Shown here: positions 1 through 64,000 of the stretch, one piece after another
Position numbering within the stretch: position 1 is the stretch's first letter
Layout of the letters: each line of letters begins with the position of its first letter
Source: Draconibacterium aestuarii
GTDB lineage: Bacteria > Bacteroidota > Bacteroidia > Bacteroidales > Prolixibacteraceae
Assembly: GCA_026671195.1 (NCBI GenBank)
Contig: JAPOHD010000013.1
Coordinates: 62,001-126,000, forward strand
Direction: 5' to 3'
DNA length: 64,000 nucleotides
The notes under the pieces: generated by a model
Told to the model about the DNA's origin: nothing
The model's database searches: none
The model's input: the letters and a program-made list of their open reading frames with translations, nothing else
Made by a program: the position numbers and the translations under genes

Positions 1-616
1 TCCCTGTCATTGGTGTTTCAGTTCCATCTTCTTCAACCGAAATTGCAGCCTCACCTTTTTTGAAAATTTTTGTGGTTTCTACAATTTTTACAAGCTGTTG
101 GTTGTTGTTCACATCACAAATACCACGCGATACTGAACCAAAATCAGAAAGCGTATTTTTAAGTTGGTAACCCACCATCGAAAATTCTGAGTCATCTTTT
201 GAAGTGGTTAAAAAGTCAGCCAGAACCTGGTAACTGTTTTTCCCATAAAAATCATCGGCGTTTAATGCGCAAAAAGGTTCTTTTACAGCATCTTTTGCAA
301 CCAGTATGGCATGTGCTGTACCCCAGGGTTTTTCGCGCCCTTCGGGAAGTGTAAATCCTTTGGGCAGATTATCCAGTTCCTGGTAAACGTATTCAATATC
401 GATTTTACCAGCCAGTTTAGATTCAAACTTTTCCTTAAAGGCATCGGCAAAACTTTCGCGGATAATAAAAACAACCTTGCCAAATCCGGCGCGAATGGCA
501 TCATATATGGTGTAATCGATAATAGCTTCCCCGCATGGACCAACGGGTTCAACTTGTTTAAGTCCTCCAAAACGGCTTCCCATTCCAGCCGCAAGAATTA
601 AGAGTGTAGGTTTCAT
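1..616 (-). CDS. Nucleotidyltransferase (sugar-1-phosphate type), partial
   Basis: The reading frame starts at the ATG complement at 614-616 and runs off the left edge without a stop, so only the N-terminal ~205 residues are present. The first residues (MKPTLLILAAGMGSRFGG) carry the G-x-G-x-R-x-G-G nucleotide-binding signature of NTP-transferases that make NDP-sugars from sugar-1-phosphates. A later ALNADDFYG stretch fits the metal-binding Asp region of the same family. It probably acts in the cytoplasm in cell-surface polysaccharide or nucleotide-sugar metabolism; the sugar cannot be assigned. It is divergent from the cobalamin locus and has its own promoter-like box at 648-655. Confidence 0.85.
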   Translation of the reverse strand, partial: MKPTLLILAAGMGSRFGGLKQVEPVGPCGEAIIDYTIYDAIRAGFGKVVFIIRESFADAFKEKFESKLAGKIDIEYVYQELDNLPKGFTLPEGREKPWGTAHAILVAKDAVKEPFCALNADDFYGKNSYQVLADFLTTSKDDSEFSMVGYQLKNTLSDFGSVSRGICDVNNNQQLVKIVETTKIFKKGEAAISVEEDGTETPMTG

Positions 617-647
617 TTTGTCTTTATTTTTCGTGATTGATAAGTGG

Positions 648-679
648 CAAATGTAATCCATTAGCACGCCTTTGCCAAT
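648..679 (-). promoter_or_regulatory. Promoter of the nucleotidyltransferase gene
   Basis: On the minus strand TACATTTG (648-655) matches the Bacteroidota -7 consensus TAnnTTTG. A TTGG lies 19 nt upstream in the -33 position. The box is about 32 nt ahead of the start codon. Confidence 0.5.
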
Positions 680-939
680 CTCATTGTTTGGTAATTCTAT
701 TTTTTAACACTGAATTAAACCGTTTACGAAAGAATAAAAACTATTTCACAATAAAAAATAATTTCAACTAAAGTATTTAAAAAAATTAAAAAGAATTGAT
801 CTTGATGAGAATAAAATTCAAATTTAAGCTACTTGAGGTACAAAATTTTACAGGCTTATATTAATTCTGCTCAAAAACTCCTCCCTGAATACATGAGCAG
901 CCTTCTTTGTGTTGGGGGTAATTTTTCCGTAAAGAATAA

Positions 940-1098
940 TTAATAAACAGTTGTTTTTTGAAGCTCATAAAAGGTAACTAAAGTATCCTTGTCAAGCGGA
1001 TCTTCGCGTTCAATTTCTCTAATGTAACGATCCATAATATAATGATGCATGATTCTGTTTTTTAAATCTGATCTTCTTTTGTATTTAGTTGATTTCAT
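940..1098 (-). CDS. Small hypothetical protein, possibly frameshifted
   Basis: A 52-codon frame beginning MKSTKYKRRSDLKNR is highly charged and has no family I recognise. Just past its TAA the adjacent frame continues with protein-like sequence (GKITPNTKKAAHVFREEF) to a stop at 848-850. One frameshift near 945-960 would therefore join them into a protein of about 80 residues. It could be a decayed gene, a real small protein, or chance. The surrounding 617-1384 stretch is otherwise AT-rich, with nothing else recognisable before the riboswitch. Confidence 0.3.
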   Translation of the reverse strand: MKSTKYKRRSDLKNRIMHHYIMDRYIREIEREDPLDKDTLVTFYELQKTTVY

Positions 1099-1362
1099 AA
1101 TTGATCTGCTATATGGTTGATTTAATAATTGGTTTCCAAACTGTCCATTTTTTGTAATATATCAGTAACGCAGTAAGTATTTATTTATTACATAATTATA
1201 ATTTGTCACATTACAAGTTTATCAGTTTATTCTATTTAAATTAAAATACTACAGACAGGAGGAGGGTGTGTAAGTAATAGGTTTATAATGTGTTGTGTGT
1301 GTGTTGTTGATTAATTTACGCCCTGTTCAAAAAAATAATGACAGCTTGTTAAAAAATGTATT

Positions 1363-1370
1363 TATATTTG
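1363..1370 (+). promoter_or_regulatory. -7 box of the btuB operon promoter
   Basis: TATATTTG matches TAnnTTTG and lies about 15 nt upstream of the riboswitch, so transcription would begin just ahead of the aptamer. No convincing -33 element is visible. Confidence 0.45.
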
Positions 1371-1384
1371 TCGCTGAATTTTGG

Positions 1385-1572
1385 TTCAAACGTTCATCTT
1401 TCATGAACAGGATTAAAATGGGAATCCGGTGCAAAACCGGAGCTGTACCCGCAGCTGTAAGTTCCATCTGCCAATTGGCGGATCGTTTTTGTTGAACTAC
1501 AAAAGCCACTGTTTAGATAGTTTCTGAATGGGAAGGCATCAACAAACGGAGCGAGCCAGAAGACCTGCCACA
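1385..1572 (+). promoter_or_regulatory. Cobalamin riboswitch
   Basis: The stretch contains the characteristic ordered elements of the AdoCbl/cobalamin aptamer: GGGAATCCGGTGCAAAACC with its pairing CCGG, the ACCCGCAGCTGTAA core, a GCCACTG box, GGGAAGGC, and the terminal GAGCCAGAAGACCTGCC. It ends about 95 nt before the btuB ATG. It should reduce expression of the uptake genes, and possibly the whole locus, when cobalamin is plentiful. It is the only such element in the locus; none is visible ahead of cobU. Confidence 0.95.
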
Positions 1573-1666
1573 AATTCATATTAATTAATTAAGCTTCGGG
1601 ATAAAAAGCTTGAGAAATATATTCATATTTTTCACCGATTATCCAAAGCTCCTTAAAAATGTTGTG

Positions 1667-3601
1667 ATGAGGAGGTTTGTTATTGTAGGTCTTTTAATGG
1701 TTGCCTTTGTTACCTGCGTATGGGCGCAGAAACCGTTTACTATTCTCGATACGGTTCATGTAGAGGAAGTGGTAAGTTATGGAAAATTAAATCGATACCA
1801 GTCGGGTGCAAAAATCGAGCAGATCAGTGCGAAACAGTTTTCGCTGGCACAGGACGGCAACCTCGAACAGTTGCTTTCGCGTACTTTGCCCATTCCGTTT
1901 AAAGCCAATGCCGGTGGTCTTGCAACCATTCGTATTCGTGGGTCGGCGCCCGATCATACCAGCTTAAACTTTGGCGGAATAAATATCAATTCACTAACGC
2001 TTGGTCATTCAAATGTAAGTAATGTACCCATGTATTTATTCGATAATGTAGGTATACAGTTTGGTAGTGCCAGTTCGGTAAACGGTTCGGGCAGTATTGG
2101 CGGTGCCATTCATCTGGGTTTGCAAAACAACTGGACCGATGGTTTTAAAGCCGAGGCTCGTGTGGCAAACGGTTCGTTTGGGGAACAGTTGTATGGTACA
2201 AAATTATTTTTGGGAAACGGAAAATTTGAGGCTGTTACCCGGGCGTATTATTACTACAAGAAGAACAATTTTAAGTTTTGGAATCCAAATTACCGCGATT
2301 TTGAAAACGGTATTTTTGAAATCGAAGACAAACAGCGCAATGCCAGTATCGAGAATATGGGGCTTTTGCAGGAACTCAACTATAAGTTTGCCGAAAATGA
2401 GTTTTTTACCTTAAATGTTTGGTTGGAAAAAGACTGGCATCTGGTACAGCAAAATATGCAAACCAACCTTGGTAATCCCGATCTGCGTGAAGAATACTAC
2501 AACGATCATATTCGAATATGGACAGGGTATAAAAACCGTAAAAATCCATTTAAATTCGAAATTAATGGAGGATATGTATACGACAATGCCGTGTCGAACC
2601 GAAATTCCACAGATACCATTTCAACCCAACGCATAATAGGCGAGGCTTTTATCGAACATGCATTTTTAACTAACGCCAGTTACAAAGTTGGCGCAAAAGC
2701 TACCCGGATAAACCCAACAGTTTATGCGTATAGCGCAACCTTGGATCACGAAGACCGGGTAGATTTTTATGCCTCGTATTACCATCGTTTGTGGAATAAA
2801 CTAACTGCAACGATAAACCTGCGACAAGAATTTGTTACCGATTTTACAGTGCCTTTTACTCCTGCATTGGGTTTGAATTACCTGGCTTTCTCAAAAGAAA
2901 AAACTGTGCTGAATATTAGTGGAAATATTGCCCGTAGTTACCGCGTACCCACTTTTAACGACCGCTTTTGGGTGCCCGGAGGTAATCCTGATTTAAATCC
3001 CGAAAAAGGAATGAACTACGAGCTGGGAACAAAATGGAGTTATTGCAATGGCATTACTTCGGGGAATGTAAAAGTGAATGGCTTTTTAATGAACATCGAC
3101 GACTGGATTCTCTGGAAAAACGGAGGTTCGTTTTGGTATGCCGAAAATGTGCAGAGTGTGCAAAGTAAGGGGATAGAATTTATGACCGACTGGAGTTATT
3201 TGATTTTTGGAAAAAGAACAACTTCGGGAGTAAATTACACCTATACTTCAGCACAACGAAAAAAATCGGTAAATGAAACCAACGCACTCAACCGACAACT
3301 GGAATATGTACCCAAACACGCAGGTAACTTTTTTACTTCTACAACAATTAATAATTTCGATTTTACCATTGATGGCAATTACACACACGAGCAGTATACC
3401 GACGAAGAAGTAAAAAATATTCTCGACTCCTATTTTCTTATGAATTTTGCAGTTGGTTATCGGGTAAAAATTAATAAGAACAATTCAATACGAATAAACG
3501 GAATGATTAATAACCTGCTCAATGTCGAGTACCAGTCGAGCTGGGGGTACGCCATGCCGGGAATTAATTACCGCTTAAGTGTATCCTATAATTTAAAATA
3601 A
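1667..3601 (+). CDS. btuB: TonB-dependent cobalamin receptor BtuB
   Basis: This is an outer-membrane receptor of 644 residues that imports corrinoids using TonB energy. The upstream in-frame TTG at 1610 would add 19 residues ahead of the signal peptide, so the ATG at 1667 is preferred: MRRFVIVGLLMVAFVTCVWA is a typical signal sequence. A plug domain follows (VVSYGKL, then RIRGSAPDHTSLNFGGI near residues 80-110), and then aromatic-rich beta-barrel strands to the C-terminus. The plug/barrel layout and length fit the family. It lies directly downstream of the cobalamin riboswitch and 27 bp ahead of a BtuG-like gene, which supports cobalamin as the ligand. Confidence 0.9.
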   Translation: MRRFVIVGLLMVAFVTCVWAQKPFTILDTVHVEEVVSYGKLNRYQSGAKIEQISAKQFSLAQDGNLEQLLSRTLPIPFKANAGGLATIRIRGSAPDHTSLNFGGININSLTLGHSNVSNVPMYLFDNVGIQFGSASSVNGSGSIGGAIHLGLQNNWTDGFKAEARVANGSFGEQLYGTKLFLGNGKFEAVTRAYYYYKKNNFKFWNPNYRDFENGIFEIEDKQRNASIENMGLLQELNYKFAENEFFTLNVWLEKDWHLVQQNMQTNLGNPDLREEYYNDHIRIWTGYKNRKNPFKFEINGGYVYDNAVSNRNSTDTISTQRIIGEAFIEHAFLTNASYKVGAKATRINPTVYAYSATLDHEDRVDFYASYYHRLWNKLTATINLRQEFVTDFTVPFTPALGLNYLAFSKEKTVLNISGNIARSYRVPTFNDRFWVPGGNPDLNPEKGMNYELGTKWSYCNGITSGNVKVNGFLMNIDDWILWKNGGSFWYAENVQSVQSKGIEFMTDWSYLIFGKRTTSGVNYTYTSAQRKKSVNETNALNRQLEYVPKHAGNFFTSTTINNFDFTIDGNYTHEQYTDEEVKNILDSYFLMNFAVGYRVKINKNNSIRINGMINNLLNVEYQSSWGYAMPGINYRLSVSYNLK

Positions 3602-3628
3602 TATTTTAAAAATTAATAATTCAAAAAA

Positions 3629-4930
3629 ATGAAAACCAAATTTAGTTTTATTCTGTTTTTAGCCCTCGCGGCCATTGCATTCGTCTCATGTAGCGACGAT
3701 CCGAATTTAAAAGCCGGTTTTACCTACTCACCTGAAGGAACCATTCAGGCCGGCGATACCGTGTATTTTACAAACACATCATCTGAAGCTTCAACCTTTG
3801 AGTGGAGTTTTGGCGATGGCGAAAAATCAACCGAGGAGTCGCCCTGGCATATTTACGATGAGCCGGGTATTTACTCGGTTACCCTAAATGCCATGAATGG
3901 CGAGTTCAAACATTCGGCAACCAAGGAGATTAATATTGCGGTTGATTTTGCCTACATTATTAACTATGGTAGTTACTCGGGCGATAAATCAACTGTCACA
4001 GCTTATAATACATACGACGAAGAAGTGATAAACGGCTATTACAAAACGGTGAATGGTCTTGATATGGTTTCGAATGTGCAGTATGCCTGCAATTATGAAG
4101 GGAACATCTATTTTATGGATAACAATGCGGATGGAATCTCATGGGTTAATGCGAAAACATTCGAACAAACTGAGAATGCAATTTCATCTGATATTGTAAA
4201 ACCTCGTTATTGTGTAGGTCATGGTGATTATTTGTATGTGTCGTGTTATGGTGGAGATGTATGGTATGACAGCTCTTTGGGATATATCGCAAAAATTAAT
4301 TTGAACACAAATAATGTTGAAAAGATTAATTTACCCGGTGGCCCCGAAGGTTTGGCAATTGTAGATGGAAAACTTTATGTTGCACTGAGGTATGGGAAAA
4401 GTATTGGAGTTGTAGATTTAACAACAGAAGCAGTTTCAAATATAGATTTTCCCGGGCAACCAGTATTTTTTGAAAAAGATCCGCAAGATAATTTGTATGT
4501 AGTGATATCGCGCAATTGGGATGATTATGCAACTCAGACCGGAGTTGGATATTTTAATACGCATACCAATACATTGGACGCGACTTATGCACTCGATGGG
4601 ATTGGAAATACCTATGATAATGTAATAGATGCCAATAGCGATTTTTCGAAGTTGTATGTTTCTTATACTACCAGCACCGATTATTCTACTTACGTTTCAA
4701 CCGGAAGTATTGCAGTGTTTGATGTGGCAAGCAAACAGTTTGAGTCTTCTAACCTTGTTGACGGAATTGTAGGTGTTAACGGGCTGCAAGTTGTGGATGA
4801 CAAGATTATTAGCTTTGAAGCTCCCAGTACTACATCAAACGGTAAAGCTGTTATTTACTCAAATGACGGGCAGGAAATGGAAGAATATGAGACTGGGATT
4901 TCACCAATATTGATGGTTGAGTCAAAATAG
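3629..4930 (+). CDS. BtuG-like surface lipoprotein: PKD domain plus beta-propeller
   Basis: This 433-residue lipoprotein has a lipobox ending in FVSC at residues 17-21. Residues ~28-105 form a PKD domain (WSFGDG, then YSVTLNA). The rest consists of repeated YVS/NLY/GLAIVDGKLYV blades typical of the YncE/DUF5074 propeller. In Bacteroides, BtuG proteins are surface beta-propellers that capture vitamin B12 and cap the BtuB barrel. Position directly behind btuB under a cobalamin riboswitch makes that role the best inference here. The N-terminal PKD domain may act as a spacer. Residue-level ligand contacts were not assessed. Confidence 0.8.
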   Translation: MKTKFSFILFLALAAIAFVSCSDDPNLKAGFTYSPEGTIQAGDTVYFTNTSSEASTFEWSFGDGEKSTEESPWHIYDEPGIYSVTLNAMNGEFKHSATKEINIAVDFAYIINYGSYSGDKSTVTAYNTYDEEVINGYYKTVNGLDMVSNVQYACNYEGNIYFMDNNADGISWVNAKTFEQTENAISSDIVKPRYCVGHGDYLYVSCYGGDVWYDSSLGYIAKINLNTNNVEKINLPGGPEGLAIVDGKLYVALRYGKSIGVVDLTTEAVSNIDFPGQPVFFEKDPQDNLYVVISRNWDDYATQTGVGYFNTHTNTLDATYALDGIGNTYDNVIDANSDFSKLYVSYTTSTDYSTYVSTGSIAVFDVASKQFESSNLVDGIVGVNGLQVVDDKIISFEAPSTTSNGKAVIYSNDGQEMEEYETGISPILMVESK

Positions 4931-4958
4931 TGAGATTGATCCTGAATAAGCAGAAAAC

Positions 4959-5351
4959 ATGCAAAAGCTAAATTCAAAGTCTGTACTCTTATTTGTATTT
5001 CTGTTGGCCTTTGTTGCATTTAATGCTGAAGCCAAAGAACCGCAAAAAGTTACAGTTGAGATAAAATACGATGAAAATAATTCTTCGCTTTTGAAAATCG
5101 AGACAGACTGGAGAGAGGGGCTTTCAGCTTTAGAAGCCCTCCAGTTTGTTGCGAAGGTAAATACGCACCCGGTTGGCAGTTATGTTTTTGTTTCGGCAAT
5201 AAATAATGTGGAAGGAGTACCCAACAAAAGTGTATGGTATTACACCGTTAATGGTGAACCGGCAAAAAAAATAGCAATCAACCAGCCCTTAAAAAAAGGC
5301 GATGTGGTTACCTGGATTTACAAACAGGATGTATGCTCGGCAAAAAAATAA
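4959..5351 (+). CDS. Secreted DUF4430 / transcobalamin C-terminal-like protein
   Basis: This 130-residue protein has a signal peptide (residues 1-25, ending NAEA). A single small beta domain follows: the GLSALEALQFVAKV helix, then SVWYYTVNGEPAKK and the KKGDVVTWIY ending. That pattern is the DUF4430 fold, which also forms the C-terminal domain of animal transcobalamin and intrinsic factor. It sits 28 bp behind the BtuG-like gene in the riboswitch-controlled operon, so a periplasmic or surface corrinoid-binding role is a reasonable inference. It lacks a lipobox, unlike the preceding gene. Confidence 0.75.
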   Translation: MQKLNSKSVLLFVFLLAFVAFNAEAKEPQKVTVEIKYDENNSSLLKIETDWREGLSALEALQFVAKVNTHPVGSYVFVSAINNVEGVPNKSVWYYTVNGEPAKKIAINQPLKKGDVVTWIYKQDVCSAKK

Positions 5352-5449
5352 TTGCAAATGGTTAACCTGTTTTTGCATTATAATGTGGTTAGGTATAAAA
5401 ACGGATTTTTTAGGTTTAGCACGTAAGGTGCATTTATGATTATGATCTG

Positions 5450-5479
5450 AACCCCCGGCTGTTAAGGTTGGGGGTTTTT
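5450..5479 (+). terminator. Intrinsic terminator after the btuB operon
   Basis: AACCCCC (5450-5456) pairs with GGGGGTT (5470-5476), followed by a T-run. It separates the uptake genes from cobU, whose ATG follows only 17 nt later; it might also act as an attenuator for cobU. Confidence 0.7.
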
Positions 5480-5495
5480 GACAAAACAATTGATT

Positions 5496-6005
5496 ATGGC
5501 TGAAATCATTTTTATTACAGGCGGACAACGATCGGGGAAAAGCAGTTTTGCCCAGCGTATGGCCGAAGAAAAATCAGAAAACCCAATTTACCTGGCAACG
5601 GCACATATCTGGGACGATGATTTCAGGTGGCGGGTAAAACGGCATCAGTCCGACCGGGGCGAACAGTGGCAAACCATCGAGGAAGAGATTGAAATCAGTA
5701 AACATGATCTGGCCGGAAAAACGGTGATGCTCGACTGTATTACGCTGTGGCTGACCAATATCTTTTATCAGAACAAAAGTGATGTGGATGCCAGCCTGGA
5801 AATTGCCCAAAAAGAATGGGATAAATTTACAGCCGGGGATTTTACGGTAATTGTGGTAAGCAACGAACTGGGAATGGGTGTTCATCCCGAAAATGAAATG
5901 GCGCGCAAGTTTGCCGACCTTCAGGGCTGGATGAATCAGTACATCGCCAAATCGGCCAACCGGGTTCAGTTAATGGTTTCCGGAATACCGGTAAAAATAA
6001 AATAA
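5496..6005 (+). CDS. cobU: Adenosylcobinamide kinase / adenosylcobinamide-phosphate guanylyltransferase
   Basis: This bifunctional enzyme phosphorylates adenosylcobinamide and then transfers GMP to give AdoCbi-GDP for nucleotide-loop assembly. The N-terminal P-loop GGQRSGKS is near residues 8-15 and IYLATAHIWDDDFRWRVKRH follows, as in CobU/CobP. VSNELGMGVHPENEMAR near residue 125 is the conserved C-terminal signature. The start is set at the ATG 5496; the upstream TTG at 5478 lies in the terminator tail. The length (169 residues) is normal. It begins the biosynthetic half of the locus. Confidence 0.95.
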   Translation: MAEIIFITGGQRSGKSSFAQRMAEEKSENPIYLATAHIWDDDFRWRVKRHQSDRGEQWQTIEEEIEISKHDLAGKTVMLDCITLWLTNIFYQNKSDVDASLEIAQKEWDKFTAGDFTVIVVSNELGMGVHPENEMARKFADLQGWMNQYIAKSANRVQLMVSGIPVKIK

Positions 6006-6117
6006 GTAAAGAATTACAATAGTTTTTAAACATCAATAATAAGAAGAAGATTGGGCACTTTATCTGGGACGAGAACTTCAACCTTCGTGCTTCTGTCTTC
6101 CCGCTAATTTTTCAAAT

Positions 6118-7122
6118 ATGAATATTAAAGAACAACTACAACATAAAATCGATAACAAAACCAAACCACTTGGATCGCTTGGTTTGCTCGAAGATATTGC
6201 CCTGCAAATTGGAGAGGTGCAAAACACTTTATCGCCCAAAATAGAAAATCCGGCCTTGCTGGTATTTGCCGCCGATCATGGTTTGGCCGATGAAGGAATT
6301 AGTCCTTACCCAAAAGATGTAACCTGGCAAATGGTGATGAACTTTTGCGGAGGTGGGGCATCTATCAATGTTTTTTGTCGCCAACACGATATTCAACTGC
6401 ATGTTTTTGATGTGGGTGTCGATTACGATTTCCCGGTAGAATTACCGGTTGAAAAAGTTAAGGTGGCCCGCGGTAGCCGCAATATGCGCATCGAGCCGGC
6501 AATGTCACCTGAAGAATGCCGGGCTGCAATGGAAGCAGGTGCAGCCGCAGTGCGCAAAAAGGCACAAAACGGTTGTAATACCATTGCCTGTGGCGAAATG
6601 GGAATCGGAAACACTTCTCCTTCGTCGTTGTTGATGCATAAATTTACCGGCTATTCGGTTGAAGAATGTACCGGGCGTGGCTCCGGATTAAACGAGGGGC
6701 AGGTGGATCGTAAAACCCGGATCCTACAGGAAATTGCCGAAAAATATAATCCGGAAACACCCGAAGAAACCCTGGCAACGCTGGGAGGGCTCGAAATAGC
6801 CGCCATGGTGGGTGCTTATCTCGAGGCCAAAAAGCAAAATATGCTTATTTTGATCGATGGATTTATTTCAACAGCTGCCGTGCTTACTGCTATTCAAATT
6901 GATAGTGCCGTAAAAGAGAATTGTATTTTTTGCCACAGTTCCGATGAAAAGGGACATAAGTTGATGTTGGAATATTTGGGTGTAAAACCGTTGTTGCAAC
7001 TCGGAATGCGTTTGGGTGAAGGAACGGGAGCCGCAGTGGCAATGCCACTGGTAAAGTCGGCCGTTAATTTCCTGAATGAAATGAGCAGCATGGAAGATGC
7101 CGGCGTTTCGAATAAAGAATAA
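6118..7122 (+). CDS. cobT: Nicotinate-nucleotide-dimethylbenzimidazole phosphoribosyltransferase
   Basis: The enzyme transfers the phosphoribosyl group of nicotinate mononucleotide to the lower-ligand base, giving alpha-ribazole phosphate. Recognisable blocks are NKTKPLGSLGLLE at the N-terminus, LVFAADHGLADEGISPYP, the GEMGIGNTSPSS block, GRGSGLNEGQVDRK, and a GEGTGAAVAMPL ending. It has 334 residues, close to family length. It follows cobU after a 112-bp gap with no clear signals and is followed by the 21-bp repeat array. Confidence 0.95.
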   Translation: MNIKEQLQHKIDNKTKPLGSLGLLEDIALQIGEVQNTLSPKIENPALLVFAADHGLADEGISPYPKDVTWQMVMNFCGGGASINVFCRQHDIQLHVFDVGVDYDFPVELPVEKVKVARGSRNMRIEPAMSPEECRAAMEAGAAAVRKKAQNGCNTIACGEMGIGNTSPSSLLMHKFTGYSVEECTGRGSGLNEGQVDRKTRILQEIAEKYNPETPEETLATLGGLEIAAMVGAYLEAKKQNMLILIDGFISTAAVLTAIQIDSAVKENCIFCHSSDEKGHKLMLEYLGVKPLLQLGMRLGEGTGAAVAMPLVKSAVNFLNEMSSMEDAGVSNKE

Positions 7123-7267
7123 ACGACAGTTGTATAGGAACGGGGGCGATTGTTAAACGATAAACTTCTGGTGCCAGTTGTAAAACCGGTTGGAAACACA
7201 AAAAATGTATCCGATGTAGAAGTAAAACCCGTTCAGCACAGATAGCTGTAACCCTGGTTCTGTTTTA

Positions 7268-7666
7268 ATTTGGGTTGATCGCGAAACAACCAAGGTTGAT
7301 ACTAAAACGACCATGGTAGGATTAAAATCAACTTAGGTAGGAATAGAAACGACCAAGGTAGAATTAAAAACAACTATGGATGATAATATAACAACCACGG
7401 TTGGATTGAAATCAACATAGGTAGGAAATGAATCAGCCAAGGTAGGATAGAAAACAACCTAGGTTGTAAATGAAACAACTATAGTTGGAATTATAACAAC
7501 CATGGTTGGAATGAAATCAACCATGGTAGGATAGAAATCAACTTAGGTTGTAGATGAAACAACTATAGAGGGAATAAAAACAACCACGGTAGGATTGGAA
7601 ACAACCAAAGTAGGAATAAAATCAATCATTGCAGATACTAAACCAACTTAGGTCGATTTGAATAAT
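7268..7666 (+). repeat. Array of nineteen 21-bp degenerate repeats
   Basis: Reading from 7268 in steps of exactly 21 bp gives 19 consecutive units with no insertion or deletion. The approximate consensus is ACCAWGGTWGGAATRAAAWC plus a final A. The first half has a near-palindromic core (ACCATGGT, ACCTAGGT, ACCAAGGT) and the second half is purine-rich. Stops occur in several frames, so it is not an obvious coding repeat. It fills most of the 556-bp gap between cobT and cobS and ends 12 bp before the cobS ATG. Units differ by a few bases each, unlike a recently expanded microsatellite. Confidence 0.9.
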
Positions 7667-7678
7667 AGTCAATATAGA

Positions 7679-8440
7679 ATGAAAAACGAATTAAAAATAT
7701 TTCTTACAGCCCTGAGTTTTTATACACGGGTGCCGGTTGGAAACATAAAAGGCTGGTCGGAGAGAATGCTGAATAAATCCACCCGCTATTTTCCTTTCAT
7801 CGGAATACTGGTGGGCGGAGTGGGAGCGCTGGTCTTTACTGTTTTTAATTTGTATTTACCGGTTTCAATGGCGGTGATATTAAGTATGGTAAGTACCATA
7901 TTGTTCACTGGTGCATTTCACGAAGATGGTTTTGCCGATTTTTGCGATGGATTTGGTGGCGGCTATACACCAGAGAAAATCTTGCTGATAATGAAAGACA
8001 GCCGCATTGGAACCTATGGATCCATCGGTTTAATATCCATACTGGGGGCAAAATTTATTACGCTAATGCACACCGATGCCATGCGAATTCCAATCATTTT
8101 AATTGCCGGACATGCCTTTAGCCGGGTATTCCCGGTGTTGTTAATTTATACATCGGAATATGCACGACTGGATGCATCGAGCAAAACAAAACCGGTTGGC
8201 AAAGCCGATTCATTATTCTCTTTGCTTTTTGCAGTTCTAATTGGAAGCGCACCTTTAATTTTCTTTGGGTGGCACGAGATTATAATTGTTGTGGCATTAT
8301 TAATGAGTACATCGTTCTTTTTCCGGAATTATATTACCCGAAAACTGGGAGGTTATACCGGCGATGTGTTGGGCGCTTTACAACAATTGTGCGAAGTAGG
8401 ATTTTATTTGGCTATTTTGGCCTGTGAGAATTGCTTATGA
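7679..8440 (+). CDS. cobS: Adenosylcobinamide-GDP ribazoletransferase
   Basis: CobS joins AdoCbi-GDP to alpha-ribazole (phosphate) in the membrane, completing the nucleotide loop. The HEDGFADFCDGFGGG motif near residue 80 is the family signature, followed by KDSRIGTYGSIGL. Several hydrophobic segments indicate an integral membrane protein. The ATG at 7679 is preferred over the TTG at 7658, which falls inside the last unit of the 21-bp repeat. It overlaps cobC by an ATGA. Confidence 0.95.
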   Translation: MKNELKIFLTALSFYTRVPVGNIKGWSERMLNKSTRYFPFIGILVGGVGALVFTVFNLYLPVSMAVILSMVSTILFTGAFHEDGFADFCDGFGGGYTPEKILLIMKDSRIGTYGSIGLISILGAKFITLMHTDAMRIPIILIAGHAFSRVFPVLLIYTSEYARLDASSKTKPVGKADSLFSLLFAVLIGSAPLIFFGWHEIIIVVALLMSTSFFFRNYITRKLGGYTGDVLGALQQLCEVGFYLAILACENCL

Positions 8441-8973
8441 AGATAGTAGCAATAAGACATACAAGTGTGGCTGTAGATCCGGGAATTTGTTACGGACAAA
8501 CCGATGTGCCGGTTGCCAACTCCTTTCAAAAAGAAAAGGATACGGTAGCAGCTGAAATTGACGGAGTGTTGTTTGATAAAATGTATTCAAGCCCGTTAAC
8601 ACGTTGTAAATTACTTGCCAAAAGTCTTTTTGAAAAAGAGAAGATTGTTTTTGATGACCGGCTGAAAGAACTGAACTTTGGCGACTGGGAATTGCAATCG
8701 TGGGATGAAATATACGCTGATCCTCAGGGGAAAGTGTGGATGGATAACTACCAGAACCTGCCTGCCTTAAACGGCGAAAGCTACCCGGAAATGGTAAAAC
8801 GGGTGGCGGCCTTTTTAGATGGAATAAAGCATGAGAAGTATAATTGCGTTGCGATTGTTGCCCACGCCGGTGTTATTCGCATCTTAAAAAGTTTAATTGA
8901 TAAACAACCCATTGATGAACTTTTTAAAACGTTTAAACCGGAATATGGAAGTGTAACCGAATTTAAAATATAA
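8437..8973 (+). CDS. cobC: Alpha-ribazole phosphatase (histidine phosphatase family)
   Basis: This is a 178-residue phosphoglycerate-mutase-like phosphatase, expected to remove phosphate from alpha-ribazole-5'-phosphate or adenosylcobalamin phosphate. The catalytic RH is in AIRHTSVAVDPGICYGQTDV at the N-terminus. SSPLTRCKLLA and the second histidine in VAHAGVIRIL are also present. The start at 8437 overlaps the cobS stop as ATGA, which indicates translational coupling; the TTG at 8431 is less likely. Confidence 0.92.
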   Translation: MKIVAIRHTSVAVDPGICYGQTDVPVANSFQKEKDTVAAEIDGVLFDKMYSSPLTRCKLLAKSLFEKEKIVFDDRLKELNFGDWELQSWDEIYADPQGKVWMDNYQNLPALNGESYPEMVKRVAAFLDGIKHEKYNCVAIVAHAGVIRILKSLIDKQPIDELFKTFKPEYGSVTEFKI

Positions 8974-8974
8974 C

Positions 8975-9062
8975 TGTTATTTCGACGAAGAAGGAGGAGA
9001 AATATGTCTTTAGAAAGTAAAGATCTCTCTTACATTTTTCCTTCGAGGTGGCAAAAAAGGAA
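8975..9062. repeat. Degenerate palindromic intergenic element
   Basis: The segment contains TTTCGACGAAGAAGGAGGAG and, later, AGATCTCTC and CCTTCGAGG in the form of a decayed inverted repeat. It resembles, from memory, the palindromic repeats common between genes in Bacteroidota. It creates a false strong ribosome-binding site and ATG (9004) upstream of cobQ. Confidence 0.4.
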
Positions 9063-9066
9063 AATA

Positions 9067-10542
9067 ATGACAATTGCTATAAAATACAACCCAATCATGT
9101 TTGTCGGAACAGGATCAGATGTGGGGAAAAGTGTAATCAATGCCGGTTTTGGGCGCATATTTAAACAGGATGGTTTAAATCCGGCACCGTTTAAAGCACA
9201 AAACATGTCGCTGAATAGCTACCCAACTGCCGATGGTTTGGAAATTGGCCGGGCACAGGCCGTGCAGGCCGAAGCATGTGGTGTGGAATGCCGTGTGGAA
9301 ATGAATCCGGTACTTCTGAAACCAACCGGTTACATGAATTCGCAGATAGTTTTAAATGGTAAACCCTGGGCAAACAAATCGGCAAAAGAATATTTTAACG
9401 GTACCGACCGCGACTTTCTATTTGCAGAATGTATGAAAGCATTTTCAAAGCTGGAAGAGGAGTTTAATCCGATTGTTGTGGAGGGCGCCGGAAGTATTTC
9501 GGAAGTGAACCTTTGGGAGAAAGACATAACCAATATGCACGTGGCCGTGGCGAAAAACGCTGCAACTTATTTAATTGCCGACATTGATAAAGGTGGTGTG
9601 TTTGGTAGTGTTTACGGAACGATGCTTTTGCTGCCTGAAGAAGAGCGAAAATTGATAAAGGGTATTCTTATCAATAAATTCAGGGGAGATATTTCGTTGT
9701 TCGAAGACGGGACCAGGAAGTTGGAAGAGTTGTGTGGTGTGCCTGTTGTGGGAATAATTCCGCATTTTAGGGACATTTATATTGACGATGAGGACTCGGT
9801 TGTGGTGGATAAAAAGCAGTTTAAATCGGTTGAAGGAAAAACGAATATTGCGGTGGTTCTGTTGCGGCACATGTCGAATTTTACCGATTTTAATGCATTG
9901 GAACGGATTCCCGAGGTGAACCTGTTTTATGCAGCTACACCCGATGATATCGATCAGGCCGACATTGTAATTATACCGGGATCGAAAAATACCATTTCCG
10001 ATGTGCTCTTTTTACAAAAACAAGGAATGGCAGCAGCCATAAAAAAGGCACACGAACAGGGCAAAGCCGTTTATGGAATTTGTGGCGGTTTTCAAATGAT
10101 GGGGAAGTGGATAAGTGATCCGGAACATGTGGAAGGAAATATCGAAAGAGTGCCGGGACTTGGAATTTTGCCTGTTGAAACGACAATCACAGAAGAAAAA
10201 GTTACCGAACAATGCTCCTTTATTTTTCAGAATAAACTGAAAGGGAAAGGATATGAAATTCACATGGGCGACACGGTTGCCGAAAAACCGAATCCACTTT
10301 GTGTTATCGATGGAAAAAAGGAAGATGGGTATTTTCTCAACTCAAAAACCTGGGGAACGTACATTCATGGTATTTTCGATAACAAGGAAATGATCAATCA
10401 AATTCTGGCCGAAGCAGGTCAGAACGTAATAACCGAAATGGATTTTCAGCAGTTTAAAGAGGAACAGTACGATAAACTGGCCAGGCTGATACGGGAAAAC
10501 GTAGATATGGATTACATCTATAAATCAATGCAAATTGATTAA
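9067..10542 (+). CDS. cobQ: Cobyric acid synthase, glutamine-hydrolysing
   Basis: This enzyme amidates the b, d, e and g side chains of adenosylcobyrinic acid a,c-diamide using glutamine and ATP. The N-terminal ATPase half has FVGTGSDVGKSVINAG and the NMSLNSYPTADGLEIGRAQA block. The C-terminal class I glutaminase has the nucleophile in YGICGGFQMMG and a late HGIFDN. An ATG at 9004 would add 21 residues, but these come from a palindromic intergenic repeat, so 9067 is the more likely start (491 residues, normal length). It overlaps cbiB by 8 bp. Confidence 0.93.
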   Translation: MTIAIKYNPIMFVGTGSDVGKSVINAGFGRIFKQDGLNPAPFKAQNMSLNSYPTADGLEIGRAQAVQAEACGVECRVEMNPVLLKPTGYMNSQIVLNGKPWANKSAKEYFNGTDRDFLFAECMKAFSKLEEEFNPIVVEGAGSISEVNLWEKDITNMHVAVAKNAATYLIADIDKGGVFGSVYGTMLLLPEEERKLIKGILINKFRGDISLFEDGTRKLEELCGVPVVGIIPHFRDIYIDDEDSVVVDKKQFKSVEGKTNIAVVLLRHMSNFTDFNALERIPEVNLFYAATPDDIDQADIVIIPGSKNTISDVLFLQKQGMAAAIKKAHEQGKAVYGICGGFQMMGKWISDPEHVEGNIERVPGLGILPVETTITEEKVTEQCSFIFQNKLKGKGYEIHMGDTVAEKPNPLCVIDGKKEDGYFLNSKTWGTYIHGIFDNKEMINQILAEAGQNVITEMDFQQFKEEQYDKLARLIRENVDMDYIYKSMQID

Positions 10543-11470
10543 TCATCCCGAAATAATTATTCCACTGTTGGCTGGTTTTATTTTGGATGCTTTAATCGGC
10601 GATCCGCACCGCCTGCCGCACCCTATCCGCCTGTTTGGGCATGCCATTTCTTATGGCGAAAGGAAACTGAATCTAGGAAAGTATCAAAAACTTAAAGGTG
10701 CTCTGCTTGCCCTTGTTTTAATTTCCGGCACATTTAGTTTGTTTCAGCTTTTGTTCGGGCTTATTTCAGGTGAAGAATACTTGTATTTGGTTGTTGGTTC
10801 TGTTTTCGTGTTTTATGGGCTGGCCAATCGTTCGTTAATTCAGGAGGCTCTAAAAGTAATTCAGAAACTGAAAAAAGAAGGAGTGGAGGCAGGGCGAAAA
10901 CAATTGAGTAGGATTGTAGGGCGCGATACCACAAAACTATCAGAAAATCAAATTCGAACAGCGGTGCTGGAAACCCTCGCCGAAAACCTCAGTGACGGTG
11001 TAATTGCACCACTCTTCTTTTATACAATTGGCGGAGTGCCTGCTATGCTTGCCTACAAAATGGCAAATACGCTCGATTCGATGATCGGCTACAAAAACGC
11101 GCGTTATAAAGACTTTGGCTTTTTTGCCGCAAAACTCGATGATGTTTTAAACTTTATTCCTGCACGTTTAACTGCTTTGCTAATGGTTCTGCTGACTATG
11201 AGTTTTCGTGGTGTACGTTTTATATTTAAATATGGCCGAAAACATGCCAGTCCAAATGCCGGTTACCCCGAGGCTGCACTGGCCGGAATCTTAAATTGCC
11301 GGTTTGGCGGACCAAATGTTTACCACGGAGTTTTGGTTGAAAAGCCTTTTATTGGAGAAAATGCTGGAGTAGTTTCTGATCTTGATGTAATTAAAGCTTG
11401 TGGGATAAATCTTCTTGTTACACTTTTTATGTTGTTTTCAGTTATTGCATCACTGCAGTGGTTGTCTTGA
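10535..11470 (+). CDS. cbiB: Adenosylcobinamide-phosphate synthase
   Basis: CbiB/CobD attaches the aminopropanol (phosphate) arm to adenosylcobyric acid in the membrane. Motifs include ALIGDPHRLPHPIRLFGHAI near the N-terminus, DGVIAPLFFYTIGG, and KMANTLDSMIGYKNARY. Four to five hydrophobic segments are visible. The only plausible start is a TTG at 10535, overlapping cobQ; the first in-frame ATG is far inside the conserved region. It ends the cobalamin operon. The threonine-phosphate decarboxylase and the early corrin-ring genes are not in this window. Confidence 0.92.
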   Translation: MINHPEIIIPLLAGFILDALIGDPHRLPHPIRLFGHAISYGERKLNLGKYQKLKGALLALVLISGTFSLFQLLFGLISGEEYLYLVVGSVFVFYGLANRSLIQEALKVIQKLKKEGVEAGRKQLSRIVGRDTTKLSENQIRTAVLETLAENLSDGVIAPLFFYTIGGVPAMLAYKMANTLDSMIGYKNARYKDFGFFAAKLDDVLNFIPARLTALLMVLLTMSFRGVRFIFKYGRKHASPNAGYPEAALAGILNCRFGGPNVYHGVLVEKPFIGENAGVVSDLDVIKACGINLLVTLFMLFSVIASLQWLS

Positions 11471-11551
11471 AATATCGGGTTGATCAGGTAGAATAGGAAC
11501 TGCCAGGCCGAGCCCTGAATATCTTAAGTTTTACGAGGATTTTGTAGAAAC

Positions 11552-11635
11552 AAAAAAAAGGACGGGTCAACACCCATCCTTTTCACTAACTAAACCAATA
11601 AAACTAATCAAACCTAAACTTATGAACTAAAACTT
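11552..11635 (-). ncRNA. Predicted small RNA, array copy 1
   Basis: On the minus strand a TATCTTTG -7 box (11642-11649), with TTAACC 20 nt upstream of it, precedes a stretch of about 84 nt beginning near CATAAGTTTTAGTTCATAAG. The stretch ends in a hairpin (GGATGGGTGTTGACCCGTCC) followed by a run of eight T. No ORF of note is present. The promoter, short transcript and intrinsic terminator together suggest a standalone small RNA. This copy is the most diverged of four. I do not recognise an Rfam family. Confidence 0.5.
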
Positions 11636-11825
11636 ATGCTGCAAAGATATGCGGAAAAGCACAGAAATGGGTTAATTCAATGTTAATTGTTCTAATTACA
11701 AAATGATTTAACATTAATTAAATAGTGGAAAAATAACAGTGATATTGTTTGGGTGGTGAAATATTGATTTCAAAAAGCTCTGATGGATGGAATAATGATT
11801 TTCCTGGATAAAGAACTTAGCTTAA

Positions 11826-11909
11826 TAAAAAAAGGATAGGTCAACACCTATCCTTTTCACTAACTAAACCAATAAAACTAATCAAACCTAAACTTATGAA
11901 CTAAAACTT
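11826..11909 (-). ncRNA. Predicted small RNA, array copy 2
   Basis: Same layout as copy 1: TACATTTG -7 box at 11916-11923, TTAACC 20 nt upstream, a near-identical ~60-nt body, and a terminator hairpin GGATAGGTGTTGACCTATCC ending in a T-run. The stem bases differ from copy 1 but stay paired (compensatory change). Confidence 0.5.
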
Positions 11910-12092
11910 ATGCTGCAAATGTAGGGTGAAAAAATGGAATTGAGGTTAACTGAAAGTTAAAAAACATGTTTTATAACATATCTTAAATCTATCTTAATTC
12001 GAGGAAATCTATCGTGTGGTTGTTTGGAGGTGATTGGAGAAGGAAAGATGGTGTTGGAGCTTATTCATAAAAATGAATTCAAGGTTTTGGAA

Positions 12093-12176
12093 ATAAAAAA
12101 GGATAGGTCAATACCCATCCTTTTCACTAACTAAACCAATAAAACTAATCAAACCTAAACTTATGAACTAAAACTT
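12093..12176 (-). ncRNA. Predicted small RNA, array copy 3
   Basis: The TACATTTG box is at 12183-12190, with the same body and terminator. It is spaced exactly 267 bp from copy 2, and the intervening sequence is also duplicated, so copies 2-4 arose by tandem duplication. Confidence 0.5.
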
Positions 12177-12359
12177 ATGCTGCAAATGTAGGGTGAAAAA
12201 ATGGATTTGAGGTTAACTGAAAGTTAAAAAACATGTTTTATAACATATCTTAAATCTATCTTAATTCGAGGAAATCTATCGTGTGGTTGTTTGGAGATGT
12301 TTTGAAAAGGAAAGATGGTGTTGGAGCTTATTCATAAAAATGAATTCAAGGTTTTGGAA

Positions 12360-12443
12360 ATAAAAAAGGATAGGTCAACACCTATCCTTTTCACTAACTA
12401 AACCAATAAAACTAATCAAACCTAAACTTATGAACTAAAACTT
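12360..12443 (-). ncRNA. Predicted small RNA, array copy 4
   Basis: The TATCTTTG box is at 12450-12457. The body is again near-identical and ends in the GGATAGGTGTTGACCTATCC hairpin plus a T-run. It is the promoter-proximal copy, about 100 nt beyond the floA operon terminator; its -33 region is diverged. Confidence 0.48.
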
Positions 12444-12552
12444 ATGCTACAAAGATATGTTGAATAACATAAATGGATGCTAAAAATTTTTAAAAAGATT
12501 GATTTTTATATTTGTTTTAACCCAAAGTTAACTCAGGAACTACATTTAAAAG

Positions 12553-12583
12553 AAAAGCCTTCCGTCATTTGACGAAAGGCTTT
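12553..12583 (-). terminator. Terminator of the floA operon
   Basis: AAAGCCTT...AAGGCTTT forms a hairpin with a T-rich tail on the minus strand, just past the floA stop. Confidence 0.8.
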
Positions 12584-12605
12584 AAGTAGTATATACAATA
12601 TGTGT

Positions 12606-13586
12606 TTATTCTTTTGTTGTACCACCTCCTTCGCCGGCAATAGAGTCGCGCATGGAAGTGTCAGCCATAATATTTTTGTATTTCATATAATCCATAATTC
12701 CAAGGTTGCCACCTCTGAATGCTTCCGCAATGGCAAGTGGAACCTGAGCTTCAGCTTCTATTACCTTTGCTCTCATTTCTTGTGCTGTAGCTTTATTTTC
12801 TTGCTCCAGCGCTATTGCCATGGCACGGCGTTCCTCGGCTTTGGCTTGGGCAATGTTTTTATCGGCCTCTGCCTGATCCATCTGTAACACTGCACCGATG
12901 TTTTTACCTATATCGATGTCGGCAATATCAATTGACAAAATTTCGAATGCTGTTCCTGCATCCAGACCTTTTTCGAGTACAACACGCGAAATAAAATCAG
13001 GATTTTCCAAAACAGCTTTGTGCGAATGCGATGATCCGATTGACGAAACAATTCCTTCACCAACACGCGCAAGAACGGTTTCTTCTCCAGCTCCTCCAAC
13101 CAGTTGTTTTATGTTGGCACGAACCGTTACCCTGGCTTTGGCAATAAGCTGGATACCATCTTTTGAAACGGCAGTAACAGGCGGTGTGTTAATTACTTTT
13201 GGATTCACTGACATTTGAACAGCTTCAAAAACATCGCGACCGGCAAGATCGATAGCGGTTGCCATATTGAATGGAAGTTCGATGTTTGCTTTTGCTGCTG
13301 ATACCAGGGCATGAACAACTCTGGCCACGTGACCACCGGCCAGATAATGTGCTTCCAGGGCATCGCGACTCAGCTGAACATCGGCTTTTGTGCCTTCAAT
13401 CATTGCACGTACAATAACTCCGGGAGGTACTTTTCTGAAACGCATTAGGAACAATTGTAACAGTGAAATACGTACTCCTGAAACAAGGGCTGAAAACCAC
13501 AACCCAATCGGTATAAAATAAAGGATTATAAAAAGTAATACAATTACTCCTATTATTAATCCCCAAACTCCTATTTCTTCTACCAT
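12606..13586 (-). CDS. floA: Flotillin-like protein FloA
   Basis: This is a 326-residue membrane scaffold of the UPF0365/FloA family that organises lipid-ordered domains. Two adjacent N-terminal hydrophobic stretches (residues ~8-45) anchor it. An SPFH-like domain follows ([21 protein letters not shown]), and a charged Ala/Glu-rich coiled coil ([20 protein letters not shown]) lies near the C-terminus. It is the downstream partner of the NfeD gene (4-bp gap), the usual pairing for flotillins. Confidence 0.93.
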
Positions 13587-13590
13587 TTGA

Positions 13591-14061
13591 TTATTTTTTT
13601 AAAGGTTCAACAACTAATTTATTGGATTCTATTTTTACTATTCGAATTTCAACATTCTGGTCAATAAAACTCCCCGTTGACTGAGCTTCAACGACTTCAT
13701 TATTCACTTTTACTTTTCCCATCGGAGCGAGTCGTCCAATTGTTTTGCCCACATCTCCAACTGCAAGTTTTTCTTTGTTAAGTTGTTCTACTTTACCATC
13801 AATGTTTTTTTCAAGAATCATTTTTTTCCCGGTTCTCGACTTAAAGAAGTAATAAATCAGCAGAGGGGAGGCAATTAAAACCACTGCCAGAGTTATGAAT
13901 CCCGGTACGGTTCCAAGTTCTGAGAAAGCAATATAAACGCTTCCAATCAATAGCAAAAAGCCGCCGATTCCGGCAATAGTTACACCTGGAATTACTGCAA
14001 ATTCGATAAGTAATAAAACAAGTCCCAGCAAGATTAGTAGGATAATAGTAAAAATGGTCAT
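13591..14061 (-). CDS. NfeD family membrane protein
   Basis: This 156-residue protein has N-terminal transmembrane helices ([20 protein letters not shown] and two more hydrophobic segments to about residue 75). It ends in an OB-fold-like C-terminal domain with [17 protein letters not shown]. This is the short NfeD form lacking the protease half. NfeD proteins work with flotillins in membrane quality control, consistent with floA directly downstream. Confidence 0.9.
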
Positions 14062-14067
14062 ATTGAT

Positions 14068-14346
14068 TTAGTCTATTGTTGCGTTAAGTTTACGTTCTAT
14101 TAGTGCATCTTTCAATGGCTTTAATGCGGCAAATCCACCTTTTTTAACATCACACTTGCCTTTGTAGTGAACTAGCATTGTACATTGCGTGGCCTGCTCA
14201 TATCCGTGTTTGCAAATATCAATCAAAGCTTCAATTACATAATCAAAAGTGTGCACATCATCGTTATGCAAAATCAGGAAGTTCTCTTCAGCAACTTCAT
14301 CATCAAATTCTTTTACCGGAATTTTTTTTGTCTCTTTCTGTGTCAT
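14068..14346 (-). CDS. clpS: ClpS adaptor protein
   Basis: A 92-residue adaptor that delivers N-degron substrates to ClpAP. It has the diagnostic LILHNDDVHTFDYVIEAL segment (residues ~27-44) with the acidic Asp pair that binds N-terminal residues. It overlaps the stop of the upstream SPOR-domain gene by 4 bp and sits 6 bp ahead of nfeD, so all four genes probably form one operon. Confidence 0.93.
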   Translation of the reverse strand: MTQKETKKIPVKEFDDEVAEENFLILHNDDVHTFDYVIEALIDICKHGYEQATQCTMLVHYKGKCDVKKGGFAALKPLKDALIERKLNATID

Positions 14347-15773
14347 TTTCCTGCTTCAATTTCTTTTGCTTCTTTCAAAGTTATTCTTTTTCCGTTAAAA
14401 TAAGGTACAATAAATGCATCTTCTACACCTTCTCTTTTTACCTGGTTCTGCATCTTTAGGGCATCTTCGTAACTTGTCAGGTTCCCTGTTGTATAAACAA
14501 CAACGCCTTTTTCGTCGGTATAGTTGTCAATTTTACGGATATACGATAACTTTTTGAATTGGTTTTTTACATAAGACGGTAATTCCCGGCTGTATGCACC
14601 TAATTGAATTTTATAAATCAATTCGTCTTTGGTCACTTCTTCAACTTTAGTGGTTATATTGGGTGTTGCTAACAATACCTGTGGATTTGTCGATATGCTT
14701 GTGTCAGTTTCTGCCTCTTCAATAATTTCAGTTTGCAACAACAATTTTGAATAGGTTTCCAGATCTTTTATAAAGGCTTCTTTTTCATCGAACAAAACGT
14801 TATTCCAGTAATCGATTTCAACTTGTTTGGCTTGCAACATAAGTTGTTGTATTTCACTTCGAAGGGTATAAATGAAGGTTTCAGAGGTCAGAATCTTTTC
14901 GCCAATTGTTTGTTTTTCGTCGTATGAGTTAGTTGCAGCGTATTTTTTCCGGAATTCACCTACCTCATTTAATTTTATATCCAGCTCATTTTGTTTTTGT
15001 TGGCCTTCCAAATAAAATTGTAATCCTTCTTCTGTTTTAAAATTAGCAGTATCGAGGTAGGTAATTTCTCCATTTATTTCAAAATTAATCGGCTTTGTTT
15101 TCTGAACTGTCTTTTGGAGAATAACGGGAGCAACGGTGTTCTCAATAATTACTGATTTATTATCTTCAGTCGTTAACGAATCGTGCAGATCAAAAGCGCT
15201 TACACTATCTGTCAAGTTATCTTCAGAAATTATTGGTCGGTATTCTTCAATTTCTTTTTCTCTCTGAATGGGAGCCGGCAAAATATCTCCCGCGAGTTGT
15301 TCAGCCTCTGGTGTATCGCTTTCAAATGGATTGATTTTATTGTAGCATTGCTGTATTTTTTCAGAAAGCCCTACTTTATTTTGTTCTTCAATTCCTGTTT
15401 TTTGCTGATAAAGGGTGTAGCGTTCTATTGCTTCTTCCCATTGACTTTGCGCATGATATTGTACGCCCAGGTAATAATCGGTTTTCAGCGGTGTTTCACC
15501 GCTGCTCCCTTTTAGCAAGCATCGAATTTCATTTGATCCATAATGATTGTTTTCGGTTCGGCAGGCACCATAATAGTAGTTGATCATTTGGTCATCAGCG
15601 GTGTCTTTCACAAGTTGTTCTAAAACCTGTTCTGCTTCAAGATACTTTTCTGCATCAAACAGTAAAATAGCTTTCACCAGCAGATTTTCCTGCCAACTGG
15701 CATAACTAACAATTGATGCAAACAAAAGAGCCAGGAATATTGTTAAATGTGCATTGGTTTTTTTCAAGTCCAT
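14343..15773 (-). CDS. Signal-peptide protein with TPR-like region and C-terminal SPOR-like domain
   Basis: The start is placed at the ATG 15773 rather than the TTG two codons upstream. Residues 1-25 look like a signal peptide (TIFLALLFASIVSYASW). Residues ~30-150 look like TPR-type helices (DAEKYLEAEQVLEQLVKDTA, then YLGVQYHAQSQWEEAI). A long low-complexity and coiled-coil middle follows. The end (YKIQLGAYSRELPSYVKNQF...YEDALKMQNQVK) matches SPOR domains that bind denuded peptidoglycan. A periplasmic cell-wall-associated role is inferred; the exact function is unknown. Confidence 0.7.
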   Translation of the reverse strand: MDLKKTNAHLTIFLALLFASIVSYASWQENLLVKAILLFDAEKYLEAEQVLEQLVKDTADDQMINYYYGACRTENNHYGSNEIRCLLKGSSGETPLKTDYYLGVQYHAQSQWEEAIERYTLYQQKTGIEEQNKVGLSEKIQQCYNKINPFESDTPEAEQLAGDILPAPIQREKEIEEYRPIISEDNLTDSVSAFDLHDSLTTEDNKSVIIENTVAPVILQKTVQKTKPINFEINGEITYLDTANFKTEEGLQFYLEGQQKQNELDIKLNEVGEFRKKYAATNSYDEKQTIGEKILTSETFIYTLRSEIQQLMLQAKQVEIDYWNNVLFDEKEAFIKDLETYSKLLLQTEIIEEAETDTSISTNPQVLLATPNITTKVEEVTKDELIYKIQLGAYSRELPSYVKNQFKKLSYIRKIDNYTDEKGVVVYTTGNLTSYEDALKMQNQVKREGVEDAFIVPYFNGKRITLKEAKEIEAGK

Positions 15774-15900
15774 GTACAAAATATGTTCATTTTTTCGATT
15801 AGGTAAAACTACAAAAAATGTATTGTGTTTTGAACTTTATTATTGTCTGAATTGACAGCAATTAGTGATTTGTAAACCTGAGTTATATGATTTAATAATT

Positions 15901-15908
15901 TATATTTG
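15901..15908 (+). promoter_or_regulatory. -7 box of the bcp-recA promoter
   Basis: TATATTTG matches TAnnTTTG, 22 nt ahead of the bcp ATG. No LexA-type operator was recognised. Confidence 0.45.
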
Positions 15909-15930
15909 TAAAACAGATTAGAAAAGCAAG

Positions 15931-16395
15931 ATGACAAATTTAAAAATTGGAGATCAAGCGCCTGATTTTCAGGGTGTAAATCAAAATGGAGAGAGAATTG
16001 GTCTGAAAGATTTCGCAGGGAAAAAGTTAATCCTTTATTTTTACCCCAAAGACAACACTCCGGGCTGTACTGCCGAATCGTGTAATTTGAACGATAATTA
16101 CGATGCCTGGCTCGAAAAAGGATTCGATGTTGTTGGGGTTAGCCCGGACAGTGAGAAGTCGCATCAGAAATTCATCGAAAAATTTGGTTTTAAATTCAAT
16201 TTAATTGCGGATACTGAAAAAGAAATCCTGGAAGCTTTTGGAGTTTGGGGAGAAAAAAGCATGTACGGCAGAAAATACATGGGGGTTTTTCGCACCACTT
16301 TTGTAATTAATGAAGAAGGTGTTATTGTAGAAATATTTGAGAAAGTACAAACAAAAGATCATACAAATCAGATTATAGAGGCACTAAAATTATAA
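15931..16395 (+). CDS. bcp: Thioredoxin-dependent thiol peroxidase (peroxiredoxin Q/BCP)
   Basis: A 154-residue peroxiredoxin reducing peroxides in the cytoplasm. The peroxidatic Cys lies in DNTPGCTAESCNL and the resolving Cys is five residues on, the atypical 2-Cys arrangement of PrxQ. GVSPDSEKSHQKFIEKF and FRTTFVINEEG are also standard. It lies 12 bp ahead of recA, so the two are probably co-transcribed. Confidence 0.95.
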   Translation: MTNLKIGDQAPDFQGVNQNGERIGLKDFAGKKLILYFYPKDNTPGCTAESCNLNDNYDAWLEKGFDVVGVSPDSEKSHQKFIEKFGFKFNLIADTEKEILEAFGVWGEKSMYGRKYMGVFRTTFVINEEGVIVEIFEKVQTKDHTNQIIEALKL

Positions 16396-16407
16396 GCTTA
16401 AAAACAC

Positions 16408-17430
16408 ATGACCAAAGAAGAAAAAAGCCAAATTAATAAGGAAAAGCTGAAAGCACTTCAGCTTACTATGGATAAAATTGAAAAGAGTTACGGAAAAGGT
16501 TCGATTATGCGTATGGGAGACCGGGCAATAGAAGATGTTCCGGCTATCTCGTCGGGATCGATAGCTTTGGATGTTGCTCTGGGTGTCGGTGGTTTTCCTA
16601 AAGGTAGGGTAATCGAAATTTACGGACCTGAATCTTCCGGTAAAACAACACTTGCTATTCATGCCATTGCCGAAGCACAAAAAGCCGGTGGTGTTGCCGC
16701 ATTTATTGATGCAGAGCACGCATTTGATCCTTATTATGCTAAAAAATTAGGTGTCGATATCGACGAGCTTTTAATTTCTCAACCCGACAGCGGTGAGCAG
16801 GCATTGGAGATTACCGATAACCTGATTCGCTCTGGTGCTTTGGATATTGTGGTTATCGACTCGGTTGCTGCGTTAACACCAAAAGCCGAATTGGAAGGAG
16901 AAATGGGGGACTCAAAGATGGGTCTTCAGGCACGATTAATGTCACAGGCCTTGAGGAAACTCACAGGTAATATTAATAAGACAAAAACCTGCTGTATTTT
17001 TATAAACCAGTTGCGCGAAAAAATCGGGGTGATGTTTGGCAATCCTGAAACTACAACTGGTGGTAATGCCCTAAAGTTTTATGCTTCGGTACGTTTGGAT
17101 ATTCGACGGATCGGACAAATTAAAGATGGTGAAGAAGTAAATGGTAACCACGTTCGTGTAAAAGTGGTAAAAAATAAAGTGGCACCACCATTCCGTAAAG
17201 CAGAGTTTGATATAATGTATGGTGAAGGAATCTCCAAATCAGGTGAAATTATCGATTTAGGAGTACAATATAATATTATCAAAAAAAGTGGTTCGTGGTT
17301 TAGCTATGGCGAAACAAAGTTGGGTCAGGGTCGCGAAACCGTACGTAACCTTGTTCTTGATAATCCGGAGTTGGCTCAAGAATTGGAAACCAAAATCATT
17401 GAAGCAATTACGGGCACAACAACAGTATAG
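16408..17430 (+). CDS. recA: Recombinase RecA
   Basis: Full-length RecA (340 residues) for homologous recombination and SOS induction. The Walker A is GPESSGKTT near residue 70. [20 protein letters not shown], the L2 region [17 protein letters not shown], and [19 protein letters not shown] are all present. There is no intein or truncation. A strong terminator follows. Confidence 0.98.
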
Positions 17431-17453
17431 ATAAATAGAAATAGACAGAATAT

Positions 17454-17493
17454 GCCGGGTGAATTATTTCTGTTGATTCATCCGGTTTTTTTT
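17454..17493 (+). terminator. Terminator after recA
   Basis: GCCGGGTGAAT and ATTCATCCGG pair across a short loop and are followed by eight T. Confidence 0.85.
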
Positions 17494-17584
17494 ATAAATA
17501 AAGCTGAAAATAAGACTTCTAATTGTTTAGCTGAAAATAGGACAAGTGAAGTAGGACAGCAAAATAATTTTAAATAATAATTGT

Positions 17585-20005
17585 ATGAAAGTGTTGAAGT
17601 TTGGTGGAACATCCGTAGGTTCCGCCGCAAACATTAAACGAGTAAAAGACATTGTTCTGAATCAGAATGATGCTGTAATTGTAGTAGTTTCGGCCCTTGG
17701 TGGCATAACCGACAAAATACTTACGGCGGCACACAATGCTGCCTCTGGAACAGGTGACTTTCATACAGAACTCACGGAAATCCGAAAGAAACACGACGAA
17801 ACGCTTCATGAGCTTTTTAATGGCTCGGGCTCAATAAAATACATTGTCGACGAGTTGCTTGATGAGTTGGAGCAAATTCTGACAGGAATTACTTTGGTGG
17901 GAGAATTAACTGCCAAAACACTCGATCGGATTGCCGGAATTGGAGAGCGGATATCGTCGCATATTGTTGCCCAGTTTATTGGCGCGGAACGAAAAGATTC
18001 GTCGGAATTTATACAAACCGACAGTAATTTTGGTAAAGCTTCAGTTGATTTTAAGGTTACAAACGAACGAATTCAAAAAACATTTGAAGGTTTTAAGGGA
18101 AAGGCAGTGGCGCCCGGATTTATTTCGAAAAATAGCAAAGGCGAGTATACTACCCTTGGTCGCGGGGGATCTGATTTCACCGCTGCTATTATTGCCGCTG
18201 CATTAGATGTCGAGATTCTTGAAATCTGGACAGATGTTAATGGTTTTATGACTGCCGATCCTCGTGTCATTCGCAAAGCATACACCATTCCGGAATTAAC
18301 GTATTCCGAAGCGATGGAACTTTCGCATTTTGGTGCAAAAGTTATTTATCCGCCAACCATTTTACCGGTTTATCAAAAAGGGATTCCGATTCAAATTAAA
18401 AATACTTTTGAACCAGAAAATCCCGGAACCAAGATTGTAAAAGGCGTAAAAAATGGAATCGACCGACCCATTAAAGGAATTTCGTCTATCTCGGGAATAA
18501 CACTGGTTACCTTGCAGGGAATTGGAATGGTTGGTGTTACCGGCATTTCAATGCGACTTTTTACCGCATTGGCAAAAGTAAATGTCAATGTTATATTGAT
18601 CTCGCAAGCTTCGTCCGAAAATTCAATTAGTGTTGCCATCGACGAACACGCAATCGATTTGGCAGAAAGTGCTATTCGTGAAGAGTTTGAGAAAGAAATT
18701 GCCGTAGGTCAGGTCAATAAAATTGAAATGGAAAGTAATGTTTCGGTTGTGGCTATTGTTGGCGAAAACATGAAACACACTACCGGTATTGCCGGAAAAC
18801 TGTTCTCAACAATGGGGAAAAGCGGTGTGAATATCATCGCAATTGCACAGGGAGCTTCCGAGTTAAACATTTCGTGGGTAGTTAAAAACGAAGACCTGCG
18901 AAAAACCTTAAATACTGTTCATGAGTCATTCTTCTTGTCAGAGAATGTTGAAGTTAACATATTCCTGATGGGGATTGGAACAGTGGGGGGCAACTTACTT
19001 CAGCAGCTGGAAAAACAACAGGAACGTTTATTAAAAGAGAAACATTTACGATTAAAATTAACAGGTATTGCCAATTCACGGAAGATGCTTTTTGATCGTG
19101 ATGGTATTGTAATTTCTTCTTACAAAGAAAGTTTGGAAAGTTCGGATAAACCATCGAGTTTGCAGGGATTTGTCGACGAAATTAAAGCCATGAATATATA
19201 CAATGCAGTTTTTGTCGATTGTACAGCATCAGATGAGGTGGCAACTGTTTATAAGGAGGTTTTAAGTTCCAACGTTTCAATTGTTACTGCCAATAAAGTG
19301 GCGGCTTCATCGGAATACGATAATTATGCACTACTGAAGAAAATTGCCAAACAAAAAGGTGTTAAATTTTTATTCGAGACCAATGTTGGCGCCGGATTGC
19401 CGATTATTAATACGTTGAACGATCTGGTCAATTCGGGTGATAAAATCTTAAAAATTGAAGCGGTACTTTCCGGTACCTTAAATTATATTTTCAATACAAT
19501 TTCAGCTGAAATTCCATTAAGTAAAACCATCCAAATGGCCAAGGAAGAAGGCTATTCGGAGCCGGATCCGCGGGTAGATTTAAGTGGAGTGGATGTTGCC
19601 CGGAAGATTTTAATTTTGGCACGCGAGTCGGGTTATAAGATTGAAATGGATGATATCGATATCAAACGTTTTGTGCCGGACGCTTTATTCGAAGGCACGT
19701 TAGATGAATTCTGGAGTGGTGTTTCTGTTTTGGATGCAGAGTTTGAAGAAAAACGGAAAATACTGGAGGTTGAAAATAAAAAGTGGCGCTTTGTTGCTAG
19801 CTTCGAGAACGGGAAAGCCGAAGCTGGTTTGCAGGTAGTTGATTCAGCACATCCGTTCTACGATTTGGAAGGAAGTAATAACCTGGTAATGTACACCACT
19901 GAACGTTACCACGAATTCCCGATGCTTATAAAAGGTTACGGAGCCGGGGCATCGGTAACTGCGGCCGGAGTTTTTGCTGATATCATAAAAGTATCGAATA
20001 TATAG
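17585..20005 (+). CDS. thrA: Bifunctional aspartokinase / homoserine dehydrogenase
   Basis: This 806-residue enzyme catalyses the first and third steps from aspartate to homoserine. The aspartokinase half has KFGGTSVGS at the N-terminus and GRGGSDFTAAIIAAAL. Tandem ACT domains (near LQGIGMVGVTGISMRLF and VAIVGENMKHTTGIAGK) provide feedback control. The dehydrogenase half begins with the NAD(P) motif GIGTVGGNLLQQL and has the FVDCTASDEVA and EDPRVDLSG-like (SEPDPRVDLSGVDVARK) blocks. It heads the thrA/apgM/thrC cluster. Confidence 0.97.
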   Translation: MKVLKFGGTSVGSAANIKRVKDIVLNQNDAVIVVVSALGGITDKILTAAHNAASGTGDFHTELTEIRKKHDETLHELFNGSGSIKYIVDELLDELEQILTGITLVGELTAKTLDRIAGIGERISSHIVAQFIGAERKDSSEFIQTDSNFGKASVDFKVTNERIQKTFEGFKGKAVAPGFISKNSKGEYTTLGRGGSDFTAAIIAAALDVEILEIWTDVNGFMTADPRVIRKAYTIPELTYSEAMELSHFGAKVIYPPTILPVYQKGIPIQIKNTFEPENPGTKIVKGVKNGIDRPIKGISSISGITLVTLQGIGMVGVTGISMRLFTALAKVNVNVILISQASSENSISVAIDEHAIDLAESAIREEFEKEIAVGQVNKIEMESNVSVVAIVGENMKHTTGIAGKLFSTMGKSGVNIIAIAQGASELNISWVVKNEDLRKTLNTVHESFFLSENVEVNIFLMGIGTVGGNLLQQLEKQQERLLKEKHLRLKLTGIANSRKMLFDRDGIVISSYKESLESSDKPSSLQGFVDEIKAMNIYNAVFVDCTASDEVATVYKEVLSSNVSIVTANKVAASSEYDNYALLKKIAKQKGVKFLFETNVGAGLPIINTLNDLVNSGDKILKIEAVLSGTLNYIFNTISAEIPLSKTIQMAKEEGYSEPDPRVDLSGVDVARKILILARESGYKIEMDDIDIKRFVPDALFEGTLDEFWSGVSVLDAEFEEKRKILEVENKKWRFVASFENGKAEAGLQVVDSAHPFYDLEGSNNLVMYTTERYHEFPMLIKGYGAGASVTAAGVFADIIKVSNI

Positions 20006-20127
20006 AAAATAACTTCCGCTCAGGGGAAAAGCTCTGAGTTGAAAAAAGAAATATGAATGTAGAAGAGCAGAAACGAAAGCTTTGGCTTCTCGTTTTGGTC
20101 TTCTGATTTCTTAACTAAACAAACAAC

Positions 20128-21336
20128 ATGAAACACATAATAATTCTTGGAGATGGTATGTCGGATGAGCCTTTAAAAGACTACGACAACAAAACTCCAC
20201 TACAAATGGCCAATAAACCACACATCGATTGGTTGGCAAAAAACGGACAATCAGGGCAATTTAAAACTGTTCCGGAAACCATGCATCCCGGTAGCGAAAT
20301 TGCAAATATGGCAGTTCTTGGTTACGATGTCGAAAAAGTTTTTGAGGGCAGGGGAGTAATTGAAGCTGCAAGTATGGGAGTTGATATTGAACCCGGTGAT
20401 CTGGGACTACGTTGTAACCTAATTTGTGTTGAAGGCGAGAACATTAAAAATCATTCGGCAGGACATATTTCAAATAAGGAAGCGACTGAACTGATCGAAT
20501 TTTTGGAAGATAAACTGGGTAACGAAACCGTGAAGTTTTATCCCGGTGTATCGTATCGCCATTTGTTGGTTCTTAAAGGTGGAATAAAACATATTGCCTG
20601 CATCCCGCCACACGATGTCCCTGGTCAACCGTTTAAACCACTCCTTCCAAAAGCAAAAACCGAAGAGGCACAGAAAACGTCTGATCTGATTACCTATTTG
20701 ATTCTTAAGTCGCAGGAATTGCTGGAAAATCATCCGGTAAATGTAAAACGAAAAGCAGAGGGCAAAGATCCTGCAAATTGTATCTGGCCCTGGTCGCCCG
20801 GATACAAACCGGCCATGCCTACTTTAAAAGAAATGTACGGTATTGAAAAATCGGCGGTAATTTCTGCTGTTGATTTAATTCAAGGAATTGGTGTGTATGC
20901 CGGCATGAAAGTGATACATGTGAAAGGGGCAACCGGTTTATACGATACAAATTACGAAGGAAAAGCCGAGGCGGCTATTGAAGCATTAAAAGAAAATGAT
21001 TTTGTATATCTGCACATCGAGGCAAGCGATGAAGCTGGTCATGAAGGTGATGTGGAGTTGAAAACCAAAACCATTGAGTACCTGGATCAACGCGTAGTAA
21101 AATATATTATTGAAGAAACTGCGAAAATGGAAGAGGGAGTTGCCATTGCCATTTTGCCCGATCATCCAACGCCATGTGCCTTAAAAACGCATACGAGGGA
21201 TGCAGTTCCGTTTACAATTTATAAACCCGGCAATGAACCCGATTTGGTTGAAGTTTATGATGAATTTGATACAAAAAACGGAATCTTCGGAGTTGTAAAA
21301 GGGAACGAGTTCATTCAACTATTTCTCGGTAGTTAA
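20128..21336 (+). CDS. ApgM-family phosphatase-fold protein, proposed homoserine kinase
   Basis: This 402-residue protein belongs to the archaeal-type cofactor-independent phosphoglycerate mutase family. Metal-site blocks are ILGDGMSDEPLKDY at the N-terminus, HEGDVELKTKTIEYLDQ, and ILPDHPTPCALKTHTRDAVP near the C-terminus. It lies between thrA and thrC, and no GHMP-type thrB is present. In Bacteroidota a subgroup of this family (annotated as proposed homoserine kinase) occupies this position, so making O-phosphohomoserine is the favoured role. Mutase activity cannot be excluded from sequence. Confidence 0.85.
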   Translation: MKHIIILGDGMSDEPLKDYDNKTPLQMANKPHIDWLAKNGQSGQFKTVPETMHPGSEIANMAVLGYDVEKVFEGRGVIEAASMGVDIEPGDLGLRCNLICVEGENIKNHSAGHISNKEATELIEFLEDKLGNETVKFYPGVSYRHLLVLKGGIKHIACIPPHDVPGQPFKPLLPKAKTEEAQKTSDLITYLILKSQELLENHPVNVKRKAEGKDPANCIWPWSPGYKPAMPTLKEMYGIEKSAVISAVDLIQGIGVYAGMKVIHVKGATGLYDTNYEGKAEAAIEALKENDFVYLHIEASDEAGHEGDVELKTKTIEYLDQRVVKYIIEETAKMEEGVAIAILPDHPTPCALKTHTRDAVPFTIYKPGNEPDLVEVYDEFDTKNGIFGVVKGNEFIQLFLGS

Positions 21337-21472
21337 CAATCTATTTTTTGAATTTTAGAATAATTACAGTCTGAATTCATTTTTCAGCCTGTTAAATTAA
21401 TGATATAAGTATAGTTAGATGAGAGTTTGGTTTTTATTCTTATAACCAAACTTATACATTTGTCTCTTACCA

Positions 21473-22777
21473 ATGAAGTATTATAGTACAAATAAAAATA
21501 CACCTGATGTTTCTTTAAAAGAAGCTGTGGTGAAAGGGCTTGCAGCCGATAATGGTTTGTTTATGCCCGAAAAAATAAAGAAGTTTGATGCCTCTTTTTT
21601 CGATACGATTCAAAACCTGACTTTTCAGGAAATTGCTTTTGAAGTGGCTAATAAATTTTTTGGAGAAGATATTGATGAAGGTAAACTCAAAGAAATTGTT
21701 TATGACACACTCCAGTTTGACTGTCCGGTAGTAAAAGTTACCGATTCAATCTATTCTCTGGAATTGTTTCATGGTCCGACACTTGCGTTTAAAGATGTGG
21801 GAGCTCGTTTTATGGCACGGCTTTTACAGCATTTCTTGGGTAAACAAGAAAAGTTGGTAAATGTTTTGGTGGCTACTTCAGGAGATACAGGCAGTGCTGT
21901 TGCCAATGGCTTTTTAGGAGTAGATGGTATTCATGTTTATGTGCTTTACCCCAAAGGGAAGGTGAGCCTTATTCAAGAATCGCAATTTACTACCCTGGGC
22001 CAGAATATAACTGCATTGGAGGTTGATGGAACTTTCGACGATTGTCAACATCTGGTTAAAACTGCTTTTCTCGATATAGAACTAAATGAGAAGCTGGTTT
22101 TAACTTCGGCTAATTCGATAAATGTTGCCCGCTTTTTACCTCAGGCATTTTATTATTTTAATGCCTATGCACGTTTAAAAGAAAATGGTGTACTCGATGG
22201 AAAAGAGTTGGTTGTGTCGGTACCAAGTGGAAATTTTGGAAACCTGACCGCCGGATTAATTGCCGGTGAAATGGGGTTGCCGATAAAACAGTTTATTGCT
22301 GCCAATAATGAAAACGATGTGGTTTTTGAATACCTGAATTCGGGAGTATATACTGCAAGGCCATCGGTTGAAACCATTGCAAACGCTATGGATGTGGGAG
22401 CCCCGAGTAATTTTGCACGGATTCTTGATTTATATGCTTATTCGCATAAAACGATTTCTGAGAAAATAATTGGATACCGTTATTCTGACGATGAGATAAA
22501 AACAATAATTGATAAGGTTTATACGGAAGCAGGTTATTTGTGTGATCCACATGGTGCCTGTGGATTTGAATCACTTTCAGAATATTTGGGCGAAAATCAA
22601 GTTGGGGTATTTCTTGAAACGGCTCATCCTGCAAAGTTTACCGAAACGGTAGAAAAGGTAATTGGCGAAGGGAAAGTAGCTTTGCCTGCTAAACTTGCAG
22701 AGTTTATGAAAGGTGAAAAGCAAAGCCAAAATATTAGTAAAGATTATAAGGAGTTTAAACAGTTTTTGATAAAATAA
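21473..22777 (+). CDS. thrC: Threonine synthase
   Basis: This PLP enzyme converts O-phosphohomoserine to threonine. MKYYSTNKNTPDVSLKEAV is the typical N-terminus. The PLP lysine lies in LFHGPTLAFKDVGARFMA, and TSGDTGSAVANGF is the phosphate-binding loop. At 434 residues it is full length. It closes the threonine cluster after the ApgM-family gene; the 136-bp gap may hold its own promoter. Confidence 0.97.
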   Translation: MKYYSTNKNTPDVSLKEAVVKGLAADNGLFMPEKIKKFDASFFDTIQNLTFQEIAFEVANKFFGEDIDEGKLKEIVYDTLQFDCPVVKVTDSIYSLELFHGPTLAFKDVGARFMARLLQHFLGKQEKLVNVLVATSGDTGSAVANGFLGVDGIHVYVLYPKGKVSLIQESQFTTLGQNITALEVDGTFDDCQHLVKTAFLDIELNEKLVLTSANSINVARFLPQAFYYFNAYARLKENGVLDGKELVVSVPSGNFGNLTAGLIAGEMGLPIKQFIAANNENDVVFEYLNSGVYTARPSVETIANAMDVGAPSNFARILDLYAYSHKTISEKIIGYRYSDDEIKTIIDKVYTEAGYLCDPHGACGFESLSEYLGENQVGVFLETAHPAKFTETVEKVIGEGKVALPAKLAEFMKGEKQSQNISKDYKEFKQFLIK

Positions 22778-22949
22778 TTGTAAAATTGCTGACGTGTTTT
22801 CATGAACTATTAAAGAAGAAGTACGTTTTGTTTAAAGTAGAACTTTGTTCGGGAAGAATTATAAATGAAATAAAGAGTTACTTTTACCATAAGAACGGAA
22901 TATTATTATAACGATATTGTGTTCTGTATAATGTTAACAAAATCAAGTT

Positions 22950-23816
22950 ATGAGACAACTAAAAATTACCAAGCAGGTAACAAACCGCGACACCCTCTCG
23001 CTGGATAAGTATTTGCATGAGATTGGGAAAGTTGAGTTGTTGTCTGCTGAAAAGGAAGTTGAGCTGGCCAAACGCATAAAAAAAGGAGATCGCCAGGCCC
23101 TGGAAACATTAATTAAAGCAAACTTACGCTTTGTTGTTTCTGTGTCAAAGCAATATCAAAACCAAGGCCTTAGTTTACCAGACTTGATAAACGAAGGAAA
23201 TCTGGGTTTAATAAAAGCAGCGGAACGATTCGATGAGACTAGAGGATTTAAATTTATTTCTTATGCTGTTTGGTGGATTCGACAATCAATTTTACAGGCA
23301 TTGGCTGAACAGGCCCGAATTGTGCGATTACCACTAAATAAAATTGGATCAATAAACAAAATCAACAAAGCATTCAACAAACTTGAGCAGGAATTTCAAA
23401 GGGAACCTACTGTAGATGAAGTTGCTGAACTGATGGAGGCGAAACCTGATTTGATTGAAGATTCAATGAACTTTTCGAGTGTACATGTGTCGATGGATGC
23501 TCCATTACGAGATGAAGAAGGAAACAATATGTACGATGTAATGCTTAATGACGACTCTAAAAAGCCTGATGCGGATTTGATGGGGCGCTCATTACGACAG
23601 GAAATCGAACGTTCGCTATCTACTTTAGGAGAACGTGAAGCAGAGATTCTTCGTTTTTATTTCGGACTAAAAGGATATCAACCTCATACCCTGGAAGAGA
23701 TTGGTGATGAATTCGGCCTTACTCGTGAACGTGTTCGCCAAATAAAAGAAAAGGCTATAAAAAAGCTGAAAAACCAATACCGAAACAGGTTACTTAAATC
23801 GTACCTCGGACAGTAA
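22950..23816 (+). CDS. rpoD: Primary sigma factor RpoD (short Bacteroidota form)
   Basis: At 288 residues this sigma-70 lacks region 1.1 and the non-conserved region, as is usual in Bacteroidota. Region 1.2 starts with [18 protein letters not shown]. Region 2 has [20 protein letters not shown] and [14 protein letters not shown]. Region 4 ends with [19 protein letters not shown]. It is the factor expected to read the TAnnTTTG promoters noted across this window. A perfect hairpin terminator follows. Confidence 0.96.
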
Positions 23817-23840
23817 TTCTGAAAGTTTATAAATCCTATG

Positions 23841-23881
23841 ATTTTATTCATTCTCGCACTAATGTGAAGAATGAATAAAAT
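23841..23881 (+). terminator. Terminator after rpoD
   Basis: A perfect 14-bp inverted repeat, ATTTTATTCATTCT and its complement, flanks a 13-nt loop. The stem is AT-rich and lacks a long T-run, so efficiency is uncertain. Confidence 0.6.
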
Positions 23882-23949
23882 TCAGGTAATTTTTTGTACC
23901 CAAAATTTCAAGGATTTTGTATTTTCAGCGATCTAAAAAAACACAAAAA

Positions 23950-24600
23950 ATGAATCAATTGGTAGCACCTTCCATACTTTCCGCTGATTTTAATAATCTC
24001 GGAAAAGATATAAAAATGATTAATGAAAGTGAAGCAGATTATATTCACTTCGATGTTATGGACGGTGTTTTTGTTCCTAATATATCATTTGGAATTCCGG
24101 TAATTGAGCATGTAAAGCGCATTGCTCAGAAACCTCTCGATGTACATTTAATGATTGTAAACCCCGATCATCTGATTGAGCCTTTTGTAAAGGCAGGTGC
24201 TTCGATTGTAACAGTTCATTACGAAGCTTGTACGCATTTGCATCGAACCATTCAATCGATTAAAGCATTGGGCGCTAAAGCCAGTGTGAGTTTAAATCCT
24301 CATACGCCGGTTGCTGTTTTGGAAGATGTAATCGGAGAATTAGACATGGTTTTGCTGATGTCTGTTAATCCGGGTTTTGGTGGGCAGAAATTTATTGAGC
24401 ACACCTACGATAAAGTCAGGAAACTAAAACAAATGATTGATGCTTCAAATTCGGCATGTTTAATTGAAGTTGACGGTGGTGTAAATTTCGAAACCGGGAA
24501 AAAATTATACGAAGCCGGAGCAAATGTTTTGGTGGCCGGAAGTTTTGTTTTTAATTCGGTAAACCCAAAAGAAACAATTGCCGGTTTAAGATCGCTCTGA
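23950..24600 (+). CDS. rpe: Ribulose-phosphate 3-epimerase
   Basis: A TIM-barrel enzyme of the pentose phosphate pathway. The start is set at 23950 (MNQLVAPSILSADF), since the upstream TTG frame adds atypical residues. Motifs: HFDVMDGVFVPNISFG with the metal ligands, MSVNPGFGGQKF, EVDGGVN. It has 216 residues, normal length. Its 3' end overlaps the convergent FeoB-associated gene by 15 bp. Confidence 0.96.
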   Translation: MNQLVAPSILSADFNNLGKDIKMINESEADYIHFDVMDGVFVPNISFGIPVIEHVKRIAQKPLDVHLMIVNPDHLIEPFVKAGASIVTVHYEACTHLHRTIQSIKALGAKASVSLNPHTPVAVLEDVIGELDMVLLMSVNPGFGGQKFIEHTYDKVRKLKQMIDASNSACLIEVDGGVNFETGKKLYEAGANVLVAGSFVFNSVNPKETIAGLRSL

Positions 24601-24831
24601 TTTTTTTTCCACTTTTTTGCATGTCTCCGAACTTGTTTCAATCAGGTTTTTAGGTATATCGCGTAGTACGCAGTCTGCAGCACAATCGGTGCAATTGTGT
24701 GCTAATTTTATATTATCGTTTTGAAAATCAGTTTTTTTAGGCTTTTTAGGTCTAAAACGATTTACAACTTTTAATACAGCCAAAGTTATTGCAGAACCTA
24801 TAATAATGTATGTAATTATTTCCTGCAACAT
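24586..24831 (-). CDS. FeoB-associated Cys-rich membrane protein
   Basis: This 81-residue protein has one N-terminal transmembrane helix (IITYIIIGSAITLAVLKVV). Its soluble tail is rich in Cys: HNCTDCAADCVLRD, and a further Cys near the C-terminus. This is the FeoB_associated family, a small partner often found downstream of feoB. It follows feoAB by 3 bp, so it is co-transcribed with it. Iron handling or redox at the transporter is inferred. Confidence 0.88.
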   Translation of the reverse strand: MLQEIITYIIIGSAITLAVLKVVNRFRPKKPKKTDFQNDNIKLAHNCTDCAADCVLRDIPKNLIETSSETCKKVEKKSERS

Positions 24832-24834
24832 AAT

Positions 24835-27300
24835 TTATACGATAAGATTTCCAATGTTATATACCAAAAATGCAGCAATCCAGGCTAAACTTGTTGTATA
24901 AAAAACAGCGAATGCAGCCCATTTCCACGAACCTGATTCATTTTTAATGGTCGCTACAACTCCAATGCATGGAAAATAAATCAGGATAAAAATAAGGAAC
25001 GCCAAAGCTGAAGGAGTGGTGAAAACTTTCTGCCCGATCTTGTTACCGGTTTTGTAAGTCTCATCTTGTAATTTATTCTGCAGGTTCACAGTTGATTCGT
25101 CGTTAGGCGATTGATAAAGTACTCCCATGGTACTCACCACAATTTCTTTTGCCGGAAGTCCTGCAAGCAATGCGATACTCATTTTCCAATCGAAACCCAG
25201 GGGGCGCATTACAGGTTCAATAGCAACACCAAATCTGCCAATATAAGAGTTTATCAGTCGATCTGATTCAAGGGCATACTCCAATTTCTCAATCTCATTT
25301 GCTTTTACAACCGGGATTAAATCATGGTTCAGTTTTACCTGTTCTATCTGCTTTTCAAAATTCGCAGTCGATTCAGTTTCTCGCGGGAAATATTCAAGTG
25401 TCCAAACAATTACAACACCCAAAAGAATAATGGTCCCAATTTTTTTCAGGTAGTGTTGTGTCTTGTCCCACATATGGTAAATTACGTTTCGAAGTGTAGG
25501 TAAACGATAAGTGGGAAGCTCCATTACAAAAGGAGTTTCTTTATTTTTAAACACCGTTTTATTCAGAATTTGCGCGGTTAAAAACGCAAATACAACTCCG
25601 GCTGCATATAACCCGATTAATATAAGGGCCTGGTTCTTTTGGAAAAAGGCTGAAATAATAAGTATATAAACCGGTAGCCGGGCACTGCATGACATAAACG
25701 GTATAATGAGCATAGTTAAGATACGGTCACCACGATTACGCATCGAACGGGTTGCCAGAATCGCCGGAACATTACATCCAAATCCCATAATCATGGGTAT
25801 AAACGAACGCCCGTGCAAACCAAAGCGATGCATGATGGTATCCATTATAAATGCGGCACGGGCCATGTATCCCGAGCCTTCCAAAAGTGAAATAAAAAAG
25901 AAGAGGATAAGAATATTAGGCAGGAAAACCAGAACACTTCCGGCACCATTAATAATTCCATCAACCAACAGATCGTTTAGCATGCCGGTGGGTAAAATAT
26001 TACGCACAAAATCACCAAGAGTTGTAACCCCAAGGTCAATCCATTCCATGGGGTAAGCGCCAACTTTAAAGGTAGTCCAAAACATAAAAAACAATAGTGC
26101 TGTAAAAATGGGAAAGCCTAAAACTTGGTTGGTTAAAACACTGTCAATTTTTTCTGATCGTGTTTTTTTTTCTTTTGCTGGATTTTTATAGGTTTCTGTT
26201 AAAGCCCCGGTTATAAAACTGTATTTTGCATTGGTGATAACTGTTTCGCTATCATCGTTTTCCAGTAATTCTATCTTTTTGATTTCTTTTTGGGTTGTTG
26301 CTTTTATGTCCTCAAAATTGGAATATTTCGAAAGCAGTTCCTGTACCTGGTAATCTTTTTCAATTAATTTAATTGCTAAAAAGCGAGACGATATTTTATC
26401 GGTTATTGGTTTGTCTTCGCGAACTTTGGCTCTGATAGTTTTTAACGAATGCTCAAGATCTTTCCCGTAATTTATATGAATGTGCCTCGAGATAGTGTCT
26501 TTCCCTTCAAAAACCTCAATTACTTTGTCAACAAGCGAGTCAATTCCCTGTCCTTTTGAACTTACTGTTGGTATGATCGGTATGCCAAGCAATTTAGCAA
26601 GTTCATCCTTATCGAGTGTTAATTTATTTTTCTCCAGTTCATCGAACATGTTTAACGCGATAATTGTGCGCAAATCCATGTCAATTAATTGTGTTGTTAG
26701 AAACAGACTACGTTCGAGATTTGTAGAATCCAGAACATTAATAACGATATCGGGAGTTTGTTCGTATATAAATTCCCGGACAAAAATTTCTTCTTTTGAA
26801 TAAGCTGTTAAACTGTAGGTGCCTGGTAAATCGAAAAAATTAAAAGTATATCCTTTCGATTTAAACGTTGCTTTATGAATATCAACAGTAACCCCGCTGT
26901 AATTACCAACCTTTTCTTTCGAACCCGATATAAAATTGAAAAGAGTAGTTTTTCCACAGTTTGGATTTCCAACAAGTGCAATATTAATCGTTTTGGTTCT
27001 TTCTGATTGATTCACAAGATCAATATTCCGGTCGATGGTTCCTTCGTAAATCCCGTTTGTCGATTTATCAAATTCATCTAAAGGAACTACTTCAATTAAG
27101 TCTGCTTCTGATTTTCGAAGTGTAATATTGTAATTTAAAATCTTAAATTCAGAAGGTCCGTTAAATGGTGATGTTTTAATAACCCTTACTTCGTTGCCCC
27201 GGATAAAACCCATTTCGGTTATTCTTTTTCGGAACGAACCATGTCCCAGAACCTTAGTAATTACTAATGGATTGTTATGTTTAACCTCGCTTAACTTCAC
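24835..27300 (-). CDS. feoB: FeoA-FeoB fusion ferrous iron transporter
   Basis: An 821-residue inner-membrane Fe(II) transporter. Residues 1-75 form a FeoA/SH3-like domain (GHGSFRKRITEMGFIRGNEV). The G domain follows, with GNPNCGKTTLFN (G1), FFDLPGTYSL (G3) and ALNMFDE (G4). The C-terminal half has the paired gate regions and multiple transmembrane segments (GFGCNVPAILATRSMR, PFMSCSARLPVY). The N-terminal FeoA fusion is common in Bacteroidota. A promoter-like TATCTTTG lies 50 nt upstream. Confidence 0.96.
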   Translation of the reverse strand: MKLSEVKHNNPLVITKVLGHGSFRKRITEMGFIRGNEVRVIKTSPFNGPSEFKILNYNITLRKSEADLIEVVPLDEFDKSTNGIYEGTIDRNIDLVNQSERTKTINIALVGNPNCGKTTLFNFISGSKEKVGNYSGVTVDIHKATFKSKGYTFNFFDLPGTYSLTAYSKEEIFVREFIYEQTPDIVINVLDSTNLERSLFLTTQLIDMDLRTIIALNMFDELEKNKLTLDKDELAKLLGIPIIPTVSSKGQGIDSLVDKVIEVFEGKDTISRHIHINYGKDLEHSLKTIRAKVREDKPITDKISSRFLAIKLIEKDYQVQELLSKYSNFEDIKATTQKEIKKIELLENDDSETVITNAKYSFITGALTETYKNPAKEKKTRSEKIDSVLTNQVLGFPIFTALLFFMFWTTFKVGAYPMEWIDLGVTTLGDFVRNILPTGMLNDLLVDGIINGAGSVLVFLPNILILFFFISLLEGSGYMARAAFIMDTIMHRFGLHGRSFIPMIMGFGCNVPAILATRSMRNRGDRILTMLIIPFMSCSARLPVYILIISAFFQKNQALILIGLYAAGVVFAFLTAQILNKTVFKNKETPFVMELPTYRLPTLRNVIYHMWDKTQHYLKKIGTIILLGVVIVWTLEYFPRETESTANFEKQIEQVKLNHDLIPVVKANEIEKLEYALESDRLINSYIGRFGVAIEPVMRPLGFDWKMSIALLAGLPAKEIVVSTMGVLYQSPNDESTVNLQNKLQDETYKTGNKIGQKVFTTPSALAFLIFILIYFPCIGVVATIKNESGSWKWAAFAVFYTTSLAWIAAFLVYNIGNLIV

Positions 27301-27349
27301 GATCTTCTCTTCCCCTTTTCTGTATTTAAATTAAATAAAAATAAGCGTA

Positions 27350-27357
27350 CAAAGATA
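27350..27357 (-). promoter_or_regulatory. -7 box of the feoB promoter
   Basis: TATCTTTG on the minus strand, 50 nt ahead of the feoB ATG. No clear Fur box was recognised. Confidence 0.45.
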
Positions 27358-27388
27358 TTTAAATTCCCTTCATTTAAAATAAAATAAC

Positions 27389-27426
27389 TTTGTTCTTTAC
27401 ATAGTTACAACAAGTAGTTACTTTTG
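27389..27426 (+). promoter_or_regulatory. Promoter of the 27438 operon
   Basis: TTTGTTCTTT, exactly 20 nt, then TACTTTTG, ending 11 nt ahead of the ATG. This is close to the arrangement of the prophage late promoters (TGTCCTTT, 20 nt, TAnnTTTG-like), which makes it an informative chromosomal comparison. A second -7-like TAACTTTG is at 27385-27392. Confidence 0.5.
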
Positions 27427-27437
27427 TTCGAAGTTTT

Positions 27438-28202
27438 ATGCAAATGGAGGGAGATAAGTTTTATAAGAACATTCAGAAGGCGTTGGAAGATTTACCTGAA
27501 AACTTCAGCATCCTTGAGGAACAAATTGATGTTGGAATTCAGATGAAGTATTTTGAATTTACCAAGAAACAGAGAGAGAAGGATATTGATGAAGGATGTT
27601 TCATTGAACGCGATCAGTTGTTTGATGATGAAGTGGGCGAGGAGCGTAAAAAGGAAATTTTAACATCGATTGCCGTTTACGACGATGTAAGAGCCTATCG
27701 GACATTGGAAAAATATGTACAGGAGGCAAAGGGCGAATTAAAACAATGGGCTATTTTGGCATTGCAGGAAAGCCGGATGCTAATGCACAGTTCGTTATTG
27801 GACGAGCATCAGGTTTTTATCTCGACTGGTTTGGGCGGAAAAGGGCAGAAATTGCGCTATTATGTGGTTTTCCTGAATAAGGAGAAAGATGAAATGCTAA
27901 CTGCCACACAACAAAAACTGCTGAAAGATGAATTGATTTTTGAATTGAAAAAACATGATGGCGAATTTGAATCGATGGATTTTATGGAGGGTTTCTCTTC
28001 TTCGCTGGTAATGTTACCGTTGCAGGTAGAAATCAGACAGGTATTTCAAAACGTAATTGAAGAGTGCAACCAATATGGTGGATTTTTGCAGGATGACCTG
28101 ATAATAACAAATGTGAAAATAATGTCGAGAGGCGAAATAATACAATTAATACACCAGAAGAAAAACGATAATTTTGATGAATTGGAAAACGAAGAAAATT
28201 AA
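27438..28202 (+). CDS. Conserved hypothetical protein
   Basis: A 254-residue soluble protein, not assigned to a named family. It is rich in Glu and Lys. The middle (KGELKQWAILALQESRMLMH) looks helical and repeat-like, and the C-terminal half (RYYVVFLNKEKDEMLTA...) looks like a mixed alpha/beta domain. There is no signal peptide or membrane segment. The start could also be the second ATG at 27444. It overlaps the next gene by 26 bp and is probably translationally coupled to it. Confidence 0.75.
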   Translation: MQMEGDKFYKNIQKALEDLPENFSILEEQIDVGIQMKYFEFTKKQREKDIDEGCFIERDQLFDDEVGEERKKEILTSIAVYDDVRAYRTLEKYVQEAKGELKQWAILALQESRMLMHSSLLDEHQVFISTGLGGKGQKLRYYVVFLNKEKDEMLTATQQKLLKDELIFELKKHDGEFESMDFMEGFSSSLVMLPLQVEIRQVFQNVIEECNQYGGFLQDDLIITNVKIMSRGEIIQLIHQKKNDNFDELENEEN

Positions 28203-28479
28203 TGTAGCCATTCAGGTTTTACCCGAGGCCGAAGGCAAAATTAAATATGAATTAGTAGATAAAGCCATTGAAGCGATACAAAAATCGGGTTATCGGTATC
28301 AGGTGTGTCCGTTTGAAACTGTTGTTGAATGTAAATTTAATGAACTATCGAAATTGATCGAAACAATTCATGAAGCCTGTCAAGTTTCTGGTACTGAGAA
28401 GATGCTGATGAATATGAAAATTCAATCGAATTTTAGCAGCAATGTTACAATTGAAGATAAAATGGAAAAGTACAGTTAA
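28177..28479 (+). CDS. Thiamine-binding protein (MTH1187/YkoF-like, DUF77)
   Basis: A 100-residue protein with the family pattern: INVAIQVLPEAEG, YELVDKAIEAIQKSG, and PFETVVECKFNELSKLIETI. Members form small ferredoxin-like oligomers that bind thiamine or related hydroxymethylpyrimidines. The ATG at 28177 is chosen over the TTG one codon upstream. It overlaps the preceding hypothetical gene; no thiamine genes lie next to it. Confidence 0.82.
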   Translation: MNWKTKKINVAIQVLPEAEGKIKYELVDKAIEAIQKSGYRYQVCPFETVVECKFNELSKLIETIHEACQVSGTEKMLMNMKIQSNFSSNVTIEDKMEKYS

Positions 28480-28548
28480 TTTTGAAAAATTTGTGGGAAA
28501 TTAAAAAAAGTGTTTTATATTTGCACCGCTTTTAGAGCAAAACGCACT

Positions 28549-28622
28549 GGACCTGTAGCATAATTGGATAGTGCACCTCGTTACGGCCGAGGAGGTTAGG
28601 GGTTCGAGTCCCTTCAGGTTCA
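28549..28622 (+). tRNA. tRNA-Arg (ACG anticodon)
   Basis: A 74-nt cloverleaf: acceptor GGACCTG pairs with CAGGTTC, anticodon stem CCTCG/CGAGG with the loop TTACGGC giving anticodon ACG, and a T-loop in GGGGTTCGAGTCCC. CCA is not encoded. A TATATTTG box lies 25 nt upstream (28516-28523). The prophage integrase begins 136 bp downstream, so this gene is the likely attachment site. Confidence 0.96.
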
Positions 28623-28626
28623 CACG

Positions 28627-28653
28627 AGGCTGTTCTCATCGAGAACAGCCTTT
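28627..28653 (+). terminator. Terminator after tRNA-Arg
   Basis: An 11-bp perfect stem, AGGCTGTTCTC with GAGAACAGCCT, around an ATC loop, followed by TTTG. Confidence 0.85.
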
Positions 28654-28718
28654 GTTGTTTCACAGTGGTAGTGGGCCGTTCGGAGTGCCGGGATATGTGG
28701 AGCTAAACCTCCAAATCC

Positions 28719-28753
28719 ATTCAAATTTCGTTCAACATTCAAAATTCATTCAA
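28719..28753 (+). repeat. Short ATTCAA direct repeats ahead of the integrase
   Basis: ATTCAA or GTTCAA occurs at 28719, 28730, 28737 and 28748, within 35 bp between the tRNA terminator and the integrase ATG. Such clustered short repeats are typical of integrase arm-binding sites, which is the inferred role. Confidence 0.4.
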
Positions 28754-28757
28754 GAAA

Positions 28758-29942
28758 ATGAGCTCGCCAAAAGTTTTTATTAACGATAGTTATAAGAAGA
28801 AAGATGGTAGTTCTGCCATTTACATTCTTGTGCATATTGGTGGCCAATCTATAAAATTTGCCACTGGCGTTTCGTGCGATCCTGATAAATTTGATTATAC
28901 CAAGTGCCGGGTTAAGGGGAATGGTAAAAAAATTAAAGACGATAACCTGGTTATTGAACGCGGATTGGCGTTAATGAATGATATTATGGTAAGATATCGT
29001 CTGCAAAATGAAGTACTGACGCCAGAAACACTTAAAAAAGAGTGGAAGAACCCAACCAGGAGAGTAAACTTTTATGTGTGGATGGATGAAACTATAAAGT
29101 CGAGAAAAGGTGATCTGGCTGATAGTTCGTTAAAACAGCACACGGCTTTAAAATCGAAGTTGGAAGATTGGTGGCCAAAACTTTCTTTTGCCGATATCGA
29201 TCACGAATTTATTGAGCAGTTCCGCAGGCATTTGAAGGTGAAAAAGAAAAATGACCTGAACACCATTCACAACAACCTGAAAAATTTAAAGGCTTATTTA
29301 AATATTGCAGTAAGGCAGGGTGTAATAAAGGAAAATCCATTCGATAGGGTAAAACTAAAACGTTCGGCTCCCGATCGGATTTTTCTAACCGAAGAAGAGC
29401 TGCTTGATTTGTGGGAGTTGTACCATTCAAAAAAAATGTCAGATCATTACTACCCGGTGCTGCGTCATTTTTTGTTTATGTGTTTTACGGGATTACGCAT
29501 TTCCGATCTGAAAGAAGTTACATTTGATAATATTCAGAACAACAGGCTGGTATTTTTCCCGGTAAAAACAAAAGGTTCGAAAAAGACGGGTGTAAAAGTT
29601 CCTTTAAATAAATATGCGAATGAGCTTATTACCGACGAAGGCAGAAAAGAAGGGATGCTGTTTAATATGGTAAGCGAAGTACGCATGAACAAGCGATTAA
29701 AAGAAATTGCAACGGCAGCAGGTATTCCTAAAAAAATAAGCAACCACAGCGGGCGGCATACTTTTGCAACAATATATCTGCAAAAAACAAAAGATGTAGC
29801 AGGGCTGCAGAAATTATTGGGGCACAGCAATATTAACCAAACCATGGTGTATGTGCATATTAACGACGACGATTTGAAGTTGAACATGGATACTTTCGAC
29901 AAAAATCTGTTTAAAAAGGAGAAATCGAAAAAGAAAGTTTAA
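28758..29942 (+). CDS. int: Tyrosine-type site-specific integrase
   Basis: A 394-residue recombinase with an N-terminal arm-binding region, a SAM-like core-binding domain (residues ~100-190) and a C-terminal catalytic domain. The catalytic residues appear as Arg in TGLRISDLKEV, Lys in PVKTKGSKK, His/Arg in NHSGRHTFAT, His in LLGHSNINQ and the nucleophile Tyr in TMVYVHIND. The closest match in style is the Bacteroidota phage/transposon integrase group. It is the only plus-strand gene of the element and sits next to tRNA-Arg, its probable target. Confidence 0.95.
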   Translation: MSSPKVFINDSYKKKDGSSAIYILVHIGGQSIKFATGVSCDPDKFDYTKCRVKGNGKKIKDDNLVIERGLALMNDIMVRYRLQNEVLTPETLKKEWKNPTRRVNFYVWMDETIKSRKGDLADSSLKQHTALKSKLEDWWPKLSFADIDHEFIEQFRRHLKVKKKNDLNTIHNNLKNLKAYLNIAVRQGVIKENPFDRVKLKRSAPDRIFLTEEELLDLWELYHSKKMSDHYYPVLRHFLFMCFTGLRISDLKEVTFDNIQNNRLVFFPVKTKGSKKTGVKVPLNKYANELITDEGRKEGMLFNMVSEVRMNKRLKEIATAAGIPKKISNHSGRHTFATIYLQKTKDVAGLQKLLGHSNINQTMVYVHINDDDLKLNMDTFDKNLFKKEKSKKKV

Positions 29943-29948
29943 TACAAA

Positions 29949-29985
29949 CAAAAAAAGCATCCCGACCTCTGCCGGGATGCTTCAA
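29949..29985 (-). terminator. Terminator at the end of the prophage late strand
   Basis: AAGCATCCCG...CGGGATGCTT hairpin with a T-run on the minus strand. It ends transcription leaving 30008 before it enters the integrase. Its upstream flank (CATAAGTTTGGTTTAGTTAG on the minus strand) resembles the body of the small-RNA array at 11.5-12.4 kb. Confidence 0.8.
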
Positions 29986-30007
29986 ACTAAACCTAACTAA
30001 ACCAAAC

Positions 30008-30475
30008 TTATGAAAAAAATGTCCTCGTTCGTGCGGTTAAAGGATAACCGTAATTCGTATGCTGTAAGTTTCTTACAAAGCCTTTATTGTTGGTAGCCAC
30101 ATTTGCTGAGCATAGCAAGGGTGGACTTTTAAACGCGCTGTTTTCGGTGCAAGTTGGGTTTATAGCTATTCCCGCATTTTCTGTTGCAGTTCCACTTTCA
30201 GCTTTCGGCAATGAGTATTTCCTGCAGGTAGTCACCTCCCGGACCATTGGATTATCACCAGTAACGTAAATGTTTTCGATGGTGTACTGTTCTGCTTCGC
30301 TGGTGCATAAAAATGCATCCTGCTCAACAATTGCTGTTTGTTGGGGACAGCTAACCACATAACTAGCCTGTGCCACAAAGGTCTTATCGGGCTTAAAAAC
30401 TTTTGTTTCGGTTGGTGGATCTGCAAAACAGACAACCGTAAAAAGGAGAGCAATTAAAAAGAGTAATTTTCTCAT
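30008..30475 (-). CDS. Secreted Cys-containing hypothetical protein
   Basis: The open frame extends upstream, but the ATG at 30475 starts a clear signal peptide (MRKLLFLIALLFTVVCFA) and is chosen, giving 155 residues. The mature part has six Cys in spaced positions (VVSCPQQ, FLCTSE, TTCRKY, NPTCTEN, LLCSANV), suggesting disulfides in the periplasm or outside. No family was recognised. It is the last gene before the integrase and has its own late-type promoter, so it may be a lysogenic-conversion or lysis-related gene. Confidence 0.65.
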   Translation of the reverse strand: MRKLLFLIALLFTVVCFADPPTETKVFKPDKTFVAQASYVVSCPQQTAIVEQDAFLCTSEAEQYTIENIYVTGDNPMVREVTTCRKYSLPKAESGTATENAGIAINPTCTENSAFKSPPLLCSANVATNNKGFVRNLQHTNYGYPLTARTRTFFS

Positions 30476-30522
30476 AACAATTGAACTTTGATTGATTAAA
30501 CAATATTTTATATTCTGAGATT

Positions 30523-30560
30523 TAAATTTCCTTATTCTGAATAAATACCGAAAGGACAGA
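30523..30560 (-). promoter_or_regulatory. Prophage late promoter-like site 5 (weak)
   Basis: Minus strand: CTGTCCTTTC, exactly 20 nt after its last TTT, then GAAATTTA in the -7 position. It drives the secreted protein at 30008-30475. The upstream box is well kept; the -7 box is poor. Confidence 0.45.
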
Positions 30561-30571
30561 TTTTGAGGTGT

Positions 30572-30598
30572 AAAAACCCCGTAGTCAATACCACGGGG
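30572..30598 (-). terminator. Terminator of the lysis operon
   Basis: CCCCGT...ACGGGG stem followed by TTTTT on the minus strand, directly after the lysis genes and directly before late promoter 5. Confidence 0.75.
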
Positions 30599-30666
30599 CA
30601 GTGATTTACAAACCCGGTTAAACAATACATTAATTAACTCTGGTCTTGCCACAACCGGGCAATATC

Positions 30667-30924
30667 TTAATGCTTTTCTATCAGGTTTTTTATTTGCCTG
30701 TTTTTATAAGCTATTATGTAGCGGTGAATTACCAGCCATGTGCTTAAAAAAGTGGTTGCTCCCCCGGCATCAGCCGATAATTTCCACATTTCAAACCCCA
30801 TAAGTGCAAGCCCTAAAAACATGATTAAATTCCAACCGCTGGTAAATACTTTTTTCCACACCGGCAACGATGCTTTAATTGCGTCGAGTGTAAACTGTGT
30901 TTTAAACCATTCTTTGACTGTCAT
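30667..30924 (-). CDS. Small membrane protein of the lysis cassette (holin candidate)
   Basis: 85 residues with two hydrophobic segments (GWNLIMFLGLALMGFEMW and STWLVIHRYIIAYK) and charged ends. It overlaps the start of the neighbouring gene by one base. Position after the endolysin and the two-helix topology suggest a holin or antiholin; there is no clear sequence family. Confidence 0.65.
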   Translation of the reverse strand: MTVKEWFKTQFTLDAIKASLPVWKKVFTSGWNLIMFLGLALMGFEMWKLSADAGGATTFLSTWLVIHRYIIAYKNRQIKNLIEKH

Positions 30925-31259
30925 TATTCTTTCCCTCCAAATATTCGTTTAAAAAATCCTTTCTTTTCCGGAGATCCGGCAATGGTATCAAGTGGCATGG
31001 CCTCCAGTTCCAGCGCATTTAAAGTATTATCCAAATCGAGAACGATCTGCCCACCTTTATGGGTTTTCATTTTTTCAAAATCGTTTTGAATTTTGTACTT
31101 CTCAATTTTTGCCAGTTCAATAATTACCTCCGTTTGCTTATCGAGTTGGCGTTGGTGGCGTTTCGACATGGGCTGAATTATAAAAAAGTTGATAACCAGC
31201 AGTGTGATAATAGCTATTCCAACATTTTCAATCGTATTCCAAATTCGTGTAGGGTTCAT
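30924..31259 (-). CDS. Single-pass coiled-coil protein, spanin/Rz-like candidate
   Basis: 111 residues: one N-terminal transmembrane helix (VGIAIITLLVINFFIIQP), then a charged coiled coil (RHQRQLDKQTEVIIELAKIE). This is the layout of Rz-type inner-membrane spanins. It lies within the lysis cassette and its ATG overlaps the stop of a 32-residue membrane peptide gene. The spanin role is inferred from topology and place only. Confidence 0.6.
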   Translation of the reverse strand: MNPTRIWNTIENVGIAIITLLVINFFIIQPMSKRHQRQLDKQTEVIIELAKIEKYKIQNDFEKMKTHKGGQIVLDLDNTLNALELEAMPLDTIAGSPEKKGFFKRIFGGKE

Positions 31260-31354
31260 CGTATTTTATTTTTTTGATTTAAACTTCGGTGAATGCTGTA
31301 AAGCACACCCAGTATCATAAGCGAGAAACCAATTGCATAAATTAAAGCAAACAT
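31256..31354 (-). CDS. 32-residue membrane peptide in the lysis cassette
   Basis: A very short frame starting MFALIYAIGFSLMILGVLYS is almost wholly one transmembrane helix with a positive C-terminal tail (HRSLNQKNKIR). Its stop overlaps the next ATG (ATGA), and its start is 2 nt after the endolysin stop. The gap it fills would otherwise be the only break in a tightly packed operon, which supports it being real. Confidence 0.6.
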   Translation of the reverse strand: MFALIYAIGFSLMILGVLYSIHRSLNQKNKIR

Positions 31355-31356
31355 GA

Positions 31357-31980
31357 TTATTGTATTACAGTAATTAAATAGTTGTTGTAAGTATCAATGA
31401 ACAGTTTCCCATCCAAGCAGTAGTCGGCCAGTGCGGCCACGCTCTTTTTGCTTCGTATTTTTCGATAAACACCATCGCCTTCGCGCGATCCTCCGAAGTT
31501 GGTATTGCCCTCGATGGTGTAAAAGTTGTTTTTGTCTTCGCCAACAATCAGGAAAATATGTCCGAGTCTTCCGAGTTTGCGGTAGTATAAAGCTCCAACC
31601 ATACCCGAAGTAGATTGAAACCGGGGAAGCTCGCCCCATTTTTGCAGGTAAACCACGTTGTATTTAAACCAATCGACCACCCGCGCCGATCGCGGTCCGC
31701 CCATGTTGGTTTCCTTGTGAATGTACGATTGAAAAGCTGCACACCACGGATACCCTTTTCCAAGGCCGGTTGATTTTAAGTAACGTTCAACCCACATACC
31801 GTCGTTATTGCCGGTGGCTTCGGTAACGCCTACATGCTTTTCGGCTTCTGAAATAAGGATATTACTTGCTCCCTCGCGTACTTTTACAGCCCGTTGACAA
31901 TTAGCCCAAACAGGAGCAACAAGGCAACATGCAAGTAAAACGAGTACCTGAAACGCTCTTTTTCTGATAATAGTTTCCAT
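31357..31980 (-). CDS. Secreted CHAP/NlpC-P60-type endolysin
   Basis: 207 residues with an N-terminal signal sequence (AFQVLVLLACCLVAPVWANC, residues ~9-28). A cysteine-peptidase fold follows: the putative nucleophile is in YPWCAAFQSYI (residue ~79), the histidine in GHIFLIVGED (residue ~141), and a polar residue in YTIEGNTNFGG. CHAP proteins cleave peptidoglycan peptide bridges, here to release phage. Export by its own signal means a classic large-hole holin may be dispensable. The first 97 bp overlap the upstream membrane-protein gene. Confidence 0.82.
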   Translation of the reverse strand: METIIRKRAFQVLVLLACCLVAPVWANCQRAVKVREGASNILISEAEKHVGVTEATGNNDGMWVERYLKSTGLGKGYPWCAAFQSYIHKETNMGGPRSARVVDWFKYNVVYLQKWGELPRFQSTSGMVGALYYRKLGRLGHIFLIVGEDKNNFYTIEGNTNFGGSREGDGVYRKIRSKKSVAALADYCLDGKLFIDTYNNYLITVIQ

Positions 31981-32213
31981 TTGTTGTTGTATTCAAATGA
32001 TGGATCGAAATATTTATACAGCCGCGGGAAAATGGCCAGGTGTGTAATGCGTACAAACCCAATGGCAATCAGGTAAATTACAAAGGCCACAAACACTTTC
32101 CCCACCTGGTTGATGGTGATGGTGTGCAGGCCAAAACTTTCGGCCAGCCAGTTGTAAATTAGCAACAGAACAATTGCTGCCGGAATGGTTAATAGTTCGG
32201 TGTATTTTCTCAT
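31884..32213 (-). CDS. Three-helix membrane protein overlapping the endolysin gene
   Basis: 109 residues with three transmembrane segments (IPAAIVLLLIYNWLAESF, VFVAFVIYLIAIGFV, LHVALLLLFGLIVNGL). The third is encoded by the same bases, in another frame, as the endolysin signal region. It is coupled to the upstream gene by an ATGA overlap. Holin-like by size and position; no family was recognised. Confidence 0.65.
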   Translation of the reverse strand: MRKYTELLTIPAAIVLLLIYNWLAESFGLHTITINQVGKVFVAFVIYLIAIGFVRITHLAIFPRLYKYFDPSFEYNNKWKLLSEKERFRYSFYLHVALLLLFGLIVNGL

Positions 32214-32476
32214 TTGTCCAGATTTTGAAGTTTTGGAAATTTTCGTTTAATAAGGCTCCATGCTATTTTCAGTAACAAGCCGCCAAGGGCTCCAAAAAAA
32301 CCAACCAGTAAATACCATAAAACTCCATGGTCGGGAGCTGTAGCAATTGCCTGGTGAGTTACATCAATTATTTCACCTATATCTTCTGTTACAGGTTGAG
32401 CATTAGAAACACTTGCTATCGAAACTGAAGAAACAAAGCCGGTGGCCGGCATCCAAATCGTCTGCGAATTCTTCAT
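32210..32476 (-). CDS. Small membrane protein, first gene of the lysis operon
   Basis: 88 residues. The N-terminus is uncertain (possibly a weak signal peptide around VSSVSIASVSNAQ). One strong transmembrane helix (VLWYLLVGFFGALGGLLLKIA) and a basic tail (KRKFPK) follow. It follows late promoter 4 by about 100 nt. A holin-like role is inferred from its place ahead of the endolysin. Confidence 0.65.
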   Translation of the reverse strand: MKNSQTIWMPATGFVSSVSIASVSNAQPVTEDIGEIIDVTHQAIATAPDHGVLWYLLVGFFGALGGLLLKIAWSLIKRKFPKLQNLDK

Positions 32477-32573
32477 AACTCTTATTTTTTATCAATTGGT
32501 ATTTTGTGGCCACTGACCACGAACTTTTAAAAGTGTTTTCATTAGTTGTGAAGTTTTACGTTCTACTTTATGT

Positions 32574-32611
32574 CAAAACTACAGGGCTGCCGAACTAAAA
32601 GAAAGGACAAA
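32574..32611 (-). promoter_or_regulatory. Prophage late promoter-like site 4 (lysis operon)
   Basis: Minus strand: TTTGTCCTTTC, 20 nt after TTT, then TAGTTTTG. It begins right at the stop of the upstream tail gene and reads into the lysis cassette. Confidence 0.6.
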
Positions 32612-35371
32612 TTAATAGGCGTACAAACTCATGCAGTCGGGTAAATTAAACTGATAAACTACCTGCGAGCCTGCCAGTTTGTATAGCTGCCCCGAAGTAA
32701 GATTGTACGAACCGCTGGCAATAAACACATCGGAGCCAACCACTGCAGCCCCCATGCCATAACCACCAATATTAATGCGGGTTTGCGCGCTGGGGCTTTC
32801 AAGCACAAATAAACTGTGTGTGTATTCGCTGCTTAAAGCAATTATGTTGTTGCCATTTGGCGTGGCTTCCCATATTGGAGGCCGGTCGGATCCGCTTCCA
32901 TCTAACATGCGGAATTCGCTCCATTTGTCGGTGTTTGTTTTCAGGCAGCTAAACTCGCGGTCGTTATCAGAAAAAACGTACATCCTCGAACTGCTTTGGG
33001 CCATACAAATAAATTCGGTGTCGCGGTCGGTAATTTCTTTTGGGTTCTGACCAATAGTGGCATCGCAGCGCATTATTTCGCCTGCAGCTGAACACATATA
33101 ATAATAGCCGTTGTAATATTCGAAATCGCGGATGGTATAACCCACTTCAGAGCTACCGCCTGTAACGGTACCAATTGTTGCTTCCGAATAATTGTCGAAG
33201 CTGCCCTGGTTAAAATAGCAATACTGGCGCTGGTTATTAATGCCCACCATCACTTTTCCATTGGCAACCTTTATGCCCGAAATACTTTCGGAGATAGTTC
33301 CCATACGAAGGCTTTGCATCCGTATTCCATCCGACAAATCGTAAATATGCACATACCCGTTGTTGCCACCTATAAACAGCTGGTTGCTGGCTGCGTGGTA
33401 ATCCACACAACAATGGTGCGCATAAGCTGCTGTAGATATATCGCCAAAAACCGAAGTGGTTTTAAATTTTCCGGTTTCGTCAACAATATAAGGTTTGCCG
33501 TATTTATTTACGCCCACAAATTTGGGTACCATGTTTTCTTCGGTGCCATCGCCACCACCCGGAACAACACCGGGGTTAAAACTCCAAAAATTGTCTTCCA
33601 GCTTATAAGCCTGAATGCGTACCAGCGTTTCTTCCTCCGGTCCCGGATCGGCATCGAGCTGCTCAATCATAAATTCGCACTCGCTGTCTTTCATTTTTTG
33701 GTAAATGTTATTCATAACGTAGTGCAAAATTCGTGGCGGGAAGCGGAAATCGGCCTCAATGGGCAAACGGCCTGCAAGAAAAGGAGCTGTAAGCCGGTAG
33801 CGGCTAAAAACAAAACCGGAATCGCCTTTCCAGTCGAATTTTTTACCCGAAACACTTTCGTCGCCACCGGTATTGTTGCCTTTGTAAAACATAAGGCGCG
33901 GCGAAAACGGTTCGCGCACACTCGAAAATGTTTTAGAATTTCCGTTTTGATACGCAACGGGGTAGCCTTCGGGAGCCATACGCAGTGTCGAAAAATCGCT
34001 TTTTATTTCTTCCTGGTCTTTATCTCCATCGTTAAAAAAGTAGTTTTGCAGGCCAATCGATACCGGTTTCCATCCTTTTACAACCGTTTCAATTTCAATT
34101 AAACCACCGCTAATTTCGTTTATGGTAAACCAGCCGTATTCGTAATACATGTTTTCGTTTAGCACCAAACGAATATCGCCCTCTTCTTTGGGCAGAATAA
34201 TGCTGTTTAAATCGTTTCGCGAGTTTACTGCATCGAGAATACGATCGCGTTTATCGTCGAGGTTTTCCCAGCGTTCGTTAAAAGCACTGTCGTTGTTGTC
34301 GTGGTCCCAGCTAAATTTTAAGGCTACATCTTTGCGCTCGCCCACTTTCCACTCGCTTACCCGGTATTGCGACAAATCGAATGCCTGGCCTTTTAACACA
34401 CCCTCGCGATCGATTATCTGCACCGTGCGGTTGTTGTTAAACCAAAAAAAGGTGTTGAAGGTATTCTGCACTCCCAGGAAAAACTTTTTTATATCGATAT
34501 CGGGCACCAGGTCGTGAATATTAAATGCTGCCAAATCCCATGTTGATGCTGAAATGGCATCGAGATTCAGTTCCTCTTCGGTTTGGGTGAAGAAATTAAA
34601 CAGTGCAAAGGTTTGTTCCTCGATAGTGGAAGTATCTTTCAGAATATTGTAATTGTGGTACAGGCACAATGTTTTCAGGTCGGCATCGAGTTTCAGAAAG
34701 TTGTCGGAAATATAAAACCGGTTTTTGCGCAGCAGCGTATCAAGCAGAGAGTGCAAAAACGGATAGGGCGAAACTACAGCAGCGCCATCGGTGTTGGCCG
34801 ATGTAATTACCCCGCCGGTGTCGCTCTGGTTGACAAAAAAACCGGCAAGTGCTTCAAATTTATTGGTTAGCTCTTCAATATCGGTGCCATCGTCGCTTTC
34901 CACCATTTTGCCTTTGTCTTTCCAAAAACCACGGTTCATTAAGCGTAGTGTACACCAGCTGTCGGAATCGGGGTCGAACGTGGTTTTGTTTACAAAAGCG
35001 CAGGCATCGCCAAAATCTAATTCGGTGAGGTTTTTTTCGCGAAGTTCTTCGCCCAGTTTGCCCAGGTTGTTTTGTATCCAACCTTCAACAGTGCCCAATG
35101 CGTTGTTTACCACAAAATCGCCCTCGATTAATGGGAGGCCAAAGTGCAGCAGTTTTGCACCCGAAAAATGGCGGTCGTTTTGTTTGGCACGTTTGGTTAC
35201 CCGGTTAGGGTTGCCCAGTGCTCCGCGGTTGCCTTCAACCGGCAAACTAATATCGGCAGCCAGCGGACCACGAATTTCGTTGAACAGGAAAAACGGGTTT
35301 TTAACCGATATACGACAGCTGAATTTTTGCCCCGTTAACAGTGGCTTATTGTTGATGGTAAGTGATAGCAT
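32612..35371 (-). CDS. Phage tail tip / hub-like protein with C-terminal propeller-like repeats
   Basis: 919 residues. The N-terminal ~600 residues (starting MLSLTINNKPLLTGQKFSC) resemble the large tail-tip proteins of Bacteroidota phages by size, position after the tape measure and beta-rich composition, but I cannot name a family. From ~residue 640 there are repeated blades such as CCVDYHAASNQLFIGGNNG, SGIKVANGKVMVGIN and DFEYYNGYYYMCSAAG, like a beta-propeller. A host-receptor contact role is inferred. It is the last tail gene before the lysis operon. Confidence 0.65.
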   Translation of the reverse strand: MLSLTINNKPLLTGQKFSCRISVKNPFFLFNEIRGPLAADISLPVEGNRGALGNPNRVTKRAKQNDRHFSGAKLLHFGLPLIEGDFVVNNALGTVEGWIQNNLGKLGEELREKNLTELDFGDACAFVNKTTFDPDSDSWCTLRLMNRGFWKDKGKMVESDDGTDIEELTNKFEALAGFFVNQSDTGGVITSANTDGAAVVSPYPFLHSLLDTLLRKNRFYISDNFLKLDADLKTLCLYHNYNILKDTSTIEEQTFALFNFFTQTEEELNLDAISASTWDLAAFNIHDLVPDIDIKKFFLGVQNTFNTFFWFNNNRTVQIIDREGVLKGQAFDLSQYRVSEWKVGERKDVALKFSWDHDNNDSAFNERWENLDDKRDRILDAVNSRNDLNSIILPKEEGDIRLVLNENMYYEYGWFTINEISGGLIEIETVVKGWKPVSIGLQNYFFNDGDKDQEEIKSDFSTLRMAPEGYPVAYQNGNSKTFSSVREPFSPRLMFYKGNNTGGDESVSGKKFDWKGDSGFVFSRYRLTAPFLAGRLPIEADFRFPPRILHYVMNNIYQKMKDSECEFMIEQLDADPGPEEETLVRIQAYKLEDNFWSFNPGVVPGGGDGTEENMVPKFVGVNKYGKPYIVDETGKFKTTSVFGDISTAAYAHHCCVDYHAASNQLFIGGNNGYVHIYDLSDGIRMQSLRMGTISESISGIKVANGKVMVGINNQRQYCYFNQGSFDNYSEATIGTVTGGSSEVGYTIRDFEYYNGYYYMCSAAGEIMRCDATIGQNPKEITDRDTEFICMAQSSSRMYVFSDNDREFSCLKTNTDKWSEFRMLDGSGSDRPPIWEATPNGNNIIALSSEYTHSLFVLESPSAQTRINIGGYGMGAAVVGSDVFIASGSYNLTSGQLYKLAGSQVVYQFNLPDCMSLYAY

Positions 35372-35403
35372 AAAAAGTAAGTTTAAAAAACTACTCTGCT
35401 TTG

Positions 35404-35880
35404 TTAAAACATTTTGAGTTTGAGTTTGCCTGCTTTAATCCGTGGCTGTACGCCAAGCGTAACCGACAACGGATTGGTAAATTCCATGTAACCAATACGG
35501 TCGGCCAAATCGGTGCCGGTGTTGTTTTTCCACACTTCAACATATTTAATGTTTTCGGCTGCACCCGAGTCGGTACGTTCGCCAAACACTTCCTCTTCGG
35601 CATTTACGGCTTCGGCTTTGTTGTCGGTGTCGTTCCAGGTAATGGTCCATTTGGCGGCACTACGCGCCACGGCCACACCGTTTGCCACATAGCCGGTATA
35701 AGCGGCAGGGGTGCCCACTGTTTCGCGGTCGATGGCAACAGCATCGGTGCATAAACGAAGATACAGACTTCCGGCGGCTGCCGAAGCCAGAATACCTGCC
35801 GTGTCGCCAATTCCGGTAATGGGTTCGTTTTGGAACAGCAGTTCGAGGTGCTCTATGGCGTAATTTTTACTTGCATTCAT
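35404..35880 (-). CDS. Small phage structural protein
   Basis: 158 residues. The pattern ILASAAAGSLYLRLCTDAVA, a central WTITWNDTDNKA and an ending NPLSVTLGVQPRIKAGKL match the general build of small virion proteins found next to tail fibres. No precise family assignment is possible. It sits between the fibre gene (20-bp gap) and the tail-tip gene. Confidence 0.6.
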   Translation of the reverse strand: MNASKNYAIEHLELLFQNEPITGIGDTAGILASAAAGSLYLRLCTDAVAIDRETVGTPAAYTGYVANGVAVARSAAKWTITWNDTDNKAEAVNAEEEVFGERTDSGAAENIKYVEVWKNNTGTDLADRIGYMEFTNPLSVTLGVQPRIKAGKLKLKMF

Positions 35881-35899
35881 ATTAATTTGTATTTAAAGT

Positions 35900-38674
35900 T
35901 TATTCAGCGTTTTCGTAAAACGAACGGGCACCGGTTGTTAAAGCTGCCCATGCCGAGTTGTCGGTTACTTCGGGTATGCTTTCGCCGTTGCGGTATTTGG
36001 TGGTTTTTAAATTCTCGACAAACCAGCGTTTTTGGTTAATTACAATGGTATTGTAAGTGTTCCCATCGGCATCGGTGGCGGTGCCGGTTACCCCATCGGC
36101 TACGCCGGGTGCATCCTGCACACAGCGGATGCTTAAGCCGTGTTTTTCGTCGAGCCATTCGAGCACGGCATCGTCGGTGTCGTACGTAAGTTTTAGAGCG
36201 TTGTAAGTTGAAAACACAACCGTGTTGCCGTAAAATGTTCCTTCGGTGTTGGTGCCCCAGGCTTGTATGTAATATATACCGGGCGTAAGGCTCGAAATGG
36301 TTTCTTCGAAAGTAGTACCCAAAGTTGCAGGCACATTGGTGCTTAAGGTATCGGGCGCGGTTCCGTAACGGAAACCTACGGAGGTCATGGCACTTTGCCC
36401 GGTGTCTAAAATGGCACCCTGTACGGTTGCGTTGGCATCGTCGGAGCTGATAAGGGTGGTTTGAATAACGGGCTCCGGATCGGCTGTGGTTAAAGTGTCG
36501 AGCGTGAACTTAAAAACCATTGTGTCGGTTTCCCATGTATTTGTATGAACGTAGCCGGCATTATCTACAACTAATTCATTACAAGCCACGGTAAAACCGG
36601 TGCCGTTTAACTGAAAAGTAAAGATGCCTTCAGTTGCATATCCAAACGGAAGATTCGCTCCCCAACTTTCAATCTCAGAAATGTCGATAACAAGCGTATA
36701 TTTTAGCGTCGCATTCGTTTGAATAATAATCTTACCCCCTACAATAAATAAACCATATAAACTTCGGTCGGTTAACGCAGTATCGTTGGCGGGTACAATA
36801 GTCTTTAAATATTTTATTTCAAGGGTTTGTTTGTTTATTGCCAAAAGGCCCCAATCATAACCTAATTGTTCAGCTATTGCACCTGTTCCCAATTCAGGCC
36901 CTAAAAACAAATACTGATTGTTTTGTACCATATCATCGGTACATCGTGGAATAGTAACATCGCCCACCGAAACCATATCGGCTTTTCTGATTTTTTGAAC
37001 GTGGCACATATTAATCCCCAGGCTATCATCGTAACCGCTTAATGTGCTGGCTGGCGTCGATTGATTGCAGTATAAATAAAGATCGTCGGTTATAATCGAA
37101 TGACAATAAACATTTTCGGTAGGGTGTAGCTGGTTAAAAGTACAAGTATCAACAATTGCCGCCGGAGGAATTACAACCGAATACGATCCATCATAACCGT
37201 ATGAGGCAAACGATCCGGTTAACAACGAAACATCTAGTTTTGTTACGGTTAAACCGCTGGTCATATAAATATAATCGCCATCGGTGGCCAATGGTTCGCG
37301 GTGTGTTGAACTTGGCAAACCATCAAAAACCATATAATCAAGGTCGGCGGGGTTTATTCGTACTAAGTATGCCTGTGTATTTACCCAAAGAAAGCCGCCG
37401 GCCTGTATTATTTGGTCGTAGCCATAAGTTCGAAGTGTTTGGGCGGTTTTATTTTTAAAAATAGTTTGTTGTAAATAACTTGAATAATCAGTAACATCTA
37501 TTTTAAAAATATCAGCTTCGCCCAATGTGGGGCTATTCCTTGCCGAGCCAAACACAAAACCATTGAATTGTATTAATCCATGATTATTATTGTGTGCCGG
37601 GCTATTGAGCACCCTGTAATTGGCGGCATCGGTTATATTAATAACGGTTGGCGTAATGGCCGCCGTAATATAAAACCTGCCGGTATATTCGCCGGAATCA
37701 ATTTCAATTTCGTTAGCAATTTCGTTTACCTGAAAATAACATTGTTCACCTTCTTCAATATCGGTTTGATATTCCCAGGTAACACTATCGGTCTGGGTTA
37801 ATTCTACCAAATAGGCAGGATCGCCAAAACCAGCGGCCGAGGGTGCAACATAGGCGGTTAATGTTTCGCCGCCCTCTAATGCTTCGGTAAGCGTTAAAAC
37901 CAATTTTGCTTTTAAGTTCGTGCCTTCTACGGCGGCAAGAGAATTTATCTTGCCGGTCAATTGGTATTGGTACCCTAAATAACTATTGTCGCCGGCAATT
38001 AAATAAAAAGACCCGGCCCATTCAAAAAGCGTGTATTTATAATTTTCGGTAAGTGTGCCTAAGTTCGCCGCATCCCATTGGTTTGTTGTTCTGTTCCATT
38101 TGTAATGAAAAGCCGCATCTAATACCAGGTATAAATCTGCGCCATTGTAACCAACACCCAACATATTATATGCTCCTGTGTCGGCATCAAGCCCGGAGGT
38201 AATCCCTGAATCGGTTACCCATGCCGAACCATTCCAAATATAACCATCAGTAGTACCGGCAGAATTTCCCATAAGGCAATACATGGTCGAATCAATAAAG
38301 AAAACTCCCGGAATTGGATAAGTAGAAGTATAAGAAAGCCCGTTAACGATTGCGGTATCAGGTTCCCATTGCTGGCCTGTTTCGTTCCACTTCCAGCCTT
38401 GCGGGGTTGAAACTTTCTGTTCAATTAAATATAATTCGGAGTTGTAAGTAAAAACAGTAGCTTCCGCGTAGGCGTAGGGGGTTCCATTAAAGGTTTGAAA
38501 CGGGGTGTTTGTTACCCAGGCTTCGGTTGTAACATTCCATTTAAAGGCGGTATTATCTCCGGCACTATATAAATACAGTTCACTATTATATGTAAATACA
38601 ACGGGCCTGGCAAGGTTTGTGCCTGCGTATGGCAAGCCGTTAACTATTGCGGGATAGCCTGTAAATTGTCCCAT
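35900..38674 (-). CDS. Large tail fibre / adhesin-like protein ending in a half FISUMP domain
   Basis: 924 residues. The first ~220 residues contain Kelch-like repeats (TYNSELYLYSAGDNTAFKW, then TYNSELYLIEQKVSTPQGW). A central propeller-like portion and a fibronectin-like stretch (SVGFRYGTAPDTLSTNV) follow. The last ~65 residues (ATDADGNTYNTIVINQKRW, then FVENLKTTKYRNG) are the N-terminal half of the Fibrobacter-succinogenes-major (FISUMP) domain, cut off at YENAE. The missing half appears on separate genes upstream. Likely a receptor-binding component. Confidence 0.65.
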   Translation of the reverse strand: MGQFTGYPAIVNGLPYAGTNLARPVVFTYNSELYLYSAGDNTAFKWNVTTEAWVTNTPFQTFNGTPYAYAEATVFTYNSELYLIEQKVSTPQGWKWNETGQQWEPDTAIVNGLSYTSTYPIPGVFFIDSTMYCLMGNSAGTTDGYIWNGSAWVTDSGITSGLDADTGAYNMLGVGYNGADLYLVLDAAFHYKWNRTTNQWDAANLGTLTENYKYTLFEWAGSFYLIAGDNSYLGYQYQLTGKINSLAAVEGTNLKAKLVLTLTEALEGGETLTAYVAPSAAGFGDPAYLVELTQTDSVTWEYQTDIEEGEQCYFQVNEIANEIEIDSGEYTGRFYITAAITPTVINITDAANYRVLNSPAHNNNHGLIQFNGFVFGSARNSPTLGEADIFKIDVTDYSSYLQQTIFKNKTAQTLRTYGYDQIIQAGGFLWVNTQAYLVRINPADLDYMVFDGLPSSTHREPLATDGDYIYMTSGLTVTKLDVSLLTGSFASYGYDGSYSVVIPPAAIVDTCTFNQLHPTENVYCHSIITDDLYLYCNQSTPASTLSGYDDSLGINMCHVQKIRKADMVSVGDVTIPRCTDDMVQNNQYLFLGPELGTGAIAEQLGYDWGLLAINKQTLEIKYLKTIVPANDTALTDRSLYGLFIVGGKIIIQTNATLKYTLVIDISEIESWGANLPFGYATEGIFTFQLNGTGFTVACNELVVDNAGYVHTNTWETDTMVFKFTLDTLTTADPEPVIQTTLISSDDANATVQGAILDTGQSAMTSVGFRYGTAPDTLSTNVPATLGTTFEETISSLTPGIYYIQAWGTNTEGTFYGNTVVFSTYNALKLTYDTDDAVLEWLDEKHGLSIRCVQDAPGVADGVTGTATDADGNTYNTIVINQKRWFVENLKTTKYRNGESIPEVTDNSAWAALTTGARSFYENAE

Positions 38675-38677
38675 AAT

Positions 38678-39025
38678 CTAAAGTTTATTAATCCAAATTT
38701 TGTTACTCAGTAATTTATTGGCGAATTCGCCCAGTTCGTTACGGGTACCTGCCGGTATTGCGGCAAAGCCGTATTGGTTGGTTGCCCCGGTGTTGGGGTC
38801 TTCCCAAATGTCGGTTTCTTTTAGTTTACCACCGGCCACATCGGTTCCGCCCAGGTAGGTAAGCAAATCAACCACATCGGATAGCAGGGCTACCCGGTAA
38901 CCGGTGGGTGCCAGGTTGCGCACATCGGCCACAGCTGCCTGGTTGTATAAAGCACCGTATTCGGCTGCGGGGTATTCCGAGCCGTAAAGTATGGTTGCGC
39001 CTGTTGTAATTCCTATCCGAATCAT
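38678..39025 (-). CDS. Short protein consisting of the C-terminal half of a FISUMP domain
   Basis: 115 residues. YGALYNQAAVADVRNLAPTG, then LTYLGGTDVAGGKLKET and GFAAIPAGTRNELG, correspond to the second half of the FISUMP domain. It is 3 bp upstream of the fibre gene that carries the first half. A paralogous copy ends the 39377-40810 protein. The two halves could assemble in the virion; that is inference. Confidence 0.65.
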   Translation of the reverse strand: MIRIGITTGATILYGSEYPAAEYGALYNQAAVADVRNLAPTGYRVALLSDVVDLLTYLGGTDVAGGKLKETDIWEDPNTGATNQYGFAAIPAGTRNELGEFANKLLSNKIWINKL

Positions 39026-39037
39026 AAGCTGATTGTT

Positions 39038-39304
39038 TTAATAGAACACCTGTATTTCTTCGGTGGTATTGTCGGTGTGTTTAAATATTTTCACCAAAGC
39101 AACTGGGTTCCATCCGGCAGGGAAAAAGAAAGAGCCTATTGTTCCGTGCAATGTTTGAACCCGCAGCGTTGCCGCTTTTTTTAATACAACTCCAAAATGT
39201 TCTAAATCGGAACGTCTGTTATAATCTTTTACGCTTACATCAACAATTTCAAGATCAACTGCCTCCGAGTTGGACTGTTTCCCAAGTTTATTATGTTCTG
39301 ACAT
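39038..39304 (-). CDS. Small phage protein of unknown function
   Basis: 88 residues, soluble and beta-rich towards the end (HGTIGSFFFPAGWNPVALVK). No family was recognised. It is the first gene after late promoter 3 and lies 12 bp ahead of the FISUMP-half gene, so it is presumably a virion or tail-assembly component. Confidence 0.55.
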   Translation of the reverse strand: MSEHNKLGKQSNSEAVDLEIVDVSVKDYNRRSDLEHFGVVLKKAATLRVQTLHGTIGSFFFPAGWNPVALVKIFKHTDNTTEEIQVFY

Positions 39305-39329
39305 GGTAGTATATTTTTTATTCGTTATT

Positions 39330-39367
39330 CAAATATCGGTTGGTGCTGGCTGTTTCGAAAGGACAAA
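39330..39367 (-). promoter_or_regulatory. Prophage late promoter-like site 3 (fibre operon)
   Basis: Minus strand: TTTGTCCTTTC, 20 nt after TTT, then GATATTTG. It lies in the 72-bp gap ahead of the fibre genes. Confidence 0.6.
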
Positions 39368-39376
39368 AAACCAGTG

Positions 39377-40810
39377 TTACCTGTTGTCGATCCAAATTTT
39401 ACCTTTCAGCAGTTTGTCGGCAAAAGCGCCCAGTTCGTTTCGTGTTCCGGCCGGCAGGGCTGCAAATCCTTTTTCGTTGGTTGCACCGGTATTTGGTGCG
39501 GTCCAAACGGTTGTGGCTTTTAGTTTACCACCGGCCACTGTTTCGCCGCCCAGGTAGGTGAGCAGATCAACTACATCGGTAAGACGTGCTACGCGGTAAC
39601 CGGTTGGAGCCATGTTGCGCACATCTTCAATGGCTGGGAAGTTGTACAGTGTTCCGTAGTCGGCTACCGGGTAATCGGCCGAGTTGGCATCGCTTAATTC
39701 GGCTTCGCCTTCGAGTTCAATAATGGCTTCGCTTTCGAGGTTGGCACCTCCGTTTATTTCGGCTTCGCCATCCAGTTCAAATTCGGCATAATCGCCCAGT
39801 TCGGCATAATTGCTTAATTCGGCTTCGCCATCCAGTTCAAAGTCGGCAGTGGCTTCCAGGTTCAGGTAAGCCGATGTGTCGGCATCGCCTTCAATTACAA
39901 ATTCGGCTTCGGCAGCAGCCATTTGGTTGTCGGCAAGTATGCAGCGCTCGAAACAGTAATGTATGTTTTTTACGTTGGCAGGCATACCCGCAAGCGCGGC
40001 TTCCAGAAAGTTGGTGGTGGGGTTTATGCTAAGGGTAAGCGTAACGGGCGAATCGGTAAGCACATTGCTTTGTTTGCTTTGTTTGTTGCCGGTATCGAGA
40101 TGATCGAAGCCAAGTATGGCCTGCAGGTGGAATTTGCTGTCGTCGCTGGTATCGTGAATAAATACCTGCACTTTAAACTCGCCCAGGCGTTCGTTTAATA
40201 ATTCGGCTTTCCAAACGGTGGTATAACTTTCTGATGTGGCTGCGGTAATGCTGTAATCGGCATATTTAAAACCACCCAAAAAGTTAAAAAACTGCTGGGT
40301 AAGCGTATCGCCTTCGTTTAATATTTCGTTTACCGTGGTGGTAACTATGTCGGCAATTTCGTCGCTAAGTTCGTTAACTACGTGCCCGGCATCAATTTCA
40401 AGTTCGAGCCCAAGAGATGTGCCGTGGCCAATCAGCTGTTTAACCATTCCGGGTTGCCAGTTGTAATCGTCGGCAATGGTGGTAATTAAACCGGGTACTG
40501 TTGGCGACAGCATATATGTTTTCCCGTCTTCAAACTGGGGGTCGGTAATTAAACCCTCGTTTCGGTACGAAAAAGTATTTGCATTGTGCACTTTAGAAAC
40601 AACTCCGATTGTTTTTGCGTTTTCGAAATCGATTGCCCGTGCTTTTAAAAACAGGGATTCAACGCGGCGAATGGCAGTGCCCACGGCAAACCCGTGGCCA
40701 ATTTGGCGAACCAGTGTATCTCTGTCGCCCCAAAACAGCCGGTCGATAAGTAACGACATGCGGTGGTCGCCCCGAAACATTCTTTTTAAATCGCGTTTAC
40801 TTGCTGTCAT
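39377..40810 (-). CDS. Tail protein with acidic repeats and a C-terminal half FISUMP domain
   Basis: 477 residues. The N-terminal ~300 residues are unassigned. Residues ~310-375 are tandem acidic repeats of the type FELDGEAELSNYAELGDYAE and EFELDGEAEINGG, also visible as DNA direct repeats at about 39700-39910. The last ~95 residues (YGTLYNFPAIEDVRNMAPTG and onward) are the FISUMP C-terminal half, paralogous to the neighbouring 115-residue protein. Likely a tail-fibre or decoration protein; it precedes late promoter 3. Confidence 0.6.
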   Translation of the reverse strand: MTASKRDLKRMFRGDHRMSLLIDRLFWGDRDTLVRQIGHGFAVGTAIRRVESLFLKARAIDFENAKTIGVVSKVHNANTFSYRNEGLITDPQFEDGKTYMLSPTVPGLITTIADDYNWQPGMVKQLIGHGTSLGLELEIDAGHVVNELSDEIADIVTTTVNEILNEGDTLTQQFFNFLGGFKYADYSITAATSESYTTVWKAELLNERLGEFKVQVFIHDTSDDSKFHLQAILGFDHLDTGNKQSKQSNVLTDSPVTLTLSINPTTNFLEAALAGMPANVKNIHYCFERCILADNQMAAAEAEFVIEGDADTSAYLNLEATADFELDGEAELSNYAELGDYAEFELDGEAEINGGANLESEAIIELEGEAELSDANSADYPVADYGTLYNFPAIEDVRNMAPTGYRVARLTDVVDLLTYLGGETVAGGKLKATTVWTAPNTGATNEKGFAALPAGTRNELGAFADKLLKGKIWIDNR

Positions 40811-40811
40811 A

Positions 40812-41984
40812 CTAATACCGGTTTATGTGAGCTTCGGTAAATTCAACATCAAAATCGTGCAGGTTGTGGTTGATGGCTCCCAATACTTCTTCCGAGTTTT
40901 CGATGTTTACGGGTACCAGGTTGCCGTTAACATTAATCCATATCTGGCGGCTGAGTATTAAGTTGGGCAGTGCCAGTATTTCGTTGTAATTTTCTTTAAA
41001 CCCAAAATTAACGGTCCACTTGCGGCGGCCGCTTTTTGCCGAAACAACCTGTGTGCGGTATTTGGTGGTGTCGGTGGTTTGGCTCATGCGCTGTGCAATA
41101 ATGTGCTCGGCCGGATAATTGTCGGTTACTTTACCTGTAAACCAGTAAGGATCGACACCGCCGTATTTGCTGGTTGCAAAAATCTGCGTGTTAAATTCGT
41201 AATAGCTGTAATCGATGTTGTAGGTAAAATCGTTGCATACTTTTATTTCGCCGTTTACCAGGTAACAGGTGTAAGCCGTAACGGGGTTGGTGCCACTTAC
41301 GTTAAGGCCAATGGTTGCCGGATCGACACAAAACTCGTAAATGCTTCCGGGATTAATGGTTACGGCCTGCGAAATGGTTCCGGTGGTTCCGTCCAACAGC
41401 GTATAGTCGGCTTTAAACGTAAGGCTTTGCGCTGCGGTTTCGGGTGTTATGTACCAGAGTTTTGCGGCAGAGGTTGGTGCAATTTTTACCCCGTTTACCA
41501 GTGCTGTTAACCATTTGCCGCCTGCAATAAAATCGTTGTACCAGTTGGTGCCGAGTTCGTTATATTGGTTTTTTTCGAGCTCCGATAAACCACCCTGCAG
41601 CACGGTTATTTTATAGGTGTTGCCATCCAGCGCGGCCCAGTTTTCCTGCCGTACCGAATTTGCATCGACATAACTTTCGCCAATATCGAGCTCAACTGTG
41701 CATGGAATATCGGTGTGCTCGGTTACCAGTGTGCCGCCTGTTGCCAAAAATGTGGGAACAAAACTGCGGTACAGCAAACCGGCTATATTAAACCATACAT
41801 CGCCATTTGCATCGGGTATGTTTTCGCTGTCCTGCGGCATACCGTCGAGTTTACCATCGGCATTTAAAACGCGCAAAAGTACCCGGTAAAGGTCGCCCTG
41901 AATGGTATCGGTGTTTACTTTTACCCGCACTTCGGTACCTTGTAACTGCACTTCGCCGCCTGGTATTGTAATTGTTAAACTCAT
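40812..41984 (-). CDS. Phage tail-associated structural protein
   Basis: 390 residues, beta-rich, without transmembrane segments, starting MSLTITIPGGEVQLQGTEVR. It lies directly downstream of the tape-measure gene, the usual place of the distal tail protein, and one base from the next gene. The family is not recognised; a tail-tip or distal-tail role is inferred from position. Confidence 0.6.
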   Translation of the reverse strand: MSLTITIPGGEVQLQGTEVRVKVNTDTIQGDLYRVLLRVLNADGKLDGMPQDSENIPDANGDVWFNIAGLLYRSFVPTFLATGGTLVTEHTDIPCTVELDIGESYVDANSVRQENWAALDGNTYKITVLQGGLSELEKNQYNELGTNWYNDFIAGGKWLTALVNGVKIAPTSAAKLWYITPETAAQSLTFKADYTLLDGTTGTISQAVTINPGSIYEFCVDPATIGLNVSGTNPVTAYTCYLVNGEIKVCNDFTYNIDYSYYEFNTQIFATSKYGGVDPYWFTGKVTDNYPAEHIIAQRMSQTTDTTKYRTQVVSAKSGRRKWTVNFGFKENYNEILALPNLILSRQIWINVNGNLVPVNIENSEEVLGAINHNLHDFDVEFTEAHINRY

Positions 41985-42013
41985 ACTGCTAGTTTAAAAT
42001 TTGTGTTTTATTT

Positions 42014-45000
42014 TTAAAGGGCAGAGCCTTCCTGCTGCCGGTCGTATTCTTCCTGTAACTGTTCAAATTTCTGGTAACTGATTTTCCATTCCAGCTTTTC
42101 GAGGCGCGAAATGGCCGCGTCGAATTTATCGATGTTTAGATTTTGCATAGTATCGGGTTGGGTGGCGGCGGGTTGTTGGGTGGTGGGTTGGGTGGTGTAG
42201 CCGCCGGTGTACATTTGCGGCAGGGTAGCCATTGGGTTTACACCAATTTGTTTGGTGCGCATGGCTTCAAAACCGGCAACTATTTGTGCAACGGCAGGGT
42301 TGGCCATTAGCTCTTGCGGCACTACATATTCGCCACGGTGTACAATTCCGGCAGGCTCGTATTTTCCTCCGGGACCGGTGTAACCACCTTCGGTAAAACC
42401 AGCAATTGTTTGAGCCGCAATTATAGCAGTATTTTGAACTGCCCGTTGTTTTGCCAAGGCTTGTTGAGCTGGCCCCCACACACTACCGGCAACACCAAAA
42501 CTAACAGCATTCATTTCGGCAGTTGCCAAAGCAATTGCAGCCGATTCTTTTGCATGGTTTAACCAAACATGAGCGATGGCAAGTCCCTGGCTAAAAAGGA
42601 AAAGAGCTTTCCCTAAAGCCGATTCCTGGTCAACAATACCGGTAAGCGCATCAGCATACGATTGAGCAGTAGAAAGTCTTGTTTCAATTAACTGATATTC
42701 GGCATCGATTTGTTCTTTTCTTACGTTGTACGAATCGCGTATATATCTTCGCTCTGCAGCCAACAATGCAGACTGGTTGTCTCCGGCAAGTATTTTCTCT
42801 TTTTCGTATTGAGCCTGAATAAGTTCTAAGCGTGCATCGAAAAAAGCCTGTTGTTCCTCCAGTGTTGCAAAATTTTCGTCAATTGGAGTTGCAGCATCAA
42901 CAAGGTTTTCAAAGTCGGAAATCTTCTTCCCCGATTTAATGTCGCGCATTTTCTGTTGGTGTTCTGCCTCTTTCTCCTCAATAATTCTGTTGATGGTTTC
43001 GTTTAAACTTACTTCGTCAGAAGAAAGAACTTTCTTGTCGATCAGGCGCTGTTCAAGTGCCGCTTTCTCTTTTTGCCAGCGATTGGTTTCTTCCTCTTCC
43101 TGCCTTGTAAATTCGTCTTTAATATTCGATGTACGGGCAACGGCATATTCCATTTCAGCTTCAAGCAGAAGATCCTTGATCCGCTTTTCGGCTTTTACCT
43201 GTAGCTCCAACGATTTATTTACGGTTTCCTGGTATTCCTTACTACCGGCATTATAAATTTTCAGTTTATCAGCGTTAAACTGCAGCTCGGCTTTCAGCAG
43301 CTCGTCGGAGTATTCATCTTCCGATGTTTTACCCTGCAGATGGTTTTGGCGAATTAATGCCTGTTTTTTATTGTAAGCGGCCTCAAGGGCTTCAATCTCT
43401 TTTTGTATCTTCTTATCAGATTTAGGTGTATTGGAATTGCCGGATGTTGTGCTTCCCTGCTCGTTATTATTATTAATGTCTGGTACCGGATCATCAGTAG
43501 AGTTATTAAACTGAATATTTAATTCATCGCGGTATTTATACAGATCTTTTAATTCTTTCTGTAATTTTTGTTCTTTCTGAATAGCTAACCCAAGTTTGGT
43601 ATAAGGACCAAAAACATCGTAACTATCGGGTATGTCTTTTGTAGCATTGGCAGTTTCTAATTGCAATAACCTAAGCTGATCGAAAACTGAAGCACCGCTT
43701 TCCTGTAGTTCTTTTGCTTTTTCACCTAATCCACCAACATCTTTATTTATATAATCGTTAATTAGTTTTCTGCCTTTAAGTTCAAGTTCTCCACGTTTCA
43801 AACGCTGATCTCCTGCTTTTTGATTTGCCTTGGCTATCTCTTCTTCTTTCGATGCCAGGGCAATGCGGGTAATCATTGCTTCGTTGTATTTGTCAAGTGC
43901 TATTCGGGTCGTATCGGTTGCTTTACCTTCGTCGTTTAGTGTTTTAATTAAGTCGGGGGCTATCTTGGTTAACTCTTCAATTATGCGCTTGCGTTCCGAT
44001 GCTTCAAGGTTTTCTTCGTACAAAGCAGTGGTAAGGGCATTTACATTTAACTTTTCTTCCATTAATGTTTTTGCCATTGGCACTTTTACCCATTCAGCAG
44101 TTTTGGCAACTACTTTTTCGAGCCATCCTAGCAGCGATGAATTAATGAATTTAGAATGTAAGTACTGCCCAACTTTTGCCACAGATCCGGCAAGGTTTTC
44201 GTTCTTAACATTGTACTCGTTGGTTAACGAGGTACCCTCTTTCATTGCAGTGTTCGCTAAATCCTGCTGCTCGCGAACCATTTTAGTATTGGCCGATAAT
44301 ACCGAAAGCACCTGCACAGCACGGGCACTGTCAATACCAAGTTCGTCGAGTTTGGCAGCCATAACGCTAAATCCTTCGTTATTGCCATTTAATCCTTCAA
44401 GCAATGTTAAAAAAGCCTCGTTGGCATCGGTTTGCAAAAGCTTGTAGAAAGCTTCCGAACTCATGCGGGCAATGCTGGCATATTTGGCATGGTCTTTAAA
44501 CATATCGACCATAATTTTGCCCTGTGCAGTAGCGGCCATTTCCTGACTTTGCCCCAACTGATCGAGCGACGAGGCATAACCAACAATCTCGGCTGCCGAT
44601 ACTTTTGTTTGTCCGGCAATACCGCCCATTCTTTTCAGGTAGTCGATTAAATAAGGAGCCTGTGCGTTAGAGTTGGCCGATACTTCGTTAATGGCACTAC
44701 CCACCTTGTTCATACTTTCTTTAAAATCAGTTCCGTATTGTCCACCAATTTTATATATCTCAACAAGCTTACCCACTTCCCTAATGGCAACCGAAGCTTC
44801 GCCGCCCAGGTCGTCGCCAAGTGCCACCTTTATCTTATTGGCAATTTCAACAAAATCAAAAATGTCTTTTTTCCCTTTTTTACCTAAACGTCCGGCTTCT
44901 TCGGCCAATGCTAATAATTCTTTGCGTGGAGTACGGGTATTAAATTGTTTGAAGTCGCCATACATATCGCGGACTTCTTTGCGGGTTAAGCCGGTTGTTT

Positions 45001-45361
45001 TCATAACATCGGCCAACGCATCGTCAAGGCCAACCAAGCCTTGTATCATTTGCTTTAACGAAAAAACGGCGCCTGTTATGGCTGCAATACCTGCAGTGGC
45101 CATAGCAAAGTATTTGTTGAATCCTTTTGAGAGTTTATCCCAAATACTGGTTGTTCCGCGTAAATCGTTATTGTGCTTCTGAATAATACCTTTCAGGTAC
45201 TTTATTTTTTTGCCATGCTCGACATATTCCTTGCTACCTCTGGTCATGCGAGCCTGTTCGTTGGTCATTTTATACATTTCTTTCCGAATGGAAGAAATAT
45301 CGTTACGAACCTCTTTGCCGTTTATGTATAAATTAATTCGTCTGTTGTATGAGCCTGACAT
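42014..45361 (-). CDS. Tail tape measure protein
   Basis: 1115 residues. The N-terminal part matches the TP901-type tape-measure core ([60 protein letters not shown]). A hydrophobic stretch lies near residues 50-70, long coiled coils in the middle (residues ~640-900), and a Gly-rich [18 protein letters not shown] near the C-terminus. It sets tail length and assists DNA injection. Its presence implies a long-tailed phage. It follows late promoter 2. Confidence 0.92.
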
Positions 45362-45405
45362 GCTTTAGCTATTTACCCCGAGCTACTAGCTGCGAGTATT
45401 TTATG

Positions 45406-45443
45406 CTAAAGTAAAGGGCGGCTTTGCGCTTTGAAAGGACAAA
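45406..45443 (-). promoter_or_regulatory. Prophage late promoter-like site 2 (tape measure)
   Basis: Minus strand: TTTGTCCTTTC, 20 nt after TTT, then TACTTTAG. The flanks GCCGCCCTTTACTTTAGCA are nearly shared with site 1. Confidence 0.65.
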
Positions 45444-45499
45444 TTAGAAGATGGAAAAGTAAGACGAAAAGCACGAAGATGGAAGATGGAATAAAAAAA

Positions 45500-46285
45500 T
45501 CAGTAGTTAATAAACACGTTACCATGTGTATTATCTGCATCGGTTTCGAGCACCCTGTATTTTAATATATTGTTGTTTTTCGAGAAAACGGTTATTGAAG
45601 TATTCGGAATACCAACTATCGGATTATCAGAAGTACCTATCTCTAAACTTGTGGTTGTGGTCCAATTATTGAATGATACCGAGTAGGCATGCTTCCAACC
45701 ATCTGGTTCGCTCGCTCCGGCATTAAAAGTATGCTGGCTAAAATCTAAGCTGATTTTCGTTTCAGTTTCGGCTTGCAGTGGCAAATTAAAAGGTTCTCCA
45801 TATTTCCCGGGTAATACAGACGAATTCTCTCCATCAAAGAAACCAATTTTTCCTTTTTGCATAGAAATAATTGCAGTACCTGAGTTGTTCGAATAGTCGA
45901 TATCATATACTTTAATTTTAACAACAATATCCTGCTTAGGCACCAGGCACATTGATGATTTTGGACATTTAAATTCAGCATTGGTCTTTGTGCCCAATGA
46001 TGCTTCGATAGCAAAACTATAGTCAGGAGATCCCCATTCTATTGCAACAAGATGGCCCCATCCTGTTTCTTCTGCGTATTGATTGAAATTGTAATTCGAA
46101 AAATCAAGTGATAATGTATATTCCTGATCCTTTTTTAATGCAAACGAATAAAACGTATCGTCTTGTGCACTTAGCGAAAAAGTACCCGTTTCTTTTGGAA
46201 GCGGTTCAATGGATTCTTGCTTCTCATCGTTACAAGCTATTAACAAAAAAGGAAGTGCAATAAGGATTAACACTAATCGTTTCAT
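45500..46285 (-). CDS. Prophage-encoded lipoprotein with two repeated domains
   Basis: The start is set at the ATG 46285, giving a lipobox (ALPFLLIAC) and 261 residues. After the lipid-anchored Cys the protein has two similar halves: TFSLSAQDDTFYSFALKKDQ...LSLDFSNYNFN and PFNLPLQAETETKISLDFSQ...HTFN, each followed by a Trp/Gly segment (EETGWGHLVAIEWG; PDGWKHAYSVSFNNW). It lies between the head-tail genes and the tape measure and is set off by a terminator, as morons are. Surface alteration or superinfection exclusion is a plausible but unproven role. Confidence 0.7.
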   Translation of the reverse strand: MKRLVLILIALPFLLIACNDEKQESIEPLPKETGTFSLSAQDDTFYSFALKKDQEYTLSLDFSNYNFNQYAEETGWGHLVAIEWGSPDYSFAIEASLGTKTNAEFKCPKSSMCLVPKQDIVVKIKVYDIDYSNNSGTAIISMQKGKIGFFDGENSSVLPGKYGEPFNLPLQAETETKISLDFSQHTFNAGASEPDGWKHAYSVSFNNWTTTTSLEIGTSDNPIVGIPNTSITVFSKNNNILKYRVLETDADNTHGNVFINY

Positions 46286-46295
46286 TTTTGGTTTT

Positions 46296-46430
46296 TTAAA
46301 GGTTACTAATAATAACAATACCGAACAATAGTTCGACAGCCCTTAAAAGTAAGGTAATTATGATTAATATCAAAACAACTATCCAACCCATTTTAAAACG
46401 TAACTTATTGCCGGGCTCGTAATTATTCAT
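46296..46430 (-). CDS. 44-residue single-pass membrane peptide
   Basis: Starts MNNYEPGNKLRFKMGW and is followed by one long hydrophobic helix (IVVLILIIITLLLRAVELLF). It ends 10 bp before the lipoprotein start and begins just after a terminator, so the two form a mini-operon. Too short for family recognition; the clean start, stop and spacing support it. Confidence 0.55.
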   Translation of the reverse strand: MNNYEPGNKLRFKMGWIVVLILIIITLLLRAVELLFGIVIISNL

Positions 46431-46442
46431 AGTTAAATATAC

Positions 46443-46476
46443 AAAAAAGCCTGCAGTAAACAGCTGCAGGCTTTTA
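46443..46476 (-). terminator. Bidirectional terminator between connector genes and the moron
   Basis: AAAAGCCTGCAG...CTGCAGGCTTTT hairpin with A/T runs on both sides. Confidence 0.85.
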
Positions 46477-46553
46477 CATGGCGGTCTGTCGTTACCAGGC
46501 AGCGGTTTCGTTTTGCAGTAACACTACAAAGTTCCGGCACCAATATTTTTGTA

Positions 46554-47027
46554 TTAATTAATTTTCATGCGGGTGGCATTAACAGCGGCATTGGCATTGT
46601 GTTCGGCAATGCGGTTGGCCAGCTCGGGTATGTGTTTTTCCAATACCGGGTTAAACCATTCAAAGGCGGTGCGCTCGTTGCCAACACCGTGGCCGCGGCT
46701 TACTCCTTTATGTACAAATACACCGTGCCTTTCAAACTGAAAGGTTATGGAGTAAATTTCGCCAAACTCTTTTCGGGTGCGGCTGGTAATACTTTTGTGC
46801 AGTTTTTTTTCTGTTCGCCCGGGGCGCTGTACAAAACTCTTTTCTTTTCCATCGGGAAACTGCCTGGCATTGGCTTTTAACTGGGTGCGCACTTTGGGTA
46901 TCCATTGCTGTACTATTTCGTTTTGCTCTTCTACATTATAATACACCGTAGTTTGTAAGGGCACCGGTGCTCGGCCTACAAAACTGCCACCTCTAAAATA
47001 TTCCGGATTGTTGCTAAATATACCCAT
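46554..47027 (-). CDS. HK97 gp10-like head-tail/tail completion protein (tentative)
   Basis: 157 residues. The tail region ITSRTRKEFGEIYSITFQFE, then RHGVFVHKGVSRGHG, and an ending with many Asn/Ala fit gp10-like neck proteins, which carry this basic-aromatic pattern. Its position between the connector/portal genes and the tape measure agrees. The assignment is by general pattern, not a decisive motif. Confidence 0.55.
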   Translation of the reverse strand: MGIFSNNPEYFRGGSFVGRAPVPLQTTVYYNVEEQNEIVQQWIPKVRTQLKANARQFPDGKEKSFVQRPGRTEKKLHKSITSRTRKEFGEIYSITFQFERHGVFVHKGVSRGHGVGNERTAFEWFNPVLEKHIPELANRIAEHNANAAVNATRMKIN

Positions 47028-47058
47028 TGAAGAAAGTTATCAGTATTCAGTGTTCAGT

Positions 47059-47559
47059 TTATTCGTTCCATCGGCTTGGATCCACATCGTTGCTCATTGC
47101 GCTGTTAATGGTAAACAGGTAGCGTATGCCAACCGTTTTCGAAATTTCATTCAGTATTAAGGTGGCTTTTACACTGTTAAAGTCGAAATTGTTTACCACC
47201 GAAATTACAGGATCGCGTTTGTCGGCTTTTATTTTTAAAAGCAGATCGTCGCCAATTTCTTCCAGCTCGTCCCACTTTTGGTGTATGGCTGCAAAATCGC
47301 TCATATCGCTTATATGGTCGAGTAGTATAAAACCACCTTCGCGGTTTTTAACCAGGTTGTCGCTGCGGTTATCGGTAAAATCATAACTAAACCCTTCCAA
47401 TGCTAAAAAAGGGTAGGCCGTATCGCTGCGCATGGTTCCGGCCAGTACTTCGTCAATTTCCATACGGAAAAAATGTTTCTCGCTTTCGCTGTGCAATATG
47501 CTTTTGTGTTTGGTTGCCAGGTTGCTGAAGTAAGCAATAAGGTTACTGAATTTTGCCAT
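47059..47559 (-). CDS. Phage protein, probable tail-completion or connector
   Basis: 166 residues, soluble, starting MAKFSNLIAYFSNLATKHKS. It has acidic middle helices (QKWDELEEIGDDLLLKIKAD) and a C-terminal beta segment. No family was recognised. The stop/start with the upstream gene share one base. Position in the morphogenesis block supports a virion role. Confidence 0.55.
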   Translation of the reverse strand: MAKFSNLIAYFSNLATKHKSILHSESEKHFFRMEIDEVLAGTMRSDTAYPFLALEGFSYDFTDNRSDNLVKNREGGFILLDHISDMSDFAAIHQKWDELEEIGDDLLLKIKADKRDPVISVVNNFDFNSVKATLILNEISKTVGIRYLFTINSAMSNDVDPSRWNE

Positions 47560-48335
47560 TATTTTTTACGTTTAATGTTTTCTTTAATACGTTGTGTAAT
47601 GTAACGCAGGGCAGTGTGCACGGGTAAATTCGAGTATTTCTCTTCGTGTGCCAGATCGTCGCCACGCAGGTTCTCAAATATTTTAGCCCATGCCATTGGG
47701 TCGTAAGTTGGGGGTTCCTGTTTTTTCGATTCCGGCGTTTCTTCCGGTTCAGGAAAAACAAGCGGGTAACTTTTAACCAGCCATTTTTTTACCAGCAGGT
47801 AATTAATTACAAGAGCTTCTTTTACATCGGGTTTAAGTTTGGCCATTACCGGAGCATTCTGCTCAATACAATCTTCGGTAAACTGCTTGCGGTTGCGCAA
47901 TAATAGTGCTGCCAAAAAGCGGTGCAATTCATCTGCACTTTGCTCGTGCTGGTAGCTGCCAAACAAACTATCTACAAAAATAAACTGGCCAAAGCTCATT
48001 CCTTTTAGTTTGGGCTTGGGTGCATAGTATTTTACCAAACCCACTGTTACCTGCTTAATAACAAAAGTATTGTGCAAGGTACTGGTACTTAAAAAACCAA
48101 GTTGTTCGCTTAGTTGAAACCGCTGGTAATTATCGAGGCGTTTTATTACCCATTTCCGAATACCGGTAAGTGCAGCAATAAAGGCAACATCGCCTATGCT
48201 GTTGTTGGCAGCACAACCCAAAGCAACAATTTGTTTTGGTGTTGTTTCGTCCCAGCTTTCCGGAATAGCTCCTTTGGCCGAAAATGCCAGCTTTAACCAG
48301 CCAACAGGGTAATATTTTATTTTTATCTGTTTCAT
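47559..48335 (-). CDS. Phage morphogenesis protein of unknown family
   Basis: 258 residues. The N-terminal part (LGCAANNSIGDVAFIAALTG) and the C-terminal part (AWAKIFENLRGDDLAHEEKY, NLPVHTALRYITQRIKEN) look helical, with a final motif like the short docking helices of tail-assembly chaperones. It lies upstream of the tape measure, as chaperones do, but the link is weak. It overlaps the DUF6527 gene by 4 bp. Confidence 0.5.
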   Translation of the reverse strand: MKQIKIKYYPVGWLKLAFSAKGAIPESWDETTPKQIVALGCAANNSIGDVAFIAALTGIRKWVIKRLDNYQRFQLSEQLGFLSTSTLHNTFVIKQVTVGLVKYYAPKPKLKGMSFGQFIFVDSLFGSYQHEQSADELHRFLAALLLRNRKQFTEDCIEQNAPVMAKLKPDVKEALVINYLLVKKWLVKSYPLVFPEPEETPESKKQEPPTYDPMAWAKIFENLRGDDLAHEEKYSNLPVHTALRYITQRIKENIKRKK

Positions 48336-48640
48336 AAATTGTCAATATCAGGTAAGTCTATTGTTTGGCCCTTCAGGCTGTGCCAACAGTCGTTCAGGTA
48401 TTGAATTCTTCCGTTTTTAATAAATGAATGACACCTTCTTCCGGGAGTAAAATTCTGAAGCAACGAAGGAGTAACAGTAGGATTGTTCAAATCCATATTA
48501 AAACCGTGGTTGCCACCATCGGATCTTAATGCAAAAGCATGTTCGTAGCCACACCCTTTGCAAAAATATAGGTATTGATCGTGGTGGTATTGCTTACCTG
48601 TTGAAGGATCAATGTTTTCAACCTTTTTTATTTTGGCCAT
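48332..48640 (-). CDS. DUF6527 family small metal-binding protein
   Basis: 102 residues. FCKGCGYEHAFALRSDGG has a CxxC-type site and NNPTVTPSLLQNF is the conserved Pro/Ser block. CHSFIKNGRIQYLNDCWHSL supplies further Cys/His. These are the hallmarks of DUF6527, common in phages and presumably zinc-binding. Its function is unknown. It sits between connector-type genes. Confidence 0.75.
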   Translation of the reverse strand: MAKIKKVENIDPSTGKQYHHDQYLYFCKGCGYEHAFALRSDGGNHGFNMDLNNPTVTPSLLQNFTPGRRCHSFIKNGRIQYLNDCWHSLKGQTIDLPDIDNL

Positions 48641-48650
48641 ACTTTTTGTT

Positions 48651-48839
48651 TTATTTCATTGACAACTGTTCATCAACGTAATCGGCTACTTTGTTCTGTG
48701 CTTGCTCGAGCAAACAAACGGCTTCGGTTAATCGTTCGTCGGCGGCCATCTTTTCAACTACCTGCATGGCATCGTAAATTGATTTTTCTGCAGGAGTAAG
48801 TAAATCGAGCCGTATGCGGCGTGTAGATGTTTTTCCCAT
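48651..48839 (-). CDS. Small helical phage protein
   Basis: 62 residues from the ATG 48839 (MGKTSTRRIRLDLLTPAEKS); an upstream ATG at 48866 would add nine residues. Two amphipathic helices are predicted by eye (IYDAMQVVEKMAADERLTEA, then VCLLEQAQNKVADYVDEQLS). No family was recognised; it could be a scaffolding-like or accessory head protein. Confidence 0.5.
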   Translation of the reverse strand: MGKTSTRRIRLDLLTPAEKSIYDAMQVVEKMAADERLTEAVCLLEQAQNKVADYVDEQLSMK

Positions 48840-48917
48840 TTTATTTTTGTTACAAATTTGATTCATCGTTTATTAAAACCAGTTAGATGCTCAATGGGTG
48901 TCGGTGGCGACGCGCCA

Positions 48918-49895
48918 CTATGCCCAAAACGTTTTTTTATCGGTATTGTCACGGTTCGGGATACGGCCAATTTGCCCGTTGTACTCTTCCCATTTTTCAA
49001 TTAGTTCGGCTTTTAGTGCTTCCAGGTAACCGGCCGCTTTCATACGTTCGTTACCCACACGGCGGGCAACCACCTCTTCGGTGCTGGGGCCTTTAATTTT
49101 ATTGCCCGGGTAGGTGGCGTTGGTTTTCCTGAAATACAAACCTTTGTCGCCCAGTATGCCACCCGTTTCTTCCATAAGCAAAGCAGCTGCCAGGTAAATA
49201 AGCGGTTTGCGTATGTAAGGCAGCAATGCCAGTACTGCAGCCGATGGGGCATCCTTTACCATTTCGGTTTTAACCGTATTGTAAATGGTTTCGCCCAGTA
49301 TGGGTTTTATGTCGGTATCTTCGGCATAGGCAAAATGTGGTTTAAGTGCCAGAAAAATTAAGCGGCTGCCAAACAGGTTGTAAGGTATTTTTTCAACTTC
49401 GGCCAGTGTAGGCAGAAAACTTTGTTTAAGTACAGTGTAGTTTTCGTGCAGCTTAAATTCGTTAAAGTAGGCAATGTTGCTTTCCATAAATACCAGCACA
49501 TCGTCGAGGGTATTAAAACCACTGTCGGAGAAATACTCGCGCAGGTTATCTTCCTGGTACTTGTACAAACCTTTGGAGCGTTCGCTCTCTACACGCTGAA
49601 AACCTGCGTCGGAAATACTGGCGTTTAAAAAATCGAAGCCGATAAAATAAGCCAGGTGTATGGTGGCATGCTGCACTTTTCCCAACAGTTCTTTGGTGGC
49701 AATTTGTGCATCGTTAGGTTCGACCGGGTATTCGGCCTCATAAAACTCCTGCAGCTCGTCGTACATGGGTGTACCCAACAAAGGTTTTATGTACTTGTTT
49801 TCGGCGTTGGCAATGTGTGGCTTTAGCCGGTCAAAATCGTTACCCACACCTATGGGTAAAAACTCTTTTATTTCGGTAATGGTTTTAAATAGCAT
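48918..49895 (-). CDS. DUF6712-type head-tail connector protein with duplicated domain
   Basis: 325 residues. The first half (KPHIANAENKYIKPLLGTPM, then GKVQHATIHLAYFIGFDFLN) and second half (KPHFAYAEDTDIKPILGETI, then PYIRKPLIYLAAALLMEETG) are recognisable copies of one helical unit. It resembles the DUF6712 family of Bacteroidota phages and the gp6-like adaptors that sit under the portal. It overlaps the portal gene by one base. The duplicated layout may replace two connector genes. Confidence 0.65.
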   Translation of the reverse strand: MLFKTITEIKEFLPIGVGNDFDRLKPHIANAENKYIKPLLGTPMYDELQEFYEAEYPVEPNDAQIATKELLGKVQHATIHLAYFIGFDFLNASISDAGFQRVESERSKGLYKYQEDNLREYFSDSGFNTLDDVLVFMESNIAYFNEFKLHENYTVLKQSFLPTLAEVEKIPYNLFGSRLIFLALKPHFAYAEDTDIKPILGETIYNTVKTEMVKDAPSAAVLALLPYIRKPLIYLAAALLMEETGGILGDKGLYFRKTNATYPGNKIKGPSTEEVVARRVGNERMKAAGYLEALKAELIEKWEEYNGQIGRIPNRDNTDKKTFWA

Positions 49896-51256
49896 TAGCT
49901 TAAAGTTTTAGTGGTTCCACTTCCGGTATCGAGCGTAGTAAGTATGGTATTGCGAAATCGCCATTCCACATCTTCGGGTGCGCCGTTAAAGCGTACAAAG
50001 GTTTCAAGCGGGTCGAGCAGGTTTTGGCGGTCGAGCCATGCATTGGCAATGTTTACCAAAAAGGCTTCGCGTATGTTGCTGCCGCCCTGGTTGCCTGCGT
50101 AAGTTCCACCGGGCATTCCGGCACCCAATACATTGGGGTTTATCATCAGGCTAAACAGTATTTCGCTGTTGGCTGCTGCCGAACTAATCAGATCCTGCTC
50201 GCTGCTGAGTTTATTTTCGAGCGGTTTAATAATCCACTGCTCTTCTACTTTGCCCTGCTGGTTAAGTTCGAACATGGTAAAAATAGGTTTGTTGGCATTG
50301 GCAGTACCACACAGGTTTTCTTCTATTTCGTCCATGTAGGCGTTAATGGCATCTTCGCGGTCTTTAACCGAAGCAAACGATTTTTCGGGAAATTTTTTAT
50401 CCCAAAAAGCATAGGGTATTTGTATGTGCCATTTCCAGGTAATTTGGTTTTCGTAAGCCTTTTGCAAAAACGCAGGAATTTTTTGGGCAATATCAACCCA
50501 TCCTGCGGTATAGGCACTGTACCAAACCGGACTGCTGTAGTATTCGTTATTGCTCCAGCTGTCGCGTATTACCTGTATAAAACTGCGGCCTGCTGTTTGG
50601 CGTCCCCATCGGCGGCGTTGCAAATCGGCTGCGGGGTCGTATTCGTCTAACACATCGTACACCGAGTATTCGTTTTTTGCTGCAGGGGTATCGGGCCATT
50701 TCCCCGACACAACACATTTTTCGATGGTGCCCATACTGTTGGCCACACTAAGGCGGCTGTATTTGGCATTAACGGTATTTATACCTACCAGCTTGCTGCC
50801 ATCGGCATTGGGTAACAACTGGGCAAAGGCAGGACCAAATTTTAAATAATCGCGGGTAGCTTTTTCGAGGTAACGGCGTACCATGCGGCTTTTACCAAAG
50901 TTGCGCAGCTTAACATCGTCAACCACTTTTAATTGCTCGTTGCCATCGTTGTCGTAGCCCGTTATCTGCACCGGAAAAATACCCTGACCAATGGTAAAGT
51001 TGCGGGTAAATTTTAAACCGCTGTTTAGTACTCCCACCGAGTTAATGGTGGTATCGGCATCGGTCGGAAAACGGTTGCCGGTACCCCAGTCCGATATTTC
51101 AATACCTTCTAAAAGTGTTTTATCGGGGTCGTCGTTTTTGGGCTCGGCTGTTTTTTTAGGCTTAGGCGCCGGAGCTCCTGTTGTGCTAAGGTAAACTCCG
51201 CGGTTGCCAAAGGCTACCAGTGGTACTCCTTTGTTGTTAAATTCTGCTTGTGCCAT
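49895..51256 (-). CDS. Phage portal protein
   Basis: 453 residues. DYLKFGPAFAQLLPNADGSK is a portal-like wing segment and QDLISSAAANSEILFSLMIN a stem/crown segment. The end (GGTYAGNQGGSNIREAFLVN, then LLDPLETFVRFNG) is typical of portals in Bacteroidota siphophages. It forms the ring through which DNA is packaged. Usually an MCP and protease follow; here the connector follows directly. It overlaps its upstream 92-residue neighbour by one base. Confidence 0.8.
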   Translation of the reverse strand: MAQAEFNNKGVPLVAFGNRGVYLSTTGAPAPKPKKTAEPKNDDPDKTLLEGIEISDWGTGNRFPTDADTTINSVGVLNSGLKFTRNFTIGQGIFPVQITGYDNDGNEQLKVVDDVKLRNFGKSRMVRRYLEKATRDYLKFGPAFAQLLPNADGSKLVGINTVNAKYSRLSVANSMGTIEKCVVSGKWPDTPAAKNEYSVYDVLDEYDPAADLQRRRWGRQTAGRSFIQVIRDSWSNNEYYSSPVWYSAYTAGWVDIAQKIPAFLQKAYENQITWKWHIQIPYAFWDKKFPEKSFASVKDREDAINAYMDEIEENLCGTANANKPIFTMFELNQQGKVEEQWIIKPLENKLSSEQDLISSAAANSEILFSLMINPNVLGAGMPGGTYAGNQGGSNIREAFLVNIANAWLDRQNLLDPLETFVRFNGAPEDVEWRFRNTILTTLDTGSGTTKTLS

Positions 51257-51534
51257 TATAGTGTTACTTTCATGTTATTCCACTCAACAATTGCATCAAT
51301 ATTCACCGGGGTAGGGTGCCCAATGCTGTCGCCGTTGCGGTCGATGGGCAATACACCACGCAGGCGGTTTTCGCTCATGTTCTGGCGCAAACCACAGGCA
51401 ACGGCAAAGGGCATAAATACCAGCTCGCCATTGGCTTTAATAAATTTTATACTGAAAACCGTTTGTTTGCCTGCAGGAGTTTCTTTAATGTCGAACTCGC
51501 GAAGCATCAGGTTTCGGCGTATGGTTTGTGCCAT
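51256..51534 (-). CDS. Small phage protein upstream of portal
   Basis: 92 residues, soluble and mixed alpha/beta (DIKETPAGKQTVFSIKFIKA, then GELVFMPFAVACGLRQNM). No family was recognised. It is the first gene of the portal operon, 51 nt after late promoter 1, and the stop/start overlap with the portal gene suggests coupling. Confidence 0.6.
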   Translation of the reverse strand: MAQTIRRNLMLREFDIKETPAGKQTVFSIKFIKANGELVFMPFAVACGLRQNMSENRLRGVLPIDRNGDSIGHPTPVNIDAIVEWNNMKVTL

Positions 51535-51584
51535 AATTTTAAATTAGCCGGAAGTCGGAATACCGAAGTCCGAAGATTATACTG

Positions 51585-51621
51585 CTAAAGTAAATGGCGG
51601 GGGAGTGGATTTAAAGGACAG
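51585..51621 (-). promoter_or_regulatory. Prophage late promoter-like site 1 (portal operon)
   Basis: Minus strand: CTGTCCTTT, exactly 20 nt, then TACTTTAG. It reads into the portal/connector/tail-assembly genes. Confidence 0.6.
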
Positions 51622-51665
51622 AAAGAAAGTGGTCAGTGGTTCGGTTGCAGTAACCAGAGAAAGCA

Positions 51666-51710
51666 AAGGATGGCATCTTTATATACAGCGTGTATAAAAA
51701 TGCCATCCTT
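51666..51710 (-). terminator. Terminator after the serine protease gene
   Basis: An 11-bp stem, AAGGATGGCAT with ATGCCATCCTT, around a loop with a secondary palindrome (TTATATAC/GTGTATAA). Confidence 0.75.
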
Positions 51711-51721
51711 AAATAAATCGC

Positions 51722-51754
51722 TTGCATTTTTCGGATGAGCGATTAATAACTTTG
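51722..51754 (+). promoter_or_regulatory. Plus-strand promoter-like element at the protease 3' end (copy X3)
   Basis: TTGC, 21 nt, then TAACTTTG (51747-51754), inside the repeated element AGCGATTAATAACTTTGCC (51738-51771). It points into the 3' end of the minus-strand protease gene and would make an antisense RNA. Confidence 0.5.
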
Positions 51755-51774
51755 CCGCCGAATTTTGGAGTGTG

Positions 51775-52500
51775 TTATTCTATTGCATCTATAATTTCAA
51801 TAAAATAGGAGGTTGGTTGAATAATTGTAAATCCTTGTTCGAGAAAATCAATTTGTTCAGGGTTCGGATTTTTCATTTTGCCACTAACCAATCCAATAAC
51901 TTTCCATTCTTTATCCTTGTAATCAAACATTAATGCAGGTCCTCCGGAAAAACCTTTATTATTTACAATGTCAGTCAAAATAACATCTGAAAATTTTTCA
52001 TCCGATATGATTGCAGATAAAACACCTTGTTTTACAACTGGAAATGGTTTTTTTGAAAGTTTTGGGGCATTGATTCTAAGATTATTAGGAAACCCAAGTA
52101 TAAAAAGCTTTTGTGATAATATCACACCTTGAGAAACAATTATACCTGTTTGCATATAATGATTGATTTTTATTACTGCTACATCGACATATTTATTTGG
52201 ATGGAAGTACACTTTTAGCTGGTCGGAATGCCAGGAATCATTATAAAAAAAATCAAATAATTGAGTTTCACCATTTGGAATATTGGAATCAAATAAATGC
52301 TTTGCAGTTACAATGTAGCTTTCATTGTTATGATTGAAAAAAAATCCGGTACAAACATTATACCTGTTGGTTCCAGACTTTACCCGAAGCATAATCGTAG
52401 AATTCAGGGCTTTCGATGAAATTGCAATATCAGAAGATTGTGCTGATAAAGATAAAGATGAAATGTAGAGGCTAAAAACAAGTAGAAATAATTTTTTCAT
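51775..52500 (-). CDS. Secreted trypsin-like serine protease
   Basis: 241 residues with a signal peptide (LFLLVFSLYISSLSLSAQ). The chymotrypsin-type triad is visible: His in YIVTAKHLFDSN, Asp in KYVDVAVIKINH, Ser in NKGFSGGPALMF. It is cargo in the prophage accessory block, not a capsid maturation protease, because it is exported. It has its own promoter (TATCTTTG, 52524-52531) and a terminator on each side. Its substrate is unknown; protection from a competitor or modification of the host surface are possible roles. Confidence 0.8.
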   Translation of the reverse strand: MKKLFLLVFSLYISSLSLSAQSSDIAISSKALNSTIMLRVKSGTNRYNVCTGFFFNHNNESYIVTAKHLFDSNIPNGETQLFDFFYNDSWHSDQLKVYFHPNKYVDVAVIKINHYMQTGIIVSQGVILSQKLFILGFPNNLRINAPKLSKKPFPVVKQGVLSAIISDEKFSDVILTDIVNNKGFSGGPALMFDYKDKEWKVIGLVSGKMKNPNPEQIDFLEQGFTIIQPTSYFIEIIDAIE

Positions 52501-52523
52501 TGTATTTATTTTTAATTTTCACT

Positions 52524-52531
52524 CAAAGATA
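52524..52531 (-). promoter_or_regulatory. -7 box of the protease gene
   Basis: TATCTTTG on the minus strand, 23 nt ahead of the ATG; the -33 region shows only TTAA. Confidence 0.4.
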
Positions 52532-52591
52532 CAACCAGAAATGGTGCACATTTAAGCATGTTGATATAAAGTGGATATAAAGTTAACGACC

Positions 52592-52618
52592 AAAAAAAGT
52601 CCGTCAACTGACGGACCT
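52592..52618 (-). terminator. Terminator after the methylase-like gene
   Basis: GTCCGTCA/TGACGGAC stem followed by seven T on the minus strand. Confidence 0.85.
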
Positions 52619-52621
52619 ATT

Positions 52622-53350
52622 TTAAAACTCAAACAACAATCCTTGTTTTGGAGTTGCGCTTACCTGTGCAGGTATTTCAATAACCGGGAGAGGTGTTTGG
52701 GGTTTCTGTGTTTCTTCCGGCAGCTTTAGGTGGATGTAACTTTCGCGCTCGGTAATCTGCCGAATGCGGTGGATCCCTTTAACAGTAGGTTCTATTACCC
52801 ATCCACCGTAATACTGGTTACTTAGCGAATTCATCCATGCCACTTCGCCATACATGCAGTTTAGGTACATGTTTATGCAGGTCATTCGGGCACAATTAAT
52901 ATCGGTGTCGGCGCCGTAAAACTTTGCAAAGCGGCTAATTTTAGCCATTCCCATCAGCATTCGTCCACTTCCGCAGGCAGGATCGAGCACCCGCTGCAAA
53001 GGCCGTACAGGTTGGTTCATACAAGCCATCATATCGCAAATGGGTTGCGGGGTAAAAAACTGGCCGTTGTAGCCGTGGCTTATGTTCTCTTCAAAAAACT
53101 TACCCAACACATCAACCATTCCGGTTCCGTCGCCGGTCATTTCAATTACCAGCGCTCCCAAAGCCTCGCTTAGTTTGTAGGCTTCGGGTTTTTCGTATTT
53201 GTTAATAATATCGAGGTATTCGGCCTCTTTGGCTCCCATCGAAAAAGCACAAATAACCAGTGCCATAAAATCGGAGAATACATGTTGTATGCCGTGGCGT
53301 CGTGCCAGTTGTTCCATCAGTTGCGAAAAAGTTTGTTTTGCAGTTTTCAT
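52622..53350 (-). CDS. N6-DNA-methylase-like protein lacking the NPPY motif
   Basis: 242 residues with the HsdM-like core: GQFFTPQPICDMMACMNQPV, the SAM-binding motif LDPACGSGRMLMGMA, and YGADTDINCARMTCINMYLN. Where the catalytic NPP(Y/F) is expected, the sequence reads GEVAWMNSLSNQYYGGW, with no NPPY/F. Related proteins in Bacteroidota mobile elements seem to share this, from memory. So it may bind SAM or DNA without methylating, or use a different residue. Phage cargo, downstream of the GP88-like gene. Confidence 0.75.
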   Translation of the reverse strand: MKTAKQTFSQLMEQLARRHGIQHVFSDFMALVICAFSMGAKEAEYLDIINKYEKPEAYKLSEALGALVIEMTGDGTGMVDVLGKFFEENISHGYNGQFFTPQPICDMMACMNQPVRPLQRVLDPACGSGRMLMGMAKISRFAKFYGADTDINCARMTCINMYLNCMYGEVAWMNSLSNQYYGGWVIEPTVKGIHRIRQITERESYIHLKLPEETQKPQTPLPVIEIPAQVSATPKQGLLFEF

Positions 53351-53356
53351 AACAGG

Positions 53357-53914
53357 TTAGTGTTTGATTATTTCTATTGTTTTATCGGAAGCAGTAGCGC
53401 AAGCATCACAAATGCGGCAATTGTTTTTACATTGAATTTCTCCACTATTAGAAAATTGAGTTACAACTCTAATTTCGTTAGTGACTTTAAAGTGATTGCC
53501 GTTAACTGTTGCAACCTTGGACAGCGAATGAAAATCGAGGTCTGGTCGGGCAGTATATCCATACACTACGAGCGAGTTATTTTTAAGTATCTCAGAGACA
53601 ATGGTCAATTTATCCACGTCAGACTGAGTTCTGAAATCGCCTGATTCAGAAAATCTAAATTTTGAAATATGATGCTTTTTAGTACATATTTCCAGCAAGA
53701 ACAATTTTGCAAGTTGTTCGCCATTTAGCAAGTCGAAAAGCTCAGTTTGTTTTCTCCGATATGGAAGAACACCCGGGTAGCGTTTCTCTGTTTTCCGGGC
53801 ATAACAATGAGCGACATGATTACAGAATTTTTTTGCGGGGCAATCATTAGCTGACGTAATGTTGAAGATTGCAGTAGTTGAAGGAAGTTTTAAATTTCCG
53901 AACGATAAGAACAT
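53357..53914 (-). CDS. GP88-like phage protein
   Basis: 185 residues. The opening LSFGNLKLPSTTAIFNITSA, then DCPAKKFCNHVAHCYARKTE with its Cys cluster, and YPGVLPYRRKQTELFDLL match the phage gp88-type family. Further Cys lie near the C-terminus (CKNNCRICDAC). The Cys sets suggest metal binding; the function is unknown. It lies 6 bp ahead of the methylase-like gene, so the two are co-transcribed. Confidence 0.7.
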   Translation of the reverse strand: MFLSFGNLKLPSTTAIFNITSANDCPAKKFCNHVAHCYARKTEKRYPGVLPYRRKQTELFDLLNGEQLAKLFLLEICTKKHHISKFRFSESGDFRTQSDVDKLTIVSEILKNNSLVVYGYTARPDLDFHSLSKVATVNGNHFKVTNEIRVVTQFSNSGEIQCKNNCRICDACATASDKTIEIIKH

Positions 53915-53925
53915 AATTTATTATT

Positions 53926-53980
53926 GCCCCTGCCCTGGGGACTTATTTTGGCTGGTCTGGCGCGCCAATTAAATTTTGGC
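53926..53980. repeat. 55-bp repeat, copy 1 (GP88 side)
   Basis: It begins GCCCCTGCCCTGGGGACTTA and contains GGCGCGCC. It is identical to 54672-54726 except for one base and lies immediately upstream of the GP88 start. The rest of the ~300-bp gap to RadC holds copy X1 of the plus-strand promoter and the RadC terminator, and no gene. Confidence 0.9.
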
Positions 53981-54115
53981 TACCAGGTATTGAGATGCAG
54001 CGGATTAGGTCAATGGGGTGCATGTCTGGTTTTGGCAGAACTGTTTTGGACAAAATGTGTCGGGACAAAAGCTGACCAAACACGAAGTGCGGCCACCACG
54101 AAAAGTGGGCGCCCC

Positions 54116-54164
54116 TTTACCGTTCCGCTGAGCGATTAATAACTTTGCCCGAATTTAATGGAGT
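54116..54164 (+). promoter_or_regulatory. Plus-strand promoter-like element at the radC 3' end (copy X1)
   Basis: TTTA, 20 nt, then TAACTTTG (54140-54147) inside AGCGATTAATAACTTTGCCC (34-bp element 54131-54164). It points antisense into radC. Confidence 0.5.
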
Positions 54165-54185
54165 AGTAGTAGCTATTATTACGAC

Positions 54186-54209
54186 AAAAAAAAAGGAGCC
54201 GAAGCTCCC
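54186..54209 (-). terminator. Terminator after radC
   Basis: GGGAGC-TTCG-GCTCC hairpin followed by nine T on the minus strand. Confidence 0.9.
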
Positions 54210-54214
54210 GGGTA

Positions 54215-54664
54215 CTACATAAGTCCTTCGTCGGCCATTGACAAATAACTTTCGGAAGTAATTATAAGATGATCGAGTAAGGATATGTCGAGTAAGGTTG
54301 ATGCTTTCTTTATTTTCTCGGTAATGCGTATATCGGCTTCGCTGGCTTTAAGGGTGCCGCTCGGATGGTTGTGCAAACATATTATACTCGATGCATTGGC
54401 TTTTAATGCTGCCTGCAGTATAACTTTAACATCTACCACCGTACCCGACTGGCCTCCGGTCGAAATGTTTCTGATACCAAGTATCTTGTTTCCCCGCGAA
54501 AGCAGCAGTACTGCAAAATTTTCAATGTAATCAATGTCGGTCCATAAGGGTAAAACGTGTGTGTAAGCATCGTTCGAGCAAGTAACTTTTACCTGTTCGC
54601 TTGGTTTTACTTTGTGCGAATACGAAATTTTAATTTCAGCAATTGTTTGATTGAATAAATCCAT
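54215..54664 (-). CDS. radC: RadC-family JAB-domain protein
   Basis: 149 residues from the ATG 54664. An upstream ATG would translate the 55-bp repeat and is rejected. It has the JAMM motif HNHPSGTLKASEADIRIT with the earlier catalytic Glu region, plus NISTGGQSGTVVDVKVILQA and LLDHLIITSESYLSMADEG. It is the short form, lacking the N-terminal HhH part of chromosomal RadC, as in phage and integrative-element copies. Its function in mobile elements is unsettled. Confidence 0.88.
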   Translation of the reverse strand: MDLFNQTIAEIKISYSHKVKPSEQVKVTCSNDAYTHVLPLWTDIDYIENFAVLLLSRGNKILGIRNISTGGQSGTVVDVKVILQAALKANASSIICLHNHPSGTLKASEADIRITEKIKKASTLLDISLLDHLIITSESYLSMADEGLM

Positions 54665-54671
54665 AAATATG

Positions 54672-54726
54672 GCCCCTGCCCTGGGGACTTGTTTTGGCTG
54701 GTCTGGCGCGCCAATTAAATTTTGGC
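54672..54726. repeat. 55-bp repeat, copy 2 (RadC side)
   Basis: Second copy of the GCCCCTGCC/GGCGCGCC repeat, just upstream of the RadC start, as copy 1 is just upstream of the GP88 start. Confidence 0.9.
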
Positions 54727-54789
54727 GTACCACAATTGAGCTGCAGCGGATTAATGCAAGTATTTTGCATTACACTGCTGCCAATCGGC

Positions 54790-54838
54790 TTGCGTGTTCC
54801 GCTTAGCGATTAATAACTTTGCCCGAATTTAATGGAGT
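54790..54838 (+). promoter_or_regulatory. Plus-strand promoter-like element at the abiH 3' end (copy X2)
   Basis: TTGC (54790-54793), 20 nt, then TAACTTTG (54814-54821), in the same 34-bp element (54805-54838). It overlaps the last codons of abiH and points antisense into it. Confidence 0.55.
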
Positions 54839-55944
54839 GTGTGCCAGGTTGGAATAACCTGTGGAATTTTTGCAGTTTCATCAAACGATAATAACCTTTC
54901 TCTCATTAGTGGTTTGTCGCTAAAATGACGCGAAATTTCTATGGTTTTAAAAAAGAATTCTTCCCAATCCTTATAATAATAACTCTGGATTGCCACACAG
55001 TTTTTATGTTCAAAAACCGATTTTAATAAGGTTCGATCAGATAATCCGCATGAATGACCAAGAATACTAACTTCGAACCGATCTTTTTCCAGGTATCCCA
55101 AGAGGTTGTGATAATTAGAAGTTTTAGGATATTTGAATGATTTAATCATCCGCAAAAGATCAGGATTATTCTGATTTTCGAAAGTTTTATATTCATCACC
55201 GGTATCGTCGCCATAACCAAAAATAATCGGATTGGTAGGCGAATCTACAGAGCCATGAATAGGAATAATCCGAACTTCCAAAATTTCATTCTCACCCCGA
55301 AACAGTTCTACAAACTTCTTTACTGTATTAGTATAATTAAAATTGAGATAGAGTATCGACTCAGGTGGATTATTGCCAGCGTGATCCTTAATATTTTTTC
55401 TTCTGTTTTCTGGCAAAGATTCACAAATTTGTTCCGCTAAAGTGTAAAACCTTTCAATATAATCAGGCGGGCGGTTATTTTGTTGTTCAATAATAAATAA
55501 TTGAAGACCTTTGGCAAGAATATCCATACATTCATTAGTCGCTTTTACCATTGAATGATACCCTTCAGGAGTGTCTAAAAATGCACGTTTTAATTCGTCG
55601 TAGTAGGCTTGCTCAATATCAACCCATCTCGAATTAGAGTACTCTGTTAATATTTTTTCGAAGAAATAGTTCTTTATATCCATTTTCAGAAAAGAGACTA
55701 AATCACTATGTAAATCTTTAATAGTTTTTTTTGAATTAAAATAGTCTGGACGTACTCTGTAATGTGACGAATTTTCAAATGTAAAAAGTTTGTTGGTTGT
55801 ATTAGGATCCTGTATATACTTTTTTGCTTCAGCCTTTAAATAATGCAGAATAAATTCGGAATACGTTGTATTGAGGCCAAGAGCGAGATCGAATCCGTTA
55901 CCTACTATTACTAATCTGTTATACGCTTTATTGGTGGTAGTCAT
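54829..55944 (-). CDS. AbiH-family abortive infection protein
   Basis: 371 residues from the ATG 55944 (MTTTNKAYNRL); the longer frame upstream is not protein-like. The N-terminal LVIVGNGFDLALGLNTTYSE is the family's nucleotide-binding-like signature. LNFNYTNTVKKFVELF, IPIHGSVDSPTNPIIFGYGD and LGHSCGLSDRTLL follow, all typical of AbiH. Such proteins block rival phages by harming the infected cell; the biochemical activity is not settled. It has a TACTTTTG -7 box at 55966-55973, so it may be expressed in the lysogen. Confidence 0.85.
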   Translation of the reverse strand: MTTTNKAYNRLVIVGNGFDLALGLNTTYSEFILHYLKAEAKKYIQDPNTTNKLFTFENSSHYRVRPDYFNSKKTIKDLHSDLVSFLKMDIKNYFFEKILTEYSNSRWVDIEQAYYDELKRAFLDTPEGYHSMVKATNECMDILAKGLQLFIIEQQNNRPPDYIERFYTLAEQICESLPENRRKNIKDHAGNNPPESILYLNFNYTNTVKKFVELFRGENEILEVRIIPIHGSVDSPTNPIIFGYGDDTGDEYKTFENQNNPDLLRMIKSFKYPKTSNYHNLLGYLEKDRFEVSILGHSCGLSDRTLLKSVFEHKNCVAIQSYYYKDWEEFFFKTIEISRHFSDKPLMRERLLSFDETAKIPQVIPTWHTLH

Positions 55945-56028
55945 AAGTTGTGATCTATTGTTCAGCAAAAGTAAAAAAAATAGTACACAACCGAAGCTAT
56001 GCACTATAGGGTTTTAAGGTGTTGGCTG

Positions 56029-56196
56029 CTAACTGTAGCAGCTTTTAAACTGTTCGTATTCAAAAGCAATAAGTTTTGTTTCGAGGGTTTCGCTGGCACC
56101 AGGGAAGTAGGTAGTTTCAAGATAAGTTACAAAAGCATCCCAAAGGTTTGCTTTTTCGTTTTGTTTGTTGCTGTTGTTTTGTAAATACGATTTCAT
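56029..56196 (-). CDS. 55-residue hypothetical protein with structured leader
   Basis: Begins MKSYLQNNSNKQNEKANLWD and ends EYEQFKSCYS; acidic and helical, with no membrane segment. It was too short for standard calling but has a clear ATG and stop. Its leader (56231-56298) folds into a nested hairpin like that ahead of the 56936-57166 gene, which also starts MKSxxxN. Function unknown. Confidence 0.55.
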   Translation of the reverse strand: MKSYLQNNSNKQNEKANLWDAFVTYLETTYFPGASETLETKLIAFEYEQFKSCYS

Positions 56197-56230
56197 GATG
56201 TTAATATTTTAATTGTTGGGCAACATCAAC

Positions 56231-56298
56231 ATCGCTGTAAAACCTTACACGCCATGGAGGAACTTACTGGCAAATCCATTGCAATAAGGTTAAGCGAT
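56231..56298 (-). ncRNA. Structured 5' leader of the 55-residue gene
   Basis: Three nested pairings: ATCGCT/AGCGAT, AACCTTA/TAAGGTT and CATGGA/TCCATTG with one mismatch. Its centre shares ATGGATTTGC and TTCCTCCAT (minus strand) with the leader at 57204-57286. Probably a cis-regulatory RNA. Confidence 0.55.
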
Positions 56299-56456
56299 AG
56301 TTTCGCACCTACACTTAAAATATAAGTGAAATGAAATTTTTCCCGCCAACAGCTATTAAACGGAAAACTTATTTGATCGGGTTTTGATTATAACCCTACT
56401 CCGAAAGCTTAAGTGATTGAGGAACAGTAAAAAACTTATTTGATTGGAAAATTAAC

Positions 56457-56735
56457 TTATAGGTTAACTTTTGGCAGCAACACCCAAAACGGACCGGCAT
56501 CGGTATACGAAAAAGTAAACCCGGCTTCTTTTAGTGCAGCAGCCACCAGCTCTTTGTTTACCGTGCAAATACTTTCCATCTCTTCAATAACATCGGTCGA
56601 GCTTTTTAACTCAACACCCGGCATTCCAAGTCTGGCCGGAGAGTATTGTTCTATAAATGCGGAAATTAAATCGTCGGTAAGGGTTGGCGTGGGTGCAGAA
56701 CTCTGTTCTGTCGAATCCTTTTTTTCTTCCTCCAT
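56457..56735 (-). CDS. 92-residue hypothetical prophage protein
   Basis: Starts at the ATG 56735 (MEEEKKDSTEQSS); the long frame upstream is rejected because it reads through a highly structured non-coding stretch. The N-terminus is acidic and low-complexity. The C-terminal ~60 residues (DLISAFIEQYSPARLGMPGV, then EMESICTVNKELVAAALKEA) form helices and an ending FWVLLPKVNL. No family was recognised. Soluble. Confidence 0.55.
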   Translation of the reverse strand: MEEEKKDSTEQSSAPTPTLTDDLISAFIEQYSPARLGMPGVELKSSTDVIEEMESICTVNKELVAAALKEAGFTFSYTDAGPFWVLLPKVNL

Positions 56736-56758
56736 AACTGGTATGTTTAATAGAAAAA

Positions 56759-56867
56759 CCCGGCAGCTATTAGTCGCCAGACCATTACAAGTGAACACGA
56801 GTACACTCGTTGCGCTGCCGGGAAAAATCTTCCCAAGAGCGTAAACGTGTTCTAAAATGATCTGGCG
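56759..56867 (-). ncRNA. Structured, possibly pseudoknotted leader of the 92-residue gene
   Basis: Pairings: CCCGGCAGC (56759-56767) with GCTGCCGGG (56814-56822); CGCCAGACCATT (56775-56786) with AATGATCTGGCG (56856-56867), 11 of 12; GAACACG (56793-56799) with CGTGTTC (56846-56852). The first helix crosses the other two, so they form a pseudoknot or are alternatives in a switch. The gene start is 24 nt beyond it in transcription direction. Confidence 0.5.
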
Positions 56868-56891
56868 ATACAAAGGTAACATAAACCTACG

Positions 56892-56922
56892 ACCAAAAAA
56901 AATGCCCCGGTTCAACCGAAGC
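56892..56922 (-). terminator. Terminator after the 76-residue gene
   Basis: CTTCGGTTGAACCGGGG, followed by eight T on the minus strand. Confidence 0.6.
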
Positions 56923-56935
56923 AAATTTTTCGTTT

Positions 56936-57166
56936 TTAATTTTCTTCTTCGCGTGTACTTACGTAAGCAGTGTGAGTGCGTTTAAAATCATCGGGCTTTT
57001 GCATTTTAGCAACTTCAAAAGTTATATACTCTTCGCCTTCGTACTCATGTTTGTGTTTCAAAACTTCTGTCATTTTCAGAGTTACTTTCACAATGTCAAG
57101 TTTTTTACCCGCTTTTGTTTTTACTTCTTTTCCTTTTCCGATGTAATTTTTTTTGAATGATTTCAT
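56936..57166 (-). CDS. 76-residue basic hypothetical protein
   Basis: Starts MKSFKKNYIGKGKEVKTKAG and has a beta-rich body (EGEEYITFEVAKMQKPDDFK). Lys-rich and soluble. No family was recognised, though it resembles small proteins seen in Bacteroidota mobile elements. It is preceded by the nested hairpin leader at 57204-57286 and followed by a terminator, so it is probably a single-gene transcript. Confidence 0.6.
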   Translation of the reverse strand: MKSFKKNYIGKGKEVKTKAGKKLDIVKVTLKMTEVLKHKHEYEGEEYITFEVAKMQKPDDFKRTHTAYVSTREEEN

Positions 57167-57203
57167 GATAAATATTTTTAAAGTTAAAATTGTGCAGATA
57201 CCA

Positions 57204-57286
57204 GGTGCTTAGAAAAGATACAGGCAATGGAGGAATTCGCCGAAGCAAATCCATTGATCGAACGGAGTGGTTATCTGTTAAGCATC
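57204..57286 (-). ncRNA. Structured 5' leader of the 76-residue gene
   Basis: Nested pairings: GGTGCTTA/TAAGCATC (one G-U), AGATA/TATCT, CAATGGA/TCCATTG. The apical sequence ATGGATTTGC...TTCCTCCAT is shared with the leader at 56231-56298, while the outer stems differ in sequence but remain paired. Confidence 0.55.
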
Positions 57287-57289
57287 CAT

Positions 57290-57976
57290 CTTAGCAGAAC
57301 TTTTCACAAAAAAATATCATGAGGTCCCATTCAGTAATCCGGAAAAGGAATTTTGAAAACAAAGCAAACTTGCATATATGCAAACCCACCGGCGAAAATA
57401 CAAGTTCACAAACATTTACACGGGCAAAACCTTGAAGTGCTGCAAAAACCGTAAACAACAATTCACTGCTGTAAACACACAAGCAATAAAACCGGATCAT
57501 CGGGTAACCGGAACCGATCAATGGGAGTAGGGCTTTCCCTTCGGTTTTCTCTTTTGGTTCTTTTATCTGTAACCGCCTTTCCAACAGAGAAAAGAACACC
57601 AGCGAGTTTTGGGTCCGTCTGTGACGGAGGGCCCCAAAATGTACCATCCGCAGAATAAGGATGGGCGCCGCCTCTTTTTTGCCCACTTTTTTCAAGCGAG
57701 AAAAAAGTGCCCGGAATGCATTTGCCTATTGTCATCTATTTTAGATCAACATTCTAAAAATCAACAACCAACAAAGGAAATTCTTAAAAACTACGTTTTT
57801 ATGCCTCGAACCTTGCCAAGCCCGCCCTATCTCGAGAGGCACCCGAGAGGGCAGAAAAGCAGGATATATGACACGACACACAGCGACACACAACACGACA
57901 CACAGAAGCTTAGAGCGCGAGGCAAGTCCTAATCCATCAGGTGCAGAACGTAGTGAGGCGTCTGATACCTTATCTA
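57290..57976. other. Gene-poor stretch with inverted repeat and CGACACAC tract
   Basis: Open frames here do not look like real proteins. Visible features are an inverted repeat CACTTTTTT/AAAAAAGTG (57678-57713) and an imperfect tandem CGACACAC tract (about 57870-57908). The minus-strand frames resemble spurious ORFs that recur near Bacteroidota mobile elements, from memory. No tRNA, origin or known RNA was recognised. Confidence 0.5.
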
Positions 57977-57977
57977 A

Positions 57978-58009
57978 GTCCTTGCTTACTGTATTCAGTT
58001 AGCAAGGAC
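57978..58009 (-). terminator. Terminator after the terminase operon
   Basis: GTCCTTGCTAACTG pairs with CAGTAAGCAAGGAC (one mismatch), starting 4 nt past the terminase stop; the T-run is weak. Confidence 0.7.
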
Positions 58010-58012
58010 GTT

Positions 58013-59716
58013 TTATAGTCTTGGATTTACAAATGTAGATGTGTAATTGTGCAATGTGCCACTGTATTTAGTCCACATGCGTTTATCGGCAGCATCGCCA
58101 AAGTGAGTGGCTTCTTCAGGTAGAATCTTCTTGCTGCGCTCGGAGCTCTTGTCCTTATCGAACTTTCCATTCTTCTCGATAAGTTTTGTATTGTTCATTG
58201 ATATCAATGTGAACTTACAGTTCTTGCCATTGAATATTGGCTTCGGGAACCTAGGATCATTACCCTTTAACATGTTCATCCATAACAAATACTTCTCATG
58301 CTGTGGTGGTTCCATACCTCTGTGGGACTTGGGAACTACAGTCCAACCATTGTAGTCGAAGCGTTCAATGGCCTGAGCATTGTACGATTGCGAGTTCCTG
58401 GCATTTGGCTGGCGATGGTCACCATACTTATCTCGATAGAAGTCAACTTGTCGCGTAGCATGGTAACGATAGTAATTACAGAACTGATCCACCAGCTCCT
58501 CAATCATTACCCTTGGCGTTTCATCAGGTTTATTAAAGAATTCGTTTATAAAACAATCAACGGGTTCAATAATTTTAGTGGCAAAATTAAAGTTGCGCTC
58601 TTGTCCTACTGACATAAGGTTTATTTTGGCTCCCCAGTCAAAAACAACCTCCAACGGCTTACCCGGATCACAATCCAAATCAAATCGGCTATCAGGAGTT
58701 TCAAGCGTTTCAGCATCCCAGTTACTGTCTTCGGCAACGCCACGAATGTAATCATCATTATAAGCATCGTAGTAAATGTGCTTTTGCGGATCTAAATGAT
58801 AATAACAATCCTCAACCTTATCGATCACCCAGTTCAGGATCTCAATCATAAAGGTAAGTAACGATTGCTTTTTGTATTCTCGAGTTATGTACGAAAGTCC
58901 AAGGTTTTCAAGGTTATCAAAAGCATTGGCCAGCGTAAACAAAAGGCCATCTTTCGAAACAAAAGGGACAATCTGACGTTTCAGCCTGACTATTTCATTC
59001 CATATTTCTTTAAACAAACGTATATCTTCATTCAGTTTGGCTTCAATAAGCTGTAATTGCATTTTAACCACGCGGTTCCAAATGTCAAAAAGCAAAATAC
59101 CGGCTTCCTGTTCGTAGTATTTACCAAAATCAAGCAACCAACGCTGGTCCTGACTGTAAGGCATACTCGAAACATACCTGAATCCATGATGCATAGGGAC
59201 AGGATCTGAAGTTAGTTTCCCAAAATACTCTTCATTCCCGCGGTTGGCTGGCGAAACTTCTTCGTCGTAACGTTCTTTATTCAGCGTTAAGGCTTCATCT
59301 ACAATTTCTCTGTCGAGGTTCGGACCACGACTCGATCCTTCGCGTTCTTGCGATAGCATTAAAAATCCTGTTCCGTTCGAAAACGATATAAAGTTGTCAA
59401 ATTTGGTTACCGGCTCATGTGGCGATAGCCAGCCTTTAGGAGGTTTCCCGGTAATTTTGTAGTCCTTATCTTTTTCGTAGCCCAGTTTTGCAAGCAGTTT
59501 TAACGACGATGGCAACGTTCGCGTATAAACCTGTCCGTAAGTTCTTCCGGTAATGGCAGTAATACTGCGCGGCATTTGGCGCACAATATCATTCATCTCC
59601 CATCCAATTTTAAACGATTTTCCGGTACCACGCCCTTCAATGTTTACCTGGTTCTTGGGTTGGTTAATGGCCGAAACCATTTGTGGAGAATTTAACTTTA
59701 CAACTTCGTTTATCAT
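58013..59716 (-). CDS. Phage terminase large subunit
   Basis: 567 residues: the DNA-packaging ATPase and nuclease. The N-terminal Walker A is VNIEGRGTGKSFKIGWEM (residues ~24-41), and the Walker B region is LDREIVDEALTLNKERYDEE. The nuclease half has EVVFDWGAKINLMSVGQE and a final Asp block THFGDAADKRMWTKY. It overlaps the small terminase gene by 4 bp. It is the only ATPase-type morphogenesis protein seen and supports a headful- or cos-type tailed phage. Confidence 0.93.
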   Translation of the reverse strand: MINEVVKLNSPQMVSAINQPKNQVNIEGRGTGKSFKIGWEMNDIVRQMPRSITAITGRTYGQVYTRTLPSSLKLLAKLGYEKDKDYKITGKPPKGWLSPHEPVTKFDNFISFSNGTGFLMLSQEREGSSRGPNLDREIVDEALTLNKERYDEEVSPANRGNEEYFGKLTSDPVPMHHGFRYVSSMPYSQDQRWLLDFGKYYEQEAGILLFDIWNRVVKMQLQLIEAKLNEDIRLFKEIWNEIVRLKRQIVPFVSKDGLLFTLANAFDNLENLGLSYITREYKKQSLLTFMIEILNWVIDKVEDCYYHLDPQKHIYYDAYNDDYIRGVAEDSNWDAETLETPDSRFDLDCDPGKPLEVVFDWGAKINLMSVGQERNFNFATKIIEPVDCFINEFFNKPDETPRVMIEELVDQFCNYYRYHATRQVDFYRDKYGDHRQPNARNSQSYNAQAIERFDYNGWTVVPKSHRGMEPPQHEKYLLWMNMLKGNDPRFPKPIFNGKNCKFTLISMNNTKLIEKNGKFDKDKSSERSKKILPEEATHFGDAADKRMWTKYSGTLHNYTSTFVNPRL

Positions 59717-60312
59717 GATTCCATTATTTCAGCTGCGCCCTGGTCGTCAATTTCGTTTCCACCAAACAAAATACGGTTCAGCTCCTGCAGCGATTCTTTG
59801 GGCAGGTTCTTTATCTGGTTAAAATCGATCGAAACATTCTCATTGTTCACATTCACCATTAAATAGAAGTTGTGCTTCTCGTTTCGTTTCGGATCGGGCA
59901 GATCTTCGGGTTTTTCGCCAATGGCTTTCAGCAGGTTGGCATGTTCCATGGCAATTACACGTTTGTACTGGTAACTGTCTTTTCCCGAGTCGCGGCACTT
60001 CTCAATGTTTTTCACAATGTCCTCAATTATCCAGCTCTTCCAAAAGTCGTAATCAAACTCGTGCATGCTGTTATAAACCTTCCGCGCCAGACGTGCATCG
60101 CGGTAAGCTGTTGTATCGCTTATTTCCGGAAACTTGGTTTTATGCAAGGCTACTGCTTGTTTGGCGCTTGGGTAGCGGTCCAGTAATTTGCTCATCGAAA
60201 CTACTCGTTCCAACAGCTTCTGGTGTTCGGCTGGTAATGGCGAATGTTCAGGATCCAGAATATGGGCCATTATCAACTCGTGTTTCTGATCGGTAAGTGC
60301 TTTTCGTGCCAT
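59713..60312 (-). CDS. Terminase small subunit-like protein
   Basis: 199 residues. A helix-turn-helix-like segment (LLDRYPSAKQAVALHKTKFP, then EISDTTAYRDARLARKVYN) near residues 45-90 is followed by helical oligomerisation segments and an acidic tail (GGNEIDDQGAAEIMES). It lies directly upstream of the large subunit with a 4-bp overlap, so a small-terminase role in DNA recognition is likely. Its start overlaps the previous stop as TAATG. Confidence 0.75.
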   Translation of the reverse strand: MARKALTDQKHELIMAHILDPEHSPLPAEHQKLLERVVSMSKLLDRYPSAKQAVALHKTKFPEISDTTAYRDARLARKVYNSMHEFDYDFWKSWIIEDIVKNIEKCRDSGKDSYQYKRVIAMEHANLLKAIGEKPEDLPDPKRNEKHNFYLMVNVNNENVSIDFNQIKNLPKESLQELNRILFGGNEIDDQGAAEIMES

Positions 60313-60590
60313 TATAGTGTTCTGTTTCTAAATTCCAACATGGTATTTTGTGCAGGATTACTGCCATTAAGCGAAGCCTGTTTTATTGCCGTGCGCAATT
60401 CAACTTCTGTTTTTAAACGGCCTCTGTGGTACGCCAAATAAACAGGATCCTCTTTTTCGTATTTCAAAACATGCTCAAAATCTTCAACTTGGTGCAGCGG
60501 AATATCAAGGTTTATCATTATATCTTCAACCTCGAAAAACAGTCCTGCCATTACGCTAAGTTCTTCAAGTTGTTCCTCGTTTAAATTCAT
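60312..60590 (-). CDS. Small DNA-binding-like protein of the terminase operon
   Basis: 92 residues from the ATG 60590 (a TTG two codons earlier is ignored). EELSVMAGLFFEVEDIMINL, then YLAYHRGRLKTEVELRTAIK and ASLNGSNPAQNTMLEF, follow the helix-turn-helix plus helical-repeat pattern of small-terminase-type proteins. It could be a second TerS component. It overlaps the PLD-like gene by 26 bp and the next gene as TAATG. Confidence 0.6.
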   Translation of the reverse strand: MNLNEEQLEELSVMAGLFFEVEDIMINLDIPLHQVEDFEHVLKYEKEDPVYLAYHRGRLKTEVELRTAIKQASLNGSNPAQNTMLEFRNRTL

Positions 60591-61158
60591 TTTCAAGGGC
60601 TTTTAAATCAAATTCAAAAATAGTTGGGTCGGTAAAAATGGTGCCGCGCTCCATTTTGGGGTTATCGGTTGCGTTCTGACTGGTAACTACCGATATTTTC
60701 CAATCGTTGTTCCATAGCAGGGCAACTTTGGCATGTATGCTCGAGCAACGGTAATCAAACACTGTACTGAGCATCTGGAACGGTTTCGGGCTCATAGAGC
60801 GAACGCGGTTATCTATTAAAACCCTGAACGAAAGTAGTTCCTGTTGCTCAATCCGCTTCAGCACTGTTTCAATGCTTTTCTGACTAATCGAGTACGAGGT
60901 CATAAAGCAATGAACAGGGCCGGTTTGTTTAATAATGTATAGTATTAATCTAACCAGGTTAAAATTACCGTAGCTGTAGTAATGTATTGTTTTGCCCTGC
61001 TCCAGTTTACCGATAACCCGGGTTACAAGCTGGTCGGGTGCATCCGCAAAAATACCCGCACCGTTTTCCGTAGTTAGTCCGGCAGCTTGTTGCCCTTCCG
61101 TCTCGGGTTGCACTACCGGCTTTTGTGCTTCTATTATTTTCGAAGAATTGATTAGCAT
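60565..61158 (-). CDS. Phospholipase-D-like (single HKD) protein
   Basis: 197 residues. The C-terminal SSIHAKVALLWNNDWKISVV, then TSQNATDNPKMERGTIF, matches the HxK-x(n)-D...N..ERG arrangement of PLD-superfamily nucleases, with only one HKD per chain, so a dimer would complete the site. Upstream VHCFMTSYSISQKSIETVLK is the usual preceding strand-helix. Expected to act on nucleic acid rather than lipid; its role beside packaging genes is unknown. Its start overlaps the upstream stop as TAATG. Confidence 0.7.
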   Translation of the reverse strand: MLINSSKIIEAQKPVVQPETEGQQAAGLTTENGAGIFADAPDQLVTRVIGKLEQGKTIHYYSYGNFNLVRLILYIIKQTGPVHCFMTSYSISQKSIETVLKRIEQQELLSFRVLIDNRVRSMSPKPFQMLSTVFDYRCSSIHAKVALLWNNDWKISVVTSQNATDNPKMERGTIFTDPTIFEFDLKALENEFKRGTT

Positions 61159-61976
61159 TATTTTTCCAGTTCAACAATCTTAGTATCAATAATCAAAATC
61201 GTTTCCTCGTTTTTCTTTATACGGTTTTCAATTCGGGAACGCTTGGGTCCTTCGGGCATTGGGTTTTCTTTATCATCTTTGGTTTTTTGCTGGTAAAGCA
61301 ACTGGTTCCTGTCTTTGGTGTTATTGGTCTGCAGGTTCTTTTTTAGTTTTTTCAAATCCGTAATGTTCTCCGGAAGAACATATTCCTCGTTGGGTGGCCA
61401 TACTTCTTCTGCCGCCGGTACCACTCCTTTATCTTCAAAATTCTGAATAAATTTATACAGGTATTCCATGCGTGCCGACATGGCTTTAATGTCCTTCAAA
61501 TAATCAGCACGGGATTGCAGGTTTTCAGGCGAATTTACTTCGGGTACTTCAGTCATTTTCTTATGCATAATACTCCTGTTTTTGTAATTCTCCTGGTATT
61601 CCATTTTTAACCGGCGAATTACTCTCGGGTACTGCATTAGTTTTAAATCCGAAATAAACGGTATGTGCTTTTCCGGAATGTATGGAGCCTGTGTAATTTC
61701 GTTAGTACCCAACCCCGATGCCTTTAACGCTTCCAGGTTAGCAGCATTTTGTACTGCAACATCTTCCGGCAACAATGGCATCTTTTTAAAATTCAGTCCA
61801 ACAGCCTTGCATACCTGGTAATGTAGTTTCGAACTCAAAAACCGTTCTTTACCGGGTTTCATAAATGTATTCAGCAGCGTTCTATTTTTCCCTAATTTGG
61901 CGTATAGTGTAACGCCTGTTTGGTAATCTCTGTTTCCGTACCACCACTGCAGTACTTCAATCTGTTTCTGTTCCAT
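61158..61976 (-). CDS. Hypothetical phage protein with N-terminal GT-associated module
   Basis: 272 residues. The first ~60 residues (LQWWYGNRDYQTGVTLYAKL, then GKNRTLLNTFMKPG) are a paralogue of the C-terminal ~50 residues of the neighbouring glycosyltransferase-like protein. The remainder is charged and largely coiled coil (LPENITDLKKLKKNLQTNNT). No named family was recognised. Its place between the transferase and PLD genes, with overlapping starts and stops, indicates a joint operon. Confidence 0.6.
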   Translation of the reverse strand: MEQKQIEVLQWWYGNRDYQTGVTLYAKLGKNRTLLNTFMKPGKERFLSSKLHYQVCKAVGLNFKKMPLLPEDVAVQNAANLEALKASGLGTNEITQAPYIPEKHIPFISDLKLMQYPRVIRRLKMEYQENYKNRSIMHKKMTEVPEVNSPENLQSRADYLKDIKAMSARMEYLYKFIQNFEDKGVVPAAEEVWPPNEEYVLPENITDLKKLKKNLQTNNTKDRNQLLYQQKTKDDKENPMPEGPKRSRIENRIKKNEETILIIDTKIVELEK

Positions 61977-61977
61977 T

Positions 61978-62901
61978 TTACAATTCTTTTATGGTTGTAT
62001 TCAATTTAAAATTCAGTTTTTTCCGGAGGGTTTCCGTTTCTCCCATCCTAAACATCTGCTGTAAGTTTTTATGGCGGTTTTTATTGTGCTGGCAAAAAAG
62101 CTCAACACCTGCTTTGTAGTCACACCCGTTTAGCTGCCACAAATACAAATCAAAAATCCGGTCTTTCGGATAATCCTTTTCAAAGCGGCTTTTGCTGGTA
62201 AAGTTTTCTATCAGCCACCACTTTAAACTGCGGTTCAGCCCCAAATCGTTAAAGCTCATAAAGTCGGCAGCTGCCAAACGTTCGTTCAGTTGCTCTACGG
62301 TATAGTGACTAAAAACCGTTCGTTTCTGATCAATCAGAAAGGGTGCATCGGGGTACATCACATTTCCGTAAAGGCTTTTCATGGTGTAGCCAATATCATC
62401 TTTGTAATTAAACTGCTCAACAATTTCAGGAAAATGGGTTTTATTAAAAATAATGGGAGTGTGGCAGTCAAAGTGTAAGGTTGTATAACCTTTGCGCTCC
62501 AAAATTTCCTTGGTACGTTTTAACCGGCCTCTCCAAAAATTCAGCTTCCAGTAATCGGCATTAAAAGTGCACATGTCGCCTTTGTGTAGTGGAGGCACAT
62601 CTTCAATATTCATCGGGTTCAATACCAGGTGATCGTCGTTTATAAACAAAAAGTCATCGCTCAGCCGTTTATCGTTGCAGGCAGCCAGCACTTTGGTAAT
62701 AATATTCCCGTCGGCATTTAGTCCGGGTTCAAAAATATCTGCTGCCGGTATGTGTATTATGTTTTGCAAAAAAGCAGGGCACTGGCCAACCACAAACACT
62801 TTGCCCACATTACGCAGGTTTTTTTCGATGCTTCTCAGGCTAAAACGTATCTCGTTATCGTTCCAGCCACTTCCGGTTCCCAGTACATAAACTATGTCCA
62901 T
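61978..62901 (-). CDS. Stealth/capsule-phosphotransferase-like glycosyltransferase
   Basis: 307 residues from the ATG 62901, which overlaps the upstream stop as TAATG; an ATG five codons earlier is possible. MDIVYVLGTGSGWNDNEIRF opens the protein, and FLFINDDHLVLNPMNIEDVP resembles the SDxFxxxNDD block of Stealth-type sugar-phosphate transferases. LHFDCHTPIIFNKTHF is another conserved-looking block. The C-terminal ~50 residues are the module shared with its neighbour. A role in modifying virion or host glycans is inferred. Confidence 0.7.
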   Translation of the reverse strand: MDIVYVLGTGSGWNDNEIRFSLRSIEKNLRNVGKVFVVGQCPAFLQNIIHIPAADIFEPGLNADGNIITKVLAACNDKRLSDDFLFINDDHLVLNPMNIEDVPPLHKGDMCTFNADYWKLNFWRGRLKRTKEILERKGYTTLHFDCHTPIIFNKTHFPEIVEQFNYKDDIGYTMKSLYGNVMYPDAPFLIDQKRTVFSHYTVEQLNERLAAADFMSFNDLGLNRSLKWWLIENFTSKSRFEKDYPKDRIFDLYLWQLNGCDYKAGVELFCQHNKNRHKNLQQMFRMGETETLRKKLNFKLNTTIKEL

Positions 62902-63797
62902 TACAGTGTTTTCCATAAGTCAATATATTTCTGAAAATTGGTAATGTAATTCACATTTTCAACTGCCCACTGGCGGTAATAAATTTGGTTGTTGTCGTTA
63001 TACAACTCCAGTTCGCGGGTAATAAACTGCGGTAATGCCGGTTGGTGGTTGCGGTAGCGCCCCGAAAAGTTACATTTTACATACTCGTCAATGTTTTGCG
63101 GAGTAACCATTCCATCGGCCAGTGTTTTTTTTATGTAGGGTCGATGATCGATCACTAAAACCGGTCTTCCACAGGCCAATGCTTCATAAGCTCCTCTGCC
63201 CAGCGATACAACCAAATCGTTTTGCCATATTTCTTTTTGTACTTCCCAAACCGGGTTCTTGTATTTGTTCAGGGTTTTAAACTGAATTCCTTTGCGGGTA
63301 AAAATGGCATGTAGCTGTTTGTTTAACACATCCGAGTGCGACAACGACAAAACCGATCGTATGCGCGGAGCCAAAACCGTACGATCTTTAAACCGGTTGG
63401 TATCAACGGCGTTTAGTATTACCTTAATCGGGCGGTTAAAACCAAGCAGGTTTACCAGGTGGTTTTTTACTTCTTCACTTATGGCAACATGTGCCTGTGC
63501 CCATTCGCTGGGTTGTTCCAGTTGTGGAAAAATACCATGGCAGGTTTGTATAATTGGTCCGCGGTTAACACAATGTTTTATGGTGCTGTTGTGGTTGGCC
63601 AAAATCAAATCGTAACTATCCGATAATTGTTGCTTTACTCCAAAATCTTTTTCAATGCGCTCGCTTACTATGCCTGCATGATTGGTAAACAAATCAACAT
63701 CAAACCCAAATTCTTTGGCGGCTTTTACCAGTGTATAGGTAAAAGTTTCGCTGCCGCCGAGTTTTTTCAGCCAGTGGTTAGTTATCAGTAGTTTCAT
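62901..63797 (-). CDS. Glycosyltransferase (GT-B, family 4-like)
   Basis: 298 residues. The N-terminal Rossmann start LLITNHWLKKLGGSETFTYT has the GG-S-E motif of GT4 enzymes. VAISEEVKNHLVNLLGF and VILNAVDTNRFKDRT mark the domain linker. VVSLGRGAYEALACGRPVLV carries the E-x7-E-like nucleotide-sugar-binding region. It is cytoplasmic. It overlaps both neighbours (ATGA upstream, TAATG downstream), so it belongs to the terminase-side operon. Confidence 0.85.
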   Translation of the reverse strand: MKLLITNHWLKKLGGSETFTYTLVKAAKEFGFDVDLFTNHAGIVSERIEKDFGVKQQLSDSYDLILANHNSTIKHCVNRGPIIQTCHGIFPQLEQPSEWAQAHVAISEEVKNHLVNLLGFNRPIKVILNAVDTNRFKDRTVLAPRIRSVLSLSHSDVLNKQLHAIFTRKGIQFKTLNKYKNPVWEVQKEIWQNDLVVSLGRGAYEALACGRPVLVIDHRPYIKKTLADGMVTPQNIDEYVKCNFSGRYRNHQPALPQFITRELELYNDNNQIYYRQWAVENVNYITNFQKYIDLWKTL

Positions 63798-64000
63798 AAA
63801 TGAGCTATTAATATATATTCGTTCAGCATATTATAATCAACATCAGGATTTTGGTAGGTTGCTAAATTTGCCGGATAAACAGCAACACTTGAAAAATTTC
63901 GGGCGATATGCATAATTTCATCAAGAGAAAATTTATGAACGAATTTTGTTTCCTTATATATTTTACTTTCCACCCGAGGAAATTGAATAATTGCAATACC
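63794..64000 (-). CDS. Partial gene upstream of the glycosyltransferases
   Basis: Only the last 68 codons are in the window; the frame enters from the right edge and stops at 63794-63796, overlapping the next ATG as ATGA. The visible end (FSLDEIMHIARNFSSVAVYP, then NMLNEYILIAHL) does not reveal a family. Context suggests another sugar-metabolism or transferase gene. Confidence 0.6.
   Translation of the reverse strand, partial: GIAIIQFPRVESKIYKETKFVHKFSLDEIMHIARNFSSVAVYPANLATYQNPDVDYNMLNEYILIAHL

What the first reader, a model, noticed from the sequence alone, without database searches (positions are those of the whole stretch)
7268..7666. Nineteen 21-bp repeats in exact register inside a cobalamin operon
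The units step by exactly 21 bp for 399 bp without a single indel, although individual bases vary. Strict spacing with loose sequence suggests selection on spacing. Two helical turns per unit would place the ACC-AWGG-T core on one DNA face, as for a protein that polymerises along DNA, or curved DNA. It lies between cobT and cobS and ends 12 bp before the cobS ATG, so it may set cobS-cbiB expression. I know of no described element like it. Alternative: a neutral minisatellite with recent, unusually clean expansion.
Basis: seen in the sequence. Interest (0 to 1): 0.72.

Follow-up and report, generated by a model that had tools for sequence, protein, structure and literature searches.

The report
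Phased array of palindromic DNA sites
Between two vitamin-B12 genes this bacterium carries about 19 imperfect copies of a small mirror-symmetric DNA site, spaced exactly two helical turns apart; some relatives keep such arrays at the same places with the same spacing although the letters change, so it is probably a docking strip for an unknown DNA-binding protein.

Summary
Observation confirmed: 19 units of 21 bp in strict register (window 7261-7664), between cobT and cobS, in a Draconibacterium genome. It is not peculiar to the cob operon: the genome holds four arrays plus a two-unit piece, and four congeners hold eight more (12 arrays, 153 units). The same array position recurs between cobT and cobS (4 of 21 gaps read) and upstream of rfbB (5 of 30, plus a remnant). 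Without imposing register, 124 of 125 core-to-core steps up to 130 bp are multiples of 21. About 362 substitutions (parsimony) and no in-array indel separate 132 units, where flanking DNA suggests about 17 indels. Changes avoid the half-sites (7.8 per column against 25.2 in the spacer). Array mates are only 62% identical, so this is no recent expansion. Dyad partners do not covary, which argues against RNA hairpins. Best reading: a helically phased array of sites for a dimeric DNA-binding protein, probably regulatory; the protein is unknown and nothing was tested at the bench. Main rival: an old neutral minisatellite. Nearest described kinds: BrickBuilt minisatellite, sopC-type centromeres, iterons.

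The parts
7261..7664 (+). tandem array of 19 units of 21 bp, each a 12-bp dyad core CAACYWWRGTTG plus 9-bp spacer; the 18 better cores run from 7287 to 7655
7261..7281 (+). degenerate left-terminal unit (core match 9 of 12). The sequence across its left edge, CCCTGGTTCTGTTTT, resembles by eye the left-terminal unit CAACCCTTTCTGTTTTT of the G000, G002 and G012 rfbB arrays and of the third G012 array
   Evidence: BLAST links the rfbB and third G012 ends to each other, not this one
6118..7122 (+). cobT (Pfam DBI_PRT phosphoribosyltransferase), upstream neighbour
   Evidence: E 1.8e-130
7679..8440 (+). cobS (cobalamin-5-phosphate synthase), downstream neighbour; 23 bp lie between the last core and its ATG
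   Evidence: E 1.5e-52; sequence

Best explanation
The array is a set of tandem binding sites for a symmetric (dimeric) DNA-binding protein. Each 12-bp dyad CAACYWWRGTTG takes one dimer, and the fixed 21-bp pitch (two turns of B-DNA) puts all dimers on one face so that neighbours can touch and bind cooperatively. Arrays sit between genes, several of them upstream of a gene (rfbB, a class-III aminotransferase, a susC-type gene) and this one between cobT and cobS, so the most likely output is control of the neighbouring gene by a large protein-DNA complex; occupancy could be tuned by unit number, which changes by whole units. Shown by computation: dyad consensus, exact pitch, constraint on half-sites, recurrence at the same positions in relatives. 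Inferred: the protein, its cooperativity, and any effect on transcription.
For: Twelve arrays in five genomes of the genus. Cores called at 10 of 12 without imposed register: 124 of 125 steps up to 130 bp are multiples of 21. The base profile has one dyad axis: distance 0.222 against 0.476 for the next axis on 132 units; on 119 interior units without threshold 0.236 against 0.488, matched by 1 of 5000 column permutations; the same axis is best in 11 of 11 arrays. The inner pair, C/T (69/45) and its mirror G/A (73/43), has matching spectra (p 0.81). Changes per column: half-sites 7.8, spacer 25.2; the outer core varies less than the spacer between adjacent units in 11 of 11 arrays. About 362 substitutions and no in-array indel; flanks show 11 indels of 12 bp or less per 227 substitutions (my count), so 17.5 expected, Poisson P about 2e-8. 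Same place at cobT-cobS in 4 genomes and before rfbB in 5. The last rfbB core starts 73 bp before a TACTTTTG box in 5 of 6 genomes, 72 in the sixth, whatever the unit number. Dyad partners do not covary.
Against: No binding protein identified. Solo CAACCWWGGTTG sites are not enriched: by my count 50 outside arrays against 97 for the reversed control in 37 genomes, so no regulon outside arrays is visible. Arrays are missing from most congeners: 15 of 21 cobT-cobS gaps have no 21-bp array of any kind and 24 of 30 rfbB upstream regions none, so the function is dispensable. Distance from last core to cobS ATG is not constant (29, 29, 35, 56). The mismatch-rate profile alone is not significantly dyad-symmetric (19% of permutations as good). 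The right half-site often reads GGTAG, breaking symmetry at one position. Units were found and phased with a partly symmetric core pattern, which leans the symmetry measures. The 73-bp constancy may only reflect orthologous flanks. The flank indel ratio comes from few, non-independent pairs, and the parsimony count rests on one tree (366 on a second).
Confidence: 0.55

Rival explanations
1. An old, essentially neutral dispersed minisatellite. Slippage and recombination add and remove whole 21-bp units, which keeps register; the conserved core is only the homology that lets units pair.
For: Unit number differs between orthologous arrays (10, 9 and 12 profile-scored units at cobT-cobS in G002, G009, G012), and gaps of 21, 42 and 63 bp appear in their alignments. 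Higher-order blocks of 42 and 105 bp exist. Presence among relatives is patchy. Tandem repeats of 21-23 bp with a similar core occur in some other Bacteroidota with other spacers, and one such array shifts from 21 to 22 bp.
Against: Changes are not spread evenly: the four C/G columns of the half-sites have 2 to 5 changes against 31 to 40 in the freest spacer columns. No in-array indel against about 362 substitutions. Array mates are 62% identical, not recently copied. The dyad axis is the same in 11 of 11 arrays.
Confidence: 0.3
2. It acts as RNA: tandem hairpins (GGUUG-N9-CAACC) in the cobT-cobS transcript that set termination, stability or cobS translation.
For: All 12 arrays fold better than dinucleotide shuffles (z -2.8 to -10.8); the window array lies between two genes of one apparent operon, close to the cobS start.
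Against: The complementary strand has the more negative z in 7 of 12 arrays, as palindrome arrays may. No covariation across the spacer (47 complementary cells, 60 expected) or within units (58, 66 expected); both are below expectation. C-to-T at position 10 is as frequent as G-to-A at position 13 (45 and 43 of 119), whereas RNA would favour the wobble-compatible change. GGTAG breaks pairing without compensation. No Rfam match on the array.
Confidence: 0.08
3. A non-autonomous mobile element of the BrickBuilt type (minisatellite inside a MITE) spread by a transposase; the repeats serve transposition, not regulation.
For: Dispersed intergenic copies; the G000, G002 and G012 rfbB arrays and a third G012 array at an unrelated locus share a left-terminal unit (best blastn E 7.3e-9); patchy distribution.
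Against: No inverted match between left and right 150-bp flanks above shuffles in 11 of 12 arrays; the twelfth (G009 cob, 12 bp with 1 mismatch against a shuffled maximum of 11) lies inside cobT and cobS by position. No shared right end between loci in BLAST beyond repeat-unit matches. The cobT-cobS gaps of array-free relatives do not resemble, by eye, the array flanks, so no clean empty site was seen. Near-identical units are few: 2.8% of pairs within an array.
Confidence: 0.07

Closest known systems
BrickBuilt minisatellite/MITE of Porphyromonas gingivalis (PMC4596501; abstract, sections 5 and 8 and passages read)
   Same: Same class Bacteroidia; 23-nt imperfect tandem repeats without separate spacers, intergenic, 19 loci in one strain, positions shared between strains, variable unit number, predicted long stem-loops.
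   Different: BrickBuilt units differ by 0-11% with 0-6% indels inside an element; here array mates differ by about 38% with none. BrickBuilt has leader, tail and 12-nt terminal inverted repeats; no such flanking repeats found here. Period 23 against 21. A dyad profile of the unit is not described in what I read beyond a mention of dyad symmetry.
F-plasmid centromere sopC/parS_F bound by SopB/ParB (PMC6238139, passages)
   Same: Twelve 43-bp tandem repeats containing ten 16-bp inverted repeats to which ParB binds; pitch near a whole number of helical turns (my arithmetic).
   Different: A plasmid centromere that works with partition genes. Here chromosomal, several loci per genome, metabolic genes as neighbours.
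Iteron arrays, e.g. Vibrio cholerae chromosome 2 ori2 12-mers bound by RctB (PMC6090056, passages)
   Same: Six 12-mers head to tail with regular spacing of 10 or 11 bp, about two turns; here 12 plus 9.
   Different: Iterons lie at an origin near an initiator gene and are arranged head to tail; here the sites are dyads and no replication gene was recognised beside the arrays.
Satellite families of prokaryotes (PMC6749651; abstract, sections 9 and 10 read)
   Same: Dispersed non-coding satellite families exist but are described as rare.
   Different: The families discussed there have microsatellite-derived short repeats or repeats over 30 nt; no 21-bp dyad family appears in the parts I read (additional files not seen).

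Membership tests
BrickBuilt-type MITE minisatellite | short imperfect tandem repeat, intergenic, several genome copies | tested here: met
BrickBuilt-type MITE minisatellite | terminal inverted repeats flanking the repeats | tested here: not met
   150-bp flanks of 12 arrays: 11 not above shuffles, one (12 bp, 1 mismatch) marginally and within coding sequence; (pairs of 14 nt or more, 4 loci) gave pairs inside arrays and one local hairpin beside L167's array, none with an arm on each side
BrickBuilt-type MITE minisatellite | conserved leader and tail | tested here: inconclusive
   one shared left-terminal unit in the rfbB arrays of 3 genomes and one other array, no shared right end
BrickBuilt-type MITE minisatellite | sequence relation to BrickBuilt | not tested
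   unit sequence not given in the text read
Plasmid-type centromere (sopC/parS) | tandem repeats holding an inverted repeat for a protein dimer | tested here: met
   (sequence level only; binding not shown)
Plasmid-type centromere (sopC/parS) | adjacent partition genes | tested here: not met
   nearest ORFs are cobT, cobS, rfbB, galE-like, aminotransferase, susC-type and others; 8 proteins checked in Pfam, the rest by eye
Iteron replication origin | direct repeats at helical pitch | tested here: met
Iteron replication origin | initiator (rep) gene beside the array | tested here: not met
   none among the nearest ORFs; by eye for those not
Neutral minisatellite | changes spread without regard to position, with ordinary indels | tested here: not met
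Neutral minisatellite | variable unit number between relatives | tested here: met
Structured cis-regulatory RNA | covarying base pairs | tested here: not met
   (local pairings only; long-range pairing between distant units not tested)

The most novel reading that the evidence does not exclude
Draconibacterium uses a chromosomal class of regulatory strip: about 4 to 19 dimer sites locked at a two-turn pitch, on which an unidentified protein assembles a filament or cluster that controls (and may link) unrelated loci, with strength adjusted by gain and loss of whole units. Two relatives (G004, G043) carry a differently spelled 21/42-bp array in the same cobT-cobS gap, which would mean that the pitch itself is what is kept.
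Probability: 0.3. Interest if true: 0.8.

Novelty: new variant of a known kind. Interest (0 to 1): 0.58.

Why it matters
Bacterial intergenic minisatellites are usually put down to slippage. Here comparative data separate constraint on pitch and half-sites from turnover of units, giving a concrete, testable case of a phased multi-site array on a chromosome. If a protein binds it, it would be a cooperative DNA-lining protein of Bacteroidota with metabolic targets and an evolvable dosage knob; if not, it is an unusually indel-poor minisatellite that needs a mutational explanation.

Tried and rejected
Coding relic: the repeat frame (TTxVGxK) meets TAG stops repeatedly in the window array (sequence); no ORF of 90 aa or more lies in it. 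Other arrays do open chance ORFs: 171 and 112 aa in two frames at C7, about 120 aa at the third G012 array.

Curved DNA: A-rich spacer positions are kept in G000 but not in the G009 rfbB array; rejected as the common feature.

Regulon of single sites: solo CAACCWWGGTTG are fewer (50, my count) than the reversed control (97) in 37 genomes.

Link to the 106-aa gene before the G000 rfbB array: the family occurs in 21 of 37 genomes, including many without arrays, and is missing from G024, which has an array.

Phage or plasmid origin: no BLAST match of the window array in plasmids or phages; a viral-contig scan for three cores gave 2 stretches, both at other pitches.

Phylum-wide class: the two-core pattern (exact matches only) is found in 1 of 393 genomes of the order sample and 1 of 395 of the phylum sample, each time only the own genome, while the reversed control appears, by my reading of the tables, in 3 and 6 genomes. 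The collection scan gave 79 stretches, about 54 of them from other phyla or unclassified. Some Bacteroidota among the rest have short arrays with this core at 21, 22 or 23 bp, but the scan asked for this core, so kinship is not shown; one 21-bp hit (Peptoniphilus) lies inside a coding frame.

Papers: ten searches showed me no description of this array in the held library, judged from titles and abstract openings; besides the papers in Closest known systems I saw passages of PMC5771137 and PMC5016525 and otherwise only listings.

Full report
What is there. The window array is real. Read in 21-mers from 7268 it keeps register for 19 units, and a scan without imposed register, with a profile made from the array itself, finds 18 units from 7282 to 7639 at steps of exactly 21. 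TRF reports only 7284-7621 and allows indels, because the units are diverged. The unit is a dyad: consensus CAACYWWRGTTG (12 bp) plus a variable 9-bp spacer. cobT (Pfam DBI_PRT) lies upstream and cobS downstream; 23 bp separate the last core from the cobS ATG. An Rfam cobalamin riboswitch lies at 1365-1587, far upstream, and no Rfam family matches the array at gathering thresholds.

It is a dispersed family. In the own genome (G000, 6.37 Mb, 69 contigs) BLAST with the array finds two further arrays. A pattern of two cores with any gap from 0 to 30 gives 23 hits and none for the reversed control; every gap printed is 9 or 30, i.e. one or two units, and one more locus (C7) appears. A two-unit profile (R1, sequence only) confirms four arrays and a two-unit piece on C54. 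Among 41 genomes (own, 24 congeners, 16 of other families) hits with E below 1e-6 occur in five: G000, G002, G009, G012, G024; five more have only weak hits. Contig lengths identify G002 as Draconibacterium sediminis JN14CK-3 and G009 as D. mangrovi GM2-18.

Positions recur. The nearest ORFs show the array between cobT and cobS in G000, G002, G009 and G012, and upstream of rfbB in G000, G002, G009, G012 and G024 (rfbB and galE are my labels for epimerase/dehydratase-family proteins). The profile's strand agrees with the gene's at these loci except at G009 rfbB, whose units are nearly symmetric and score better on the other strand. Other arrays lie upstream of a class-III aminotransferase gene on the other strand (G000 C48), between a two-component-type regulator and a susC-type gene (G000 C7; labels by eye and recall), and beside a comM-like gene in G012 (label recalled). 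I could read 21 cobT-cobS gaps of the 23 genomes with cobS (two loci lacked cobT): 4 hold this family, 2 (G004, G043) a different 21/42-bp array, 15 none. Of 30 rfbB upstream regions read (36 of 37 genomes had rfbB) 5 hold an array, G006 a remnant of about four units by eye, 24 none. Trees group G002, G009 and G006 (rfbB: with G012, G024 and G051 too), away from G000, whose CobT+CobS sister G008 has no array. So arrays at the same two sites occur in two separated lineages; whether by loss, repeated gain or exchange I cannot tell.

Spacing is constrained. With cores called at 10 of 12 matches and no register imposed, 124 of 125 steps of at most 130 bp are multiples of 21; the exception, 91, leads to one hit beyond the G009 rfbB array end, and one step of 156 from an isolated hit before the G024 array was above the cut. 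The 12 arrays hold 153 in-register units, a few of them poor end units. On 132 units of 11 arrays (the C7 array and units under 9 core matches dropped), 131 are distinct, mates in one array are 62.5% identical on average, and parsimony on a FastTree tree gives 362 substitutions (366 on an IQ-TREE tree) with no in-array indel. Flanking intergenic alignments of G002 with G009 and with G012 give 11 indels of 12 bp or less for 227 substitutions by my count, so about 17.5 were expected; a Poisson zero has probability about 2e-8, or 2e-5 if only the 227 spacer changes are counted. These pairs are few and not independent. The automatic alignments also list array gaps that are not multiples of 21 (43 in two pairs, 18, 6, and several in the G012-G024 pair); I read them as alignment and boundary effects, because the register-free scan shows no such step inside an array.

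Half-sites are constrained. Changes per column average 7.8 in the eight outer core columns, 19.2 in the inner four and 25.2 in the nine spacer columns (IQ-TREE tree); the four C/G columns have 2 to 5. Without any core threshold on interior units (119), adjacent units differ less in the outer core than in the spacer in 11 of 11 arrays. The base profile is dyad-symmetric about one axis (0.222 against 0.476 for the next, 132 units; 0.236 against 0.488 on 119 interior units, reached by 1 of 5000 column permutations), the best axis in 11 of 11 arrays. Against this, the mismatch-rate profile alone is not significantly symmetric (19% of permutations), position 16 often reads A (GGTAG) with no counterpart change, and units were phased with a core pattern that is itself partly symmetric.

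DNA rather than RNA. Dyad partners do not covary: 58 complementary cells against 66 expected within units, 47 against 60 across the spacer. The change C to T at position 10 and its mirror G to A at position 13 are equally frequent (45 and 43 of 119), which fits double-stranded recognition. All 12 arrays fold better than shuffles on both strands, the complementary strand having the more negative z in 7. Long-range pairing between distant units was not tested.

Likely action. I read the array as phased sites for a dimeric protein. At rfbB the last core starts 73 bp before a TACTTTTG box in 5 of 6 genomes and 72 in G012, although the arrays hold about 4 to 15 units; the box resembles the Bacteroidota -7 element TAnnTTTG (recalled; its name seen only in a search listing). 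This suits an upstream regulatory strip, but five of the six flanks are close orthologues. At cobS the distance from last core to ATG varies (35, 29, 29, 56) and I saw no such box there, so the window array may act differently from the rfbB one, or merely be carried.

How it spreads. The rfbB arrays of G000, G002 and G012 and a third G012 array share a left-terminal unit, pointing to copying of whole arrays. No flanking inverted repeats stand out. Units turn over: in G002 and G009 the bases beside the cobT-cobS array match closely while the interior differs in whole units and letters.

Rarity. In 464 kb (window plus 400 kb of G012) a lag scan gives, besides the two arrays, hits at periods 60, 69/36, 36 and 54 (which I took for coding without testing each), short-period runs, and a borderline 21-bp hit at L232 that I did not follow. 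The exact two-core pattern is absent from the other 392 genomes of the order sample and 394 of the phylum sample.

Verdict. A real family of dyad arrays, constrained in pitch and found at conserved positions in part of one genus; nearest in build to BrickBuilt (PMC4596501), sopC (PMC6238139) and RctB 12-mers (PMC6090056), and by the tests made a member of none. Function is inferred.

Noticed in passing
L190 and L192 (G043, G004), cobT-cobS gap: A differently spelled array with 42-bp period made of two 21-bp halves (GAGCATCTTGGTTGTTCAAAA / GAGCATTCTGATTCATCGATA) occupies the same gap in two relatives.
   Followed up: partly
L084, L093, L101, L110, L116, L122; L095, L098, L137, L147; L096, L132, L135: Short arrays or pairs with a CAACCWWGGTTG-type core at 22 bp (six stretches of a horse-faeces Bacteroidaceae MAG, Bacteroides timonensis), 21 bp (four stretches of Bacteroidales Md513_bin63) and 23 bp (two Prevotellaceae/Prevotella loci); kinship unknown.
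   Followed up: partly
window 11828-12453: A 267-bp unit repeated 2.3 times at 97% matches, its consensus holding a GGATAGGT...ACCTATCC inverted repeat, just after the cobalamin genes.
   Followed up: no
G000 C7:20826-21283 (L011, L159): Array amplified as 105-bp blocks of five 21-bp units, three of them decayed; opens two overlapping chance ORFs of 171 and 112 aa.
   Followed up: partly
G000 C19, C48, C54: Three of the five array loci of the genome lie within 1.4 kb of a contig end.
   Followed up: no
L160 7107-7427 and homologues L251-L280: A 106-aa protein family, up to five copies per genome in the genus, without a Pfam match (E up to 0.01) in the copy before the G000 rfbB array.
   Followed up: partly
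L092, L094, L103, L107, L117, L119, L121 and other Actinomycetota loci: Recurrent pairs of CAAC-type palindromes at a 27-bp step, often GGTTGAC...GTCAACC, in Kribbella, Streptomyces, Microbacterium and others.
   Followed up: no
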